From: Candidatus Gastranaerophilales bacterium
GTDB taxonomy: Bacteria > Cyanobacteriota > Vampirovibrionia > Gastranaerophilales > Gastranaerophilaceae
NCBI GenBank assembly: GCA_944322855.1
Contig: CALUQG010000001.1
Span: 124,001 to 188,000, forward strand
Direction: 5' to 3'
DNA length: 64,000 nucleotides
Each line of letters starts with the position of its first letter. Position 1 is the first letter of the stretch. A model generated the notes under the pieces. It was not told where the DNA came from. It did not search any database and was given only the letters and a program-made list of their open reading frames with translations. This document shows, one piece after another, positions 1 to 64,000 of this stretch. The position numbers and the translations under genes are program-made.

Positions 1-672
1 GGAACCTGTCCTCATGGGCTGCCGCTGGGTGCATGCCCTATATGCAACGGAATGAGCGGCGGAGGCGGTGCTTCAAATACAAAAAAAAATAAACCGCCTG
101 AAATGACCTGGAATGAATGTTATGCTATCGGACAGATGCTAAAAGCACAGAAGCTTGCCCGTCAGCATACACAACAAATGTTTGCTCAGCAAGACATGCA
201 GGCTCATTTGAACAATCTTCAAATGCAAATAAATGCACTCAAGACTGCTGCTATGAATAATTTGCCAAGACCTGTTGCCAAAATGGTAGTTGTGCTTGCA
301 GATGCTGTTTTGACTCCGGCAGCAAAAGTTTTACAGGCCGCTACTACAACTATTCAAAATATTGCAGCTGGTATATCTAAAGCAATAAATAATATAAAAC
401 AAAAAATTGTTGATATTGCGGACAAACTAACAGCTGTGATGGGTGAAGCAAAAGCTGCTATTCAGAAGAAAATAGATGAAAAATTTAAAGATATTAAAAA
501 GAAAATCTTTAACCTGTTTGGTCTTTCCGGTGCTGACAATGAAGAAGATGAAGAATTAAAAAGAATAGAAGAAGAAAAAAGGCTATTTGAACTTAACACA
601 GCAAAAGAAGCACTGTTTGAACTTTTTACAGCAGATGAACAAACAGAAAAACTAAATGAAAGCGACGAATAA
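1..672 (+). CDS. Unrecognised protein with N-terminal Cys/His motif (5' end cut by window edge)
   Basis: The reading frame is open to base 1, so the ATG at 52 is internal or at best an alternative start. Codons before it encode C-P-H-G-x-P-L-G-x-C-P-I-C-N-G-M followed by a Gly run. The spacing C-x-H-x6-C-x2-C could bind one zinc ion. After a short Lys/Asn-rich stretch the rest (about 190 residues) is predicted mostly helical, with an Ala/Val/Ile-rich amphipathic segment in the middle (around residues 75-120 counted from base 52) and a charged Glu/Lys tail. No signal peptide is visible because the true N-terminus is missing. The stop overlaps the next start by one base (TAATG), so it is translationally coupled to the following membrane-protein gene. 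I do not recognise the family. Coding status is very likely; function is unknown. Confidence 0.8.
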   Translation, partial: GTCPHGLPLGACPICNGMSGGGGASNTKKNKPPEMTWNECYAIGQMLKAQKLARQHTQQMFAQQDMQAHLNNLQMQINALKTAAMNNLPRPVAKMVVVLADAVLTPAAKVLQAATTTIQNIAAGISKAINNIKQKIVDIADKLTAVMGEAKAAIQKKIDEKFKDIKKKIFNLFGLSGADNEEDEELKRIEEEKRLFELNTAKEALFELFTADEQTEKLNESDE

Positions 673-2225
673 TGAGCTCCATCAATCCGTATCAAGACAT
701 AGAAACACGAAGACAATACAGAAATCATACAATATCCCAGCAGAAAAAGATTTCTGAAATAAAAGAAGGTGTAATAGTCAATTCCATGATAAAAGAACCG
801 CAGAATGAACAAATGTCTGATGCAGTTCCAAGCATTGAAAATATGTATGACAACCTCGTTATACCTGATAAAACAACAAAAACAGATGTTTTTACATATA
901 ACGACGATATCAAAGATTATGCAAAAAAACCTTTGCATAAATCATTAATGCCAATTTTTGCTTCAACTGTCGGGCTTTTTGGACTTCTTGCAGGCTCGAT
1001 GTTTGCAATGAAAAAAGCAGCGCAGTACAAAACAACCCTGAAACCGTGGCAAACTCTTCAGGAAATTACAAAGCATGTGTCAGTCAATGACGAACCTCAT
1101 CTGGCTATGCTTTTAATGATTAGAGATCCGAATTTTAGAAACATCATGGGCGCTCTTGGTGTTTTTGTTTTGAGTGCGGTAGGTTTTGTCGGAAAAAATT
1201 ATGTTGATGGAGTAAAAGAAGTCTGGGTAAGAAAAAAACAGGCAGATGTTCAAAAAGATTTGCAAGAAAAATTAATCGAAGTTGAAACAAAAAGCTTTTC
1301 AGGGAAAATGCAAATTTTGAGAAACATGCTCACAGAAAAAGCACGTGAGCTTGATACTGTTTTGCACAAAAATAACATAGGAAATGAAAATACAACTTTC
1401 AAAAAGTTTATATCTTTTAAAAATTCTGAAAAACAAAAATATCCCAATGAAAAAAACAGTACACTTCTTACTGCCGCAGGAATAACTCTAAGCAGTGCTG
1501 CTATTGGAGTTCTTGGCTGGCTTGCTTTTCGAAATCTCAGGCAGTCTGCAAAAATCTGCAATGATTTTGCCATAAAAACGCTAAAAGATTTCGGTGAAAA
1601 AATTCAAACGGCAGAAAACCCATCTGCTCTTGATTTAGAACGTTTGAAAAATACCATAGTTTCTTTAAATCTAAAAAAAGTTGAAATAGAAAACTTTTTC
1701 AAAAATGCAAAAAATCTGCCTCAAGATGAATTTGTTGCTCTAAACGGCAACAAATATAAAAGCTACAAAGATTATGTAATGCTGGAAGTTGAAAAGCTGA
1801 CTGACGAGGGGGCTGAAGCAATTGCAGGCAAACCTTCTTCCAAACCTGTTCTATTCTCATACACCGGCGATCTTTGTTCACATTTGTATAATATGATTGT
1901 CAATCCTGAAAGCCCATTGTTGAAACTTGTTTTTGCAGGCATGGCGGCAGTAACAACAATCGGATATGCCGGTTCAAAGACGGTTGAAGCTGTTAAGGAA
2001 GCTCAGGTTATCAAAGAAAATGCCAAAACAGAACTCGATTTACAAAAAAGGCTGGTCAGTGTCGAGCTTAAAAATTTTGAAACCAAAAAAAGAAGTGTTA
2101 TAGAACCGCTTGTAGAAGAATTTAGAGTTCAAGCAATGCAGGGCAAAGACAAAAATGAACTCAAAACACGTGCTGAAAATATTTTGTACGAAATCAAAAA
2201 TGGCCCTCCGTTTGTTTACTCATAA
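672..2225 (+). CDS. Multi-pass membrane protein with internal duplication, unknown function
   Basis: 517 residues, starting at the ATG that overlaps the upstream stop. Four hydrophobic segments are visible near residues 93-113, 158-178, 265-287 and 417-437. The protein looks duplicated. The segment after the second hydrophobic stretch (about 179-216; VKEVWVRKK, then DLQEKLIEVETKSF) resembles the segment after the fourth (about 438-477; VKEAQVIKEN, then DLQKRLVSVELKNF). The first and third hydrophobic segments head the two halves. The first 90 residues are polar and probably disordered. The post-membrane segments are charged helices that could form coiled coils. It lies in one transcription unit with the Cys/His-motif gene before it and a helical-repeat-like gene after it. 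I do not recognise the family; the duplication is seen by eye only. Confidence 0.85.
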   Translation: MSSINPYQDIETRRQYRNHTISQQKKISEIKEGVIVNSMIKEPQNEQMSDAVPSIENMYDNLVIPDKTTKTDVFTYNDDIKDYAKKPLHKSLMPIFASTVGLFGLLAGSMFAMKKAAQYKTTLKPWQTLQEITKHVSVNDEPHLAMLLMIRDPNFRNIMGALGVFVLSAVGFVGKNYVDGVKEVWVRKKQADVQKDLQEKLIEVETKSFSGKMQILRNMLTEKARELDTVLHKNNIGNENTTFKKFISFKNSEKQKYPNEKNSTLLTAAGITLSSAAIGVLGWLAFRNLRQSAKICNDFAIKTLKDFGEKIQTAENPSALDLERLKNTIVSLNLKKVEIENFFKNAKNLPQDEFVALNGNKYKSYKDYVMLEVEKLTDEGAEAIAGKPSSKPVLFSYTGDLCSHLYNMIVNPESPLLKLVFAGMAAVTTIGYAGSKTVEAVKEAQVIKENAKTELDLQKRLVSVELKNFETKKRSVIEPLVEEFRVQAMQGKDKNELKTRAENILYEIKNGPPFVYS

Positions 2226-2239
2226 GCAAGGATTAATTT

Positions 2240-2839
2240 ATGTATATAACCTCACCTACCTTCAAACAATTCTATTATTCTCAATCCATTGTCAGCAGCA
2301 GTATAAATAATTATCCGCAGCCGGATTTTAATAATATGGTTGAAAAATTTTGTGAAAGTTTTAAACTGCCTGATGAAAAATATAATTACTCACGGTTTGA
2401 TGAAGAACTGGCAGAAAAAATTTCTTCCTACAAAGATGGAGCAACAAAACCGGTTGTAAAACTGCTTTCTCAAACAGAAGACGAAACAAAAGCTACAGCA
2501 GGATTATATTTGTTAAACAGAATTATTGATGCCGGAGCAAAAAACGCAGGGGATTATTATCATGTAATTTCGAAATTCAATAATTCGGATTCGGCAAACG
2601 TGCAGACCATGCTTGCAGGTGTTTATAGAAAGACTCAAATACCTGACGGTTTTGCATCATTGATGACAATGTATTTGAAAAATCTCAAAAATCCAAAAAC
2701 AAAACCATTCAACCCTGATGAAGAAATCTGCGGTGCAATTCTTGCTTATCTGGGGAATAAAGAAATAACTGATGCTCTTCTGGACTACCTTAAAAAGAAT
2801 AATTCTATGAATGCAATGTCAAATTATTCCTGCCGCTAA
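2240..2839 (+). CDS. Small helical protein, unknown function
   Basis: 199 residues, 14 bases after the preceding stop, with an AAGGA-type ribosome binding site about 7 bases before the ATG. The N-terminus is Tyr/Ser/Asn-rich and looks disordered. The rest reads as short amphipathic helices (e.g. [20 protein letters not shown], then a similar segment near residues 110-135), loosely like HEAT-type helical repeats, but I cannot assign a family. No signal peptide or membrane segment is apparent. It is the last gene of the three-gene unit at the left edge. It may act with the two upstream proteins, which is inference from position only. Confidence 0.75.
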
Positions 2840-2940
2840 AAATCACAAAATTTTATAAATACACAATTTTGGCATTATTTAAAGAGTTCAGTTCAATAAC
2901 AATTCTGAATGATATTGGCCCCGGCGGAATTTCTTTGCGC

Positions 2941-2976
2941 TTGACAAATTTGAATGAGCATATAAGATTGTATAAT
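2941..2976 (+). promoter_or_regulatory. Probable tuf promoter
   Basis: A consensus -35 TTGACA (2941-2946) is followed after 16 bases by TAAGAT (2963-2968); a perfect TATAAT lies slightly further on (2971-2976) and may be the alternative -10. A small hairpin GGGCAT-ATT-ATGCCC (about 2982-2996) sits just downstream in the roughly 100-base leader of tuf. Confidence 0.55.
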
Positions 2977-3078
2977 AAGAGGGCATATTATGCCCTAAAA
3001 TGCCAACCTAATTGGCCACACTATTTGAAAGATAATAGACAACGTAGTAGATATTTAGAACAAAAGGAGATTAATCTC

Positions 3079-4287
3079 ATGGCACGTGAAAAGTATGAAC
3101 GTACGAAACCGCACGTTAACATTGGTACAGTAGGCCACGTTGACCACGGTAAAACTACATTGACAGCAGCAATTACTTCTGTTTTGGCTGCAGCTGGACA
3201 AGCTCAAGCTAAAAAATTCGATGAAATCGATGCTGCTCCGGAAGAAAAAGCAAGAGGTATTACTATCTCTACTGCTCACGTAGAATACGAAACAGCAACA
3301 AGACACTATGCTCACGTTGACTGCCCCGGCCACGCTGACTATGTTAAAAACATGATCACAGGTGCAGCTCAGATGGACGGCGGTATTCTTGTTATCGCTG
3401 CTACAGACGGTCCTATGCCTCAAACAAGAGAACACATCTTGCTTGCTAGACAGGTTGGTGTACCTAGATTGGTTGTATTCTTGAATAAATGCGATATGGT
3501 TGATGATGAAGAACTTCTCGAACTCGTTGAAATGGAAACAAGAGAATTGTTATCTTCTTACGAATTCGACGGTGACAACATCCCTGTTATCAAAGGTTCT
3601 GCTTTGAAAGCTCTTGAAGCTGTTCAAGCTAATCCAAGCATTCAAAGAGGTCAAGACAAATGGGTTGACAAAATTTGGGAACTTATGGATGCAGTTGACT
3701 CTTACATCCCAACTCCTGAACGTGACCTTGACAAACCTTTCTTGATGCCTGTTGAAGACGTATTCTCTATCACAGGTCGTGGTACTGTTGCTACAGGCCG
3801 TGTTGAAAGAGGTAAAGTTAAAGTTGGTCAAGAAGTTGAAATCGTTGGTTTCGGCGAAACTAAAAAGACTACAGTTACAGGTGTTGAAATGTTCAGAAAA
3901 CTGTTAGACGAAGGTCTTGCAGGTGATAACATCGGTGCTTTGCTCCGTGGTATTGATAAAACTGAAATCCAGCGTGGTCAAGTATTGGCTGCTCCTGGTT
4001 CAATCACACCTCACACAAAATTCACAGCTAACGTTTACGTTTTGACTAAAGAAGAAGGCGGACGTCACACTCCTTTCTTCCCAGGTTACAGACCTCAGTT
4101 CTACATCAGAACTACTGACGTTACAGGTTCTATTAAATTTGACGGCGAAATGGTTATGCCTGGTGACAACGTTGTTATGGACGTTGAATTGATTGCTCCT
4201 GTAGCTATCGAACAAGGTATGAGATTCGCTATCAGAGAAGGCGGACGTACAGTTGGCGCAGGTGTTGTTGACAAAATCATCGCTTAA
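3079..4287 (+). CDS. tuf: Elongation factor Tu
   Basis: 402 residues, the normal length for EF-Tu, the GTPase that delivers aminoacyl-tRNA to the ribosomal A site. The P-loop GHVDHGKT is at residues 19-26, followed by the DCPGHADY and NKCD GTPase motifs and domains 2 and 3 ending in [12 protein letters not shown] chose the ATG at 3079 because AAAGGAG lies 7 bases upstream and the protein then begins [12 protein letters not shown] as in other EF-Tu. The frame stays open upstream but that part is the leader. Here tuf stands alone rather than in a str operon, with its own promoter and a strong terminator. Codon choice is more regular than in neighbours, as expected of a highly expressed gene. 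Confidence 0.99.
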
Positions 4288-4315
4288 TGATTTTTATACA
4301 ATACAATTAATTTTG

Positions 4316-4347
4316 AAACAGCTCTCGGGAAACCGGAGCTGTTTTTT
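4316..4347 (+). terminator. Intrinsic terminator of tuf
   Basis: AACAGCTC-(T)-CGG, loop GAAA, CCG-GAGCTGTT, then a run of T. An 11-bp stem with a single bulged T, starting about 28 bases after the stop codon. Confidence 0.9.
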
Positions 4348-4560
4348 ATTATGTAATGCTGATTATATTAATGAATACATATCCTTAGCTTTAAATTAAT
4401 AGTTAAGACAACAAATATATTCTGTTGTTTAATTATTTTTTAGAAATTACGTTTTACTCTAAAAAGTCTAATTTTATAGGAACTTCTAAATTCTATGTCG
4501 TGAATAAGTTTTTATGCTCATACTTTTTGTAAATATAAGTTTTAATCAATATTTTAATAA
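4348..4560. other. Intergenic spacer between tuf and rplL
   Basis: AT-rich spacer between two convergent units. The only structure I see is a weak inverted repeat, ACAACA/TGTTGT (about 4410-4432), followed by an AT-rich stretch; it could be a second weak terminator. No coding potential is apparent. Confidence 0.4.
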
Positions 4561-4561
4561 C

Positions 4562-4599
4562 AAAAAACCCGTCTTTATGGAAATAAAAACGGGTTTTTT
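4562..4599 (-). terminator. Terminator of rplJ-rplL, probably bidirectional
   Basis: Perfect 11-bp inverted repeat AAAAAACCCGT (4562-4572) / ACGGGTTTTTT (4589-4599). It is flanked by A on one side and T on the other, so it can act in both directions. It sits 22 bases beyond the rplL stop. Confidence 0.9.
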
Positions 4600-4621
4600 A
4601 ATTATATAATTTGAAACTCGA

Positions 4622-4999
4622 CTACTTGAGTTCAACAGTAGCGCCTGCAGCTTCCAATTGTTTTTTGATAGCTTCAGCATCTTCTTTTTTAACGCCTTCT
4701 TTAATAGCTTTAGGAGCAGCATCAACGAGGTCTTTAGCTTCTTTCAAGCCAAGTCCTGTGATAGCTCTAACTTCTTTCAATACAGCGATTTTGTTAGCAC
4801 CTGCAGATGCAAGGATAACATTTACTTCAGAAGCTTCATCAGCACCGCCTTCAGCAGCAGCACCGGCAGCAGGAGCAGCAGCAACTGCAACAGGAGCAGC
4901 AGCAGATACACCAAATTTTTCTTCCATAGCTTTTACAAGCTCAGCAGCTTCTAACAAAGTTAATTTTTCAATTGATTCTAAAATAGATTCTACGCTCAT
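4622..4999 (-). CDS. rplL: 50S ribosomal protein L7/L12
   Basis: 125 residues, normal length. An N-terminal dimerisation domain (about 1-30) is followed by an Ala/Gly-rich hinge (about 33-53). The conserved C-terminal factor-binding domain contains [20 protein letters not shown] and ends in ATVELK. It forms the flexible ribosomal stalk that recruits translation GTPases. The start has AAAGGAG upstream. It lies 64 bases downstream of rplJ and shares its leader and attenuator. Confidence 0.98.
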
Positions 5000-5063
5000 T
5001 TTTTTCTCCTTTATTATTTTTTTATTTTAGTCGTAATTTTTGTCTTAAAAGACGTATTTAGCA

Positions 5064-5585
5064 TTAAGCTGATTTTTGTTTTGCAACAGCATCGATAGCT
5101 CTAACCAAACTGCTCATTACAGCATTGATAGAACCAACAATACCTGTAGCAGGTGAATTTACGCAGCCAAGCATTTTTGCGTAAAGTTCTTCTTTGGATG
5201 GTGTTTTTGCAAGTGCGTCAACCTGTTTTGCATCAAGCAACTGACCATCCAGCGCACCACAGATAATTTCTGCTTTTTTCTTGTCTTTGATGAATTTTTC
5301 AACAACTTTTGCTGCTGATACTTCGTCATCAAAACCAAATGCGATAGCTGTAGATTCTTTCATAGAATCAGAAAGAACTTCAAAATCTGTTCCTTTCATA
5401 GCTATCTTTGCTAATGTATTTTTTGTAACTGTATAGTCTGCACCTGCTTTTTGAAGAGCTCTTCTTAATTCTGTGATTTCTTCAACAGACAGACCTTTAT
5501 AGTTAGTCAAAATTGCTACTTTAGCCTTTTGAGCAGATTCTTTAATATGTGCTATTTTTTGTTCTTTAAAGGCTTTTGTTGCCAT
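5064..5585 (-). CDS. rplJ: 50S ribosomal protein L10
   Basis: 173 residues, normal length. It begins MATKAFKEQKIAHIKESAQK and has the L10 segment LRRALQKAGADYTVTKNTLA that contacts 23S rRNA; the C-terminal helix binds L7/L12 dimers. AAAGGAG precedes the ATG. It is transcribed with rplL. In bacteria the L10-L12 complex represses its own mRNA by binding the leader; a matching leader is visible upstream. The usual rplK-rplA genes are not adjacent; prmA lies upstream instead. Confidence 0.98.
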   Translation of the reverse strand: MATKAFKEQKIAHIKESAQKAKVAILTNYKGLSVEEITELRRALQKAGADYTVTKNTLAKIAMKGTDFEVLSDSMKESTAIAFGFDDEVSAAKVVEKFIKDKKKAEIICGALDGQLLDAKQVDALAKTPSKEELYAKMLGCVNSPATGIVGSINAVMSSLVRAIDAVAKQKSA

Positions 5586-5688
5586 AATTTGCTCCTTTGT
5601 TTTATATTTGTTCGGACGTAATCCTTAGAAAAACTCTGTGGATATGTCCATATCGACCTTCATTTTGTTTTGTAAAACCATAGATACT

Positions 5689-5721
5689 AAAAAATGATTT
5701 TACGTAAAACCGCAAAATCAT
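5689..5721 (-). terminator. Attenuator-like hairpin before rplJ
   Basis: Read on the minus strand: ATGATTTT, a 12-base loop, AAAATCAT, then a T run, about 105 bases before the rplJ start. It lies between the L10 leader and rplJ, where partial terminators occur in other bacterial rplJL operons, so part of the transcription may stop here. Confidence 0.65.
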
Positions 5722-5739
5722 CAGACAAAACTCTATTCC

Positions 5740-5850
5740 AGTGTTTTCGGCATCGGCTTAGCCGTTAGTGCCGGTTCTGATCCTCGACAGGCTTTTGATT
5801 TAAGGGGATTAGTTTAGTTTATTTCCGTACCCCACCTGTTGTCTGCGGTT
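5740..5850 (-). ncRNA. Ribosomal protein L10 leader
   Basis: On the minus strand the transcript leader carries CCGCAGACAACAGGTGGG, then an A/T-rich stretch, then CCTGTCGAGGATC and a G/C-rich arm with internal inverted repeats. ACAGG near the start can pair with CCTGT later. Sequence and position match the L10_leader RNA family, bound by the L10-L12 complex for autoregulation. Boundaries are approximate. Confidence 0.75.
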
Positions 5851-5860
5851 CGTATAAATT

Positions 5861-5889
5861 ATATTATTTTAAACATGCCCAAAAATCAA
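5861..5889 (-). promoter_or_regulatory. Promoter of rplJ-rplL
   Basis: On the minus strand TTGATT (5884-5889) and TAATAT (5861-5866) are separated by 17 bases, just upstream of the L10 leader. It starts about 40 bases beyond the prmA stop, separating the ribosomal genes from the acc-prmA unit. Confidence 0.65.
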
Positions 5890-5927
5890 CCATGATTAGT
5901 TACAAATATTAATATAAATTAATGCTG

Positions 5928-6839
5928 TTATTTTTGAACAACCAATGCCACCCATTGTTCTTGGGACAGTGTTTCAATCAGTTTAAGGCCTTGTTGTTCA
6001 ATTGCTTCAAGTACAACATCTTTCTTTTCGTCTAAAATACCGCTCAAGACCATATATCCTTGCGGCTTCATAATATTTTTCAGGTCTCCCATGATTTCAG
6101 CAAGGACATTGTGCAAAATATTTGCGCATACAAAATCGAACTGCTCTGAAAGCATATCTGCTGTTGCACATGAGAAATCAATTTTATTGTAAACTCCGTT
6201 TACCTGAGCATTGTCCTGAGCAACATCAATAACCAGAGGGTCATTATCTATTGCAACTGCATGTGTTGCGCCGAATTTTACGGCAGTTATTGCAAGTATG
6301 CCGGAGCCTGTTCCTATGTCAGCAATCTCATCGCCCTGCTTTACATATTTTTCAATTGCTTGGATACAAAGCTGTGTAGTTGCGTGCGTTCCTGTTCCAA
6401 ATGCTGAACCGGGATCAAGTGTTATCAGAATTTCATTTTTACCTGGACAGCATTCTTCCCATGAAGGACAAATTATGACATGGTCAGAGGCTTTTGTAGG
6501 CTTCCAGTGTTCTTTCCATTTTTGAGACCAGTCCTGATTGATTATTTTTTTTGCAGTTACTGTCCATTCACCGAGCTCATCATCTGTAAATCCTTCTTCT
6601 TTGAGTTCTTCTTTTGCGTTATCAAATACTTTTTGGATTTCAGACGGCTTAAAATCAGCTTCTTCGCATCTTATGTAGCCTTTTGCAATATTGTTGGTAG
6701 TTTCAATGAGTTCCAGGTCTTTGTATTTTTCTTCCGCTTGAACCACACCTTCGCACTCAAATCTTTCAAAGAAAACCTCGGTTACAAGTTCAATTGCATT
6801 AGGATTAATTTTTACAGAAACCTCAAAATAATCTTTCAT
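5928..6839 (-). CDS. prmA: Ribosomal protein L11 methyltransferase
   Basis: 303 residues, normal length. It uses S-adenosylmethionine to trimethylate ribosomal protein L11. An N-terminal L11-recognition domain precedes a Rossmann methyltransferase domain. The PrmA signature DPGSAFGTGTHATT is at residues 142-155, the SAM-binding motif DIGTGSG at 174-180, and a catalytic-region NILHNV follows. It is the last gene of the accD-accA-prmA unit, 21 bases after accA. Linkage to the ribosomal operon just downstream may be coincidental. Confidence 0.95.
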   Translation of the reverse strand: MKDYFEVSVKINPNAIELVTEVFFERFECEGVVQAEEKYKDLELIETTNNIAKGYIRCEEADFKPSEIQKVFDNAKEELKEEGFTDDELGEWTVTAKKIINQDWSQKWKEHWKPTKASDHVIICPSWEECCPGKNEILITLDPGSAFGTGTHATTQLCIQAIEKYVKQGDEIADIGTGSGILAITAVKFGATHAVAIDNDPLVIDVAQDNAQVNGVYNKIDFSCATADMLSEQFDFVCANILHNVLAEIMGDLKNIMKPQGYMVLSGILDEKKDVVLEAIEQQGLKLIETLSQEQWVALVVQK

Positions 6840-6860
6840 GTTATTTTATCCTCAAAAAAA

Positions 6861-7808
6861 TTAAGAATTAAAAACACCCATACGGCGGAATTTGTTGTAC
6901 CTGTCGTCTTTCAGCTGCTGCGGAGTCATGTTCTTGTATTCATCCAGTGCGGCTAAGATATCTTTTTTCAATTCTTCACCCATTGCTTCATAATCATAGT
7001 GAGCACCGCCAAGCGGTTCTTTAACAATACCGTCAATGATATTGTATTTTAACAAATCAGGGCCGGTAATTTTCAATGCCTCAGCAGCATCGGCTGCTTT
7101 TGCAGCATCTCTCCATAGAATTGATGCACATCCCTCCGGTGAAATAACTGTATAATATGCATGTTCAAGGACAAGAACCTTGTTTGCAACTGCCAGACCC
7201 AGAGCACCGCCTGAGCAGCCTTCTCCTGTTATAATAGCAATAATCGGTACTTCTAGTTTTGCCATTTCTTTTAAATTGACGGCAATAGCAATTCCCTGAC
7301 CGTGTTCTTCTGCTTTTATTCCGGGGTAAGCACCGGGGGTGTCAATCAAAGTAACTATTGGCAGCCCAAATCTGTTTGCGTGTTCAAAAAGTCTCAAAGC
7401 TTTTCTGTATCCTTCAGGCTGCGGCATACCAAAATTGTAGACAAGGTTTTCCTTTGTGGATTTACCTTTCACTGTCCCGACAATCATAACAGGGTAATTG
7501 TCTATTCTTGCAATACCGCCTACTATTGCTCTGTCATCTGTTCCTTCCCTGTCACCATGCATTTCGACAAAATCTTCCGTTATCAAATTGATGTAATCAA
7601 AAAAGTTTGGTCTATTGGGATGGCGAGCTATTTGAAGCTTTTGAGAAGGTTTCAAATTTTCATATAATTCTTTTTTGTACTCGTGGGATTGCTGCTCAAA
7701 GATTTCTATTTCTTTGGACAAATCCATTCCTGATTCTTCACTCATTTTTTTCAATTCTTCTATTTTTTCTTCTATTTTTGTTATAGGTTTTTCAAAATCT
7801 AATTTCAT
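6861..7808 (-). CDS. accA: Acetyl-CoA carboxylase carboxyltransferase subunit alpha
   Basis: 315 residues, normal length. With AccD it transfers carboxyl from biotin to acetyl-CoA, giving malonyl-CoA for fatty acid synthesis. Typical segments are HPNRPNFFDYI, the MHGDREGTDD stretch, the oxyanion-hole region (IDTPGAYPGIKAEEHGQG) and GEGCSGGALGLAV. It lies 31 bases downstream of accD, so the two subunits are made together. No biotin carboxylase or carrier gene is in the window. Confidence 0.98.
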   Translation of the reverse strand: MKLDFEKPITKIEEKIEELKKMSEESGMDLSKEIEIFEQQSHEYKKELYENLKPSQKLQIARHPNRPNFFDYINLITEDFVEMHGDREGTDDRAIVGGIARIDNYPVMIVGTVKGKSTKENLVYNFGMPQPEGYRKALRLFEHANRFGLPIVTLIDTPGAYPGIKAEEHGQGIAIAVNLKEMAKLEVPIIAIITGEGCSGGALGLAVANKVLVLEHAYYTVISPEGCASILWRDAAKAADAAEALKITGPDLLKYNIIDGIVKEPLGGAHYDYEAMGEELKKDILAALDEYKNMTPQQLKDDRYNKFRRMGVFNS

Positions 7809-7839
7809 ATTACCAAGTCCTGCCCAGTCTATAATATTT

Positions 7840-8703
7840 TTAGTGTTTATGTAATCTCAATATTTTTGCAAGAGTTGCTTTGAGTTCCGGTCTTTTTGCA
7901 ATAAGGTCAATTTGTCCGTGTTTCATAAGGTATTCTGCGGTTTGGAAATCTGCCGGCAGTTTTTGTCTTATTGTTTGTTCGATAACCCTTCTTCCTGCAA
8001 AGCCTATTCTTGCGCCTTGTTCGGCAATTATAATATCGCCTATTGTCCCGAAACTGGCTGTAACACCGCCATAAGTCGGATCAGTAAGAATGTTAATATA
8101 CAACAATTTTGCATCATTGAGTTTTGAAACAGCGCAGCTTGTTTTTGCCATTTGCATTAGAGAAAGTGCACTTTCTTGCATTCTGGCACCGCCTGAAGCC
8201 GTAACAGTCACAACCGGTAGTTTTTTCTCTAAAGCAAGTTCAATTATCCTTGTAACTTTTTCTCCTACAACACTGCCCATTGAGCCGCCCATGTATTCAA
8301 AATCCATAACTGCACAGGCAATTTCTTCGCCTTCAACTTTGCCTGTTCCTGTTATTACTGCATCATTGAGATTTGTTTTTTCTCTGGCTTTTTGCTGTCT
8401 TTCCGTATAAGGTTCTGTATCAATGAAATTCAAAGGATCTGATGGTGAAATATTTTCGAAATATTCCGTAAATGTTCCTTCGTCAAAAAGCTGATTAATC
8501 CTTGTTCTGGCATTTATTCTGAAATGGTATCCGCACTCTGGACAAACCATCATATGATGTTCGAGTTCTTTTCTTGGCAGCTGAGCGTTGCAATTAAAAC
8601 ATTTTACCCAGAGCTTGCCTATATTGTCGTCTATTTTAGGGTCAATCGGACGAGCCGCATGTTGTTCTTCTTTTCTGGTTTCAAACCAATCTTTTAGAGT
8701 CAT
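7840..8703 (-). CDS. accD: Acetyl-CoA carboxylase carboxyltransferase subunit beta
   Basis: 287 residues, normal length. The N-terminal zinc ribbon is visible as C-F-N-C near residue 36 and C-P-E-C near residue 55, followed by the crotonase-like carboxyltransferase fold (VVGEKVTRIIELA, TASGGARMQES, TYGGVTASF). It pairs with AccA encoded just downstream. The start has AAGGGG about 10 bases upstream. A TATAAT element (8753-8758, minus strand) lies in the short gap after the preceding LptD-like gene and probably drives accD-accA-prmA. Confidence 0.98.
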   Translation of the reverse strand: MTLKDWFETRKEEQHAARPIDPKIDDNIGKLWVKCFNCNAQLPRKELEHHMMVCPECGYHFRINARTRINQLFDEGTFTEYFENISPSDPLNFIDTEPYTERQQKAREKTNLNDAVITGTGKVEGEEIACAVMDFEYMGGSMGSVVGEKVTRIIELALEKKLPVVTVTASGGARMQESALSLMQMAKTSCAVSKLNDAKLLYINILTDPTYGGVTASFGTIGDIIIAEQGARIGFAGRRVIEQTIRQKLPADFQTAEYLMKHGQIDLIAKRPELKATLAKILRLHKH

Positions 8704-8752
8704 TTATACTTATTCCCCTTGTCACAATTTCAAACTTTGATAATTTTTCTAT

Positions 8753-8758
8753 ATTATA
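8753..8758 (-). promoter_or_regulatory. Probable -10 element of accD-accA-prmA
   Basis: Perfect TATAAT on the minus strand about 50 bases before the accD start; the -35 region is weak and AT-rich. Confidence 0.45.
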
Positions 8759-8778
8759 CTACAAACGTTATTTTTTAA

Positions 8779-10860
8779 TTACATACCCGGAGGTCTGATT
8801 AAAGAAGGTTGAAGCATTGCTCCGCCGGGCATCATATTAAATGATGGATTGTAATCATCATAATCTTTAACCGAACGGTTAGTCGGATCGAAGTATTGTT
8901 TCTTTTTAGCTTCTTCTTCTTTCTTTATCTGTGCTTGAGTTTTTGGTTTTGATTTTTTCTTTTGACCGAGTGTATCAGGTTCGTTCAAGACAAGTCTCTT
9001 AAACAATACATCTGAGTTTTCCGCACCAATATTCATTGCAAATCCCATTGTTGCGTTTTGACGATAGATATCATATCCTATCATAAATTTTAAATCATCA
9101 GGCCCGATAAGAGCATAAATTCTGTTTTCCTGAAGCATTCTGTCGTCCGGAGTGTCGTTTGAAACAACAAGCACAGCACTGTACATAAGAGTCAGATATT
9201 TGCTGAGTCTTAAAGATTCACCGAGCATGACACTGGATTTTCCGTAGAAGTTTTTGTCAAAATAGAACGGAGAATCTCCGGCCTGTCCGCCTTGAAAATA
9301 TCCTAAATACTGCTGCCATGAGCGGTACTGGGTTCTCAAATACGGGCCGCCTCTAACAATCCCTGTGGTGTCACCTGTACCATACAATGCTGCATGGGTT
9401 TGGACATTTACACCAAAATCCATTGCAAATTTGCTGTCTATGTTTCTATATTTAAACAAGGATTTTGAACTTGAAGTCTGCCATGCAAATTTTGTTGTGG
9501 AAAAACTTCTGTCACCCCAGTCTTTATAGTAACCGCCTAAAAATCTGTTTGTGAAATTGACATCCAGATCTTCTATTTCGTATGATTTTTGATGAATAAA
9601 CTGCAAACCGTATTCCGGCATTCTTCCGCCGAGGAAGAAGTTATCCATATATGTATTTACACCGTATTGCAATTTCAAGTTATCTGTAAATTTCTGTTCA
9701 CCTTGAACAACAAATTTGTCTATTGAGCTTGCCCATCCGAATTCAGTTCTGTTCTTGTCTGTCATAAAACGGCCGATAGCACCGACACCGAGTCCGTTTT
9801 TGTAAGTTAATGCAGGCCCTAATTTGAGTGTGGATGCGTTTGGAGTCTGAAGAACAACACCGGGAGAAACAAACGCACCGAGATTTCTCATTGAACCGAG
9901 TTCAAGCATATTTGTTTCAATATACTTTTGTTCTTTATCGGTGTATATTCTCATCTTACCGGCGGAACCGATTTTTGTATTTTGTATGTAAATATCTGCA
10001 TTTCGCAGTGTTGCTATATCTCTGTCTTTATAACTGTCGATTACAATCGTTTTGGCTTTAAGTCGCCATCTGTTGTCATATTTCTCTTTAAAATAAAAAT
10101 TCTTTGGAATGACTTCATCCATCATTGGTTTGTTAAACCCGTATATAGGACGGGACATAAATTGATAGCTTGTTTTGTCGTTAAAAGTTACTTTACCGTC
10201 AAGAGCCTCTGTCTTTGTGTCATAGACAATACCTTTTTTTGCTCTGATTTTTATTGCCATATGATTTAATACGGGGTGAGTCATCATGGCATTGTTGTCA
10301 TTCAAATCAACCTGAATATATTCTCCGTTGATTTTTTGTCCTTCTTTTACAAGAACAACATTGCCAAAACCTTTTACATAGTTTGTATCGTGATTGAAGA
10401 TAATTTTGTCTGCATATAAAACTGAATTTTCGCTTGGAAAAGAGACTTTTGCATTTCCGTTTGCTTCAAACTCATGTCTTTCTGGAAAATATTCTATTGT
10501 ATCACTGTCAACAAGAACATCTGTTGTTGGTTCTTGAGGTTCTTGCTGTGTTTTTTCGGAGTCATTTTGTTCTTTATCATCTTTTTTGGCTCTTGAGAAG
10601 AACTTTTTTGTTTTTTGTTCGTCATTTTCTTTTAAAACATCGGCACTTTCAGTGTCCTTGTTTTCTGATACATCCTGATTTTTTCCCACATCTTTTTGTT
10701 CTTTGTCTTGGTCTTTGTTTTTATCTTTTGAATGCGTTTTATCTTTTTTCTCAACATTTGTATTTTGAGGTACATCGAGTGTTTCAGCAGCATAAGAGGC
10801 CAGTGAAACAAAGCTCATTGACAGTATCAAAAATATGGATAATATAATTTTTTTATTCAT
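8779..10860 (-). CDS. Outer-membrane OstA/LptD-like protein
   Basis: 693 residues. A signal peptide covers about residues 1-24 (hydrophobic core, ending near SLASYAA). A strongly charged Lys/Asp/Glu/Gln linker follows (about 30-115), then an OstA/LptA-like beta-jellyroll domain (from about 117: VDSDTIEYFPERHEFEANGN, later ADKIIFNHDTNYVKGFGNV). The remainder is rich in alternating aromatic and polar strands suggestive of a beta-barrel. This order matches LptD-type lipopolysaccharide or outer-membrane assembly proteins, including diverged cyanobacterial forms. A Lys-rich segment and Pro/Met-rich tail end the protein. It lies 21 bases after an M23 peptidase gene on the same strand, suggesting joint envelope work. 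Canonical LptD is uncertain. Confidence 0.7.
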   Translation of the reverse strand: MNKKIILSIFLILSMSFVSLASYAAETLDVPQNTNVEKKDKTHSKDKNKDQDKEQKDVGKNQDVSENKDTESADVLKENDEQKTKKFFSRAKKDDKEQNDSEKTQQEPQEPTTDVLVDSDTIEYFPERHEFEANGNAKVSFPSENSVLYADKIIFNHDTNYVKGFGNVVLVKEGQKINGEYIQVDLNDNNAMMTHPVLNHMAIKIRAKKGIVYDTKTEALDGKVTFNDKTSYQFMSRPIYGFNKPMMDEVIPKNFYFKEKYDNRWRLKAKTIVIDSYKDRDIATLRNADIYIQNTKIGSAGKMRIYTDKEQKYIETNMLELGSMRNLGAFVSPGVVLQTPNASTLKLGPALTYKNGLGVGAIGRFMTDKNRTEFGWASSIDKFVVQGEQKFTDNLKLQYGVNTYMDNFFLGGRMPEYGLQFIHQKSYEIEDLDVNFTNRFLGGYYKDWGDRSFSTTKFAWQTSSSKSLFKYRNIDSKFAMDFGVNVQTHAALYGTGDTTGIVRGGPYLRTQYRSWQQYLGYFQGGQAGDSPFYFDKNFYGKSSVMLGESLRLSKYLTLMYSAVLVVSNDTPDDRMLQENRIYALIGPDDLKFMIGYDIYRQNATMGFAMNIGAENSDVLFKRLVLNEPDTLGQKKKSKPKTQAQIKKEEEAKKKQYFDPTNRSVKDYDDYNPSFNMMPGGAMLQPSLIRPPGM

Positions 10861-10881
10861 TATTTTCCTTTTTTCTTAGTG

Positions 10882-12033
10882 TTAAATATAGTTTAAAGGA
10901 TTTTGAGGTTTACCGTTTACACGGACTTCAAAATGGCAGTGAGGTCCTGTGCTGTACCCTGTGGAGCCTTCATAACCGATAACCTGTCCTTTTAAAACAG
11001 TTTGTCCGGGGCTTACAATATAGCCTGACATATGTGCGTACAGTGTTGTTGTCGGTTTTCCGTTAACAAGTCCGTGGTCTAGTATTACGACTTTTCCGTA
11101 TCCGCCGTACCATCCGGAATACAAAACTTTTCCGGAGTTTGCTGCACGGATTTTTCCGCCGTTGATACCGCCTATGTCAATTCCGGAATGGAATATTGTT
11201 CTTTTAAATATAGGATGGGTACGATACCCGAACGGTGATGTAATAGGCCCGGCAATTGGCTTCATAAATCCGGAAACAACTTTGACAGTTGTTCCTTTTG
11301 TATTTTTGTTAATCATTCTACCAAGAGCTTCTGATTGTCTTGCCAGTTCTCTTTCAGCTTTCTCATAGTATGCTCTGTTTGTTCTGTATTTTTGAATTGA
11401 GCTTTCATTCTGGCTGATAGCGCCCTGGATATATTGCTGCTGGGCATTGATATTTTTTATCGAATAAGCAATGATTGTTTTTTGTTGTTCTATTTGATTT
11501 CTCAGAATTGCAATCCTTCGTGATTTTTCTTTTAGATATGCAAGTTTCTTTTTATCTTTTTTGGTTATTATGTTCTGATAGTAAATTCTGTCCAGAAAAG
11601 TGTTTATGTCTGTTGTGGATAAAAGCAGTTGAAAAAGACCTTTTCTCTGTTTTTTAAATATTTGTCTTATACGATTTTTGGACTGAAATTCCGTTACGGA
11701 ATATTCCTGCATAGTTGCATTCAAATTTTTTTCGGCTTCCGAGAGTTGTGTTTCTGCATCTTTATATTGTTTTTTTGTCGAAGTGAGACTTTTTTGGGCA
11801 TTTTCAAGACGCTGTTGATTTCTGTATAGTTTGTTTGTTTCAATTGATTCCAGACGTTTGAGACGGACAACTTTTGCATGAGTTTCTCTTCTCTTTTTTT
11901 CAATATGGTTCTGGTTACACATTGCCTGTTGTGCAAAAGAGATAAATAAAACAAATATGAGAAAAACTTTTATTGCATTCACAATATAGTTTGTTTTTTT
12001 ATATGCCAAGTTTTCACCGGTCATAAATATCAT
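10882..12033 (-). CDS. M23-family murein endopeptidase with coiled coil (EnvC/NlpD-like)
   Basis: 383 residues. A hydrophobic segment (about 20-38) is a signal peptide or membrane anchor. A long coiled-coil region spans about 42-240. A LytM/M23 zinc peptidase domain starts near 262 (PITSPFGYRTHP). Zinc and catalytic residues look intact: H282 and D286 in HSGID, H334 in YAHM, and H365/H367 in HCHFEV. Such proteins cut peptide cross-links in peptidoglycan or activate amidases at the division site. The first ATG is kept, but the ATG at codon 4 is equally possible because no clear ribosome binding site is seen. The gene precedes the LptD-like gene. Confidence 0.93.
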   Translation of the reverse strand: MIFMTGENLAYKKTNYIVNAIKVFLIFVLFISFAQQAMCNQNHIEKKRRETHAKVVRLKRLESIETNKLYRNQQRLENAQKSLTSTKKQYKDAETQLSEAEKNLNATMQEYSVTEFQSKNRIRQIFKKQRKGLFQLLLSTTDINTFLDRIYYQNIITKKDKKKLAYLKEKSRRIAILRNQIEQQKTIIAYSIKNINAQQQYIQGAISQNESSIQKYRTNRAYYEKAERELARQSEALGRMINKNTKGTTVKVVSGFMKPIAGPITSPFGYRTHPIFKRTIFHSGIDIGGINGGKIRAANSGKVLYSGWYGGYGKVVILDHGLVNGKPTTTLYAHMSGYIVSPGQTVLKGQVIGYEGSTGYSTGPHCHFEVRVNGKPQNPLNYI

Positions 12034-12075
12034 AAATGGCTGTACCTGTCTTTTTCAATACAATTTAGCTGAAAT

Positions 12076-12186
12076 TTAATGCTTCCCTGCAATGAATGCC
12101 ACCAGAATAGGCGCAAACATAAACAACAAAAATGATATAGCTATTATTCCTACTATTATCTTTTGATTTTTTCTAAAAAATTCCAT
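12076..12186 (-). CDS. Small single-pass membrane peptide (36 residues)
   Basis: A short open frame beginning MEFFRKNQKIIVGIIAISFL, continuing with a hydrophobic segment and ending in GKH. A basic N-terminal flank precedes a roughly 22-residue hydrophobic helix, so the peptide would be membrane-inserted with its N-terminus inside. It resembles the membrane-anchor start of SurA-type or other anchored proteins but stops there. Upstream of the ATG there is only a weak GGAT. It lies 42 bases before the M23 gene on the same strand. Coding status rests on the amino-acid pattern alone. Confidence 0.5.
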   Translation of the reverse strand: MEFFRKNQKIIVGIIAISFLLFMFAPILVAFIAGKH

Positions 12187-12297
12187 TATGTTTTATCCAC
12201 AATCTTCGACAATAACCATTTTACATGTAAAAAATATCTTTTACAACTTTTTCATATATTGTTTTGCGTTTGTTGATTAAATATTAAATGATAATGT

Positions 12298-12303
12298 TAT
12301 ACT
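12298..12303 (+). promoter_or_regulatory. -10 element of uvrC, leaderless transcript likely
   Basis: TATACT ends 6 bases before the uvrC ATG, with TTGATT (12273-12278) at a long 19-base spacing. Transcription would begin at or next to the start codon, and no Shine-Dalgarno sequence is present. Confidence 0.4.
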
Positions 12304-12309
12304 TTTGTT

Positions 12310-14166
12310 ATGACTGTAAAAAAATCACAACTGCCTGCAGAGGTAAAGCAAACTCTTTCTATAATACCGGAGCTTAGCGGCTCTTATCAGTATTATGACA
12401 AAGACGGTGAAATTATCTATGTAGGTAAAGCAAAAAATTTAAAAAAAAGAGTATTCAGTTATTTTAACAAAAACCATGATTCTCCAAAACTGAGGGTAAT
12501 GGTTCCTCAGATTGCAAAAATACAGTTTATTGTCACTGACAGTGAAGTCGAGGCTTTAATACTGGAAAGCCATTTAATCAAAAAACATAAACCAAAGTAC
12601 AATGTGCTTTTGAAAGATGACAAAAAATTTCCTTACTTTGTTATAACTGATGAGGAATATCCAAGAATTGTTGTTGCAAGAAAAGCGAATAAAAATAAAC
12701 TGAAAGGAAAATACTTTGGCCCGTATACTGACTCAAGAGCAATGTATTCTACGTTGGATTTGATAAAAAAGCTTTTTCCGCTTAAGCAATGCAAAACTCC
12801 AAAATTCAAAGACAGACCTTGTCTTTATTACCATATTGGCAGATGCATGGCTCCGTGTCAGAGATTGATTACTCCCGAAGAATACAAAAAAATTCTCAAA
12901 AATGTAGAACTGTTTTTGACAGGTAAACAGACAGAACTTGTTGCTGCTTTGAAAAAAGAGATGGAAAAATATGCTGAAAAAGAAGACTTTGAAAAAGCAG
13001 CCAGATATCGTGACAGTTGGATGGATGTCCAAAAAACAATGGAACATCAAAAAGTTGTATTTGAGAATACAAACATAAATCAGGATATTGTGGGAATTTA
13101 TAACGAAAGTAATATTTACGTTGTTTCTCTACTTCAAATCAGACAGGGCAGACTGACGGATAAAAAGGATTTTCAGTTTTCAAATCTCAATTTATCAAGC
13201 GAAAATGAAGTATTAACAACATTTTTGAAAGAATATTATACAATTGCATCGGAATTTGATATTCCCTCGACTATTGTCCTGCCCAATAAATCACTTGAAA
13301 AAGATGATATTGAACTTTACACGCAATGGCTTGTTTCAGTTGCTTCTAAAAAAGTTAAAATATCTGATGCTCCGACAAAAAGGAATATAGAACTTCTCAA
13401 TCTTGCTCAGAAAAATGCAAAATTCTATTTTGAAAAGGTTAAACTTGAGAAACTTACGGAAATTCAAAGAGATTACAATGAAGTCGGCTCTTATATTCAA
13501 GAAAAACTTGAACTATCAAAATTTCCGTATACAGTCGAATGCTTTGATATTTCTCACATACAGGGAACAAATACAGTTGCTTCGATGGTTACATTTGAAA
13601 ACGGAATGCCCAAAAAATCGAAATACAGAAAGTTTAAAGTCCGCTCTACAGAGTCAAAACCGGATGATTTCAAATCTCTGCAGGAAGTTGTGGAAAGAAG
13701 ATATTTCGGAAAACTTTCTGAGACTCTGCCTCTTCCTGATTTGATAATAATTGACGGAGGAAAAGGCCAGCTTTCTTCTGTAATAGAGATTTTTGACCGG
13801 CATGATTTTCATCCCGATGTTGTTTCTCTTGCCAAAAAGCTTGAGGAAGTTTTCAAACCTCATGAATCGTTTCCTGTTGTATTCCCTGTTAATTCACCGG
13901 CTTTATATTTCTTTCAGCGTATAAGAGACGAGGCTCACAGGTTTGCAATTACTTTTCACAGACAGCTCAGAGGTAAAAAAGCTACTGAGTCTGTGCTTGA
14001 TGAAATAAAAGGACTTTCGAAAGAAAACAAAGAAAAACTTATACTAAAATTTAAAGATATATCAAGAATTTCTAAAGCCGAATATGACGAATTATCTCAA
14101 GTCATTCATAAACGTGCGGCAAAAGCGGTTTATAATTTCTTCAATCCGAATGTACAGGAAGAATAA
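12310..14166 (+). CDS. uvrC: Excinuclease ABC subunit C
   Basis: 618 residues, normal length. UvrC makes both incisions during nucleotide excision repair. The N-terminal GIY-YIG nuclease domain reads GSYQYY...IIYVGKAKNLKKRV (about 24-48), with Ser in place of the usual Ile/Val of the GIY motif. The UVR motif for UvrB binding is near residues 215-235 (MEKYAEKEDFEKAARYRD). The RNase H-like 5' nuclease contains CFDISHIQGTNTVASMV and IIIDGGKGQLSS, followed by a C-terminal helix-hairpin-helix. The start is fixed by the promoter element directly upstream. An 8-bp inverted repeat (ATAACACT/AGTGTTAT, 14163-14197) surrounds the stop codon but lacks a T run. Confidence 0.97.
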   Translation: MTVKKSQLPAEVKQTLSIIPELSGSYQYYDKDGEIIYVGKAKNLKKRVFSYFNKNHDSPKLRVMVPQIAKIQFIVTDSEVEALILESHLIKKHKPKYNVLLKDDKKFPYFVITDEEYPRIVVARKANKNKLKGKYFGPYTDSRAMYSTLDLIKKLFPLKQCKTPKFKDRPCLYYHIGRCMAPCQRLITPEEYKKILKNVELFLTGKQTELVAALKKEMEKYAEKEDFEKAARYRDSWMDVQKTMEHQKVVFENTNINQDIVGIYNESNIYVVSLLQIRQGRLTDKKDFQFSNLNLSSENEVLTTFLKEYYTIASEFDIPSTIVLPNKSLEKDDIELYTQWLVSVASKKVKISDAPTKRNIELLNLAQKNAKFYFEKVKLEKLTEIQRDYNEVGSYIQEKLELSKFPYTVECFDISHIQGTNTVASMVTFENGMPKKSKYRKFKVRSTESKPDDFKSLQEVVERRYFGKLSETLPLPDLIIIDGGKGQLSSVIEIFDRHDFHPDVVSLAKKLEEVFKPHESFPVVFPVNSPALYFFQRIRDEAHRFAITFHRQLRGKKATESVLDEIKGLSKENKEKLILKFKDISRISKAEYDELSQVIHKRAAKAVYNFFNPNVQEE

Positions 14167-14222
14167 CACTAGATATTGAGGAAGGGGAAAGTGTTATCAA
14201 ATTTATAAATCAACTATATTTA

Positions 14223-14777
14223 CTAATTTTTTGAATATTTAAAACATTTTTTTTCATGGTCATTGACTATACCTGCTGCCTGCAGATAGGAATATAAAAT
14301 GATACTTCCGACAAATTTCATGCCTCTTTTTTTCAGATCTTTTGAAATCTCGTCTGACAAAGGTGTGCTGACAGGTATTGAGTCTTTTTTATTTATGATG
14401 ACTTTGTTATGTGTAAATCCCCAGATATATTTTGAAAAACTGCCATATTCTTTTTGTATTTGTATAAAAATTTTTGCATTATTAATGGATGCCAGTATTT
14501 TGTTTTTACTTCTGATAATATCTTTATTATTTAAAAGTTCATTTATTTTTTTATCGTCATAATTTGCTACTTTTTTTACATCAAAATTGTCATAAGCTTT
14601 TTTGAAGGCTTCTCTTTTTTTTAAGACAGTCAGCCAGGATAAACCGGCTTGAAAAGATTCCAGAATTAAAAGTTCAAAAAGGTCTCTGTCATTATGTTTT
14701 GGGACACCCCATTCTTCATCATGGTATTTTACATAGATTTCTGAATTTTCATTAACCCAGCTGCATCTGTTTTTCAT
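14223..14777 (-). CDS. tag: DNA-3-methyladenine glycosylase I
   Basis: 184 residues. It removes 3-methyladenine from alkylated DNA. The zinc-binding set of the Tag family is present: C5, H19, H174 and C178 (NDHEKKC). The catalytic-region segment LFELLILESFQAGLSW follows the YHDEEWG motif. I chose the ATG at 14777 rather than the GTG two codons upstream because AGAGG lies 5-6 bases before it. It is convergent with uvrC, so two DNA repair genes sit together, though on different transcripts. Confidence 0.96.
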   Translation of the reverse strand: MKNRCSWVNENSEIYVKYHDEEWGVPKHNDRDLFELLILESFQAGLSWLTVLKKREAFKKAYDNFDVKKVANYDDKKINELLNNKDIIRSKNKILASINNAKIFIQIQKEYGSFSKYIWGFTHNKVIINKKDSIPVSTPLSDEISKDLKKRGMKFVGSIILYSYLQAAGIVNDHEKKCFKYSKN

Positions 14778-14843
14778 TTGCACCTCTTACAATTTGTAAA
14801 AAAATGATATAATAATACAAAATTTAGGAGTAAATATATACTT

Positions 14844-15620
14844 ATGAAAAAAGATAATAAAAATCAAGAACTAAATCAGAATGAAAAAAACAGTTACTTA
14901 AAAAATTTTTTTATTATTTTATTTGCCCTAACGTTGTTTTGTGCCGGAATGATAATAATTTTTTATACAATTAATACAAAATGCGATATATCTGTGAATG
15001 ATTGTAAAAACATTATTCTGAATAAGGTAAATTTTTTAGATAAAAAAACTTCTAAGACAAAAGAATTTATTTCGTATTATAAACTGGGTGAAGATTTTGA
15101 AGAGAAGCAGGATTTTGACAATGCACTCAGATTTTATAAAAAAGCGGAAGCAATATATTCTCAAGATTACATTATTGCCTTAAAAATTGCGGATGTGTAC
15201 AGAAAAAAACATGATTTTAAAAAACTTGTAAACTATGCTTTAAAATCCTTGGAATTCAACAATTCTGATAAAGAATCAATAATTGCCAAAAATGAAATAG
15301 CAAAAGAAGACAAATTTGAAGCTAAATTAGGCGCTTTGTATAACGCTGCACAGGGATATCGCAATCTGCATGAATGTAAAACAGCACTGAATTATTACAC
15401 AAAGGTTATTAATTCAAAAGAAGACAGCTATTCTTACAACAGAGCATATTTGAACAGAGGAAAATGCTATCTGGAGATTGGAAACAAAGAAGATGCTTTG
15501 AATGATTTTAAAGAATATAAAGAAGTTGTAGTTGTTGAACTAAAAAGTGACTCTCAAAAATACAGTGAAAAAGATATTAAAGAAGTTGATAAACTAATAA
15601 AATCAATTTTGACTTACTAA
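14844..15620 (+). CDS. Membrane-anchored TPR protein
   Basis: 258 residues. A charged N-terminus is followed by one membrane segment (about 19-42). Tetratricopeptide-like repeats follow (YKLGEDFEEKQDFDNALRFY; a second near 110-130; ALNYYTKVINSKEDSYSYN; AYLNRGKCYLEIGNKEDALN). TPR domains bind other proteins; this one would be a membrane-tethered scaffold, facing out if the N-terminus is cytoplasmic. TTAGGAG lies 11 bases before the ATG. A specific role cannot be inferred. Confidence 0.85.
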   Translation: MKKDNKNQELNQNEKNSYLKNFFIILFALTLFCAGMIIIFYTINTKCDISVNDCKNIILNKVNFLDKKTSKTKEFISYYKLGEDFEEKQDFDNALRFYKKAEAIYSQDYIIALKIADVYRKKHDFKKLVNYALKSLEFNNSDKESIIAKNEIAKEDKFEAKLGALYNAAQGYRNLHECKTALNYYTKVINSKEDSYSYNRAYLNRGKCYLEIGNKEDALNDFKEYKEVVVVELKSDSQKYSEKDIKEVDKLIKSILTY

Positions 15621-15669
15621 AAAATATAATTAAATAAAAATAGTGATTGTTTATAGTGAGGCCTATTTA

Positions 15670-16041
15670 ATGTTTTTTTTACATAAAAAAGAATGTACAC
15701 ATTCAAAAGTTATGCCAGACAAGGATGCCGCATACTGTCCTGATTGCGGTGAATACATTGAAAACAAATGGTATATGACCAGATGCAGCTGCTGCAATGT
15801 TAAAAGAAAAACAATAATAAAATTTTCAACAGTTCAGCCTGAGTCTCACTTTTGTCCTAATTGCGGCTCTGACAAATTTTATGTTCAAAGAATAAAAAAT
15901 ATAAATTTTATAGATATTAACTTTGCCGTACTTGTAAAAGAAGTAAATAAAATGTATTCAAAAAACCGTTCTCAAAGCTGGGTAGAGATGGAAAATAATG
16001 AGCCTATAAGGCTTCTTGGTGTGAATTTTAATTTTTCATGA
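15670..16041 (+). CDS. Double zinc-ribbon protein, unknown function
   Basis: 123 residues from the ATG at 15670, preferred over a GTG nine codons upstream because GTGAGG lies 9 bases before it. Four Cys pairs or Cys/His pairs are visible: C-T-H near residue 9, CPDCG near 23, CSCC near 40 and CPNCG near 63. Together they look like two treble-clef or ribbon zinc sites. The C-terminal half has no recognisable motif. It follows the TPR gene by 49 bases and may be co-transcribed. The family is not recognised. Confidence 0.75.
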   Translation: MFFLHKKECTHSKVMPDKDAAYCPDCGEYIENKWYMTRCSCCNVKRKTIIKFSTVQPESHFCPNCGSDKFYVQRIKNINFIDINFAVLVKEVNKMYSKNRSQSWVEMENNEPIRLLGVNFNFS

Positions 16042-16065
16042 TTAAGATTTGTAAATTTCATACAT

Positions 16066-16095
16066 TTGTTTGTAAATATTTTTTCTTTATATAAT
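16066..16095 (+). promoter_or_regulatory. Promoter of the 16140 gene
   Basis: TTGTTT (16066-16071), an 18-base spacer and a perfect TATAAT (16090-16095), 45 bases before the ATG. Confidence 0.65.
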
Positions 16096-16139
16096 TTATC
16101 ATTAGCAGATAATAAAAATTTAGTGAAGGAAACAAGCAA

Positions 16140-16634
16140 ATGGTAAAAATCCCTCTTTTAAACGGTTATAATGTGAAAAAAGCTTTGACTATACAAGAAC
16201 CAAGAGTAAGACTTTCTACAGGGAAACCTGTATTTTCTGAAAGAGAGATTTCTCAAATAATGAAAGCTTTCAAAGAAAATAAACAGTCCTACGATGCATT
16301 CCGTGGTCAGGTTCATGCACAGGCCAGCTCTGCAGGACTTAGATTGAATATGAGATTTTTGGAAGATCAGCCGGGAAAAATTGCTATTGATGTAGCAGAC
16401 AAATCACTTGTAACAAACAGAGAATTTGTAGATGAGCTTTCTTCTGCATTTGATAATCCCGATGAATTTTTCTCTCATATGAAAAATGCTGCTAAAATGC
16501 TTAAGAACGCATTCTTTTCTGACAGAAAAGGCGGAGTAAAAACAGTTGTAATCGATCCTAAAGAAAACTATGCCGAAAAAGTCAGAGGCGCTGTTCTCGA
16601 TGTAATTGAAAGCAGAGAATTTGCAAAACGCTAA
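16140..16634 (+). CDS. Hypothetical soluble protein
   Basis: 164 residues with GAAGGA 10 bases before the ATG and its own promoter. The sequence is mixed alpha/beta, with no signal peptide or membrane segment. Motifs such as RLSTGKPVFSEREISQIMKA and a C-terminal KTVVIDPKENYAEKVRG stretch match no family I know. Monocistronic, upstream of tpiA, which has its own promoter. Confidence 0.8.
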   Translation: MVKIPLLNGYNVKKALTIQEPRVRLSTGKPVFSEREISQIMKAFKENKQSYDAFRGQVHAQASSAGLRLNMRFLEDQPGKIAIDVADKSLVTNREFVDELSSAFDNPDEFFSHMKNAAKMLKNAFFSDRKGGVKTVVIDPKENYAEKVRGAVLDVIESREFAKR

Positions 16635-16650
16635 TAAACAGATATTATTC

Positions 16651-16679
16651 TTGATAAATCTCCTTGTTTTGTCTACTAT
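16651..16679 (+). promoter_or_regulatory. Promoter of tpiA
   Basis: TTGATA (16651-16656), a 17-base spacer and TACTAT (16674-16679), 36 bases before the start codon. Confidence 0.7.
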
Positions 16680-16715
16680 TCAAATGTAGTACGGTACAAA
16701 AAAGGAGATTTTATT

Positions 16716-17495
16716 ATGTCAAGAAGACCTGTTATCGCCGGCAACTGGAAAATGCACAAATTGCAGGCTGAATCTGTAGAACTCATCAATGGTTTGATGG
16801 CAGAATTAAGAGATGTTGAAAAATCTGTATTGCCGGAAGTCGTTGTAGCACCTGTTTTTACATCATTGTATGCTGTTAATAAAGCTATGACTGACTGCGG
16901 ATGCGGAAAAGTAAGATTAGCATGCCAGAACTGCTATTTTGAGACACAAGGTGCTTTTACCGGTGAAGTTTCTGTAGAAATGGCAAAAGATGCAGGATGT
17001 GAATATATCATAATAGGACACTCTGAAAGAAGACAATATTTTGGTGAAACCGATGAAATGGTTAACAAAAAAGCTAAAAAAATCCTTTCAGAAGGTCTTA
17101 CACCAATTATTTGCTGCGGAGAATCACTTGAACAAAGAGAAGCAGGCGTTACAGATTCTCATATCGCATCACAAATTAAAGCAGCTTTAAACGGATTGAC
17201 CGCTGAAGAAGTAGCTAAATCAATCATCGCATATGAACCAATCTGGGCTATCGGAACCGGAAAAACTTGCGATTCTGTTGAAGCTAACAGAGTAATTGCA
17301 ATGATAAGAAATGTTGTAAAAGAAGTTGCAGGTGCTCAATCCGCAGAAGCAATCAGAATTTTGTACGGCGGAAGCGTTAAACCTGAAACAATTGAAGAAC
17401 AAATGGCCCAATCAGACATTGACGGCGCACTTGTCGGCGGAGCAAGCCTCAAAGCTGACAGCTTTGCTAAAATTGTTAAAGGCGCAATAAAATAA
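16716..17495 (+). CDS. tpiA: Triosephosphate isomerase
   Basis: 259 residues, normal length. It interconverts dihydroxyacetone phosphate and glyceraldehyde 3-phosphate in glycolysis. Active-site residues are present: N10 and K12 (AGNWKMHK), the electrophile H102 (IIGHSERR) and the base E174 (AYEPIWAIGTGK). The phosphate-binding LYGGSVKPE and VGGASL loops follow. AAAGGAG precedes the ATG. Its stop codon lies inside the first copy of the tandem repeat downstream. Confidence 0.99.
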   Translation: MSRRPVIAGNWKMHKLQAESVELINGLMAELRDVEKSVLPEVVVAPVFTSLYAVNKAMTDCGCGKVRLACQNCYFETQGAFTGEVSVEMAKDAGCEYIIIGHSERRQYFGETDEMVNKKAKKILSEGLTPIICCGESLEQREAGVTDSHIASQIKAALNGLTAEEVAKSIIAYEPIWAIGTGKTCDSVEANRVIAMIRNVVKEVAGAQSAEAIRILYGGSVKPETIEEQMAQSDIDGALVGGASLKADSFAKIVKGAIK

Positions 17496-17683
17496 CAAGA
17501 GTGTGAAACCCGACGGGGTTCGAAAACTCGAAGCCCAAAGGGTGCAACCGTTCTAAACCGGCGTTGTGAAAGAAACGAAGTTTCTGAAACGAACAAATTT
17601 CTGGAAGAAATTTGCCAGCCGGAAAAATAACAAGAGTGTGAAACCCGACGGGGTTCGAGAACTCAAAGCCCAAAGGGTGCAAC
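17491..17683. repeat. Hairpin-rich tandem repeat after tpiA
   Basis: Two 58-base copies (17491-17548 and 17626-17683) differ at only 2 positions. Each begins AATAACAAGAGTGTGAAAC and ends AAAGGGTGCAAC. Each contains short hairpins such as AACCC-GAC-GGGTT and CCC-AAA-GGG. The 77 bases between them hold further palindromes (GAAAC-GAA-GTTTC; CAAATTTCT-GGA-AGAAATTTG) flanked by CCGGC/GCCGG. The first copy includes the tpiA stop codon. A diverged relative starts near 46711. No protein is likely: open frames here are translations of the repeat. Confidence 0.85.
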
Positions 17684-17693
17684 AAAAAATTAA

Positions 17694-17736
17694 AATAATG
17701 GTGTACAAAAGAATTGTCTTTGTACACCATTATTTT
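17694..17736 (+). terminator. Strong terminator after tpiA and its repeat
   Basis: Perfect 16-bp stem AATAATGGTGTACAAA / TTTGTACACCATTATT with a 9-base loop, followed by TTT on the plus strand. It lies three bases before the end of the convergent protease gene, so it may also serve that gene. Confidence 0.9.
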
Positions 17737-17738
17737 TA

Positions 17739-20369
17739 CTAAAATTGACTCAAAATATTCTTTGGCGCAACTATTGCCGTAACATACGGAGTATCAAAAT
17801 ATTTGTTTGCTGCTTTGATTACATCCGTAGGTGTTATGCTTTGAATGAGTTCAGGAAACTCTTTGATATAACAGAATCCTCTTCCTGAAAGTTCAAACCA
17901 ACCAAGCGTTGAAGCTTTTTCCATATTTGTTTCCTGTGAAAGGATAAAATTGCCGAGAATCTTGTCCTTTGCCTCCTGCAATTCGTTTTCCGAAACAAAT
18001 TCTTTTTTCAGCGTATTTATCTGTTTTAAAAGTTCATTTTTAGAATGAAGCGCTGTTTGCGGATTTGTTCCGATATAAAGAGCAAATACACCTTGATTTA
18101 CGTTAGGAAGAAAAGTAGAACCGACCTGATAAGCAAGCCCCTGCTCTCCGCGAAGATTGCTAAAAAGTCTGGAACTCATACCATTTCCTAAAAGTGCGTC
18201 AATTACCTGCAATGCGGCTATATCACGTTTATCTTTTTCTGTAATTCCGTCTGTAAGCCATCCGAGAATAACCCATGCTGCTTCTGAATCTTTTGCTGTT
18301 TTAACTGTTACATTTGACTTAAGGGGAGGGAAACTGCTTTTATAGATTGCATAATCAAATTTCTTGGCTTCACATCCCTGTTTTTCTGTGAAAATATTTG
18401 ACAGCTGCTCAATTACTGCTTTGTCATCAACATTTCCGTTGATAGAGATTATAAGGTTTTCAGGACAGAAAATACTGTTGTAAAAATCAATTATATCCTC
18501 ACGTTTAAGTGAAGGAATTGTTTTTTCAAGAACTTTTCCTGTTATTCCGTAAGGTGTATTTTTCCAGATCTCTGTTTTGAAATCTTCAAAAGCAACACTT
18601 GAAGGAGTATCTCTCATTTTTTGTATAGCATAAATTTTTTCTGTTTTAATTTTTTCAATTTCCTGTGGATCAAAAGATGCATTGTTGACAATTTCGTTTA
18701 ATAAATCGAATGTCAAAGGCAAATCATTTTTTGTTGTTTTTACAGATATAGAAAACATATCAGAACCTTGAGAAGGAACGATTTTAATACCATTCTGCTC
18801 CATTGTTTGCGACAAATCTATTGCTGAATATTTTTTTGTTCCTTTCATCATTGCAGCTGCTGCAACAGATCCTACACCGTATTTTTTTTCTATAAAATTT
18901 CCGCCCTTAGCGTAAATCTGCATTGCAACTATATCATTAAGCTGGTTATGATTAATTATCAGATTTATATTATTTGGCAGTTTGTATTGCGTAATTGTTT
19001 TCTCTGTTTTGATTACAACAGGCGGCTGTTTTGATATATTGCTGATTTTTTTTACTTTTGAGTCAGGCTGCTCTTCAGGGAGCATTATTGATATAACCGC
19101 ATAGTTCGGATTGAGATATTTTTTTGCTACTCTGACTATATCCTGTTTTGTCACCTTTTTGATATTAGCAATATATTCGTTATAGTAATCGGAATTACCG
19201 TAAACAAGAGTAGTGTATCCAAGTTCATTTGCAACATTTGAAGTTGATTCACGTGCATAGAAAGTGTCTCTTTCAATAATACTTTTTGCAGTATTTATAT
19301 CCTGCTCATCAAAAGTTCCGTTTGCAGTTTTTTGAAGTTCATAGAATATAGCCTTTTTGAGCTTGTCTTTGTTTGCAGGGACAAAATTGGCTCTGACAAA
19401 AATAATGCTGTCATCTTTCATTGACGCATGTCCGGCAGAAATACTGTATGCAAGCTGTTTTTGTTCTTTCACATACTGATAGAGTTTTGAACTGCGTCCG
19501 TCACCGAGAATTGTCATCAAAACATCAAGCGCATAACTGTCTTTTCTGTTTTCTTGAGGTATACCCCTAAATCCTATCATCATGTAGCCGGTTTTGACTT
19601 TTCCCCGGTCAACAATTTCAATTTGATGTTCTATATTTTTATCGGTTTTATATGACGGAGTTTTACAATTTGGGGCTTCTTTTTTATTAAACTCTTTTTT
19701 TATAAGCTCAAGGGCTTTTTCAGTATCTACATCTCCGACTACAACAGTAATCATATTAGAAGGATTGTACCAGGTATTGTAAAAATCAAGAATTTCATCC
19801 CTTGAAATATTTGAAATAATTTCTCTTGAGCCTATAACTTTTCTCTTGTACGGGTGATTTATATAAAATGATTGAATCATGTTTTCATACAATTTGTTTT
19901 CAGGGTCATCAAGTGTTTTTGAAATTTCTTCAAGAACAACTTTTCTTTCTTTCTCCAATTCTTTTCTTGGTATAAGAGGATTTAGGAGCATATCGGCATG
20001 TAAGTCCATTGCTGTTTGAAAATATTTTGAAGGCAGAGTAATGTAATAATGCGTAAAATCTTTGCTTGTAGCCGCATTTGTGACAGCACCTTTAGATTCT
20101 AATATTCTGTCAAATTCTCCTGTCGGATGATTTGTTGTTCCTTTAAAAAACAAGTGTTCAAGAAAATGAGCTACACCGTTATTTTTGTCAGTTTCATTTA
20201 TTGAACCTGTTTTTATCCAGGTATCTATAGTAACTATCGGGTTGTCGTGGACTTCTTTTATTATTACTGTCTGTCCGTTATCAAGCCTGTATGTTGTATA
20301 GTCTTGAGCAAATACAGTGTTTAATGAAAAGAACAGTATTGCCGTTATTAATAATATAATTTTTCTCAT
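17739..20369 (-). CDS. Secreted M16-family zinc protease, two-domain
   Basis: 876 residues. A signal peptide covers about 1-21 (ending VFAQ). Two pitrilysin-type halves follow. The first carries the inverted zinc motif H68-F-L-E71-H72 with the third ligand at E147 (VVLEEI), spaced as in active M16 enzymes. The second half has the M16 fold (e.g. SRLFSNLRGEQGLAYQVGST) but no HxxEH, as is normal. Such enzymes degrade peptides in the periplasm or outside the cell. It is convergent with tpiA. A second M16 protein with a different N-terminus is encoded at 36210. Confidence 0.96.
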   Translation of the reverse strand: MRKIILLITAILFFSLNTVFAQDYTTYRLDNGQTVIIKEVHDNPIVTIDTWIKTGSINETDKNNGVAHFLEHLFFKGTTNHPTGEFDRILESKGAVTNAATSKDFTHYYITLPSKYFQTAMDLHADMLLNPLIPRKELEKERKVVLEEISKTLDDPENKLYENMIQSFYINHPYKRKVIGSREIISNISRDEILDFYNTWYNPSNMITVVVGDVDTEKALELIKKEFNKKEAPNCKTPSYKTDKNIEHQIEIVDRGKVKTGYMMIGFRGIPQENRKDSYALDVLMTILGDGRSSKLYQYVKEQKQLAYSISAGHASMKDDSIIFVRANFVPANKDKLKKAIFYELQKTANGTFDEQDINTAKSIIERDTFYARESTSNVANELGYTTLVYGNSDYYNEYIANIKKVTKQDIVRVAKKYLNPNYAVISIMLPEEQPDSKVKKISNISKQPPVVIKTEKTITQYKLPNNINLIINHNQLNDIVAMQIYAKGGNFIEKKYGVGSVAAAAMMKGTKKYSAIDLSQTMEQNGIKIVPSQGSDMFSISVKTTKNDLPLTFDLLNEIVNNASFDPQEIEKIKTEKIYAIQKMRDTPSSVAFEDFKTEIWKNTPYGITGKVLEKTIPSLKREDIIDFYNSIFCPENLIISINGNVDDKAVIEQLSNIFTEKQGCEAKKFDYAIYKSSFPPLKSNVTVKTAKDSEAAWVILGWLTDGITEKDKRDIAALQVIDALLGNGMSSRLFSNLRGEQGLAYQVGSTFLPNVNQGVFALYIGTNPQTALHSKNELLKQINTLKKEFVSENELQEAKDKILGNFILSQETNMEKASTLGWFELSGRGFCYIKEFPELIQSITPTDVIKAANKYFDTPYVTAIVAPKNILSQF

Positions 20370-20524
20370 ATATAAAACCCCTCATTTTTGTCTCAATATT
20401 TAATATCAAATTATACTATAGATTTAATTATAAAATTATAATCTTAATAACAGATAAAAGGTAGTATAGTTTTATAGCTCTTTTGGTTAATGGTTTTGAA
20501 CATTAAATTGTTTAAAATGCAATT

Positions 20525-22156
20525 ATGTTTAATCCTGCGGAAAATGATTTGAACAATAACAGTAATTTCGAAAAAAATTACGCACACAAATCTCCATTCA
20601 ACGAGTGTGCGATAGAAGGTTTTTGCAGTATTGACCCGATTGTTTATTCGCTGATGGAAGTACTGCTTTATGAATTAAAGCAGCTGACCTATTATTATGT
20701 AAAAATGCAAGAGCTTCATTACGAAAACAAAAAACTAAAAGACAGCATAATAAATTACCTGTCTTTAATTTTGGTAGGATATGAATTTAACCGCAGTGAA
20801 TTTCAAAAAATACTGTACGAAATTCACAAAGAAAAAGAAAATGCCAAACAAACATTTACGTCTGTTTGCGAAAAACAAAATATTGACTGCCAGATTTTGA
20901 AATCCAGCATAAATTTTGAAAATTTTGATATTATGTCACTTGTAAATCAGGGTGAACAACAGGCAATCAAAAGAAACAAAGCAATAAATGCTAATATAAA
21001 AAATTTATATGAAATAATTTTAAACATAATAAAAAGTGTTTCTATAAGATTAATAGAACTTAAGTCCTATACTGATGACTATCTTCCTGAAGAAGATGCT
21101 ATATTGAAGCTTTTCAACAATCTGAATTTTTCTACTATGACAGAAGAAAAGCTAGCACAAAAAATTAATGATTTTGCAAAAGTAAATTATGACATACACA
21201 GAAAGCTCCATCGTTTTAAAGAAGAGTACTATGGAGAAATAACCCTGAACAGCGTAAATATAGGGGTAAAACAGGGGAAATCAATTCTTGCATCAGGACA
21301 GAATTTGAAGGATTTTGAGACTCTTCTTGAAGCGACAAAAGATACAGATTTGAATATATACACACATGACGGACTTATTGTTGCACATGCATATCCAAAG
21401 TTTGCAAAATACAAAAACCTTGCCGGTCATTATCAGCTTTCTTTAGACAGCATTCAATACGACTTTGCTTCATTTAAAGGGCCAACAATTGTTTTGAGAA
21501 ATTTCCAATATCTGTTAGACCGTCTCTATCGTGGAAGAATTTTCACAACCAATTTGATAGCCGGAAAAGGTATGACAAAAATAGAAAACAATAATTTTGG
21601 GTCACTGATTGAAACTGCCGAAAAATCCGAAGGATTTTTGCATAACCATCAGATTTCTTCGGTAAATGTAGGATATAACGAATTTGAAGTTATGAAAAAA
21701 ATTGAAAAAATTGTTGAAAAAATAAAAAACGGGAATATTAAACATTTGATAATCGTTGGATTACTAAATCATGCACCTGTTATTTCAGATTATTTTAACG
21801 AGCTTGAAAAAAATCTGCCGGATGATTATTTTGTTATTTCCGCATCAATTCCTTCAACAAGAAAAAATGTTTTGTATTTCGACTCGTTTTTTAATTCTTC
21901 TTTGATATACAAAATACTCGCTCAAATTAAAAAGCAAATAGACTTTGAAAAATTCCCGGTCAGTCTTTTTATTACAACATGCAATCTGCATACAATTTCT
22001 CATTTATTCAATCTGAAATATCTCGGACTGAAAAATATCATTCTGCCTCAGTGTACAACTAATGTAATCACCCCGGGGATGCTGAATTTTTTAAAAACAA
22101 AATTCGGTTTCAAACAAATAGGAAACAATGCATTAGAAGATTTAAAAAAATTATAG
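20525..22156 (+). CDS. Hybrid-cluster-protein (Hcp/prismane) homologue lacking cluster ligands
   Basis: 543 residues, the length of Hcp. Order and spacing of motifs follow Hcp: ILASGQNLKDFETLLEAT then DLNIYTHDGL (H281) and AHAYPKFAKYKNLAGHY; RGRIFTTNLIAGKG; the LIIVGLLNHAPVISDYF segment; and GLKNIILPQ with ITPGMLNFL. In active Hcp the hybrid Fe-S cluster is held by His, Glu and four Cys. By eye, H281 remains, but positions where Cys are expected read N-F (about 326), L-L (about 413), S-I-P (about 441) and F-N (about 456), and the Glu/Lys pair near 490 is gone. Near the N-terminus only C28 and C34 (ECAIEGFC) remain of the four-Cys site. It is probably not a hydroxylamine or NO reductase. No Shine-Dalgarno is seen. 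Confidence 0.75.
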   Translation: MFNPAENDLNNNSNFEKNYAHKSPFNECAIEGFCSIDPIVYSLMEVLLYELKQLTYYYVKMQELHYENKKLKDSIINYLSLILVGYEFNRSEFQKILYEIHKEKENAKQTFTSVCEKQNIDCQILKSSINFENFDIMSLVNQGEQQAIKRNKAINANIKNLYEIILNIIKSVSIRLIELKSYTDDYLPEEDAILKLFNNLNFSTMTEEKLAQKINDFAKVNYDIHRKLHRFKEEYYGEITLNSVNIGVKQGKSILASGQNLKDFETLLEATKDTDLNIYTHDGLIVAHAYPKFAKYKNLAGHYQLSLDSIQYDFASFKGPTIVLRNFQYLLDRLYRGRIFTTNLIAGKGMTKIENNNFGSLIETAEKSEGFLHNHQISSVNVGYNEFEVMKKIEKIVEKIKNGNIKHLIIVGLLNHAPVISDYFNELEKNLPDDYFVISASIPSTRKNVLYFDSFFNSSLIYKILAQIKKQIDFEKFPVSLFITTCNLHTISHLFNLKYLGLKNIILPQCTTNVITPGMLNFLKTKFGFKQIGNNALEDLKKL

Positions 22157-22160
22157 AATT

Positions 22161-22883
22161 TTACATACTGAGATTTAATTTTGGAATTTTTATTCTGAAA
22201 ATCTTTTCTATATCTACACTGTTAAGGAAAATATTAATTATCTCACCCGGTTTTGTATTTTCAAAATCTTCTATATCAGGGATAATACCCAGAATATTTA
22301 CATCAGAATATTCTTCAATGAGTCTTGGTGCGGTTTTTGTAGCAATATCTCCCGTTGTAAGCGGATATCTGTTGATTATTACTCCAGCGATATCAAGCCC
22401 CATTACTCTTGCTTGATTTATAGTCAAAAGGGTATGGTTGATTGTACCGAGATCAGGTCTTGCTACAATCAAAACAGGTATATCAAGCATTTTTGCGACA
22501 TCACATATCAAAGCGTCTTTTGAAACAGGCACCATCAAGCCTCCTGCTCCCTCAACAATTACTGTTTCACAGCTGTGTTTTAGTGTTTGATACTCTCTGG
22601 CAACAGATGCCATATTAATTGTTACACCCTCAATTTCTGCAGCCAGAGCAGGTGATGCAGGTTCTTTAAGAAGATATGTACATAAAGTTTCAACATAAAA
22701 ATCAAGTTTTTTTACAAACGCAAGATCAGGAGAAACAAGAAAACCGTTTTTTTCTTCCGCACCGCTTTGAAAAGGTTTGTATACACCGGCTTTGTACCCG
22801 AGTGACTGCATAACAGCTGCTAATCCGGCTGTTACTACGGTTTTCCCAATATTTGTATCTGTTCCTGTCACAAAGATTTGCAT
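22161..22883 (-). CDS. bioD: ATP-dependent dethiobiotin synthetase
   Basis: 240 residues, normal length. It closes the ureido ring of dethiobiotin in biotin synthesis. The P-loop GTDTNIGKT is at residues 7-15; VIVEGAGGLMVPV and RPDLGTINHTLLT follow in the expected order. It stands alone here, without bioA, bioB or bioF, and is convergent with the Hcp-like gene (4-base gap). Biotin is needed by the acetyl-CoA carboxylase whose subunits lie at 6.9-8.7 kb. Confidence 0.95.
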   Translation of the reverse strand: MQIFVTGTDTNIGKTVVTAGLAAVMQSLGYKAGVYKPFQSGAEEKNGFLVSPDLAFVKKLDFYVETLCTYLLKEPASPALAAEIEGVTINMASVAREYQTLKHSCETVIVEGAGGLMVPVSKDALICDVAKMLDIPVLIVARPDLGTINHTLLTINQARVMGLDIAGVIINRYPLTTGDIATKTAPRLIEEYSDVNILGIIPDIEDFENTKPGEIINIFLNSVDIEKIFRIKIPKLNLSM

Positions 22884-22907
22884 AGGCTGGTATTCACATT
22901 TCCTTTA

Positions 22908-23684
22908 TTAATTCTTATTTTTTGCTTGATTTTCAAGTTTTGCAATATGTTTAAGCAGGTCATTTATTTCTCTTGGTTTAATATATTTAAACTGTCCTTT
23001 TTTGAGTCCTTGTATATTAATTGTTCCATGAGATATTCTTTTCAGAGATATTACAGGAAATCCTATGTTATCAAGCATTTTTCGGATTTGTCTGTTCATT
23101 CCCTGATACAAAACTATTTGTAAAACTGTATTCTTCCCGTCATATTCCAGTATCATTGCATCTGCATAAGCAATTTTACCGGGTTCAATTTCAATCCCTT
23201 TGGCAAGTTTCAACAAATGCTGGTTATTCATTTTACCTTCGGCACAGACTCTGTATACTTTCGGAATTTTTACTGACGGATGAGTCATTTTGTTTATAAA
23301 ATCTCCGTCATTTGTCATAATCAAAAGGCCTGTTGAATCTTTATCAAGTCTGCCTACCGGTTTTAGGTTTTTGATTTCGTCAGGGAGTATGTCATAGATA
23401 GTTTTTCTGCCCTTTTCGTCACTCATTGTTGTGATATAACCGGCCGGTTTGTAATATTTAATATAAATCAAATTTTGTTTTTTCAAAGGCTGATTATTGA
23501 CTGTAACTTTATCTTTAGGTGTTACAGAATACCCGAGTTCTTTTATAACAACACCGTTGACTTTTACAACACCGGATTCAATAAGTTCATCTGCTTTCCT
23601 CCTTGAACAAAGTCCTGATGCTGCAATAATTTTATTTAAACGGGTATGGGTATTTTTTTGATTTGAATTTTTTCTGTTAAACAT
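22908..23684 (-). CDS. Pseudouridine synthase, RsuA/RluB family
   Basis: 258 residues. An N-terminal S4 RNA-binding domain (RLNKIIAASGLCSRRKADEL) precedes the catalytic domain with GRLDKDSTGL, where D114 is the catalytic aspartate. RsuA/RluB/RluE/RluF share this layout; 23S rRNA (RluB-like) is most likely, but the target cannot be told from sequence alone. It lies 24 bases upstream of bioD on the same strand and may be co-transcribed. Its start faces the divergent membrane glycosyltransferase gene. Confidence 0.92.
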   Translation of the reverse strand: MFNRKNSNQKNTHTRLNKIIAASGLCSRRKADELIESGVVKVNGVVIKELGYSVTPKDKVTVNNQPLKKQNLIYIKYYKPAGYITTMSDEKGRKTIYDILPDEIKNLKPVGRLDKDSTGLLIMTNDGDFINKMTHPSVKIPKVYRVCAEGKMNNQHLLKLAKGIEIEPGKIAYADAMILEYDGKNTVLQIVLYQGMNRQIRKMLDNIGFPVISLKRISHGTINIQGLKKGQFKYIKPREINDLLKHIAKLENQAKNKN

Positions 23685-23741
23685 ACTGTCATCATGAACA
23701 AAAATAGGGCAAATTGCAATATTTTTGATAAAATAAAAACT

Positions 23742-25409
23742 ATGGAGTTTTGCAAAAAAGATATTAAATACCTGTTAATTCTGTTTATATTTCTGGTTAT
23801 AAACATAATAATTTTTGGCGGACACATCACCAATATTTATATGGATATGGGAAGGGAATTTTATTTTCCCCAATGTATTTTGAACGGAGAGGTTCTGTAC
23901 AAAGATATATTTAATATCTTCGGACCTTTTTCATATCTTTTTAATGCAATGCTTTTTAAAATATTCAAAGTTGATTTTTCTGTGATTTACAACTTTGCTA
24001 TATTTAATTCTTTTATTATTATTCTTCTTACTTATTTAATTTCAAAAAAATTTTTAAGCAGATTTTGTTCTTTTTCAATTGCATTTTTATGCATAGCCGC
24101 AGGTTGTCATTCACTAGGGTTTTCAACATATTTTCTCCCGTATACATATGCAATGGTTTACGGTATGACATTCTCACTGGCTTCAATATATTTGTTTTTA
24201 AAATTTTTAGAGAATAATCAAAAAATTTATTTATATTTTGCGATGCTTTGTACAGGTTTTGCCTGTACAAATAAATACGAATTCTTTATATTACCTGTTA
24301 TTTTGTTTTTTATGCTTTTTATATACAAAAAACAGTCTTTAAAAACTTATTCAAAATGTGTTTTGATAGTACTTGCACCCTTTGTGGCATTATTTTCAGT
24401 CCTCTTTTTGCAGGGATTAACTATCAGTGATTTTATAAATTACATACCCTCATTAACAGCATACGCAAAATCAATACCGCTTAAGATTTTGTATATAAAT
24501 ATAGGTGTTTATCCTTCAATTATTTCAACAAAAGAATGTCTGCTGTCTTTTATTGCATTGTTTTTCTCTCTGGGATTTTTATTTTTATGTTTCAAAGCGG
24601 AAAACACAGTTTTTAGAACAATTTTACTCACTGCAGGTCTTTTTTTACTGCTTATTATCGATATGTTCTTTTCATTACAAAGATTGTTTGCCTGTATTGC
24701 GGTTTTAAATACAGTTCTTGCTTTAATATTTGCAAAAAAAATCACAAAATCGCCGGAAGTAATGTTCATTTTACTCGCAACAATTGCTCTTTCACTAAAG
24801 TCATATTGGAGGATGATAGCTTTTGGCGGATACGGGCTTTTTATAATAAATCTGAACTTGATTGTGTTCTTGTATTTGATAGGTGAATACTTTTTTAAAA
24901 CAAATATCAATAAAAAAGCTTTTTCAAATGCGTTTTGTTTTGATTTATTTATTGTGACAATTCTTGTACTCATCGTTAATTTCAACGTATTAAAAACAAC
25001 AAACGAAAAAATAGAAACCGTATATGCCTCTTTTTATACAAATCAAAATTTAAAAAATGAAATTCTTGCAATGACAAGTTTCGCAAAAAAAATTAAACCG
25101 GAAGAAAAATTGATAATTCTGCCCGAAGGGTTGTTTATAAATTTTGCCGAAGGAATTAAATCTGATAACAACTACAACATATTCACTCCTGACAGACTGC
25201 AATCTTACGGAGAGAATAAAATTATTGAATATTACAAAAAAACAAAACCCGACTATTTTATTTTGATGGATACAGATTACCTTTTGTACGGCACAAGATA
25301 TATCTGCAAAGACTTCGGACAGAATTTGTGCAGATACATAAATGAAAATTATAAACTCACAAATGCGCTAAAATATGACAGAAGTCTGTTAATGTTCCAA
25401 AAATTATGA
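23742..25409 (+). CDS. Multi-pass membrane glycosyltransferase (GT-C, GT39/GT83-like)
   Basis: 555 residues from the ATG at 23742; an ATG 16 codons upstream is possible but would leave only 9 bases to the divergent gene. About 10-12 hydrophobic segments span residues 8-400. The first periplasmic loop has D-M-G-R-E and the pattern LNGEVLYKDIFNIFGPFSYL, typical of GT-C enzymes that use polyprenyl-phosphate sugars. A soluble C-terminal domain (about 410-555) follows. The substrate is unknown; modification of surface glycan or lipid is likely. Confidence 0.75.
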   Translation: MEFCKKDIKYLLILFIFLVINIIIFGGHITNIYMDMGREFYFPQCILNGEVLYKDIFNIFGPFSYLFNAMLFKIFKVDFSVIYNFAIFNSFIIILLTYLISKKFLSRFCSFSIAFLCIAAGCHSLGFSTYFLPYTYAMVYGMTFSLASIYLFLKFLENNQKIYLYFAMLCTGFACTNKYEFFILPVILFFMLFIYKKQSLKTYSKCVLIVLAPFVALFSVLFLQGLTISDFINYIPSLTAYAKSIPLKILYINIGVYPSIISTKECLLSFIALFFSLGFLFLCFKAENTVFRTILLTAGLFLLLIIDMFFSLQRLFACIAVLNTVLALIFAKKITKSPEVMFILLATIALSLKSYWRMIAFGGYGLFIINLNLIVFLYLIGEYFFKTNINKKAFSNAFCFDLFIVTILVLIVNFNVLKTTNEKIETVYASFYTNQNLKNEILAMTSFAKKIKPEEKLIILPEGLFINFAEGIKSDNNYNIFTPDRLQSYGENKIIEYYKKTKPDYFILMDTDYLLYGTRYICKDFGQNLCRYINENYKLTNALKYDRSLLMFQKL

Positions 25410-25458
25410 TATTATAATGGAAATTATTTAGTGAGTTAACGATTTTGAAAGATAAACT

Positions 25459-26130
25459 ATGAGATTATTCAAATCACACGATTTGCCCGGGACATTAATT
25501 TGTGTCGAAGGTATTGACGGGTCAGGCAAATCAACACAGCTTGCAATTCTAAGAGACTGGCTTAAATCAAAAAATCTTGATGTTATTTTTACTGAATGGA
25601 ATTCTTCAGAGCTTATTTCCCAAACAACAAAAAAAGCCAAGAAAAAAAATCTTTTGAGCCCGAGAACATTCAGTCTTTTGCATGCTGTGGATTTTGCGGA
25701 CAGACTGGAACAGATAATTATTCCGGCCTTAAAAGCAGGCTTTATAGTCCTTGCCGACAGATATGTATACACAGCATTTGCACGTGATGTTGCAAGAGGT
25801 GTCGACAGAGACTGGGTAAGAAACCTATACGGTTTTGCCGTACAGCCGGATCTGGCGCTTTATTACGATATATCTGCAGAAATTTCTCTTGAAAGAATTT
25901 GTGCAAATCGTGCACCGTCTTTTTATGAAGCAGGCATGGATTTGAAGCTCAGTAACAACCCGTATAAAAGTTATGTAATATTTCAAAACAGAGTTAACGA
26001 AGAATATGCATCTATGGTTGAAGAATTCGGACTTGTAAAAATAGATGCTAACAATACTATTCATTCAAAACAGATATTGCTAAGAAAATATGTAACTGAT
26101 GTGCTGCAGCAAAAAGGAATTCAGCTATAA
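25459..26130 (+). CDS. Thymidylate-kinase-like protein, first of a tandem pair
   Basis: 223 residues. The P-loop GIDGSGKST is at 18-26 and the DRYVYTAFARD motif near 101-111, as in thymidylate kinases, which phosphorylate dTMP. The usual EPGGT segment after the second strand is replaced by TEWNSSELIS, so substrate preference may differ. The LID region (RAPSFYEAGMDLKLS) is atypical. Its stop overlaps the start of a paralogue of identical length. Both are likely co-translated. Confidence 0.85.
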   Translation: MRLFKSHDLPGTLICVEGIDGSGKSTQLAILRDWLKSKNLDVIFTEWNSSELISQTTKKAKKKNLLSPRTFSLLHAVDFADRLEQIIIPALKAGFIVLADRYVYTAFARDVARGVDRDWVRNLYGFAVQPDLALYYDISAEISLERICANRAPSFYEAGMDLKLSNNPYKSYVIFQNRVNEEYASMVEEFGLVKIDANNTIHSKQILLRKYVTDVLQQKGIQL

Positions 26131-26801
26131 TGGAAAACAACACTAATCCTCACAATCATAAAGGCCTATTGATAGTAATAGAAGGAACAGACGGCTCAGG
26201 AAAATCTACACAAATAGAAAAACTCCGCCGCTGGATTGAAGATAAAAGCTACGGATGTATGGTTTCCGAATGGAAAACCTCACGTCTCATTGCAAATGTA
26301 ATAGATGATGCAAAAGACAGAAACCTTTTAAATGCTACAACATTCAGCCTTTTGTATGCAGCAGACTTCGCTGACAGGCTTGAGAATACAATTATTCCTG
26401 CTCTTGATTCCGGTTTTGTAGTTTTACTTGACAGATATACTTATACAGCTTTTGCACGTGATGTTGTGAGAGGACTGGATATTGACTGGGTAAAAAAATT
26501 ATACAATTATGCACCGCAGCCTGATTTAGTTTTTTATCTTGATGTGCCTATTGATATTTTACTAAAACGGGTGATAGGAACAACCGGTCTGGATTATTGG
26601 GAATCGGGACGTGATATAGGCCTGAGTACGGATTTTTATGAAAGTTTTAAAATCTATCAGGGGAAATGCCTGGAAGAATATAACAAAATGAAAGATATCT
26701 ATAATTTTGTCAGCATAGACGGAACTCTTCCCTGTGAAGAAATTCATAAAAAAATGATTTCTCACGTTGAAAAACTTTTAGAAACAGGCAAATTGGATTA
26801 A
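26130..26801 (+). CDS. Thymidylate-kinase-like protein, second of a tandem pair
   Basis: 223 residues. The P-loop GTDGSGKST is at 19-27, with DRYTYTAFARDVVRGLDIDW further on. It aligns end to end with the preceding gene (shared FADRLE-IIPAL, AFARDV-RG-D-DWV, QPDL), so the pair arose by duplication. SEWKTSRLIA replaces the canonical EPGGT motif here too. It starts at the ATG overlapping the previous stop (TAATG). No canonical tmk is in the window. One copy may supply dTTP synthesis while the other is specialised, or they may work as a heterodimer; this is inference. Confidence 0.85.
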   Translation: MENNTNPHNHKGLLIVIEGTDGSGKSTQIEKLRRWIEDKSYGCMVSEWKTSRLIANVIDDAKDRNLLNATTFSLLYAADFADRLENTIIPALDSGFVVLLDRYTYTAFARDVVRGLDIDWVKKLYNYAPQPDLVFYLDVPIDILLKRVIGTTGLDYWESGRDIGLSTDFYESFKIYQGKCLEEYNKMKDIYNFVSIDGTLPCEEIHKKMISHVEKLLETGKLD

Positions 26802-26811
26802 AACAACTATT

Positions 26812-27330
26812 TTACTGATCTGATTCTTTATCGTGTTTAATCAGTTTTTCAAAATCAGAGGGTTTTATTGTTTGAATAAAATCACGAAATTCTTTTGCTT
26901 CTTCCTCATCTTTTGCGGTATCACAGGAAACAGAACCGTTTGCAAGAACATTTGCTGTAACATATATAGGTGCATCTACTCTGATTGCGATAGCAATTGC
27001 ATCTGACGGACGTGCATCAATTGAAATTTCTTCAATTTTGCCATTGTTCTCTTTTTGCAGATATATAATAGCGTAGTATGTTTCTTTCTCTACATCATTG
27101 ATTTCAACACGATCAATTGTATATCCTGTTTTTTCCATAATTTCTACTACAAGATCATGTGTCATCGGTCTTGTTACAGAAATATTTTCAATTTTTCTAA
27201 TAATAGCACTGGCTTCAGCTGAACCTATCCATATCGGCAAAGCCTTTCTGTTGTCTTTATCATGAAGCACAACAATTGGAGAACCCGTTCTTGTATCAAG
27301 TGCTATTCCCATTACTTTCATTTCTATCAT
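26812..27330 (-). CDS. Bifunctional nuclease family protein (DUF151)
   Basis: 172 residues. It begins MIEMKVMGIALDTRTGSPIV, with LPIWIGSAEASAI and the signature SIDARPSDAIAIAIR, which define the bifunctional nuclease family (plant BBD and bacterial relatives). Some members have DNase/RNase activity in vitro; the cellular role is unclear. A charged acidic tail follows (about 140-172). Convergent with the kinase pair. Confidence 0.93.
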   Translation of the reverse strand: MIEMKVMGIALDTRTGSPIVVLHDKDNRKALPIWIGSAEASAIIRKIENISVTRPMTHDLVVEIMEKTGYTIDRVEINDVEKETYYAIIYLQKENNGKIEEISIDARPSDAIAIAIRVDAPIYVTANVLANGSVSCDTAKDEEEAKEFRDFIQTIKPSDFEKLIKHDKESDQ

Positions 27331-27419
27331 AGTTATATTATAAACAAAAATCTGCTTCTGGCAAATTATGCTAAACTCAATACTCTAAATTTCTACTATA
27401 TAGTGTCTAATTCAAATTT

Positions 27420-27608
27420 ATGAGCCAAAAAAAAATATTTAGTACTGATAAATTATTTTTTTTAATGTATGAAACATCTCTAAAATACGGCTATCAGGAA
27501 TTTATAGACCGGATGGACTAGATAGCGTGATATACAAATCAGTGGGACTATTTCAATCTTTTAGTCGATGAGCGACTACTCTGTTTAGAGGTAATATACA
27601 GAGTGTAA
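27420..27608 (+). pseudogene. Possible decayed small gene with two in-frame stops
   Basis: From the ATG at 27420 a 33-codon frame (beginning MSQKKIFSTDKLFFLMYETS, ending FIDRMD) stops at TAG (27519). Two codons later there is TGA (27528), then 25 further sense codons in the same frame (YTNQWDYFNLLVDERLL and on) to TAA at 27606. The amino-acid composition on both sides looks protein-like, suggesting a broken gene of about 62 codons or a short 33-residue protein. No ribosome binding site is visible. The rest of the 397-base gap upstream of the response regulator holds only the hairpin described separately. Confidence 0.3.
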
Positions 27609-27647
27609 ATAATATAATTACATGAAAAATATGTACTAAATATCTTG

Positions 27648-27678
27648 AAGTCTTACAGATATTATCTGTATAAGACTT
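27648..27678 (+). promoter_or_regulatory. Hairpin in the leader of the response regulator
   Basis: AAGTCTTA-CAGAT pairs with ATCTG-(TA)-TAAGACTT around a 3-base loop: 13 bp with one 2-base bulge, 50 bases before the start codon. No T run follows, so it is a leader structure rather than a terminator. Confidence 0.5.
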
Positions 27679-27727
27679 AAAACAAAATTAACTAAACAAA
27701 TAAAAAAAGAAATCTTGGGGGGAGTAG

Positions 27728-28438
27728 ATGAGAAGAGGTCTTGAATTTAAGAAAAAAGCCAGAATCATCATAGTCGATGACAACTATGATCATTTGTCAG
27801 GGATTAAAGAATTAATTGAAATTGAAAGCGATTTCGATGTTGTGGCAACAGCAACAAGTGCAAGTGTTGCAATCAGTCTTATCAAGAAGTATCGTCCCGA
27901 AATCGTTTTAATGGATATTAATATGCCGGAAAAAGATGGATTGACAGCTATTGCGGAAATTGAAAAACTGGATTTGGGAGTGCGTACCATCGCTTTGACA
28001 GGCTATGATGATCCTGATTTGATTTTCAGAGCAATGAAAATCGGTGCAAAAGGCTATATCTTGAAGACAATGGCCTCTGCTCAACTCATCTATGCCATTG
28101 ATGAAGTTGCAAACGGAAAAATCTATCTTCCTGCAACTTTGTCCTCAAGATTTTTCGAATATTTCCAAAAATCATTCAAAGAAGAAAATCAAACAGTTGT
28201 AGACGAAGATAACCTTCTTAATTATTTAACACAGAGAGAAGAAGAAGTTCTTGATCTTTTGACTCAAGGTATTACATACAAAGGTGTTGCGCAAAAACTG
28301 TTTATTTCCGAAACTACTGTAAAAACACACGTCAATAATATATTCCAGAAATTGCAGGTAAATGACAGAACACAGGCAGTTTTGTATGCGTTGAACAATG
28401 GATTTTTGAACAGACGCAAAGTGAAAATTGCAATATAG
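27728..28438 (+). CDS. NarL/LuxR-type response regulator
   Basis: 236 residues. The receiver domain (about 11-130) has the acidic pair D17-D18, the phospho-acceptor D63 (VLMDINMP) and a conserved Thr/Lys pair (IALTGYD, ILKTMAS). The LuxR-type helix-turn-helix occupies about 175-230 (LTQREEEVLDLLTQGITYKG, then FISETTVKTHVNNIF). A strong GGGGGGAG ribosome site precedes the ATG. The cognate kinase is encoded 116 bases downstream and the flagellar rod genes right after, so flagellar or surface genes are plausible targets. Confidence 0.96.
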   Translation: MRRGLEFKKKARIIIVDDNYDHLSGIKELIEIESDFDVVATATSASVAISLIKKYRPEIVLMDINMPEKDGLTAIAEIEKLDLGVRTIALTGYDDPDLIFRAMKIGAKGYILKTMASAQLIYAIDEVANGKIYLPATLSSRFFEYFQKSFKEENQTVVDEDNLLNYLTQREEEVLDLLTQGITYKGVAQKLFISETTVKTHVNNIFQKLQVNDRTQAVLYALNNGFLNRRKVKIAI

Positions 28439-28448
28439 AATAATAAAA

Positions 28449-28481
28449 GGCAACACCTGCAAAATGTTTGCAGGTATTGCC
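28449..28481 (+). other. Hairpin between response regulator and histidine kinase
   Basis: GGCAA-C-ACCTGCAAA / TTTGCAGGT-A-TTGCC with a 3-base loop and one mismatch; no T run. It may stabilise or process the regulator mRNA, or lower expression of the kinase relative to the regulator. Confidence 0.5.
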
Positions 28482-28554
28482 TGATGAAAAAACTCGTAAA
28501 GTGTTTTTACAAATTCATTCGAGTCGTAATAAATAAAGGTAAGATTAAAATTAA

Positions 28555-29826
28555 ATGAGCGGAGCAAATTTCAGACAAAAAAATCTTTTAAAAGATTTAA
28601 TTTATTTAGGACAAACAAGACCTGTAAACAAACAAACTATAAAAGGTCTTTTTCGCTTTGCTCTGGAACCGCTTCTGGAAGCACAGACTCAAAAAGCGGT
28701 TGTATTAGTAAGATTATTTGACACAAAAGAAGTCGAAGGAGTCTTAAGACGTCTTGAGTTTACAAATGCGGAAGTTTATTCTTTTGATGATGTGACAAAC
28801 GGAGAAAATCTCAGCAAAGAAAACTTATGGGGTGATACTGAATTTCTTGTGGTACTTTCTCCAAGATATTCTGCCGTAATGTTATGGGATTATTCAACAG
28901 AAAATGTGAAAGATACATCTTGTCTTTATTATCTTTTGAATTCCAAAGATATAAACAATGTTATTCGCATAATTAGTGACAACTCAAAAATTGATTTAAT
29001 GAGATATACTCAAGAATACACTCCTGAGAGAAGAAGCAATGAAATGCTCAACAAAGCTGTACACAAATTTATTAACTATGCAGACTCTTTTGTCGAAGAG
29101 GCCAGTTTAACACAGGCAGAAAATTCTATTATCTCTGAAACCGATGATATAGAAAAAAAATATGAATATATCTCAACAAAAGCAAAGACAATTTCACATG
29201 ATATAAGAAACCATCTGTCCGTAATTGATTTGTATTCAAAAATTATGGAAAAAAGACTCGAAATGGTTCCGAATAAAGAACTTAAAGATTCTATGCTCAA
29301 TGCCGTAGCAAGTATCAAAAAATCAAAAGATTCTATTGATGTATTGTTAAATGAGTTGAGAACAATTCAGGGTGTAAAACTTGAAACTCAAAATTTTGCA
29401 AAAATTTTGGATTCTGTTATCAATCTTGTACAGGCAAAAGCTCTGGATAAAAACATTAAAATTGAAGTTTCAAATAGCTTTAACGGTGACATCATAGCAG
29501 ATGAAAACAAACTTTTGAACGTCATGATAAATCTTTTATACAACTCAATAGATGCCATCTCTGACAAAAATAAAGGAATAATCAAAGTTAACACTGAAGA
29601 AACCGCTGATAATATGCTAAGAATTTTGATTACAGACAATGGCTGCGGTGTTGATGAAAACAAAAAGGAGAAAATTTTTGAAGAAGGATATACTTCAAAA
29701 ATTACAGGCAGCGGACTCGGATTGTATATTTCAAAAGAAGCAATGAAAGAACAATACGGAGATTTAAAACTTATCAGTTCAGACAAAAATGGTACTGTTT
29801 TTGAAATAACCGTACCGAAACTATAA
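28555..29826 (+). CDS. Soluble sensor histidine kinase
   Basis: 423 residues, no membrane segment. An N-terminal domain of about 150 residues (AVVLVRLFDTKEVEGVLRRL, FLVVLSPRYSAVMLWDY) is possibly a DICT-type sensory domain, low certainty. The phosphorylation helix has H215 in ISHDIRNHLSVID. The HATPase domain carries an N-box (NVMINLLYNSIDAI), G1 (ITDNGCGVDE) and G2 (GSGLGLYISKEA). Partner of the upstream regulator. It senses a cytoplasmic signal. A 27-base gap separates it from flgB, suggesting one operon. Confidence 0.93.
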   Translation: MSGANFRQKNLLKDLIYLGQTRPVNKQTIKGLFRFALEPLLEAQTQKAVVLVRLFDTKEVEGVLRRLEFTNAEVYSFDDVTNGENLSKENLWGDTEFLVVLSPRYSAVMLWDYSTENVKDTSCLYYLLNSKDINNVIRIISDNSKIDLMRYTQEYTPERRSNEMLNKAVHKFINYADSFVEEASLTQAENSIISETDDIEKKYEYISTKAKTISHDIRNHLSVIDLYSKIMEKRLEMVPNKELKDSMLNAVASIKKSKDSIDVLLNELRTIQGVKLETQNFAKILDSVINLVQAKALDKNIKIEVSNSFNGDIIADENKLLNVMINLLYNSIDAISDKNKGIIKVNTEETADNMLRILITDNGCGVDENKKEKIFEEGYTSKITGSGLGLYISKEAMKEQYGDLKLISSDKNGTVFEITVPKL

Positions 29827-29853
29827 TTCAGGATAACAGGAAGGAGGTAAAAA

Positions 29854-30369
29854 GTGGATTTGTTCAATGTAAGAGCCATAGAAGTCTCTAATCTGGCGAT
29901 GGACGGTCTGTTAGAAAGACAAACCGCAATTGCCTCTAATACAGCAAATGCTATGACTCCTGATTATCAAAGAAAACGTGTTGCATTCGAAGACCAGCTT
30001 AGAAAAATAATTGAAAAAGATGACATAAGACGAGATTTAAGAATGCAAAACAGTCTTGCTTACAAGAATGATAAAAATTACAAAACAGGATATGAAAACT
30101 ATTCTAATCCTATGACAAAAAATATTGCATCGAGACTTCCTCAAGAACAAATGCTCTATATCCAACAGGTTGATGTCGACACAAAAGCTTATGACCCTGA
30201 AATAATACGTGACAACAGCTGGATTGATTACGGAAACGGAAATAACGTAAACCTTGAAGAAGAAATGATGGATATGGCAAAAACAGGTCAGCAATATAAT
30301 GCTCTTGCGACACTGCAGGGCAGATTTTTGACCAATCTCCTGGACGTAGTAAGAGGCGGAGGATCATAA
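29854..30369 (+). CDS. flgB: Flagellar basal-body rod protein FlgB
   Basis: 171 residues, somewhat longer than typical FlgB (about 130-140). It starts at GTG with an ideal AAGGAGGT site. The N-terminal helix has the rod signature (LERQTAIASNTANAMTPDYQ) and the C-terminal helix pairs with it (VNLEEEMMDMAKTGQQYNAL). A middle insertion of charged residues explains the extra length. FlgB forms the proximal rod of the flagellum. Followed after 3 bases by flgC. Confidence 0.94.
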   Translation: MDLFNVRAIEVSNLAMDGLLERQTAIASNTANAMTPDYQRKRVAFEDQLRKIIEKDDIRRDLRMQNSLAYKNDKNYKTGYENYSNPMTKNIASRLPQEQMLYIQQVDVDTKAYDPEIIRDNSWIDYGNGNNVNLEEEMMDMAKTGQQYNALATLQGRFLTNLLDVVRGGGS

Positions 30370-30372
30370 TAA

Positions 30373-30882
30373 ATGAGTTTTTCGGCATTTGATATATCAG
30401 GAAGCGGCATGTATGCCCAGAGAACAATGATGGATAATATTGCATCAAATATTGCCAACGTAAATACAACAAGAAATCCTGACGGCACACCGGGTGTTTA
30501 CATAAAAAAGAATGTTTCTTTTAGAGCAGTATATGCAGACAGACTGAATTCTTCAACAACACCTCCGTTTCCAAATGGAGAGCACGAAGCATACTGGAGT
30601 CAAACCAACGGAATAATCGCACTTAAAGGCGGTATTTCTTATGATGAAAAAAAATTATCACAGGGAGTAGAAGTCGCAGAAATTACACCGGCAAACGATC
30701 CGTATAAAACTATTTATGATCCGGATAATCCCGAAGCCGATGCTGACGGTTTTGTTACGCTGCCGAATATAAATATCGTCGAAGAAATGGTTAACATGGT
30801 TTCAGCATCAAGAGCATATGAAGCCAATGTCACCACAGCAGAAACTACAAAAGGTATGATTTCGGCTGCACTTAGAATATAG
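30373..30882 (+). CDS. flgC: Flagellar basal-body rod protein FlgC
   Basis: 169 residues (typical about 135-150). N-terminal SGMYAQRTMMDNIASNIANV and C-terminal NINIVEEMVNMVSASRAYEA are the diagnostic rod helices. A central insertion (about 55-100) adds length. FlgC sits next to FlgB in the proximal rod. Start 3 bases after the flgB stop. Confidence 0.96.
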   Translation: MSFSAFDISGSGMYAQRTMMDNIASNIANVNTTRNPDGTPGVYIKKNVSFRAVYADRLNSSTTPPFPNGEHEAYWSQTNGIIALKGGISYDEKKLSQGVEVAEITPANDPYKTIYDPDNPEADADGFVTLPNINIVEEMVNMVSASRAYEANVTTAETTKGMISAALRI

Positions 30883-30893
30883 GAGTATGACAA

Positions 30894-31421
30894 ATGGAAT
30901 TCAATCCCAACATGATTGGGCCAAACAATTCAATAAAAAATTATAACAAATTATTTAACAGGGAAATGCAGGCTCTGAATGTCAACTTTGACAGACAGGG
31001 AATGGTTGATTTTGACAGTGTTTTGCAAAATAAAATTCAAACTCAAAATTCTTTGCCTCAAGGCCCTATTATAAATACAGGTATTCAAATGAATGTCGGA
31101 CTTGAAAACATGGGAGTATCACCGCTTGAGAGAGTTGATACATCTGTGCATCAGGCTGTAAATCAAGACAGAGGCAAACTTTCTGATGTAGAAAAAACAG
31201 CAATAGATATAGGAAAAGCACTAAGCAACGGTCTTGACTCTGTTAACGAAGCCCAGAACAATGCTTATCAAGCTGCAGAAACCTTTGCCTCCGGCGGAGA
31301 TATAAGCGTTCATGAAGTTATGCTTGCATCTCAAAAAGCAAATTTAACAATGCAAATGGCATTACAATTGAGAAACAGAATGCTCAACGCTTATACAGAA
31401 ATTAACAATGTCAGAGTTTAA
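30894..31421 (+). CDS. fliE: Flagellar hook-basal body protein FliE, N-terminally extended
   Basis: 175 residues, against about 100 in most bacteria. The FliE core is the C-terminal half (DSVNEAQNNAYQAAETFASG, then DISVHEVMLASQKANLTMQM, ending NAYTEINNVRV). The first 75 residues, rich in Asn/Gln and beginning MEFNPNMIGPNNSIKNYNKL, are extra and look disordered. FliE joins the MS ring to the rod. GGAG precedes the ATG. The usual next gene, fliF, is absent: alr follows in the opposite direction after 5 bases. Confidence 0.9.
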   Translation: MEFNPNMIGPNNSIKNYNKLFNREMQALNVNFDRQGMVDFDSVLQNKIQTQNSLPQGPIINTGIQMNVGLENMGVSPLERVDTSVHQAVNQDRGKLSDVEKTAIDIGKALSNGLDSVNEAQNNAYQAAETFASGGDISVHEVMLASQKANLTMQMALQLRNRMLNAYTEINNVRV

Positions 31422-31426
31422 AAATT

Positions 31427-32557
31427 TTATCTTGTATAAACTCTGGGTAATCTGACACGAAGTGCGCATACCAGTTCATAATGGATTGTATTGAGTATTT
31501 TAGCCCATTCATCCACTCCGATAAATTCATTCCCATCATGGCCAAGCAGTGTGATAATATCACCTTCCGCAGCATCGCAGTCCGTGATATCAAACATCAT
31601 CTGATCCATTGTTATATTTCCGATTTGTTTCACTTTTTTTCCGTGAATAATACCATAAATCTTATTTGACAAACCACGAGAAACTCCGTCGGCATATCCT
31701 ATCGGAATAGTCGCTATTTTTGTCCGTTTTGTTGTTTCAAATGTGTGGCTGTAGCTGACACCTTCACCGCCTTGTGCCGTATGGATATTTGTAATTCTGC
31801 CTCTCAATGACATTGCCGGCTGCAATTCAGGCTGTTTTACAGTCGAAGTTAAATCAGGCTGCAGGCCGTATATTCCGACTCCGACTCTTGCCATATTGTA
31901 GTCAAAATTGTCATAACAAATTACGGCAGAAGTGTTGCAGCAGTGAATTAATAAACCTTCTGTATTAACATTATCAACAACCGAGCGAAATTTTTTGTAT
32001 TGCTCAAATGCATAGCTTTCTGTCTCAGCGGTTGCAAAGTGTGTAAATATCCCTTCAAGTTTGATAAAATCGCATGATTGAATTTTTTTGATAAATTCTA
32101 CAGCATCTTCCGGCCTTACACCAATTCTGTTCATTCCGGTATCAATTTTGACATGTACTTTTGTTTTTATGCCTGTTTTTTCAAAAGTTTGCTTGCAAGC
32201 CTGAATATGTTCATCAGAAAAAACAGAAACAGAAATATTATTTGTAGCTGCCCAATCAAAAGACCAAACAGGAACAGCGCCCAGCACCAGTATCGGAGCA
32301 TCTATCTTTGCTTCACGGAGCTGTAGTCCTTCATCAATAGAAGAAACACCGAGAAAATCCACACCGGAAGCAAGAAGTACAGGCGCAATCATAACCGCAC
32401 CATGCCCGTATGCATCGGCTTTGACTACTGCAAAAAGCTTGGCTCCCGGCTTAAGATATTTTTTCAAACACAGAATATTTTTTTCGATGCTATCCAGATT
32501 AACCTCAACCCATGCGTCTCTATGAGTGTTCAGATAAGAACTTCTATTGAATTTCAT
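31427..32557 (-). CDS. alr: Alanine racemase
   Basis: 376 residues, normal length. It supplies D-alanine for peptidoglycan. The PLP lysine is K46 in VVKADAYGHG; the second catalytic Tyr lies in GVSYSHTF (about residue 270). The ARVGVGIYGLQP and IPIGYADGVSRGLSN segments are typical. It is convergent with fliE with no terminator between them. Confidence 0.98.
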   Translation of the reverse strand: MKFNRSSYLNTHRDAWVEVNLDSIEKNILCLKKYLKPGAKLFAVVKADAYGHGAVMIAPVLLASGVDFLGVSSIDEGLQLREAKIDAPILVLGAVPVWSFDWAATNNISVSVFSDEHIQACKQTFEKTGIKTKVHVKIDTGMNRIGVRPEDAVEFIKKIQSCDFIKLEGIFTHFATAETESYAFEQYKKFRSVVDNVNTEGLLIHCCNTSAVICYDNFDYNMARVGVGIYGLQPDLTSTVKQPELQPAMSLRGRITNIHTAQGGEGVSYSHTFETTKRTKIATIPIGYADGVSRGLSNKIYGIIHGKKVKQIGNITMDQMMFDITDCDAAEGDIITLLGHDGNEFIGVDEWAKILNTIHYELVCALRVRLPRVYTR

Positions 32558-32702
32558 TGTATTAATTATCCCGTAATTTTTATATTTTGCTATATAATTT
32601 TATCTCAAAATAAAAAAGAAACACAAAGAAAAATAAGTATTATTCCTATTTTTTGTAAAGTGTAGTAAAATATTGACATTACTAGATATAAGGCCAAGAT
32701 TT

Positions 32703-33782
32703 ATGGAAATAAAAAACAATAATCCAAAAGACAGAAAAGATGAGTTTTTTGACTTAATAAGCAAAGACCCTGCCAATGAAACAAATTATCTTGAACTGGG
32801 TAAATTGTTTATTGCGGAACAGGATTATAAAAATGCTCTGGATATTTATGAAGCATTGCTTAAGGTTAATCCTTTGAATTCGCAGGCATTGATAAATGCA
32901 GGAAGTATACATTTTTATTTCCAGAATATAAACAAATCTATTGATTATTACACAAGGGCTTCCGAAATTGAATCCAAAAGTTTTTCAATCTATCTAAACC
33001 TTGGCAATGCATACGCAGAACTCGGTGATTTTAAACATGCGATGAATAATTATACAAAAGCTTTAAAGCTCGAACCAAAAAGCGCAGCTTTGTATAATGC
33101 AATAGGACTTTTGTATCAGGACAACAAAGACTATTTATCTGCTATTGTAAATTATGACAAATCTATAGAAATTGACAGCAAAGACGCAGAAACTTTTATA
33201 AACAAAGCAAGCGCACAAATGTCTATGCATATGTACAGAGAAGCTGTTAAAACACTAAAAAAAGCTCTTGAAATTGATCCTTTAAATATGAAAGCACAAA
33301 TTTGCCTCGCAAATTCTTATTCGTCAATGAGAGATTTTGTAAATGCAGAAAAAGCATTCAACCAGTGTTATAAAATTGACGCTTCTGTTTATCAGGCTTA
33401 TGTCTGCCATGCAATCTCATATTCTGACGCAAACAGGATAGATATGGCTATCAGCAAATACAAAGAAGCAATAAAAATCGGGCCTCAATATCCGAATGCT
33501 TATATCCTTTTAGGAAATATTTATGTCGACCAGAAAAAATATCCGGAAGCACTTGACTGCTACAAAAAAGCTGCCCAAATACAGCCGAATGATGCCAAAA
33601 CATTTACTTTTATAGGTAATACTTATTTCATGTTAAATGATCTTGAAAATGCTATATATACCTATCGTACAGCGTTGAAATTAAATGACAAATCTACCGA
33701 AAACAAACTGGTCTATATAGAAATTTTGCAAGAATATATAAACAGAAAAGAAGCTAATGATAAAAAAGCTTTAAAAGCATAG
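32703..33782 (+). CDS. TPR-repeat protein, soluble
   Basis: 359 residues from the ATG at 32703; a TTG ten codons upstream is less likely. It is made almost entirely of 9-10 tetratricopeptide repeats (e.g. SIYLNLGNAYAELGDFKHAM, AYILLGNIYVDQKKYPEALD). No signal peptide or membrane segment. TPR arrays of this type act as protein-binding scaffolds. It is followed by a Tic20-like membrane protein gene 17 bases on, so an interaction at the membrane is possible but unproven. Confidence 0.9.
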   Translation: MEIKNNNPKDRKDEFFDLISKDPANETNYLELGKLFIAEQDYKNALDIYEALLKVNPLNSQALINAGSIHFYFQNINKSIDYYTRASEIESKSFSIYLNLGNAYAELGDFKHAMNNYTKALKLEPKSAALYNAIGLLYQDNKDYLSAIVNYDKSIEIDSKDAETFINKASAQMSMHMYREAVKTLKKALEIDPLNMKAQICLANSYSSMRDFVNAEKAFNQCYKIDASVYQAYVCHAISYSDANRIDMAISKYKEAIKIGPQYPNAYILLGNIYVDQKKYPEALDCYKKAAQIQPNDAKTFTFIGNTYFMLNDLENAIYTYRTALKLNDKSTENKLVYIEILQEYINRKEANDKKALKA

Positions 33783-33799
33783 ACTTTTCGGAGGGAAAA

Positions 33800-34219
33800 T
33801 TGCCACACAGTTATTATCAAACACCATCAATTCTGGAAAGACTCATTTCAGCTGCAACCTATGTCTTTCCTTTAATAGGCTTTGTATTTATTATAATAGC
33901 CGTATTAATGAAAAAAGATATGAAGCCGTTTTTGAAATTTCATATTTACCAGTCAATCTTCATAGCTTTTGCTCTATGGCTTCTTGTTACCGGGCTCGGT
34001 TTTGCACTGGGGCTTGTAAGCTACATACCTATTGTAAAAAATATAGTCAGCATGATTACATTTTATTTGAATTTGCCTTTATTTTTCGGCTTTTCAGTAA
34101 TCACACTTGTTTATTTTATTTTCCTTGTTTATTTGATTACCGGTGCATTAATTGGCAGAAAAAGTTATGTACCTTGGGTATCTGACATAATTTCAGTAAA
34201 TTTGAGAGGCCAGTTGTAA
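33800..34219 (+). CDS. Tic20-like four-helix membrane protein
   Basis: 139 residues beginning at TTG, chosen because CGGAGGG lies just upstream and no ATG fits. Three to four hydrophobic segments; the pattern ERLISAATYVFPLIGFVFI and FLKFHIYQSIFIAF resembles the cyanobacterial/plastid Tic20 family (FIRFNxMQAILLDI). Tic20 in plastids forms part of the inner-envelope import channel; the bacterial role is unknown. If correct it supports kinship with Cyanobacteria. The match is by eye on short segments. Confidence 0.55.
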   Translation: MPHSYYQTPSILERLISAATYVFPLIGFVFIIIAVLMKKDMKPFLKFHIYQSIFIAFALWLLVTGLGFALGLVSYIPIVKNIVSMITFYLNLPLFFGFSVITLVYFIFLVYLITGALIGRKSYVPWVSDIISVNLRGQL

Positions 34220-34244
34220 TTTTATTTTAAAGAGAAGAGGAAGT

Positions 34245-35519
34245 ATGAAATTTGATACCATCGCTGTACAAGGGGCGCATAAAGCCTGCAACAACAGACA
34301 TTGCATACCTGTTCCTATATACCAGACAACAGCATTTGATTTTGACAATGTTCAATATGCTGCGGATTTGTTTGATTTAAAAACAGAAGGTGATATTTAT
34401 ACAAGAATTTCTAATCCTACAACGGAAGTTCTTGAAAAAAGAATAGCAGCTCTGGAAGGCGGCGTGGGTGCGCTTGCTGTATCCTCAGGACAGGCTGCAT
34501 CATTGATTGCTGTTACAAATATTGCCGGTGCAGGGGATGATGTTGTTGCTTCATCAACTCTTTACGGCGGCACCTTCAATCTTTTGAATTCAACCTTGAG
34601 AAAACTCGGCATAAATACCATTTTTGTCAACGGAGAAACTTTTGAGGATTATGAAAAAGCAATAACTCCAAAAACAAAATGTGTTTTTACGGAAATGGTC
34701 GGAAATCCAAAACTGAATGTCCTTGATATCGAAGCTGCTGCCGGTGCCGCACATCGTCACAAAATTCCTCTTATTGTCGACAACACAGTTCCGTCTCCAT
34801 ATCTTTGTAACCCCATTAATTGGGGAGCTGATATTGTTGTTCACTCTATGACAAAATATATTTCCGGACACGGCAATTCGATGGGCGGTGTTATTGTTGA
34901 TTCAGGAAAATTTGACTGGAAAAATTCAGAAAAATTTCCTGACATGACAGAACCGGATGAGAGTTATCATGGTTTGAGCTATACTGAAACTTTTAAAGAG
35001 TCTGCTTTTATTGTTAAAGCAAGAAGCCAGCTGCTCAGAGACTACGGATGTTGTTTGAGTCCGTTCAATTCTTATTTGACACTGCTCGGGTTGGAAACTT
35101 TGCACTTGAGGATGCAAAGAGTATCCGACACTGCATTGAAAGTTGCAAAATATCTCCAGTCCAACCCCAAAATTGCGTGGGTAAATTATCCGGGTCTTGA
35201 AAACAACGAATATTATCCATTGGTTCAAAAATATATGCCTAAAGGCGCATCTTCAATCATAAGCTTCGGAGTTAAGGGAAATAATATTACCAACAGAGAA
35301 GCAGGAATAAAATTCATCGAAAATGTAAAATTACTCATACATGCCACAAATATTGGTGATTCACGTTCAATTATTACTTATCCATGTCTTACAACACATA
35401 GACAGCTCAATGACGAACAACTTAGAGCATGTGGTATTTCTGACGATTTTATGCGCCTGTCTGTTGGACTTGAAGATGTTGATGATATAATTGAAGATAT
35501 TGAAAAGGCACTGCCGTAA
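34245..35519 (+). CDS. metY: O-acetylhomoserine sulfhydrylase (Cys/Met metabolism PLP enzyme)
   Basis: 424 residues, the longer form typical of MetY rather than MetB/MetC. The PLP lysine is K204 in VVHSMTKYISGHG. It has the family motifs YTRISNPTTEVLEKRIAALE and AVSSGQAASLIA. It converts O-acetylhomoserine plus sulfide to homocysteine for methionine synthesis. AAGAGGAAG precedes the ATG. No SAM riboswitch fits in the 25-base gap upstream, so it may be read from the TPR/Tic20-like unit. Confidence 0.9.
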   Translation: MKFDTIAVQGAHKACNNRHCIPVPIYQTTAFDFDNVQYAADLFDLKTEGDIYTRISNPTTEVLEKRIAALEGGVGALAVSSGQAASLIAVTNIAGAGDDVVASSTLYGGTFNLLNSTLRKLGINTIFVNGETFEDYEKAITPKTKCVFTEMVGNPKLNVLDIEAAAGAAHRHKIPLIVDNTVPSPYLCNPINWGADIVVHSMTKYISGHGNSMGGVIVDSGKFDWKNSEKFPDMTEPDESYHGLSYTETFKESAFIVKARSQLLRDYGCCLSPFNSYLTLLGLETLHLRMQRVSDTALKVAKYLQSNPKIAWVNYPGLENNEYYPLVQKYMPKGASSIISFGVKGNNITNREAGIKFIENVKLLIHATNIGDSRSIITYPCLTTHRQLNDEQLRACGISDDFMRLSVGLEDVDDIIEDIEKALP

Positions 35520-35554
35520 ATTTATAAAGGTTAAGAATAAGGAATATAAAAAAG

Positions 35555-36082
35555 ATGCAAAACTACGTTGAATCAAAAGTAAGAGATATTGTTGATTTTC
35601 CTAAGAAAGGAATTATTTTCAGGGATATAACAACTGCTGTAAAAGATGCAAAAGCATTGAAATTTATGATAGATTTTTTGACAGAACAGTATCAGGACAA
35701 AAAAATTGATTATGTGGTTGGTATTGAATCCAGAGGTTTTATTTTCGGAGCACCGTTAGCATATAATCTCGGTGCAGGATTTGTTGTTGTAAGAAAACCC
35801 GGGAAACTGCCTGCGGAAGTTATTTCTCAGGAATATGAACTCGAATACGGCACAGACAAAATTGAAATGCATGCTGATGCTATTGAAAAAGGAAAGAATG
35901 TCCTTGTTATAGATGACCTTCTTGCTACAGGCGGCACTGTAGATGCAGCTTGCAAACTCTTAAAAAAAGCAGGCGCCAATGTAGTCGGAGCAGGCTTTAT
36001 AATTGAACTTTCTGATTTAGGCGGAAGACAAAAACTGGACGGTATCGAAGTTACTTCTATGATACAGTACAAAGGCCTGTAA
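35555..36082 (+). CDS. apt: Adenine phosphoribosyltransferase
   Basis: 175 residues, normal length. It salvages adenine with PRPP to give AMP. The PRPP-binding loop VLVIDDLLATGGT is at about 116-128; IESRGFIFGAPLAY and VVRKPGKLP are the adenine-site motifs. It lies 35 bases after metY, on the same strand. Confidence 0.98.
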   Translation: MQNYVESKVRDIVDFPKKGIIFRDITTAVKDAKALKFMIDFLTEQYQDKKIDYVVGIESRGFIFGAPLAYNLGAGFVVVRKPGKLPAEVISQEYELEYGTDKIEMHADAIEKGKNVLVIDDLLATGGTVDAACKLLKKAGANVVGAGFIIELSDLGGRQKLDGIEVTSMIQYKGL

Positions 36083-36209
36083 TTCTGGTATAAGATTAGT
36101 CATTTTAAAAATGAAAAACTTTTTGTTAAGTTTTATAAACCCTGAGCATCATAATGTTAATTTTTAAAATTCAGGGACATTATAACACTCGAAAGCAGAT
36201 TTTCATTAT

Positions 36210-39104
36210 ATGATGTTTAACGGTTTAAATATAAAAAACAACATACAGTCACCTGTGCAGATAAGACGGGAAAATGTCTCGAATGCCATAAACAAGACGG
36301 CGCCGACACAGATTGAACCTCAAAATATTGAGGAAAATATCCCAAGCGCTGATTCAGAGACCAAAGCAGCAGAGGCATTGAAAGCCGGAGTTCTTGCACA
36401 GGCGCCTGTTTCTTACATGTATATTCGTGACATAAAACTTCCATTTGCCGGCAATGCAAAACTCTATAAATTAGCAAACGGCCAAAAGGTTGCAATACTT
36501 GAGAAAAAAGGCCCGACAGTTCTGGAAACATACTACAATGTCGGTTCAATGAATGAACCTGACAGCCAGAGAGGCATAAGCCATTTTAATGAACATATGG
36601 CATTCAACGGTTCAAAAGGCCCGATGGGAAAAAGTCTCGGAGCCGGTGATTTTTTCAAAATTGTTAATGACATGGGTGCAATAACAAATGCTTCTACAGG
36701 TTTTTCTCAAACAGATTATTTTATAAGTTCACAGCTTCTTGGGGAAAATACTTTTGACAAATCTGCTTTTATCCAGTCGCAGCAGCTTCAATATCCCGAA
36801 CATTCCGAAGATATGATTATAAAAGAAAAAGGCCCTGTTACCTCGGAAATCAGTATGGTCGGTGATCAGCCGGAAAATATGGCTCTTAACAACTGTATAA
36901 AAAATCTTTTTCAAATACAATCAACATCCCCTGACCTTGTTGCAGGAACAATAGAAAATATAAATAATCTTGATAGAAACAAAACTCTTGATTATTACAA
37001 TCTGTGGTACACTCCCGATAATTGTGCAACTGTTATTACCGGAGAAGTACCGGTTCAAGAAGCAATAGACACAGTTGCCCGTCATTTCAACAAGTTTGCA
37101 CAGGTTGATACAAATAAAAGAAAATATCAGGAATTTAAAACTATAGACAAGCCTGTCAGAGTTGATGTAAAAATGCCGAAAGCACAATCCAGCATCATGG
37201 CATTAGGCTTTGCAGGGCCGTCTAACAATTCTTCCAGAGAAAATATTCAGATGGAAGTATTAATGACAGCACTTTTGGGTTACAAAAATGCCCGTATTAA
37301 CAGAGAATTAAACAAGATACAATCTGCTGCAGCAGTTAACATCGAAAGAGTCGGAAACAGACCCTCCGATCCAAAGGCTATCATGATTGTTTCTCAATCC
37401 ACACCGGAAAAAACTGAAAAAGTTTTAAAAACAATTTACTCTGAAATAAACAAAATTTCTCAAAAGCCTCTTTCTCAAGAAGAACTTGAAACATCAAAAA
37501 AAATACTGAAAATGACGTTTTCAAAAATATCTGAAAACTCTCATCTTTTGAACACTCTTCTTGGAAATGCTTTACTTGACGATGATATAGATTATATTGA
37601 AAATTATCTCAGCATTCTTGATAGTCTTACTCCTCAGGATATTTCGGATTTTGCTAAAAAATATCTTGATTTAAACAAAGTTTCTTTGTCTGTAGTGCAT
37701 CCGCAAAGCCTTGATGATGACAAAATAATGGAAAATTATAAAGCAGTAAACGTTTCTCAAATTTCGAAACCTTCTTTTAAAGCAAAAATAGCATTCAAAG
37801 GCAACCTGGATGACAAATCTCTTGATATGTCAAAGATTAAAGAATACAAACTATGCAATAATATGGATGTTGTCTTGAATGCAAATAAGTCTGATATAGT
37901 TACATCCAAAATTACCCTTAAGACCCCTGCACCTGCAAATGTTAAACCATCTGTTCCTTCCATTCTTGCAGTAATGCTGAATGAAGGTTCAAAAACAAAA
38001 AATTACGATACATTCTATAAAGATGTACACAAAGCAGGCATGACATTGAAGTTTGATGCAGATTTTCAATCTATAAATGCCTGTATGGAGTCTTTAAATA
38101 CAGATGCAGACATGGGCATAAATCTTATTAAAGAGGTTTTCAACGAACCAAGATTTAATGAAAAAAGTCTGGATTATGCAAAAAAACTTGTCAGAGAATC
38201 TATACTGAACAGCAACAAATCAGCACTTGAAAAAGCAACCAAAGCACTTTTCCCGGACAACCCTGAGTTTGCTACAAATCAGGAAATACTTGATTCAATC
38301 GACACTGTTACCTTGAATGATGTAATCGGATTTTTTAACTATATAAAAACAAATTCTATGGCAAAGGCTGTCTTCACCGCACCTGTCGAAAAAAATCCGC
38401 AGCTTGCAGATTTAATATTGAATAACATGTCAATAGGACTTGGTACTTTTAAACCCTATAGCAAAGAAGTATTCAACTGTTATACTCCTATTGAAAAAGA
38501 TACTGTTTTAACGGCTACTGAACCGAGAAATCAGGCTGACATCGTGCAGGCTTATAAGTTTAAAACTAATTTCAATCCAAAAGATCAAGCAGTTTTTAAA
38601 GTTTTGAATACTATACTCGGCGACGGTACATCATCAAGACTTTTTAATGACCTTCGTGAAAAACAAAAACTTGCATACAGAGTAGAATCAGATATAGATT
38701 TTGTCGGAAACACAGGAGTTGTTGTTCTCGGTATTAAAACGACCACTGATGATAAAACAGCCGGAGTTCAACAGTTTGACAATGTGAAAAAATCTCTGGA
38801 AGGCTTTAAAAAGCATATAGAACTTCTGAAAACAGAGCCTGTATCAGAAAATGAACTTAATGCAGCAAAATTAAGAATAAAAACAAAACTCTTGAACTCT
38901 ATTGAGACTTCGGATTCACAAACAGTAGTACTTGACAGTTCAATTGATTCTATAACAGGTTTGAATTCTTTGAATGAAAATTTAAAACTTGTAGACAGTG
39001 TAACTGCAGAAGATATAAAAAATGCGGCAAATTATATTTTTTCAACACCGTCAATTACTTCTGTTTTGGCCAGTGAAGATACAATTAAAAATTTGAATAT
39101 ATAA
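36210..39104 (+). CDS. M16-family zinc protease without a signal peptide, two-domain
   Basis: 964 residues. The first 70 are polar, Asn/Gln/Glu-rich and disordered, with no signal peptide. Domain one carries H125-F-N-E128-H129 and E213 (TSEIS), the M16 zinc set. Domain two (about 555 onwards) starts after a linker with SFKAKIAFKGNL and contains TSSRLFNDLREKQKLAYRVE. Compared with the 17739 gene this one has the long N-terminal extension instead of a leader. That could mean a cytoplasmic protease or export by another route. Two adjacent ATGs start it; no strong ribosome site. Confidence 0.93.
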   Translation: MMFNGLNIKNNIQSPVQIRRENVSNAINKTAPTQIEPQNIEENIPSADSETKAAEALKAGVLAQAPVSYMYIRDIKLPFAGNAKLYKLANGQKVAILEKKGPTVLETYYNVGSMNEPDSQRGISHFNEHMAFNGSKGPMGKSLGAGDFFKIVNDMGAITNASTGFSQTDYFISSQLLGENTFDKSAFIQSQQLQYPEHSEDMIIKEKGPVTSEISMVGDQPENMALNNCIKNLFQIQSTSPDLVAGTIENINNLDRNKTLDYYNLWYTPDNCATVITGEVPVQEAIDTVARHFNKFAQVDTNKRKYQEFKTIDKPVRVDVKMPKAQSSIMALGFAGPSNNSSRENIQMEVLMTALLGYKNARINRELNKIQSAAAVNIERVGNRPSDPKAIMIVSQSTPEKTEKVLKTIYSEINKISQKPLSQEELETSKKILKMTFSKISENSHLLNTLLGNALLDDDIDYIENYLSILDSLTPQDISDFAKKYLDLNKVSLSVVHPQSLDDDKIMENYKAVNVSQISKPSFKAKIAFKGNLDDKSLDMSKIKEYKLCNNMDVVLNANKSDIVTSKITLKTPAPANVKPSVPSILAVMLNEGSKTKNYDTFYKDVHKAGMTLKFDADFQSINACMESLNTDADMGINLIKEVFNEPRFNEKSLDYAKKLVRESILNSNKSALEKATKALFPDNPEFATNQEILDSIDTVTLNDVIGFFNYIKTNSMAKAVFTAPVEKNPQLADLILNNMSIGLGTFKPYSKEVFNCYTPIEKDTVLTATEPRNQADIVQAYKFKTNFNPKDQAVFKVLNTILGDGTSSRLFNDLREKQKLAYRVESDIDFVGNTGVVVLGIKTTTDDKTAGVQQFDNVKKSLEGFKKHIELLKTEPVSENELNAAKLRIKTKLLNSIETSDSQTVVLDSSIDSITGLNSLNENLKLVDSVTAEDIKNAANYIFSTPSITSVLASEDTIKNLNI

Positions 39105-39136
39105 AAAACAGTGAGAAATTTTGCTTGCAGGAAATA

Positions 39137-39219
39137 GATGCCAGCTTGTATTTATTAATACTGTTGGGCAGGTATGCCCAACTTACAACTTGTATTTATT
39201 TTCCGAAAAAGGATGGCAT
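39137..39219. repeat. Dispersed hairpin repeat, copy 1
   Basis: GTTGGGCAGGTATGCCCAAC (39163-39182) is an 8-bp stem with a 4-base loop. Around it GCTTGTATTTATT and ACTTGTATTTATT are direct repeats, and GATGCCA/TGGCATC an outer inverted repeat. The same core occurs at 46367 and 46668. The rest of the 254-base gap holds a short GC-rich stretch and a terminator. Confidence 0.75.
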
Positions 39220-39300
39220 CGGAGACGGCACGTCCCTGACTGCGAAATCTATGGATTAGAATTTATAGCTTTAAAAAAATAATTGATTAGCAAAGTAACA

Positions 39301-39337
39301 AAAAACATGATGTTCATGTAGAACATCATGTTTTTTT
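39301..39337. terminator. Bidirectional terminator between protease and prepilin genes
   Basis: 15-bp perfect stem AAAAACATGATGTTC / GAACATCATGTTTTT with a 5-base loop; T runs in both directions. It serves the convergent genes. Confidence 0.92.
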
Positions 39338-39358
39338 CTATTTATAGATTGGTTTTAT

Positions 39359-40729
39359 TTACCATTCGACAATTACAGCACCGTTAGCACCGTTAGCGCC
39401 TTTTCCGAATTCATCCATAGAAGCACCGCCTCCGGCACCGCCAGAGCCTGCACCTGTAATTCCGTCAGAGGAACTGACAGGATAAGCGTTCGGATCATTT
39501 TCAGGTATTTTAGATCCTTGCTGCGGACGATTTTCCGCATATCCGCCATAGCTTCTTGATGTAGAGTTGTTTGTAGTTTCTTCCGGTGTTAGTGCATTTT
39601 GACCTTTGGCTTTTGATTCTTTAACAGAATAATATTTAGCCTCACCGCCGTTTCCACCAATTGCGGTAATCAGGTTTCCAAAATAAGTAGTATTGCCTTT
39701 TCGACCTGAATCGCCGTTTGTGGTTGCACCTCTGCCGCCTGTGCCGATAGTAACTTCTACTCTGTTAAGCTTTGGAAATGCTTTTACGACAGCAGCACCC
39801 GGATCACCTGCGCCGCCTGCGCCTACATCATTTCTTGTGATAGAAACTTTACCTTTTTGTCCTGAAAAAGACACAGGTTTTGCTCCATTACCGGGACTGT
39901 ATATAGAGGTTGAACCGTTTATAAATTTGAGCAGCCTGCTGTTTGTAATTCTGCCTGCGCAAGATGTACACGTATAATTTCCGTTTCTACCTGAAACACC
40001 GTTTGGTGTACCGCCAGCTCCATTGTGGTTGCCATTTGATTCCCAATCACAATAATCATAATCCGAATGTGAAGCTCCACCATCATGATGCCATTTTACT
40101 TTAGCTCTGCCTGCAGTTCCGCCGGTTGCTTCAAAATTAAAGCCTTCGCACTTAAACTTTGAAGTACCGCCGCTCGCACCGGAGCTTGTTCCGCCGTTAC
40201 CGACTACTATTGTACAATAACTACCTTCTTTTAATGTAACAGTTTCAAGATACCATCCACCTGAACCGCCGCCTTGGGTGGTTTCTGAATATAACTGACA
40301 CGGGCTGGAACCGACACCGCCTCCGGCACCGCCTCCGCCGACTACAGCTACAATATATTCAGCCGTTTCTGGTATTCTATAAGATGTAGTATATGTGAAC
40401 ATCTTCTTTTCAGGCATTGTGCCGGCAGCACCGCCTCCTCCGCCGCCGATTACTTTAACTACAAAGTTTGACGCATTAGAAGGCGGCAAAAACGTACAAT
40501 ATGATGTTTCTGTTTTTGTGGTTGTTGTACCCTGTACAGTCATTTTTGAAACATGCCTGCCGCCAATATAGGCACAAGTCCATGTTCCATGTATATTTGC
40601 TTCATTAACCTTTGTTTTCTTTTTGGATATTACAGGGATAGATACCGCTGTTATTATCGCTACAATTGTTAGTGTAATCAAAGCTTCTGCCAGAGAAAAA
40701 GCCCGTTTCTGTTTGAATTTTCTATGCAT
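39359..40729 (-). CDS. Type IV prepilin-like protein with giant glycine-rich domain
   Basis: 456 residues. The N-terminus is a class III signal: a basic leader (MHRKFKQKRA), a cut before F11, then FSLAEALITLTIVAIITAVS with Glu at position +5. The remaining 420 residues are dominated by glycine clusters (VIGGGGGGAAG, VVGGGGAGGG, TIGTGGRGAT, AIGGNGGEA) and end in GANGANGAVIVEW. The pattern resembles poly-glycine-II sandwich adhesin domains and the ALK/LTK glycine-rich domain (family-level resemblance by eye). Cysteines (about 10) could form disulfides. It is likely a surface-displayed minor pilin or pseudopilin with an adhesive head. GAGGAT precedes the ATG. No pilus machinery gene is in the window. 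Confidence 0.85.
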   Translation of the reverse strand: MHRKFKQKRAFSLAEALITLTIVAIITAVSIPVISKKKTKVNEANIHGTWTCAYIGGRHVSKMTVQGTTTTKTETSYCTFLPPSNASNFVVKVIGGGGGGAAGTMPEKKMFTYTTSYRIPETAEYIVAVVGGGGAGGGVGSSPCQLYSETTQGGGSGGWYLETVTLKEGSYCTIVVGNGGTSSGASGGTSKFKCEGFNFEATGGTAGRAKVKWHHDGGASHSDYDYCDWESNGNHNGAGGTPNGVSGRNGNYTCTSCAGRITNSRLLKFINGSTSIYSPGNGAKPVSFSGQKGKVSITRNDVGAGGAGDPGAAVVKAFPKLNRVEVTIGTGGRGATTNGDSGRKGNTTYFGNLITAIGGNGGEAKYYSVKESKAKGQNALTPEETTNNSTSRSYGGYAENRPQQGSKIPENDPNAYPVSSSDGITGAGSGGAGGGASMDEFGKGANGANGAVIVEW

Positions 40730-40776
40730 ATTCTATCCTCATATAAGCTTATATAAATATAATATCGGTTATTTTT

Positions 40777-40805
40777 ATAATTACTTAAATTTCTATTTAA
40801 GTCAA
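40777..40805 (-). promoter_or_regulatory. Prepilin promoter with operator-like inverted repeat
   Basis: On the minus strand TTGACT (40800-40805), a 17-base spacer and AATTAT (40777-40782). A perfect 8-bp inverted repeat ACTTAAAT-TTCT-ATTTAAGT (40783-40802) fills the spacer and overlaps the -35, where a repressor or activator would act. Confidence 0.5.
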
Positions 40806-40811
40806 AATATT

Positions 40812-40855
40812 AAAAAGAGTAAAAACCCTTAATATTAGCTGTTTTTACTCTTTTT
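40812..40855. terminator. Terminator after the amino-acid permease
   Basis: 15-bp stem AAAAAGAGTAAAAAC / GTTTTTACTCTTTTT with a 14-base loop, 26 bases beyond the permease stop; T-rich on both strands. Confidence 0.85.
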
Positions 40856-40880
40856 TGATATTTAACAAATCGTAATATTA

Positions 40881-42506
40881 TTACATTTGTGAAGAAGCTT
40901 TTTCTCTTGCTTCTTTGTTACGCTGTCTTTTTTCTTCTATATTTTCAATTCTTCTGTTGCGTTTATAACCGTATCCTGCATAAATACTGATACCGATTAA
41001 AAGCCATAATGGGAACAACAGAGCTGTTTTACCCATGCTTATGATAGCGACAACCATTAAGCCACCGCACAAAATTATTCCGAGCGCAGGGAATAATGGC
41101 GAGAATGGAACCTTGAACGGTCTGTGTCTTTGAGGATCTGTTTTTCTCAAAATCAAAACACCTACACAAACAATAATAAAAGACGTGAATACACTAAATA
41201 TACAAAGCTGTGCAGCCAAATTCAAATCGAGGAACAAGCATCCTATCATCATGGCTATGCCGACAACCCATGTGATAACATGAGGAGTTTTATACACAGG
41301 ATGAACTTTTTTCAATATTCCGGGGAAGAAATTGTCTCTGGCCATTGAGAACAAAATTCTTGTTGCAGCTAACTGCATAACAAGCAAAACTGATGTCAAA
41401 CCTGTCAAAGCGCCGACAGAAATCAAACCTGCAACCCATCCCTGACCTGTCATCTGCATAGCATGTGCAATCGGTGCATGGATATTGATGTGATCCCATT
41501 TAACAACACCCGTCAATACAAGTGCAACAAAAATATAAACAACAGTACAAAGCACCAGTGTACCGATAATACCTATCGGAATGTCTTTCTGAGGATTTTT
41601 TGTTTCTTCCGCCGCTGTTGATATTGCATCAAAACCTGTATATGCAAAAAATATCGTAAATGCACTGACAAGCACACTTCCTATACCGTTTGGCATAAAA
41701 GGAACCCAGTTATCAGGTTTTACATAAAAAGCACCAACACCGATGAACAAACCGATTACCACAAGTTTTATGATAACCATAATTCCTGCCATATTTTTTG
41801 ATTCGGAAATACCTTTAACAAGTATTGCCGTAACAAGCAATATCATTAATATTGCAGGAACATTTACACAAAACGGAATAAATCCCAGATGCGGAATATG
41901 ATCCATAGGATTCAATCCCATTTTGAGATAAGCTGCTTTGGCAGAGCCAAAATCATTAACCAGCCACAAAGGCGGATACATTATATGATGTGCAGCTGTT
42001 TGCAAAAACGGAGGCAAAGCTTTTGTATATGGCTCAAAGCCTCGCAAAAATTGAAGCAAATATCCAGTCCAGCTGCAAGCAACAGCAATATTACCGATAG
42101 TATACTGAAGCATCAAAACCCAGCCGACCATCCATGCGGCAAGTTCTCCCATAGTTGCGAATGTGTAAGTATAAACACCGCCTGATACAGGTATCATTGA
42201 CGCAAATTCCGCATAACATAATGCAGAAAATATACAGGCTATTGCCGCAATTATCATTGAAATAATAAGCGCAGGCCCTGCACCATGCCCGTCAGTTCCG
42301 ACTACTGCCGAACCGACCATAGAAAAAATTCCGGCTCCGATTACTGCACCAATACCGAGGATTATCAAATCCATCCAGTTCAAAGATTTTTTCAACCCTG
42401 TTTCTTTTGACTGTGCAAGCATGTCATCAGGGTTTTTTGTCTTTAAAAGTTTAGATACGAAATTTTCTACCAATCCTGCTTCGGTAACTTCATGTTGTTG
42501 GCTCAT
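40881..42506 (-). CDS. APC-superfamily amino-acid permease (CAT-like)
   Basis: 541 residues, with about 12-14 hydrophobic segments. The N-terminal signature LNWMDLIILGIGAVIGAGIF is typical of amino acid/polyamine/organocation permeases, and AFFAYTGFDAISTAAEETKN is typical of the cationic amino-acid transporter subgroup. A charged tail (about 515-541) is cytoplasmic. It probably imports or exchanges an amino acid; the substrate cannot be read from sequence. It lies 20 bases downstream of glyQ and may share its promoter. Confidence 0.92.
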   Translation of the reverse strand: MSQQHEVTEAGLVENFVSKLLKTKNPDDMLAQSKETGLKKSLNWMDLIILGIGAVIGAGIFSMVGSAVVGTDGHGAGPALIISMIIAAIACIFSALCYAEFASMIPVSGGVYTYTFATMGELAAWMVGWVLMLQYTIGNIAVACSWTGYLLQFLRGFEPYTKALPPFLQTAAHHIMYPPLWLVNDFGSAKAAYLKMGLNPMDHIPHLGFIPFCVNVPAILMILLVTAILVKGISESKNMAGIMVIIKLVVIGLFIGVGAFYVKPDNWVPFMPNGIGSVLVSAFTIFFAYTGFDAISTAAEETKNPQKDIPIGIIGTLVLCTVVYIFVALVLTGVVKWDHINIHAPIAHAMQMTGQGWVAGLISVGALTGLTSVLLVMQLAATRILFSMARDNFFPGILKKVHPVYKTPHVITWVVGIAMMIGCLFLDLNLAAQLCIFSVFTSFIIVCVGVLILRKTDPQRHRPFKVPFSPLFPALGIILCGGLMVVAIISMGKTALLFPLWLLIGISIYAGYGYKRNRRIENIEEKRQRNKEAREKASSQM

Positions 42507-42526
42507 GTAAATATCCTTATATTAAA

Positions 42527-43426
42527 TTAAATTGTAGCTTTTTCACATTTTTTATTTTTGAGCAAGGGGAAACCCATTTCTTCTCTCTGCTCAACATACA
42601 ATTTTGCCACCATTGCAGCCATTCTTCTGACTCTGTTGATAAAGTTAATTCTTTCATCTTTTGAAATAACACCTCTTGCGTCAAGAAGATTAAAAGTATG
42701 TGAACATTTTAAAACGTAATCATACGCAGGAAGAACAAGTTTGTTTTCAACACAGTTTTCAACTTCTTCCTGAAAAATATCAAACATTTTGAATAATCTT
42801 TCAGCGCTTGAAACCTCAAAATTATATTTTGACTGTTCAATTTCATTTTGAAGATAAATTTCACCGTATTTAAGTTCTTTATTCCACATTACATCATAAA
42901 CTGAATTTACATTTTGCAGATACATTGCAATTCTCTCAAGACCGTATGTCAATTCAAGTGCAACGGGTTTGATTTCCAAACCGCCTACCTGCTGAAAATA
43001 TGTGAATTGAGTAATTTCCATACCGTCAAGCCATACTTCCCAGCCTACACCGGCTGCGCCGAGTGTGGGTGATTCCCAGTTATCTTCAACAAATCTCACA
43101 TCATGCTGTGAAAGGTCTATACCCATAGCCTCAAGACTTTTTAAATATAATTCCTGAGCGTTATCCGGCGAAGGTTTCAATATAACCTGATATTGAAAAT
43201 AATGCCCGAGACGGTTCGGATTTTCACCGTAACGTGCATCCGTAGGACGTCTGCATGGCTCTACCATTGCGGTATTCCAAGGTTCAGGCCCCAACGAGCG
43301 CAAAAAAGTCGCAGGGTTCATTGTCGATGCACCTTTTTCAATATCATAAGGCTGCTGAATTATACAACCGTAATCTGACCAAAATTTTGATAAATTTAAA
43401 ATTAATTCTTGAAAGGTTAAAGCCAT
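42527..43426 (-). CDS. glyQ: Glycyl-tRNA synthetase alpha subunit
   Basis: 299 residues, normal length. It is the catalytic subunit of the bacterial alpha2beta2 enzyme that charges tRNA-Gly. Recognised by [40 protein letters not shown] and the [13 protein letters not shown] motif. The beta subunit gene glyS is not adjacent or in the window, so the two must be made from separate loci. No T-box leader is visible. Confidence 0.98.
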
Positions 43427-43490
43427 TCTCTCTTGATTTCCAGTACTGTAATATCCAATAACCGCAAGGGTTTACGCATTTAGCTCTAAT

Positions 43491-43519
43491 ATTATAATAT
43501 AAGAATACGTATTTTACAA
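43491..43519 (-). promoter_or_regulatory. Promoter of glyQ
   Basis: On the minus strand TTGTAA (43514-43519), a 17-base spacer and a perfect TATAAT (43491-43496). An AACTAT/ATAGTT inverted repeat overlaps the upstream edge. Confidence 0.65.
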
Positions 43520-43597
43520 ACTATTGTAATAGTTACACTCAAAATTGTTACATGTGTAATCTTTTAATATTTTATACTAATAAATTTTTAAATCTGA

Positions 43598-44878
43598 TTA
43601 AAGCAAAATACCTGCAATACAAGCGGAAAGATATGATGCCAGAGTTCCGCAGACAAGAGCTTTTACACCGAGTTTTGCAAGGTCTTTTCTTCTATTCGGT
43701 GCGAGTTCTCCTATACCGCCTATCTGAATGGCAATAGAACCAAGATTTGCAAATCCGCAAAGTGCAAATGTCGCAATTACTATACTTTTCTGGCTTAATA
43801 CAGGTTTCAAAGCCGTCAAATCGAGGTATGCTATAAATTCATTAAACACAAGTTTTGTTCCCATTAACGCACCGACATCCACAGCCTCTTTAAAAGGAAC
43901 ACCCATAACAAGTGCAAACAGAGAAAAAATGCTGCCGAGTATTTCTTTTAGCGAAAGATGCGTCAAATCAATATGTATAAATGACAAATTCATATGTAAA
44001 ACATTTGCAAGAAACAATCCGACATGTCCCAAAATCCAATCAACCATAGATATTAAAGCAGTCAATGCTATGAGCATGGCTATAACATTGATAGATACTT
44101 TCATACCGTCTGAGGCACCATGGGCAATTGAGTCAATTAAATTTACATGGGTCTTTTTGATTTCTACTTTAACTTCATTTTTTGTTTGTGATTCTTCGGT
44201 TTCAGGGTAAACAATTTTTGAAATTACAAGTGCGCCCGGTGCTGCCATGATTGAAGCAGCGAGAAGATATTCAGCAGGTATTCCCATTCCGACGTACATA
44301 GCCATAACACCTCCTGCTATACATGCCATAGAACCGGTCATTGATGCAAGAAGTTCTGACATTGTCATTGTAGCAAGATATGGTTTTATCATAATTTGGG
44401 CTTCTACCTGTCCGACAAATGCAGATGCAATATTTGAAAGAGATTCTGCTCCGGACACATTCATAAGTTTATACATAATTTTTGCGCAAAATTCGACGAC
44501 TCTTTGCATAATTCCATAGTAATAAAGAATATTTACCAGAATTAATATAAATATGATTGTCGGTATTAGTTTCAATGCAAAAATAAATCCTGCACCTTCA
44601 CCGAAAAGTTCTTCCATTTTTACAGGGCTGTTTGTTAAAACCCCGAATACAAAGTTTCCGCCTTCATTTGAAAAATCAAGTATCTTTTGGATAAAAAGAC
44701 CTATGGTATGAAAAATCTTTTGCCCAAGCGGTACTTTCAACACAAAAACAGCAAGCAGAACCTGAAGGATAAATCCAGGAATAATTGTCTTGAGACATAT
44801 TGCTTTTTTATTATTAGAAAGAGCATATGCTATTGCCAAAATTACTATTATACCTATGATACCGACAAATCTATCCAT
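43598..44878 (-). CDS. Concentrative nucleoside transporter (NupC/CNT family)
   Basis: 426 residues, about 10 membrane segments. The CNT pattern is seen in FIFALKLIPTIIFILILVNI, VSGAESLSNIASAFVGQVEA and CGFANLGSIAIQIGGIGELA near the end. It takes up nucleosides with Na+ or H+, fitting apt and the kinase pair as part of nucleotide salvage. AGAAGGGAA lies before the ATG. Its leader faces the divergent gene at 45057. Confidence 0.93.
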   Translation of the reverse strand: MDRFVGIIGIIVILAIAYALSNNKKAICLKTIIPGFILQVLLAVFVLKVPLGQKIFHTIGLFIQKILDFSNEGGNFVFGVLTNSPVKMEELFGEGAGFIFALKLIPTIIFILILVNILYYYGIMQRVVEFCAKIMYKLMNVSGAESLSNIASAFVGQVEAQIMIKPYLATMTMSELLASMTGSMACIAGGVMAMYVGMGIPAEYLLAASIMAAPGALVISKIVYPETEESQTKNEVKVEIKKTHVNLIDSIAHGASDGMKVSINVIAMLIALTALISMVDWILGHVGLFLANVLHMNLSFIHIDLTHLSLKEILGSIFSLFALVMGVPFKEAVDVGALMGTKLVFNEFIAYLDLTALKPVLSQKSIVIATFALCGFANLGSIAIQIGGIGELAPNRRKDLAKLGVKALVCGTLASYLSACIAGILL

Positions 44879-45056
44879 GTTGTTCCCTTCTTTTCAGAAT
44901 TCCTGTTAGGTTTATTTTACTTAAAACAGATTTTAATTACCGAACATTTTTTATATATTTCATATATTTGTAACAATGTTAACATTATTATTTAAAATCA
45001 TGCAAAAATGGAGCTTGAATTGTTTTATTAGACATGTGAAAGTGTAAGGGGTTACT

Positions 45057-45425
45057 ATGACTGCACCCGTAAGTGTGAATAATACTAATAGTACTGCATA
45101 CGTTCAGCCTGTAGGGGCATATACTTTGCATGGTTCAAATCGCTTTGAACCCGGGAATTTTATTGTCAATCCTCCTTCTTCTTTTTACAAATATTCTGTT
45201 TACGATGAACTGGAACTCGGAAAAGACCGCTATAAAGAAATCTTGAACGCTATCCAATCAAAATCCGCATTAAAACAACAAAAAAGCACCAAAAGACGTA
45301 CAGTTTTTTCAAAAATATTGAAACTCGCTCTGGCTGCTGCTGCCGGTATTTTGATTTACAAAAACAGAAATACCTTGAAAAATGTCTTTCAAAATTTGTG
45401 GAACAGAATAAGTAAAAAATCATAA
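45057..45425 (+). CDS. Small membrane-anchored protein, unknown
   Basis: 122 residues. AAGGGG precedes the ATG by 7 bases. The first 70 residues are Asn/Ser/Pro-rich and disordered, a basic region follows, and one membrane helix lies near 86-104 (SKILKLALAAAAGILIY) with a short basic tail. It is therefore tail-anchored or single-pass. It forms a unit with the coiled-coil gene 73 bases on. No family recognised. Confidence 0.75.
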   Translation: MTAPVSVNNTNSTAYVQPVGAYTLHGSNRFEPGNFIVNPPSSFYKYSVYDELELGKDRYKEILNAIQSKSALKQQKSTKRRTVFSKILKLALAAAAGILIYKNRNTLKNVFQNLWNRISKKS

Positions 45426-45498
45426 CTATTCTGCCTGAAATTTATTTTTAAAATAAAATAATTTATGAAAGTTGGAAAATACCAGAGACAAATTTAAA

Positions 45499-46266
45499 AT
45501 GACTTCAAACAAATCTGATAAAAATAAAGAAACAAAACAAAATCCAAAATCCGCTTCGCAAAATACAAAAACCGAAGCAGGTTTTTTCCAGTTTACAAAA
45601 CACCAGCTTTCACTTGATATTAAAAAATATGACAATGCCATAGCCAGAAATACTTCATCATTGAATTCACGACCTTTTAACTCTTCACAAAACAGGCCTT
45701 CTTTTATGCCAAAACGTCTGAATTCATTTGATTCTACAATGCTTGAAGAAGTAGCTTACAATGTGCTGGATGATACCGAATTAAAATTGGAAAAGAGAAT
45801 TGAAAATCTCGAAAACAATATACGTGATGTTAATGAAAAAATTGTTGTTGCAGAAACATTAAAAGATATTGTGACCCTGGATGAGTTGAATTTACAAAAA
45901 CAAATTTTGGAAAAAAATCTTGAAAATGTCAGAAACGAATACCAGTCAAAAAATATTGATACCAGAATGACATCAATAATTGCAGATTTTTTGCTTTTTC
46001 CGCAAAAAATAAAAAACTTTTTCCACAGACAATTTAGATACTTTTTGTTCCATTCCAAATTTATCAAAAAATTTAAACCTCTAATGCGCTCTATCATGGT
46101 TAGAGATACACTCGGAAAACTGGATAAAATCAACAAATCTGTTGACGAGCTTGTCAAAATGCAGGTTCCTTTCGGTGAACAGGAAGTCAGGTATGAAAAA
46201 CTTGTTAACCATTTGTCCAGAGCAGGAGCATTGCACTCTCAAATTATGAAAGAATTAAACGGATGA
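45499..46266 (+). CDS. Coiled-coil protein, unknown
   Basis: 255 residues from the ATG at 45499; a TTG nine codons upstream is an alternative, since neither has a strong ribosome site. The N-terminal 75 residues are Asn/Lys/Ser-rich and include NRPSFMPKRL. A coiled coil spans about 83-145 (KLEKRIENLENNIRDVNEKI, then LNLQKQILEKNLENV). A basic, aromatic stretch (about 160-190) could lie on a membrane. Function unknown; probably linked to the 45057 protein. Confidence 0.7.
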   Translation: MTSNKSDKNKETKQNPKSASQNTKTEAGFFQFTKHQLSLDIKKYDNAIARNTSSLNSRPFNSSQNRPSFMPKRLNSFDSTMLEEVAYNVLDDTELKLEKRIENLENNIRDVNEKIVVAETLKDIVTLDELNLQKQILEKNLENVRNEYQSKNIDTRMTSIIADFLLFPQKIKNFFHRQFRYFLFHSKFIKKFKPLMRSIMVRDTLGKLDKINKSVDELVKMQVPFGEQEVRYEKLVNHLSRAGALHSQIMKELNG

Positions 46267-47010
46267 TTTTTTCTTACAGCACCAGGATACACTAAATCTT
46301 CCTTACGGGCTGCCCCTAACCCCGTCTCTCTGTCTTGAAATTGCTTTACGCTCACAGAGGCAGTAGGTTGGGCATACCTGCCCAACAGCATTGATAAATA
46401 TGAAATTTATTTTCAAACGCAAGGGATTCTGAGACATGCAGTCCCCGAACCCCTTGCTGATAAATTATTTTTCCCTCTCCGGTGAGAAACAAAACGAACC
46501 AACGGGGAACGAGTTGCGTAAGTTGGGGATGTTGGGCAGGTTTCTTGGATTATTGGCCGTTCGAGCGCAGTAACATCCCCCCTCACTCCCTATGGTCGAC
46601 TCCGCACTAGCCAAAATCTGCGTCTTGGATTTTCTTTACGCTCGGACAGTTTCGCCTTTTTGTTGGTGTTGGGCAGGTATGCCCAACCTACAACTAATTA
46701 GCTTCTTGGCGAGTGTGAAACACAACTCGACCTCGAAGAGGTAACACGGCTTTGCCGTTGTAACTTTAATTAAACACTGTTGACTATTAAAACTACGATT
46801 ATGAATACTTATTCCACCCATTAAAATGTTTTTTATTTTCCTACTGATTGATTACTATTTTCTAGATATTGATATCCTCTTTCGAGCATTATTTCAGACA
46901 ATTTAAAATATTAGTCTGTTAATTTTGTAAAGAATATTGAAAAATTATGTACAAAGAGTTATAATTATGTAGCCGAATAAATATCATGGGAAAGAGAAAG
47001 GAGATTGAAA
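46267..47010. repeat. Intergenic island carrying dispersed repeats
   Basis: 744 bases, more GC-rich than its surroundings, without a credible gene. It holds two copies of the GTTGGGCA palindrome in opposite orientations (46367-46386 and 46668-46687) and a truncated copy (about 46530). It also holds a diverged relative of the tpiA-downstream repeat (GAGTGTGAAAC, from 46711) with short hairpins such as CCTC-GAA-GAGG and ACGGC-TTT-GCCGT. A pair of similar segments contains CTTTACGCTC (near 46343 and 46634). It looks like accumulated repeat debris; no transposase or terminal repeats were found. Confidence 0.65.
46937..46965 (+). promoter_or_regulatory. Promoter of the 47011 gene
   Basis: TTGAAA (46937-46942), a 17-base spacer and a perfect TATAAT (46960-46965). 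Confidence 0.75.
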
Positions 47011-47235
47011 ATGCGCGTCAGCCTGACAACAAATGTTATGACATGTCAACCTTTAAGAAGTTTTGGAAAAGCTGAACAGCCTCAGAAGCCTGAGTCTCAA
47101 CCTGCATTTTCTTCTGCTACGGTTTCTCGTGAAGAATATGACAAATTGAGTGCAAAATATGATTTGGTCTGCCGTTTGGCAGTTGCACAGGCTGAACAAT
47201 ACAACAAGTATCGTGCTGCTCATCCTGAAAAATAA
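47011..47235 (+). CDS. Small protein with SFG motif, unknown
   Basis: 74 residues from the ATG with AAAGGAG upstream; a TTG two codons earlier is less likely. N-terminal MRVSLTTN resembles the start of the 51927 protein (MRVQAYSSNQ). RSFGKAEQPQKPESQPAFSS is a linker, and the C-terminal half is one helix (EEYDKLSAKYDLVCRLAVAQ). It has its own strong promoter and terminator, so it is probably well expressed. Family unknown. Confidence 0.75.
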   Translation: MRVSLTTNVMTCQPLRSFGKAEQPQKPESQPAFSSATVSREEYDKLSAKYDLVCRLAVAQAEQYNKYRAAHPEK

Positions 47236-47237
47236 TT

Positions 47238-47618
47238 TTAGTTTAAGCTTATATTTTTTAAATGTTCTATAGACGGTTCCTTTGAGGAACCGTCTTTTAG
47301 CAATATTGATATCAAATCTATTCTGTAGTTTTTGTATTTTTCATCCGTTATTTTCAGATAACTTAAACCTGCTTTTGTAATGTTTTCAAGTTTATGAGTA
47401 TTAACAGCTTCAAACGGATGGCCGAAATGAGAGGTTGTACGTGTTTTTACTTCAACAAAAACAATGGTATTTTTGTCTTTTGCTATAATATCAATCTCTG
47501 CATATCTTGAATATCTATAATTTCTTTCAAGAATTTTCCATCCTGATTTTTCTAGATAATTGCAGGCAATATCTTCTCCGTAGTGTCCAGTTTTTTTGTT
47601 TGAAGATTTTATTTCCAT
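47238..47618 (-). CDS. YraN/UPF0102 family endonuclease-like protein
   Basis: 126 residues. The restriction-endonuclease-like core is complete: GHYGEDIACNYLEKSGWKIL, then the E-x-D...E-x-K set (E41, D43, E56, K58). Holliday-junction-resolvase fold; the role in the cell is uncertain. It begins 1 base after the WYL regulator stop, the last gene of a four-gene operon. A plus-strand terminator lies inside its last codons. Confidence 0.93.
   Translation of the reverse strand: MEIKSSNKKTGHYGEDIACNYLEKSGWKILERNYRYSRYAEIDIIAKDKNTIVFVEVKTRTTSHFGHPFEAVNTHKLENITKAGLSYLKITDEKYKNYRIDLISILLKDGSSKEPSIEHLKNISLN
47271..47298 (+). terminator. Terminator of the 47011 gene, inside yraN
   Basis: 10-bp perfect stem AGACGGTTCC / GGAACCGTCT with a TTTGA loop and TTT after it, 36 bases beyond the plus-strand stop and within the 3' coding part of the convergent yraN. 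Confidence 0.8.
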
Positions 47619-47619
47619 A

Positions 47620-48549
47620 TTATTGATAAAGTTTTTCTATGCTGTTTATATAATCAATCATTTTTTGTCTCATATCCTGAGGATACAAGACCTCACATTT
47701 GTCAAAATATCTGGCGAGTCTTCTTGTCAGCATGTCTCTATCCTCTTTGCGGTTAGAAACAACAATATAATCTTTGCCGTATTCGAGAATTTTTTCACCC
47801 TCTTTAAGAATATATGATTTTGCGAGTCTGTCTTTGAGTTTGAAAGTTACAGAATTCGTAAAATCTCTGGAATTCTTTTGAGGGCTTTGTTGAGAATGCG
47901 TTATAAAATCTATAATAAATTCTTTGTAAACATTATTAATGCAATCATAAGCAATCAAGACAGCATTACCCTTTTTGTATAAGATTTTAATCGGAGAAAT
48001 TTTATAAATCTGTTCGGGCAAATTTTTATCAAGTTTATAGGTTAATTCTATTTTTAATCCGTCTTTACAATATTTTTCAAACTTTTGCAAGTTATCATTT
48101 TTTGCTGATATAACCTTTTTAGTATAATAAGCTCTGATTGTCGTATTTTTGTATAAATCTTCAGTTTGCTTGGAAAAATTCTTTTCAATTACCTGCAAAG
48201 TTTTATCAAGATTTTCATCAAGAGTCCTAAGTTTTAGTGCCGTAGCATATTTCTCGATAAATTTCAGTATTGATAAATCAGTTTTTGAAAAATCTATACA
48301 GGATATGCTTTTATCCAAATAATATTTGTTTTTATGTTTTGATATTTTTATCCCGAGAAGTTTAATTGTATTCAAATATTTTGGCACAATTTCTTTTCTA
48401 AAAACCTTATTTGATTTTTCTTCCAGCAACGACAAAATTTCAGCAGATGACAAAGGTTGTTTTGATAAAGCTTTCAAAACTTCCAGAACTCTTGCACCTG
48501 AATCAGGTATTTTTTTATTTTTTGCTCTCAAATTTGCCTCTATAGTCAT
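47620..48549 (-). CDS. WYL-domain-type transcriptional regulator, gene 2 of pair
   Basis: 309 residues. An N-terminal winged helix-turn-helix (about 18-78: ARVLEVLKALSKQPLSSAEI) is followed by a WYL-like beta domain (KGNAVLIAYDCINNVYKEFI) and a WCX-like C-terminus. WYL regulators bind DNA and respond to ligands or nucleic acids, often controlling defence or DNA-damage genes. The W-Y-L triad itself is degenerate. Start overlaps the previous stop (ATGA). Confidence 0.75.
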   Translation of the reverse strand: MTIEANLRAKNKKIPDSGARVLEVLKALSKQPLSSAEILSLLEEKSNKVFRKEIVPKYLNTIKLLGIKISKHKNKYYLDKSISCIDFSKTDLSILKFIEKYATALKLRTLDENLDKTLQVIEKNFSKQTEDLYKNTTIRAYYTKKVISAKNDNLQKFEKYCKDGLKIELTYKLDKNLPEQIYKISPIKILYKKGNAVLIAYDCINNVYKEFIIDFITHSQQSPQKNSRDFTNSVTFKLKDRLAKSYILKEGEKILEYGKDYIVVSNRKEDRDMLTRRLARYFDKCEVLYPQDMRQKMIDYINSIEKLYQ

Positions 48550-49520
48550 TTTGAATATTCCGATTTCATTTGTTCAAGATATTTTAATAAATCACTTTTT
48601 ATTTCATCAGGAGATATTATTAAACAATCACTGCCATAAGAAAGAACCCTTTGTATAAAATTAAACTTGTCATCAATGTGCGCTTCGATAGTCAGAGGAT
48701 ATTCCGAGTTCGTATTAGATTCAAGAATGATTTCATTTGTTTCTCCAACATACATCAAAGCACTCAGTCCTTTGAGTTTGTATTTTGCAACAATTACCTG
48801 CTTATCAAAATCTTCATATTCTGGACTGCTGCCAAGAAAGTTTAAATAGTTTATTTTTCTTATTCTGTCTATTCTCAAATAAGAAAAGGTTTCATATTTT
48901 TTGTTAAATCCCCACACATAAAGTTTTTTATTCTCAAGTGTAATATATTCCGGTGTAAAGATTAAATTTTCTTCTCCGTTTTCAGGAGAGTTATAACAAA
49001 TCATAAGATGTTTTTTTAGTTTGGAATTTAATAAAACAGCAGAAAATATTTGTGAATTAATATATTTGAAGGGATGTTCATACAAAAGCATCCTTTGAGA
49101 GTCCCAATCAGGAGCAAGTAAAGCTATTTTGGCATACAAATTATTCAAATTTATAAGAAGTTGCCAATCACCGAGAGTCACAATACTTTCTCTGATAGCC
49201 AGAAGCAGCTGCACATTTTCTTTACTCAAACGAAGAATAAACGGATGGGATTTTAATACATATTTATTTTCTGTTTTTTGAGTAGGCCTGCTGATTACAC
49301 AGCCTGCAGCTTTCAGCGCATTTATTGTGTTAGTTACGGTATCTTTTGAAAGATTGCTTTTTATAATAGGGTCTTTGCTAAAACAGTACAGCAGCTCTTC
49401 TCTTGTTTTTGCCGATTTTAAAAGTTCCAGCAGCAAAAACAAAGATCTGTATCCTGTTAACGAAATATTGTTATCTGTGTTGAGACTCTTTTCGTACGCC
49501 TGATTCATATCGCTGCGCAT
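48546..49520 (-). CDS. WYL-domain-type transcriptional regulator, gene 1 of pair
   Basis: 324 residues. The N-terminal winged helix (about 24-78: YRSLFLLLELLKSAKTREEL) and a WYL-like domain (IFTPEYITLENKKLYVWGFN, then FSYLRIDRIRKI) are visible. Paralogous in layout to the next gene; the two overlap by 4 bases, so a heterodimer is plausible. It also overlaps the end of the upstream gene by about 50 bases in another frame; an ATG four codons later would shorten this. No separate promoter is visible. Confidence 0.75.
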   Translation of the reverse strand: MRSDMNQAYEKSLNTDNNISLTGYRSLFLLLELLKSAKTREELLYCFSKDPIIKSNLSKDTVTNTINALKAAGCVISRPTQKTENKYVLKSHPFILRLSKENVQLLLAIRESIVTLGDWQLLINLNNLYAKIALLAPDWDSQRMLLYEHPFKYINSQIFSAVLLNSKLKKHLMICYNSPENGEENLIFTPEYITLENKKLYVWGFNKKYETFSYLRIDRIRKINYLNFLGSSPEYEDFDKQVIVAKYKLKGLSALMYVGETNEIILESNTNSEYPLTIEAHIDDKFNFIQRVLSYGSDCLIISPDEIKSDLLKYLEQMKSEYSK

Positions 49521-50550
49521 TTTCGTTAATATCTATTTTATTAATAATACTTGCACGTTTTTTACGGAATAACATATCCGTAAATGCTTCTATTCTTGTA
49601 ATAAAGCCGGCTTCACCGGTTTGTTCATCTATTGAAAGATGCAAAACAGGTTTGTTAAATTTTCTTGCTGCACGTGATATTCTTTCAATCATAATTGAGT
49701 CAGGGCCGCAGCCAAAAGCATTTATTGTGATGATACCGTCAATATTGTTATCCTGTAAATAATGACCTGCACCGCCTGTCATTTCATATTCATTTGCCCA
49801 GTATAATTTTGAGCCTATAGACGATATGCCTTCTTGCAGCTGTTCTATAGACAACTGTTCTGATGTATATGCTTTAACATCGAGTTTTTCTAATTTATCA
49901 AAGATTTTCATAGAAACTCTGTCATCATACAAATTATAGCTGTGAGCAAGTACTGCAACAGTTATAGGGTAAGATTTCTGATTGTTTGCAATAACAACCT
50001 GTCCTTTTTTTGCATTGCTCAATGCTTTTTCAAAAGACATGCCCGAGTTGAGCATGATTTTGAAATTGTTCATTACTTTCCAGCCTTCTTTTGAAGCAAG
50101 TTTAATTTTCTTTTCATCAGTTATACCGAAAGGAGCTACTGCTTCTTTCAAAAATTCATACAACCCTTGATTTTTTGCAGATTTATCAAGAGTAGCATCT
50201 ATTATTGTAAATTTTCTTTTGACCACATTTCTTATTAAGTCAGGAAGACCTCTTATTTTGGAACAGTTATAAATTTTATGGTCTATTGATTGAATAGAAG
50301 GAACAAAAATTTTGTCTACACCTTTATCTAACAAGTTCAAAATATGCCCTACATATACTTTTATCGGCAGGCATGTTTCAGAAACTACCAATGCTGAACC
50401 CTGAGACATTGTTTGTTTTGTTGTTTTATCAGAAATAACAGTCTTTATTCCGAGTGCTTCAAAAAATCCATACCAGAAAGGGAAATAGTTGTAATAAGAC
50501 ATTGCTCTCGGAATACCGATTTGCATATCATTTTTGGTTTCGGTTTGCAT
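49471..50550 (-). CDS. CoA-dehydratase-activase-related protein (DUF2229/COG3581-like)
   Basis: 359 residues from the ATG at 50550, where GAAGGA lies 9 bases upstream; a start 11 codons earlier is less likely. The N-terminal signature IGIPRAMSYYNYFPFWYGFF and VVSETCLPIKVYVGHI, with VPSIQSIDHKIYNCSKIRGL and the later NAFGCGPDSIMIERI, match the domain found C-terminal to 2-hydroxyacyl-CoA dehydratase activators. Three conserved Cys could bind an Fe-S cluster. The activator ATPase part is missing here. First gene of the operon with the WYL pair. Confidence 0.85.
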   Translation of the reverse strand: MQTETKNDMQIGIPRAMSYYNYFPFWYGFFEALGIKTVISDKTTKQTMSQGSALVVSETCLPIKVYVGHILNLLDKGVDKIFVPSIQSIDHKIYNCSKIRGLPDLIRNVVKRKFTIIDATLDKSAKNQGLYEFLKEAVAPFGITDEKKIKLASKEGWKVMNNFKIMLNSGMSFEKALSNAKKGQVVIANNQKSYPITVAVLAHSYNLYDDRVSMKIFDKLEKLDVKAYTSEQLSIEQLQEGISSIGSKLYWANEYEMTGGAGHYLQDNNIDGIITINAFGCGPDSIMIERISRAARKFNKPVLHLSIDEQTGEAGFITRIEAFTDMLFRKKRASIINKIDINENAQRYESGVRKESQHR

Positions 50551-50781
50551 TAATAAAATTCCTTCTGCTAAATTTTTATACAATATACATAGTAATTATA
50601 AATCAAACATGAAAAATTTTTATTGTGCTTAATTTTCTTACAATATTCAAAGAAAACCCAAACGCCCGAAACACTACGTGCATAGTAGAAGAGATGGGAA
50701 TTTTCTTCTGCTACAAACTTAATATTACTTAATAAAACTAAAAAAATTAAGTGTAATGGGTACACATATTTGTAAATATAT

Positions 50782-50793
50782 GTTAATATTAAC
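50782..50793. other. Perfect 12-bp palindrome upstream of the 50858 gene
   Basis: GTTAATATTAAC lies 65 bases before the start of the 50858 gene, in an AT-rich region that must hold divergent promoters. Possible operator; no supporting evidence beyond symmetry and place. Confidence 0.3.
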
Positions 50794-50857
50794 GATACAA
50801 TTAGCAATTTTAAGTCATGCTTTGCATTATTTGATTTGTAGACCTGGTAGGGAAGAA

Positions 50858-51925
50858 ATGAAGTTAAACGCAGTAAATTATACTAGTCCGTCCCATAACG
50901 TAAATAGCAATACGGAGTACAACCGATCATCAAGCAAAAGAAAACCGTCTTTTGGTAATCTTGGTGTAGGTTTGGCTTCTTTTATTGAAAACAACGGATT
51001 TCTCGGTGAATTTTTGACAATTGATACAGTTGGTATGATGGCTCCGAGAACTATTCAAGGTTATACAAGAAACAGAGAAGACCTCGGACACCTTAATTAC
51101 AAAGCAGGCCGTGAAGAAATGGTCAGAGAGCTGCTCTCAGGCCCGGCATTTTTCTATGTTCCCCTTATGGTTTTGACACTCGCAGGTGTTTTGAGAGGTA
51201 AATCAGCAAAAGTTGAGAAAAAAGTTCTTGATGTGTTCAAAAATGTCATGAAAAATGAAAAAACTCAGGTTGATTTGAAAAATGCGGCAGCTACAAAAGA
51301 AAGCTTTATTAAGACTGTTATTACAGATGCATTTAAAGATTATAAGAAAGAAACAGGTATTATCGAACAAATCTCAGATTTGATGAACAGAAATGTTACA
51401 GAAAAATTGAGCTTAAAAGACAAATTTGCTAACCTGTTCAAAAACAAATCAGACAAGAAAACAACTCCTGCAATGCTGAGAAAAGAAGCAGAAGAACTTG
51501 TTACAAAATTGAATAAAGCAAACGGAAGATTATTAGACAATGCCGGCGCTGTTGAATTGAGTGTTGTTGACAAATCCGGTAACGTAGTTCGTGAACAGTT
51601 CGGTATAGTAAATCTGTTTAAAGATATGTCTAATTATCTTGATGATTTTACGGCAAAAGCTCAAAAAGCAGCTAATGCTAAAGACATTGATACAGAAACA
51701 TTCATTGATAAATTCCATAAGAAAGCTAAAGAGTTAAGAAATCTGACAAATATTCTTGCCGTTTCCGCTCTGTCAGCATTTCTTGTGGTTATACCAAAGA
51801 TTTATCAAACAGGAAAAAGCTTCCCCGGAAAAGACGGTTTGACAACAGGTGAAGCTCCTGCAGCAAATAATGAACAACAGGCACAGTCTCCTGCTGATGA
51901 AGCAACAGAAAAGGAGGGTGTGTAA
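50858..51925 (+). CDS. Membrane protein with N-terminal PSFG motif, family member A
   Basis: 355 residues. The ATG at 50858 is used because the frame upstream of it is poorly protein-like and GGTAGGGA precedes it. The disordered Asn/Ser-rich N-terminus ends in KRKPSFGNLGVG (about 27-37). The segment TIDTVGMMAPRTIQGYTRNR then leads to a hydrophobic stretch (SGPAFFYVPLMVLTLAGVL), a charged helical middle, and a second membrane helix near 305-325. The next gene shows the same order of elements, so the two are probably paralogues. No family recognised. Confidence 0.8.
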   Translation: MKLNAVNYTSPSHNVNSNTEYNRSSSKRKPSFGNLGVGLASFIENNGFLGEFLTIDTVGMMAPRTIQGYTRNREDLGHLNYKAGREEMVRELLSGPAFFYVPLMVLTLAGVLRGKSAKVEKKVLDVFKNVMKNEKTQVDLKNAAATKESFIKTVITDAFKDYKKETGIIEQISDLMNRNVTEKLSLKDKFANLFKNKSDKKTTPAMLRKEAEELVTKLNKANGRLLDNAGAVELSVVDKSGNVVREQFGIVNLFKDMSNYLDDFTAKAQKAANAKDIDTETFIDKFHKKAKELRNLTNILAVSALSAFLVVIPKIYQTGKSFPGKDGLTTGEAPAANNEQQAQSPADEATEKEGV

Positions 51926-51926
51926 G

Positions 51927-52937
51927 ATGAGAGTTCAGGCATATTCTTCAAACCAGTATCGTGCTAATAATGCAGCGCAGAACAACAATCCTTCTTTCGG
52001 AACACTGAATGCGCAAAAAGCCGGACGTTTTTTCAACTGGCTTGGCGATCAATGCAATATCCAGTCAAACGGCTCGTTGACAAGAGGCATGTTCTTCGCT
52101 GTTGCAACACTGTTTATGCTTGGTGGAAGATTTTTCGAATCACGTGACAATGATGAAAAAAGAGAAGTTGTTACGAGAGATGTTCCTGCTGTTGCTCTTT
52201 CAGTGGCAGGTGCACCTATTTTGAACAAAGCCATGGCTTATGCTGTTACTAAAAAAACAGGTGTCCCGATTATCACCAAAGGTGATGCTGACAAACCTTT
52301 AATAGCATTCGGCAAAGACAAAGCTACAGGTGAGTACAAATACAAATTCGGAAAACAGGGCAATATTTTGAGTTCTTCATTTACTTCTCAAAAACAGCTT
52401 ATTGACTGGTATTCTGATTTGGGTGACAATCCGCTTGTTAATTTCTCTGAAACTGTAAATAAACATGGCGGAAATCTCGAAAAAGTATTTAAAAAACTCG
52501 GATTTACCGATAAATTGAGAGCAATTACCGGCGCAACCGATAACAATGGTATCCTTGATGCTATTAAAGATGCTCAGGCAAATAAAACAGAAGCTTTCCA
52601 AAAGCTGGAAGATGCTATGAAAACTCTCACAAAGGATAATGCTCTTGTTAAATTTGCAAGAAAATCACAAGCTTATGTCAAACTTGCAGGCATCGGATTT
52701 ATGGCTGCTTTGCTTGGGTATTTCCTTCCGAGATTGAACATTATTACAACAAGAAATAAATACCAGAAGAAAATGGAAGAAGGAAAAATTGATCAGGCAA
52801 CTTTTGAGAAAAAGATGATGAGAACTTCTCCTGTATTCAGAGTATCTTCAGGTGTTTTGAGCTTCCATAAATCATCTGCTCAGAAAACTTTTAAAAACCT
52901 TTTGAATATGGTTGAACATACTGGTACTCAAAATTAG
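51927..52937 (+). CDS. Membrane protein with N-terminal PSFG motif, family member B
   Basis: 336 residues from the ATG with AAGGAGG upstream, 1 base after the previous stop. MRVQAYSSNQYRANNAAQNN leads to NPSFGTLNAQKAG. Hydrophobic stretches lie near 54-70 and 88-108 (following VVTRDVPAVALSVAGAPI) and at 250-270 (LAGIGFMAALLGYFLPRL). Probable paralogue of the preceding protein; the pair is translated together. Its last 4 bases overlap the convergent gene. Function unknown. Confidence 0.85.
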   Translation: MRVQAYSSNQYRANNAAQNNNPSFGTLNAQKAGRFFNWLGDQCNIQSNGSLTRGMFFAVATLFMLGGRFFESRDNDEKREVVTRDVPAVALSVAGAPILNKAMAYAVTKKTGVPIITKGDADKPLIAFGKDKATGEYKYKFGKQGNILSSSFTSQKQLIDWYSDLGDNPLVNFSETVNKHGGNLEKVFKKLGFTDKLRAITGATDNNGILDAIKDAQANKTEAFQKLEDAMKTLTKDNALVKFARKSQAYVKLAGIGFMAALLGYFLPRLNIITTRNKYQKKMEEGKIDQATFEKKMMRTSPVFRVSSGVLSFHKSSAQKTFKNLLNMVEHTGTQN

Positions 52938-53176
52938 AATTGCATTTGCCGGATTTCAATATCATCTATGTCGCAAAGTTCATTTGACAGCAGAGATGCT
53001 TGCCGGTTATCTGTGATTTCGAGTAAGATTAAACCTTTTTGAGAACATTGGCCGTTGATTTCTTCATGCAAACCTATGCGTGTTTTTATTGCACACCCGT
53101 ATTTAGTCAGGATTTCTTGTACAGATATTGCGCTTTCAAGCCTGTTAGATATTTTTATTCCTATTATAGTTGTCAT
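52934..53176 (-). CDS. Iron-only hydrogenase system regulator-like (TM1266 family)
   Basis: 80 residues, with AAAGGA before the ATG. ACT-like ferredoxin fold; IIGIKISNRLESAISVQEIL, GCAIKTRIGLHE and CSQKGLILLEI fit the TM1266 family, normally encoded beside [FeFe]-hydrogenase maturation genes. None is present here, so it is an orphan in this window. Confidence 0.8.
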   Translation of the reverse strand: MTTIIGIKISNRLESAISVQEILTKYGCAIKTRIGLHEEINGQCSQKGLILLEITDNRQASLLSNELCDIDDIEIRQMQF

Positions 53177-53214
53177 AGTTTCCTTTCTGTAGTTGTTTAA
53201 ATGAATTTTTCTAT

Positions 53215-53255
53215 AAAAAAATGATACTTACATTACCTGCAAGTATCATTTTTTT
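53215..53255 (-). terminator. Terminator of the 53271 gene
   Basis: 15-bp stem AAAAAATGATACTT / AAGTATCATTTTTT with an 11-base loop; followed by T on the minus strand. Confidence 0.88.
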
Positions 53256-53270
53256 TTAATATTTTTTAAA

Positions 53271-53576
53271 TTATTCGGTTATTTCCGTATCATATTGAGC
53301 AAGCTGTTTTTTCTTAAGGTTATGGACAACTGCGTCGACCAGAAATTCATATGATTTCATTTTCTGGATTTCAGGTGAGAATTCTCTGATTAAAGAAGCT
53401 CTGACCATATCTTCGAGCTTGTCGTTAGCTGTTTCAGCGTTGTTGTCAGAACAAATCATGTCAATATATTTTGAGTTTACTTTGTAGTCTTGCATCTGAG
53501 AAAACATTAACCATTTTAATTTTGGTTTAATGGATTTAAGCTGCTTGACAATTTTTAAATTTTTTAAATTAAACAT
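53271..53576 (-). CDS. Small helical protein, unknown
   Basis: 101 residues from the ATG at 53576, where AGGTGGGG lies 8 bases upstream; an ATG 15 codons earlier lacks a site. Lys-rich N-terminus, then helices (NDKLEDMVRASLIREFSPEI). No motif or membrane segment recognised. Confidence 0.7.
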   Translation of the reverse strand: MFNLKNLKIVKQLKSIKPKLKWLMFSQMQDYKVNSKYIDMICSDNNAETANDKLEDMVRASLIREFSPEIQKMKSYEFLVDAVVHNLKKKQLAQYDTEITE

Positions 53577-53745
53577 ATATATACCCCACCTGTTTTTAAA
53601 TTTTTTTAATGGTAGTTTCACACAACATTATAAAGTTTACTCAAAATTGAAATTTACTTATTTGTATGCTGTTCTTAACAAAATGTTACCAATTACGAGA
53701 TTAATAGTATTTTCGTTGTTTTTGGGCATTTTGTCAATAATAATA

Positions 53746-56541
53746 TTATTTATCTTTACCGCAGCAGTGTTTATATTTTTTGCCGCTGCCGCACGGGCAT
53801 GGATCATTTCTTCCTATTTTTTCACCATTATGTATCGGAGAAGAAACTGCATCATCGTCTTCGCTTGGTGCTTTGAATGTTTGTGCGGCTTGAGACAGCT
53901 GTGTTTCGATAACTTCATCATCACGTCTGTTCACAATTTGTACTCCGAAGCGTGTTCTGAATAAATATTTTACGGTTTCAGACTGGATTTCATACATCAT
54001 ATTGTTAAACAAATCATATGCTTCACGTTTGTATTCAATCAAAGGATCTTTTTGACCGTATGCACGCAGCCCTATACCGTCACGAAGCATATCAATATTG
54101 TGAAGATGGTCAATCCATTTGTTGTCGACGACTCGAAGAAGTATGTCTTTTTCGATATTTCTCATTATGTTTGTATGTGAGAACGGTTCTTCCGGAACAT
54201 AGAACTCTTCATATTGTTTTTGGATATCGTTGTAAAATCTGATTGTTTCTTCTTCATGCTCTCTGTATGCGTCGATAGCCAGTTTTTTAAGTTTTTCAAA
54301 AATAGATTCATAACTCAAACCCTGAACATCTTTTACTTCAAGATAAGAAAGCTGAGGAACAAGAGAGTGAACTTCTTTCATCATACCCTGCAGGTCTTCA
54401 TAGATATATTCCTGAGGATTTTGTCCCGGAGAAATATAACTTTTTATAATTCTGTCCATTTCTCTTTCAATCATGTAATAGATATCAGCAGTCAAATCTT
54501 CGCCTTTTAGAACTCTTCTTCTCTGGCTGTAGAATTTTTCTCTTTGAATATTCATTACATCATCATATTCCAGCACACTCTTTCTTATATCGAAATGGTA
54601 AGTTTCAACTTTTCTTTGAGAAGCCTGAATTTGTCTGGTAATAAGTTTCGACTCTATTGCCATATCCTCTTCAACATTGAGAGTATTCATAAGATTTATG
54701 ATATGTTGACCGCCGAATATTCTCATTAAATCATCTTCAAGCGAAAGGAAAAATCTTGTTGATCCTGGGTCGCCCTGTCTTGCTGCACGTCCTCGAAGCT
54801 GGTTGTCTATACGTCTTGATTCATGTCTTTCAGTACCTATTACGTGCAAACCGCCTGCTTGAACAACTTTTTCGTGTTCTGCTTCTGTGATTGCTTTTGC
54901 CTCTTTTAAAGCGGCTTCTTTTTCCGTGTCATAGTTCGGGCTGTCTTCTGTTATACCTTTTTTATCCAGCATGTCTTTTGCAAGGTACTCAGCGTTACCG
55001 CCAAGCAGAATATCGGTACCGCGGCCGGCCATGTTTGTTGCAATTGTCACTGCACCAAAACGTCCTGCCTGTGCAATGATGTAGGCTTCTTTCTCATGGT
55101 GTTTGGCATTTAAGACATTATGTTTTATTCCTCTTTTTTTCAAAAGCTCTGACAAATATTCCGATTTATCGATACTTATAGTACCGACAAGCACCGGTCT
55201 GCCTATTTCATGCATTTTTACGATTTCATCTACAACTGCAAGATATTTTTGCTTTTGTGTTTTATAAACAACATCGGGCAGGTTTATTCTGATATCCGGT
55301 CTGTTTGTGGGTATAGTCGTAACCTCAAGGTTATAAATTTTGCCGAATTCTGCTTCTTCTGTCATTGCAGTACCTGTCATACCGGAGAGTTTTGGATACA
55401 GTCTGAACAAATTTTGGAAAGTAATGCTGGCAAGAGTTTGAGTTTCGTCTTGAATTTGCACTCCTTCTTTAGCTTCAACAGCCTGATGAAGACCGTCAGA
55501 CCAGCGTCTTCCCTCCATTAAACGTCCTGTAAACTCGTCTACAATTACAACTTCACCATCTTTAATTACATAATCGGTATCTTTTTGATACAATTCTTTT
55601 GCTTTCAATGCTTGAAGCAAATGATGAGCATATTGTGTATGTACATCAAAAAGATCTTCTATACCGAGAATCTGTTCTGCATGGTCAATACCTTCTTCTG
55701 AAAGAATGACATTTTTGTTTTTTTCATCGACTTCGTAATCTACATCTTTTTTAAGCTGAGGTGCAACTTTTGCCATGGTCTGGTAAAGCTGTGCCGACTG
55801 TTCTAAACGTCCTGAGATAATCAACGGAGTTCTTGCTTCGTCAATCAAAATTGAATCTACTTCATCGATGATTGCATAGTTGTAAGGACGTTGAACAAGC
55901 ATATCGAGACTTCCGGCCATGTTGTCTCTCAGATAGTCAAACCCGAATTCATTGTTTGTACCGTATGTAATATCACAGGCATATGCAGCTTTTTTTCTTT
56001 CAAATTCATCTGCATCACGATTGTTGGATAGAATTACTCCGACACTCAGCCCGAGAAATTTATAGATACGCCCCATCCATTCGCTGTCACGTTTTGCCAG
56101 GTAATCATTAACCGTAACAACATGAACACCTTTTCCGGTAAGTGCGTTCAAATAAGCAGGCAATGTTGCTACAAGTGTTTTACCTTCACCGGTTCTCATT
56201 TCGGCAATATGCCCGTTGTGCAGAAATATACCGCCTATTAACTGCACATCAAAATGGCGCATATTCAAAACTCTTTTCCCTGCTTCTCTTACTACGGCAA
56301 ACGCTTCCGGTAAAATTTCATCAAGAGCCTTCTTTTCAAGCATTCTGTCTTTTTTCAAATCGGAAGAATGTTCTCTGTTTGCAAGAAAGTCTTTGAATTC
56401 CTGTGTTTTTGCTCTGAGCTGGTCATCAGTAAGCGCTTCCATTTCAGGTTCGAGTTTGTTTATATGTTCAACTATAGGCATCATTTTTTTTACTTTTTTT
56501 TCATTAGGATCGCCCAGTAGTTTTAGTAGTAAATCAATCAT
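53746..56541 (-). CDS. secA: Preprotein translocase ATPase SecA
   Basis: 931 residues, full length. It drives protein export through SecYEG. Walker A GEGKT is at 118-122; the DEVDSILIDEARTPLIISG segment, the TGTA motif (LSGMTGTAMTEEAEF) and the helicase II motif GRGTDILLGGNAEY follow in order. The C-terminal SEC-C zinc site is intact (GRNDPCPCGSGKKYKHCCG), as used for SecB or ribosome binding. Needed for export of the signal-peptide proteins in this window. Confidence 0.99.
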   Translation of the reverse strand: MIDLLLKLLGDPNEKKVKKMMPIVEHINKLEPEMEALTDDQLRAKTQEFKDFLANREHSSDLKKDRMLEKKALDEILPEAFAVVREAGKRVLNMRHFDVQLIGGIFLHNGHIAEMRTGEGKTLVATLPAYLNALTGKGVHVVTVNDYLAKRDSEWMGRIYKFLGLSVGVILSNNRDADEFERKKAAYACDITYGTNNEFGFDYLRDNMAGSLDMLVQRPYNYAIIDEVDSILIDEARTPLIISGRLEQSAQLYQTMAKVAPQLKKDVDYEVDEKNKNVILSEEGIDHAEQILGIEDLFDVHTQYAHHLLQALKAKELYQKDTDYVIKDGEVVIVDEFTGRLMEGRRWSDGLHQAVEAKEGVQIQDETQTLASITFQNLFRLYPKLSGMTGTAMTEEAEFGKIYNLEVTTIPTNRPDIRINLPDVVYKTQKQKYLAVVDEIVKMHEIGRPVLVGTISIDKSEYLSELLKKRGIKHNVLNAKHHEKEAYIIAQAGRFGAVTIATNMAGRGTDILLGGNAEYLAKDMLDKKGITEDSPNYDTEKEAALKEAKAITEAEHEKVVQAGGLHVIGTERHESRRIDNQLRGRAARQGDPGSTRFFLSLEDDLMRIFGGQHIINLMNTLNVEEDMAIESKLITRQIQASQRKVETYHFDIRKSVLEYDDVMNIQREKFYSQRRRVLKGEDLTADIYYMIEREMDRIIKSYISPGQNPQEYIYEDLQGMMKEVHSLVPQLSYLEVKDVQGLSYESIFEKLKKLAIDAYREHEEETIRFYNDIQKQYEEFYVPEEPFSHTNIMRNIEKDILLRVVDNKWIDHLHNIDMLRDGIGLRAYGQKDPLIEYKREAYDLFNNMMYEIQSETVKYLFRTRFGVQIVNRRDDEVIETQLSQAAQTFKAPSEDDDAVSSPIHNGEKIGRNDPCPCGSGKKYKHCCGKDK

Positions 56542-56756
56542 TATAAATATTTTCCCCTAAGTCTCTATATGACAACGAATATTTGTATATTGATTTTACC
56601 ACGCACAAGCTAAAAAGAACATATCGAAAAGGAATTAAGTCTTTATGGCAGTATTTGTTATCTATGTAAGGAAATGTAAACCTGAAAATTTTTGTTTTGG
56701 CAAAATTTCTAAATAATCTGTTTTAATATAATTAGGAAAGTTACGGCAGGCAGTTA

Positions 56757-58475
56757 ATGACGATTAATATCAGCAATAATCCATATAAAAATTTTCTAAA
56801 AATGCCAGGACAGTATGGTTTTGGCGATTATTCAGCTCAAAACAACGCCGTTTCTTTGCCTCAGCAAATTGCTTCGGTTAAAGTTTCCGATGTTCAAACA
56901 CAAAACGAGAGTGAAAAAAAATCTTCGTCCGGTAATAAGAAAATTTTCGGCATAATAGGCATATCTGTCGGCTCCGTCGCATTGCTTTCTTTAATAGGCT
57001 TGTTTACACTTTCCAAAGGTTTTTCAGGCAGGTTTGCTTATAAATTAGAAAAACTGTCTAAAGATTTAAAAAAGAAGATTTATGAGCTTTCTGCTGATAC
57101 AAAAGAATTAACTGCTTCTCAAAAGTTAAAACTCCGTTTTTCAAAAGCAATGCAGCCTGTTGCAGATGCAATGCAGGCAAGCTCTAATATTACATCAATC
57201 AAAGACAGCTGGATTAATCACTGGCTCAAAAAAATGAACCTGGAGCCGGCTATTAAAAAAATGAATAACGTTTTTAAAGGCATTGTTACAAAAAATACAA
57301 AAAATGCTTATATAAAAGCAGAAACATCTAATCTCGAGTTTTGTTCATATCTTGAGGAACTTGCAGCCGCAGCTGAAAAATCAGGCAATCACGCTCAAAA
57401 AATACAGCTGCAAAACTATGCAAAAGAGCTTCGTGAACTGTTCAAAAATAAATTTACATCGGCTGAACACTTTGAAAGAACGAATAAAGCTTATAATGAT
57501 ATGAATGGCTTAGATAAAGCGGTTTATGACAAACTTTTTGCCGATAACGGTTTATTTAAAAATCTCAAAAAATACAAAACATACATCACTGCAGATTTGA
57601 TAGAAAAAGACAGAAGACTTCTTGCAGAAACTCTTATTGCCAGCAAAACAAAACTTTCAAATAATGTTAATGACAACTACAACAACATCAAACGAATCTT
57701 GAACGATATAAAAATCAATATTAACCCAAAAGATGAAAATGCTGTTGATGTCATAAAAAATTTGAGTAAAACACTTGAAGATTACAAAACAGCATCAGGC
57801 CCTGCAGAAAAAGAAATCAGAGAAAAATTGTATAATGCTTTCAAGTCTGATATGAACAAGCTTTCTGAAATATTTGCAAGGGATAAACAATACGCATCAA
57901 ACCTTAATGATGTAAAAAACAAAATAGCTGAATTCTATACGGCAATTGATCCTCAGGTAGCCAAAAAAGGCATTGCCCAGGAGGCAATAACCGTAATAAA
58001 AGATTTGTACGGCAAAAATTCTCCACAGTATCTCCAAGCAAAAAAATACATGAATGATTTAAATAAAAACCTGAATACTGCAATAGCTTCTGAATTGAAT
58101 GCGTACGAAAAACTTGCAGAACTTCAAGTCGGTTCACTGCCTGCAGATATTATCGGTATCCTTGGGCCAACAGCTCTCGGTACACTTATGGTTGTCAGCG
58201 CTGACGGAAAAGAAGAAAGAATATCCAAAACTCTTACACAGGGTATACCTATCCTGGGCGGTGTTGCAACTTCTTATTACGGAAATACAAGAGGATGGAC
58301 AGGAGCCAAGAACCTATTTTTAGGCTTTGCAATAGGCTACCTGTTGAATATAATCGGTACACAAACTGACAGTCTTTACAAAAACTATGCAGAAAAACAA
58401 AATACTTTGAAATCAGCATTTGAATCATGGACAAAACTTCAGCAGAAGAATAAAACAGAAACAACACAGGTATAA
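56757..58475 (+). CDS. Large membrane protein with long helical domain, unknown
   Basis: 572 residues. An Asn/Gln-rich N-terminus (ISNNPYKNFLKMPGQYGFGD) leads to one membrane helix (about 63-86). A long helical, Lys-rich region follows, then two hydrophobic segments near the C-terminus (IIGILGPTALGTLMVV and LFLGFAIGYLLNIIG). The overall order (disordered start, membrane helix, helical middle, hydrophobic end) recalls the 50858/51927 pair. No family recognised. Confidence 0.8.
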   Translation: MTINISNNPYKNFLKMPGQYGFGDYSAQNNAVSLPQQIASVKVSDVQTQNESEKKSSSGNKKIFGIIGISVGSVALLSLIGLFTLSKGFSGRFAYKLEKLSKDLKKKIYELSADTKELTASQKLKLRFSKAMQPVADAMQASSNITSIKDSWINHWLKKMNLEPAIKKMNNVFKGIVTKNTKNAYIKAETSNLEFCSYLEELAAAAEKSGNHAQKIQLQNYAKELRELFKNKFTSAEHFERTNKAYNDMNGLDKAVYDKLFADNGLFKNLKKYKTYITADLIEKDRRLLAETLIASKTKLSNNVNDNYNNIKRILNDIKININPKDENAVDVIKNLSKTLEDYKTASGPAEKEIREKLYNAFKSDMNKLSEIFARDKQYASNLNDVKNKIAEFYTAIDPQVAKKGIAQEAITVIKDLYGKNSPQYLQAKKYMNDLNKNLNTAIASELNAYEKLAELQVGSLPADIIGILGPTALGTLMVVSADGKEERISKTLTQGIPILGGVATSYYGNTRGWTGAKNLFLGFAIGYLLNIIGTQTDSLYKNYAEKQNTLKSAFESWTKLQQKNKTETTQV

Positions 58476-58602
58476 ATATATCTGAAAGACTCCGGGAGTA
58501 AAACTGTGTATTTAGTCTGCACAAAAATTTACAGCAGTAATATTAATAACAAAGCATCTCTTGTCTTGTTTCGATAAATATAGAATATCAAAAAATACAT
58601 TA

Positions 58603-58634
58603 AAAAAGGCCGGAATTTTACATCCGGCCTTTTT
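58603..58634 (-). terminator. Terminator of the acetyl-CoA synthetase gene
   Basis: 12-bp perfect stem AAAAAGGCCGGA / TCCGGCCTTTTT with an 8-base loop, 23 bases past the minus-strand stop; T-rich in both directions. Confidence 0.92.
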
Positions 58635-58656
58635 CTCTTTTTCTTTATGCTGATTA

Positions 58657-60822
58657 TTACTTAGAGCAAGAGCAGCATTCTGTTCCGCAGCCAAAGTATT
58701 CTTTAACTTCATCAACTCTAACTTTGATACGTCCGTCAACCGCAATACCTTCACCTGTTTTTTCAGATATAAGCAGAGGGTTGATATCCAGCTCATCAAT
58801 GAATTTGAAGTCATTAACCATTTGAGACAATCTAAGAAGAGTTTCCTGGATTTGTGTCATATCAGCAGGTTTTGTACCTCTTGCACCTTTCAAGAGTTCA
58901 TATGCTTTTACAGATTTAATCATTTCATCAGCATCAACATCTGTCAAAGGAGCAATTCTGAAAGTAACATCCTTCATAGTTTCGATGAATACACCGCCTA
59001 AACCAAACATCATCATAGGACCGTATTGAGGATCTGTGGCTATACCGCAAACCATTTCACGGTTGCCTTTAACCATTTCCTGAATGATTACACCTTCAAG
59101 ACCGTCAATAAGTCCTTTTTCTGTCAATTTGGCAATAAGGTCTTTGTATTCTGCTCTCAATTGTTCTTCTGATTGGATATTGACTCTTACACCGCCTACA
59201 TCAGTTTTGTGAGAAGTTGTTTTTGAAGTCATTTTCATAACAACAGGATACCCGATAGAGTTTCCGAGGTTAACAACTTCTTCTTCATTAGTTGCAAGAC
59301 CGTATTTGCAAGCTCTGATACCATAAGCGTCTAACACATCGATTGATTCCAATGTAGTCAACTGAGCACGACCGTCAGCAACTGCTGCTTTGATAATTTT
59401 TTCAGCTTTAGCTTTGTCTACATCATAGACAGGCATTTTTCCTTCCGGTCTTTGCATCCACAATCTCTGCTGATTAAGTCTGTTAAATCCGTCAGCAGCT
59501 TCTTCTGCGTACATAAAGAACGGCATATTAACATCCATATTAGAAAGTTTTGTGAAGAATTCACTCTTAGTCATGAAAATACCGATAATCGGTTTTTCAG
59601 GATATTTTGCTTTGATTTCCATTAATGCCTGAGCAACATCAATATCTTTCAAACCAAGGAACGGAAGATAAATAACACCAATCATATCTACGTTTTCATC
59701 TGCAATAACAGTTTCAAGAGTTTGTTTGTAGTGTTCGATAGGTGCAGAAGCAATCATATCTACAGGGTTTTTAACACTGGCAGCTGCAGGTAAGAAGCTT
59801 CTTAATTTTTCTTTTGTAGCATCGGAAAGTTTAGCCATTTGCATACCGTATTCACATACAGCATCTGTAGCCATGATTCCGGGGCCGCCTGAGTTTGTAA
59901 TGATAGCAACTCTGTCTCCTTTTGGAATAGGAGAAGTTGCAAAAACTTTTGCAGTCGCAAAAAGATTTTTCAAAGAGTATTCTCTGATTACACCTGATTG
60001 CATAAGCAAAGCATTTGCTGCTTTGTCAGCACCGGCAAGAGAACCTGTGTGAGAAGATGCTGCAGAAGCACCTGCTGCTGAACGTCCTGCTTTCAAAGCA
60101 AGAATTGGTTTTTTCTTTGTTACTCTTGTTGCAAGTTTTCTGAAATTAGCCGGATTTTGGATAGATTCCATATACAAAAGAATTTGTTGAACATCGTCTT
60201 CATTTTCCCAGTATTCGATAGCTGTTTCAGCATTAACATCTGCCTGGTTTCCGATAGAGATAAACTGTGCAAAACCTAGGTTGAGGTCTTTTAGGATGTT
60301 TAAAATACCGCCGCCTAAAGCACCTGATTGAGAAACAAAACCGATGTTTCCTCTTTCAGGAAGAGATTCTGCAAAGCAGCCATCCATTCTGATGTCAGGA
60401 GCTGTGTTTACAACACCAAGGCAGTTAGGGCCAACACATCTCATACCGTATTCTTTTAATTTTGCAACGAGTTGTTTTTCAGCTTCCGCACCTTCGGCAC
60501 CTGCTTCTTTGAAGCCTGCTGAAATAATACAGATACCTTTGATACCTTTTTCATGACATTCATCAATTGCATTCAAAACGAATTTTTGGGCAATAACGAT
60601 AATAGCCAAATCAACTTCGCCGGGAATTTCTTTAACGTTTGTATAAGCTTTAAAACCTTGAATTTCTCCGCCTTTAGGGTTTACAGGATAAATTTGTCCG
60701 GTAAAATTATATTCTTTCAATCTTTTCATGATGTCAGAACCAATTGTATGGTCTTTTGTAGATGCTCCGATTACGGCAATTGCTTTCGGACGCATAATTT
60801 TGTCTAGTTGTTCTTTTAGCAT
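58657..60822 (-). CDS. acd: ADP-forming acetate/acyl-CoA ligase, fused subunits
   Basis: 721 residues: the alpha (CoA-binding and ligase) and beta (ATP-grasp) parts in one chain. IAVIGASTKDHTIGSDIMKR opens the CoA-binding fold; the phospho-histidine is H258 in SSHTGSLAG; GYPVVMKM with KTDVGGVRVNI begins the ATP-grasp. It makes ATP and acetate from acetyl-CoA, a hallmark of fermentative anaerobes. An unusual Cys-rich tail ends the chain (FGCGTECCSCSK). AAAGGTGA precedes the ATG. Confidence 0.93.
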   Translation of the reverse strand: MLKEQLDKIMRPKAIAVIGASTKDHTIGSDIMKRLKEYNFTGQIYPVNPKGGEIQGFKAYTNVKEIPGEVDLAIIVIAQKFVLNAIDECHEKGIKGICIISAGFKEAGAEGAEAEKQLVAKLKEYGMRCVGPNCLGVVNTAPDIRMDGCFAESLPERGNIGFVSQSGALGGGILNILKDLNLGFAQFISIGNQADVNAETAIEYWENEDDVQQILLYMESIQNPANFRKLATRVTKKKPILALKAGRSAAGASAASSHTGSLAGADKAANALLMQSGVIREYSLKNLFATAKVFATSPIPKGDRVAIITNSGGPGIMATDAVCEYGMQMAKLSDATKEKLRSFLPAAASVKNPVDMIASAPIEHYKQTLETVIADENVDMIGVIYLPFLGLKDIDVAQALMEIKAKYPEKPIIGIFMTKSEFFTKLSNMDVNMPFFMYAEEAADGFNRLNQQRLWMQRPEGKMPVYDVDKAKAEKIIKAAVADGRAQLTTLESIDVLDAYGIRACKYGLATNEEEVVNLGNSIGYPVVMKMTSKTTSHKTDVGGVRVNIQSEEQLRAEYKDLIAKLTEKGLIDGLEGVIIQEMVKGNREMVCGIATDPQYGPMMMFGLGGVFIETMKDVTFRIAPLTDVDADEMIKSVKAYELLKGARGTKPADMTQIQETLLRLSQMVNDFKFIDELDINPLLISEKTGEGIAVDGRIKVRVDEVKEYFGCGTECCSCSK

Positions 60823-60882
60823 GTGTTCACCTTTCTTTTAAAATTTATGCGTATTTTGTAATTTCACAATTAAAATTTAAAA

Positions 60883-60972
60883 ATCACGATTAGATTTTCC
60901 ATCACAATAATTATGATACGAAAATAATTTTTATACAAACATTTCAATCACTATGACAGGGTAATTGTGATA
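60883..60972. other. Repeated ATCACAAT-type motifs between acd and SNF2 genes
   Basis: ATCACGATTA (60883-60892), ATCACAATAA (60901-60910) and the inverse TAATTGTGAT (60962-60971) lie in the 373-base divergent gap. They may be binding sites for a regulator. The rest of the gap holds the SNF2 promoter and a roughly 180-base leader without other clear features. Confidence 0.35.
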
Positions 60973-60986
60973 TTGAGTATAAAGTA

Positions 60987-61014
60987 TTGTTATTTTTTTA
61001 ATTTCATGTATAAT
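60987..61014 (+). promoter_or_regulatory. Promoter of the SNF2 gene
   Basis: TTGTTA (60987-60992), a 16-base spacer and a perfect TATAAT (61009-61014), about 180 bases before the start codon. Confidence 0.6.
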
Positions 61015-61195
61015 CAATATTAGCAGTTATTAAGATAAGGTTTTGAACTGCTTTGTGGAATTAAACAAAAGGGTTGTCAGATATAGATTTTAGTGGTTTA
61101 AATCAACATCCTTTTTTGTTTAAAAAGTTTTTGTCAGAAATAGAGAAGCACCTGTAACTCTTTTCTGATGAGGAATATCCGGTTAACAGTAAAAT

Positions 61196-64000
61196 ATGAG
61201 CGTTTGCAAATTTAACTACAAATACATCAAAGATAAAGCAACACCGGGCAGCTGGAGAAGAGGCTATGAAAGTTTTCAAAAAGACATAGTCCTTTCTTAT
61301 GAAACAAAACTTGCAGGTGTCGATGCAAAAGTGAAAGGCAACTTTCAAGATGCGTATGAAACGAGTTTGACTTTTACCAAAAATGGGGTAAAAGCCGATT
61401 GCAGCTGTCCATTGAAAGAAGAATGGTGCAAACATGCCATAGCTGTCGGCCTTAAGGTAATTGAAGATAAAGTTTATGATGAATATCTTGAAAGAGTTCA
61501 CAAAATTAAAACCGAATATCCTGATGAAGATATTCCGCCTGTTGAAAATCCTACAGGGAAATATATTTTTCATTTTAATCCGAAAAGAAGACAGAACTTT
61601 TTCTCCATACTTGTTATGGATAGAGCAACCGGCAAGGTTATTCGTGATTTAGAAGCTATTTTAAGAGCCTTAATTGAAGTTCAAAGAAATGACCCCTCAT
61701 TTGTTCTAAACGATGAAGAAAAGGTTGAACTCGCAATATTCCAGCTTCTTTTACAGCGTTCAAGACTTGATAAAAAAGCCGGATGGTATGATGTACCGAT
61801 AAACAAATTTGATGGATTTTTCCAGCTCCTTTCAAAAGCTGAAGAAGTTATTGACGGAAAAACAAAAGACAGACTGCGTTTTGATGATAAAGAGTGGGAA
61901 CTCGCTTTGTCAGTTAATTTTTCTATGGTAGGAAATGTTCTTTTGTCTTTAACCTGGGAAAGACCTGACGGGTCGGATTCTTATCCGTTTGAGGAAATCA
62001 GATATTTTTCCAGACAGCTTAAGTGGGGCAGATACAAAAATGTGATTTTCCCGACTACAACACCTGTTTCGGCATTGCCTCAAAGTTTAATTAAAGCAAG
62101 TTTTACTGATGTAAAAGATGCGGACGGTGCAAAGTTTTTATACGAAGAACTTCCAAAGCTCAAAAAGGTCATGAAAGTAACCGTCTCTGATGTTATTGAA
62201 AAACTTTTTCTTGAGCAAAAACCACCGGTTAATGTTGTTAAACTCGGACTTGATTATGACGGTTCTTTGAAAGCAGAGCTTGAGTTTGATTATGACGGAA
62301 CAAGAGTTCCTTATTCAAAACATACTGAAAAAACTCCTTATGTAACCATCAAAAAACCGAAAGAAGATTTGTTGTACTGGGTAAAAAGAAATCCCCAGCA
62401 CGAAGAAGCAGCTTATAATATGCTTCTGGCCTGCAAGTTTGCTCCAATGCAGACAAACAATCTCGCTTTGGAAAAAGAAAATGCTATAGATTTTTACAAT
62501 TATTATATTCAACAGGCCGGAGACGGATGGATTTTTGAAGAAAAAGACGATATGTCCTTCTTTAAACTCACAAAAGATCCTTTTGAATTGTGTGCTGAAA
62601 TAGATTTTTCGCTGGATTCAACGGATAGTTTTGAGGTTGAGTTATACGGAAGAGTAGGAGAAGAGATTATTCCTTTTGATGATGTATATGCTCTTACACT
62701 TGACAACAGCAAATATGTCAGAATAAAAAATCTGGGTTTTGCAGAAGTTCCTACAATGGATGTTTATTCATTGATGAGAGCTTTTAATACATTTGATGTT
62801 TATAAGAATGATGAAAACAGATATATTGTAAAAACCTATCGTGCCGGTTTGATTTCAGAAATGGAGAATTTGGGTCTGAAGCTCAAAATGAGCAGGCGAT
62901 TTAGCAAATTCTGGAAACAGATTTCTACATTTTCAACAATGGATGTACCATCACTGCCTAAAGGTATTCAGGCTGATTTCAGAGAATATCAGACCAGAGG
63001 TTTCGGCTGGCTCTGGTTTATGTATCAGTATGGTTTGAATGGTATTCTTGCGGATGATATGGGTCTGGGTAAAACATTGCAGGCACTTGCTCTTTTGCAA
63101 AAAGCTAAAGAGAAAAACAAAAAAGCACCGAATCTTGTAATCTGCCCGACATCTGTTGTTTTTAACTGGGAAAACGAAATTGAAAAATTTGCTCCGGGAC
63201 TTACCTGTTTAAAATTAAGCGGTACTGAAAGAAAAGAACTTTTTAAAGAAATTCCTAAATATGATGTAATCATTACAAGCTATGCTCTGATAAGAAGAGA
63301 TATTGCAAAGCTCAAAAAACATGAATTCAGATATGTTATCCTTGATGAAGCTCAAAACATTAAAAATGCGGATTCTATAACCGCTCAGAGTGTAAAACAA
63401 CTGAACTGCAAACATAAACTTGCTTTGTCAGGTACACCTATAGAAAACAGGCTGGAAGAACTCTGGTCAATTTTTGATTTCTTGATGCCAGGATTTTTGT
63501 TTGACAAAAATGAGTTTAATTACAGATATGTTACTCCGATTATGGAACGTGAAGATAAAACAGTTGAAAAACGTTTGAAATCACAGATTTATCCATTTAT
63601 CTTGAGACGTATGAAAAGAGATGTCGCAAAAGATTTGCCGGATAAAATCGAAAACGTTGCATATTGCGAACTTACACCCGAGCAAAAAGATTTTTATCTC
63701 GAGGTTATGGATTCAACAAGAGAAGAACTTTTCAAATCTATCGAGGAAAAAGGTATCGAAAAAAGCAGAATGTCCATTTTCTCTGCATTGCTGCGCTTGA
63801 GACAGATATGCTGTCATCCGAGACTTTACGACAAAGAAAATGTTAAAGGAATAAAAGAATCCGGCAAGTTCGAACAGCTGAAAGTTATGCTTGAAGAAAT
63901 TATTGCTGAAAAACACAGAGTTCTTTTATTCAGCCAATTTGTTGATATGCTTGACATCATTAAAGAATGGCTTGTTAAAGAAGGTATTAAACACGAATAT
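61196..64000 (+). CDS. SWIM-domain SNF2-family helicase (3' end cut by window edge)
   Basis: 935 codons are present and the frame is open at the right edge. The ATG at 61196 follows an in-frame TAA and is the only fitting start; no nearby ribosome site. SWIM zinc finger C69-x-C71-x6-C78-x-H80. After a long middle region the SNF2 ATPase begins near residue 590: Walker A (DDMGLGKT, 620-627), DEAQ box (717-720), SGTPIENRLEELW and FILRRMKRDVAKDLP. The second helicase lobe starts (RVLLFSQFVDML) before the cut. These are DNA-translocating ATPases with roles in transcription or repair; the partner is unknown. Confidence 0.95.
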   Translation, partial: MSVCKFNYKYIKDKATPGSWRRGYESFQKDIVLSYETKLAGVDAKVKGNFQDAYETSLTFTKNGVKADCSCPLKEEWCKHAIAVGLKVIEDKVYDEYLERVHKIKTEYPDEDIPPVENPTGKYIFHFNPKRRQNFFSILVMDRATGKVIRDLEAILRALIEVQRNDPSFVLNDEEKVELAIFQLLLQRSRLDKKAGWYDVPINKFDGFFQLLSKAEEVIDGKTKDRLRFDDKEWELALSVNFSMVGNVLLSLTWERPDGSDSYPFEEIRYFSRQLKWGRYKNVIFPTTTPVSALPQSLIKASFTDVKDADGAKFLYEELPKLKKVMKVTVSDVIEKLFLEQKPPVNVVKLGLDYDGSLKAELEFDYDGTRVPYSKHTEKTPYVTIKKPKEDLLYWVKRNPQHEEAAYNMLLACKFAPMQTNNLALEKENAIDFYNYYIQQAGDGWIFEEKDDMSFFKLTKDPFELCAEIDFSLDSTDSFEVELYGRVGEEIIPFDDVYALTLDNSKYVRIKNLGFAEVPTMDVYSLMRAFNTFDVYKNDENRYIVKTYRAGLISEMENLGLKLKMSRRFSKFWKQISTFSTMDVPSLPKGIQADFREYQTRGFGWLWFMYQYGLNGILADDMGLGKTLQALALLQKAKEKNKKAPNLVICPTSVVFNWENEIEKFAPGLTCLKLSGTERKELFKEIPKYDVIITSYALIRRDIAKLKKHEFRYVILDEAQNIKNADSITAQSVKQLNCKHKLALSGTPIENRLEELWSIFDFLMPGFLFDKNEFNYRYVTPIMEREDKTVEKRLKSQIYPFILRRMKRDVAKDLPDKIENVAYCELTPEQKDFYLEVMDSTREELFKSIEEKGIEKSRMSIFSALLRLRQICCHPRLYDKENVKGIKESGKFEQLKVMLEEIIAEKHRVLLFSQFVDMLDIIKEWLVKEGIKHEY

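Follow-up and report, generated by a model that had tools for sequence, protein, structure and literature searches.

The window, a stretch of 64,000 nucleotides from a Candidatus Gastranaerophilales bacterium, contained a degenerate homologue of the hybrid cluster protein (Hcp), divergent from a gene of an M16-family peptidase. The positions of the two genes, of the region between them and of the residues discussed below are listed in Table 1. The reading frame of the Hcp homologue was unbroken, beginning with ATG at 20525 and with the stop codon ending at 22156. In nearly every locus of the window's genus, the peptidase gene was found head-to-head with the degenerate gene, and the gaps between the two were mostly 115-165 bp. 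A promoter scan at the window locus gave hits at chance level only. At 25459-26801 of the window, two thymidylate-kinase-like paralogues of 223 aa each were observed, which were adjoining and overlapping.

Table 1. Genes and residues at the locus, with positions in the window. Residue numbers are those of the window protein unless E. coli is named.
Feature	Position	Strand	Basis
Two-repeat M16-family peptidase, divergent neighbour	17739..20369	-	Head-to-head pairing kept across the genus
Intergenic region of the divergent pair, 155 bp	20370..20524	.	Sequence
Hcp homologue, degenerate, full-length Prismane/Hcp fold, 543 aa	20525..22156	+	ORF, profile searches, PDB match, AlphaFold model, Foldseek
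C28-x5-C34 (E. coli C18 and C25), left over from the N-terminal [4Fe-4S] motif	20606..20626	+	Alignment
C115 (75/78 tree rows) and C122 (conserved mainly inside the genus)	20867..20890	+	Alignment
Q259 for ligand His (E. coli H249)	21299..21301	+	Alignment
G283 for ligand Glu (E. coli E273)	21371..21373	+	Alignment
F327 for ligand Cys (E. coli C317)	21503..21505	+	Alignment
L414 for persulfide Cys (E. coli C405)	21764..21766	+	Alignment
I442 for ligand Cys (E. coli C433)	21848..21850	+	Alignment
F455 for ligand Cys (E. coli C458)	21887..21889	+	Alignment
C486-N487-L-H489: N487 for ligand Glu (E492), H489 for Lys (K494)	21980..21991	+	Alignment
C510, conserved and new (T515 in the E. coli GPT loop)	22052..22054	+	Alignment

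Profile searches and structural comparisons were performed with the window protein. The Pfam Prismane profile (PF03063) matched with an E-value of 1.9e-33 and 116.4 bits, against a gathering score of 27. The matches to TIGR01703 (E 6.8e-63, 213 bits) and PRK05290 (220 bits) were under the respective cut-offs of 360.8 and 367. The class I Hcp structure 8cnr in the PDB matched residues 27-540 with an E-value of 2.1e-40. The AlphaFold model, for which an alignment of 70 relatives was the input, had a mean pLDDT of 85.8 and a pTM of 0.85, and residues 1-35, including C28 and C34, were below a pLDDT of 50. When the model was submitted to Foldseek, the top 11 matches were all Hcp, and the full-length Hcp crystal structures gave TM values of 0.75-0.78. 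Class III Hcps and then CODHs followed in the ranking. The window protein is certainly an Hcp homologue by descent. It belongs by descent to the Prismane/CODH superfamily (PF03063) and stands outside functional Hcp. The initial annotation had described the length and the motif order as those of Hcp and had called for a profile alignment to the Hcp/CODH family. The Prismane, TIGR01703, 8cnr and model matches bore this description out, and the Hcp match was significant. It had also proposed a structure prediction; Foldseek recovered the Hcp fold with TM up to 0.78.

Loss of the cluster ligands

The window protein was aligned with its relatives and with E. coli Hcp, and the ligand letters of the latter were confirmed from its sequence. 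All eight hybrid-cluster residues of E. coli Hcp, that is, the seven ligands and the active-site Lys, were replaced in the window protein. None of the seven ligands (His, two Glu, four Cys) was present in the window protein or in any same-genus copy, and in this alignment with the relatives and E. coli Hcp no Cys of the window protein was found at any hybrid-cluster position. The local alignment of F455 with C458 was less certain because a 12-residue deletion lies directly before it. Two of the four cysteines of the N-terminal [4Fe-4S] cluster were kept: E. coli C3 and C6 were lost, and C18 and C25 corresponded to C28 and C34. The window protein has six Cys in total (28, 34, 115, 122, 486 and 510), compared to the eight cluster cysteines of Hcp. 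This meant that no realignment could restore the clusters, and misalignment as the source of the apparent ligand loss was ruled out.

These results agreed with the initial annotation, in which the cluster cysteines and the Glu/Lys pair had been read as replaced. It had further stated that only H281 and two N-terminal cysteines remained. C28 and C34 were indeed kept. However, H281 corresponded to E. coli H271, which is not a ligand and never was; the loss therefore includes the His ligand. Four cysteines had been missed (115, 122, 486 and 510), three of which were conserved family-wide.

Distribution, selection and phylogeny

The gene was present in 21 of 22 same-genus genomes with an identity of 66-75%. 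The substitutions at the ligand positions were the same or similar at nearly every site across the 22 same-genus copies. Full-length frames were open in all same-genus copies, which came from independent assemblies, and dN/dS was about 0.04-0.14 in the same-genus pairs with measurable dS. In the family, 272 of 288 genomes had a TIGR01703 match, and only 108 had one above the Hcp cut-off. Among the matches listed, the TIGR01703 scores formed two groups, canonical at about 485-750 and full-length degenerate at about 245 and below, with some canonical Hcp fragments scoring between the two. In a sample from the class, the TIGR01703 matches outside the family were all above the cut-off. The named records of relatives were mostly Candidatus Gastranaerophilales MAGs. 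The gene is near-universal in its family (Candidatus Gastranaerophilales) and is under strong purifying selection.

Canonical Hcp was patchy in the window's genus, and the degenerate copy was kept. On another contig of the window's own genome (C4:142722-143095, locus L095), canonical Hcp was found as a remnant left by deletion, with a frame break. The remnant was without roughly model positions 1-50 and 145-466; the contig ended 115 bp beyond it, so an assembly fault might be involved there. Dependence of the degenerate protein on a canonical partner Hcp was rejected, since its own genome has the remnant only and most family genomes have no copy above the Hcp cut-off.

A quick maximum-likelihood tree was calculated from 112 rows, consisting of 78 degenerate proteins, 29 canonical proteins and, from families f6 and f7, five further copies. 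The 78 degenerate proteins were on one side of a branch (branch value 100) and the 29 canonical proteins were on another (100). As judged from the sequences in this tree, the degenerate proteins are one clade, with INTERMEDIATES. The five f6/f7 copies (L040, L043, L046, L052 and L053) were on the degenerate side (100) with their ligands partly stripped, and their exact place is uncertain because of long branches, for which the tree program gave a warning. The f7 copies retained E273 and C317, and L040 additionally retained C405 and the full N-terminal motif. In L052 and L053, which belong to f6, the cysteines aligned to C405 and C433 were kept and the N-terminal cysteines were lost. The neighbour of these two was a gene for a protein of 450-520 aa with a low-complexity N-terminal part. 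At one locus, three degenerate Hcp genes were found in tandem, 7-14 bp apart (L031:4620-9485; G032 contig C145:12649-17439), and the sets of N-terminal cysteines differed among them.

Conserved cysteines and gene neighbourhood

Ligands and cysteines were compared in 93 distinct members; the tree contained 78 degenerate rows. The ligand set was complete in none of the 93. The replacement letters at the ligand positions varied between genera, and the other non-cysteine residues of the pocket differed from genus to genus. The common feature was the cysteines C28, C34, C115, C486 and C510, each of which was present in more than 90% of the 78 tree rows. The search for orthologues and for residues conserved among them, suggested in the initial annotation, was thus rewarded both within the genus and across the clade. 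C486 is a new conserved Cys at the position of E. coli F491, beside the ligand position E492. C486 and C510 were absent from the aligned canonical Hcps, which mostly had Y/F and T/S at those positions.

C486 and C510 were both found in 90 of the 93 distinct members and were both missing from three, and neither was ever found alone. Their joint loss corresponded to two independent events on the tree, a number too small for a significance test, and the coupling is suggestive. In the AlphaFold model, the predicted strands 479-482 and 504-507 directly precede C486 and C510. Since the two cysteines follow two strands and C486 is beside the E492 position, the topology predicts that they should be close together at the mouth of the old active site. 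The C28/C34 pair and the C486/C510 pair were lost independently of each other and so did not act as a unit. For this reason, one new metal site built from all five cysteines was not favoured.

In many other genera, the degenerate gene was directly downstream of a gene for a glutaredoxin-like protein of 75-100 aa, with a spacing of mostly 0-20 bp. The motifs of these adjoining glutaredoxins were CPYC, CPYS or CPFC. The upstream gene could be read in 76 degenerate tree rows, and in 35 of these it was a directly adjoining glutaredoxin gene, compared to 0/29 canonical loci and 0/5 intermediate loci. Fisher's test of the degenerate against the canonical loci, which ignores relatedness, gave p of about 1e-6, and the linkage required three changes on the tree. 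The main clade had glutaredoxins of a GST_N_3-like type, and L086 and L117-L119 had classical ones; the involvement of two types speaks against shared synteny as the whole explanation. In the main clade, the rpsG and wecB flanks were also conserved, so part of the glutaredoxin linkage there is shared synteny. The window's genus had no adjoining glutaredoxin and no GST_N_3-type glutaredoxin gene. Elsewhere in the window's genome, one generic glutaredoxin was found (C2:145548), with 34% identity over half the query. A third synteny group was also observed (L125, L134, L140 and others), in which the degenerate gene was divergent from a gene for a glycine-zipper-like protein of about 100-140 aa. 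The neighbours of the canonical copies in the same order were named from sequence and not by family search. About a third of these copies adjoined a ferredoxin gene at 13-18 bp, and others adjoined FNR/CRP- or Rrf2-type regulators.

Possible function and relation to known Hcps

We propose, with a probability of roughly 0.4, that the window protein is a cluster-less Hcp descendant, which assembles no hybrid cluster and no normal [4Fe-4S] cluster and is kept for a probably thiol-based redox function. The initial annotation had suggested a new role for an Hcp fold without its active site. The presence of one clade, the purifying selection, the near-universality and the retention despite canonical loss supported this suggestion. 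Among structural, regulatory, different-cofactor and thiol roles, the sequence evidence leans toward thiol-based redox, which had not been named there. In the proposed mechanism, an ancestral Hcp would have lost its clusters stepwise and would then have taken on a thiol-based redox role. At the entrance to the vacated active site, the C486/C510 pair would change between dithiol and disulfide, or undergo thiol modification, in its action on a putative substrate. C28/C34 and C115 might form a second thiol site. Glutaredoxin would be the electron donor, replacing the ferredoxin of canonical Hcp; it would be encoded in the operon in many genera, and in the window's genus the cell's general glutaredoxin would take this part. 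The steady M16 peptidase neighbour in the window's genus, where no glutaredoxin adjoins, and the non-cysteine pocket residues that change from genus to genus speak against this reading. It is possible, albeit doubtful, that a near-core gene of the whole family has given up Fe-S-oxygen chemistry for glutaredoxin-served thiols, with partly stripped intermediates in sister families.

The protein might instead be a non-catalytic scaffold or regulator, with the fold kept for protein-protein interaction and with structural roles for the conserved cysteines. The free variation of the non-cysteine pocket residues between genera, the different neighbour genes among lineages and the unlike cysteine sets of the three tandem copies in one genome were consistent with this. 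However, the conserved new cysteines and the recurrent glutaredoxin association indicate redox chemistry, and we consider a scaffold or regulator somewhat unlikely. A new metal site, in which the conserved cysteines bind zinc, a [2Fe-2S] cluster or mononuclear iron together with H302 or D/N487, was judged unlikely. Five near-invariant Cys and the new H302 in the genus argue for it. The acidic ligand positions were also mostly acidic in other genera (E/D in 54/71 at E273 and D/E in 59/71 at E492), and a CPYS-type glutaredoxin can bind a [2Fe-2S] cluster. However, the separate loss of the two cysteine pairs does not fit such a site, and the acidic residues were lost in the window's genus.

E. 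coli hcp is annotated as a protein S-nitrosylase, and a cluster-less remnant of this enzyme could handle S-nitrosothiols or persulfides using its own cysteines, with glutaredoxin as the denitrosylase. The new thiols beside the old pocket and the glutaredoxin partner would suit this role. However, it is improbable, as no FNR/CRP- or Rrf2-type regulator was directly beside the inspected degenerate genes, unlike several canonical copies. Hcp function retained via replacement ligands would be in keeping with the predicted full-length Hcp fold, but it is effectively excluded: seven ligands and the Lys are replaced, the four Cys have become aliphatic or aromatic residues in a protein with six Cys in total, and published Hcp variants altered at E492 or at Cys residues are impaired (PMC10502027). 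A pseudogene or assembly artefact, at which ligand loss by itself could hint, is likewise effectively excluded, being refuted by the full-length open frames from independent assemblies and by the dN/dS values.

The near-universal, selected and ligand-free branch means that loss of the cluster need not entail loss of the Hcp scaffold. The canonical proteins, the f7 intermediates and the proteins with full loss make up a naturally occurring series in which the ligands disappear step by step. Annotation by a Prismane match would label such genes as Hcp/hydroxylamine reductase, so that nitrosative-stress capacity would be over-predicted in these gut bacteria. No earlier description of a ligand-free Hcp branch was found in the open-access literature, which was searched including degenerate, pseudoenzyme, glutaredoxin and Gastranaerophilales angles.

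All three described Hcp classes retain the seven ligands (PMC10502027). With class I Hcp (for example Methanothermococcus 8cnr and Desulfovibrio 1e1d), the window protein shares length, domain order, fold and cysteines three and four of the N-terminal motif. However, it is without the hybrid-cluster ligands, its [4Fe-4S] motif is incomplete, C115, C486 and C510 are new, and a 12-residue stretch is missing ahead of C458. E. coli Hcp (class II, with its partner Hcr) belongs to the same family, and its dedicated redox partner, encoded by a paired gene, offers a parallel. The E. coli partner is an NADH oxidoreductase, whereas in the degenerate clade the partner, if there is one, is a small protein of the glutaredoxin fold. 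Class III Hcp with a rubredoxin domain (M. marburgensis, PMC10502027) shows that Hcp lineages vary in their electron-donor modules. It has all seven ligands and is missing about 100 residues from its middle, whereas the window protein has the full length and none of the ligands, and its alignment over 27-540 to class I Hcp places it outside class III. The canonical Hcp paralogues of the same order (such as L056 and L067) are of the same superfamily and sit on the canonical branch of the tree. Their ligands are complete and their neighbours include ferredoxin or FNR/CRP-/Rrf2-type genes, in contrast to the ligand-free degenerate copies. The f6/f7 copies share a branch with the degenerate clade (100) and a partial ligand depletion, but they differ from it in having neither the conserved C486/C510 pair nor an adjoining glutaredoxin.
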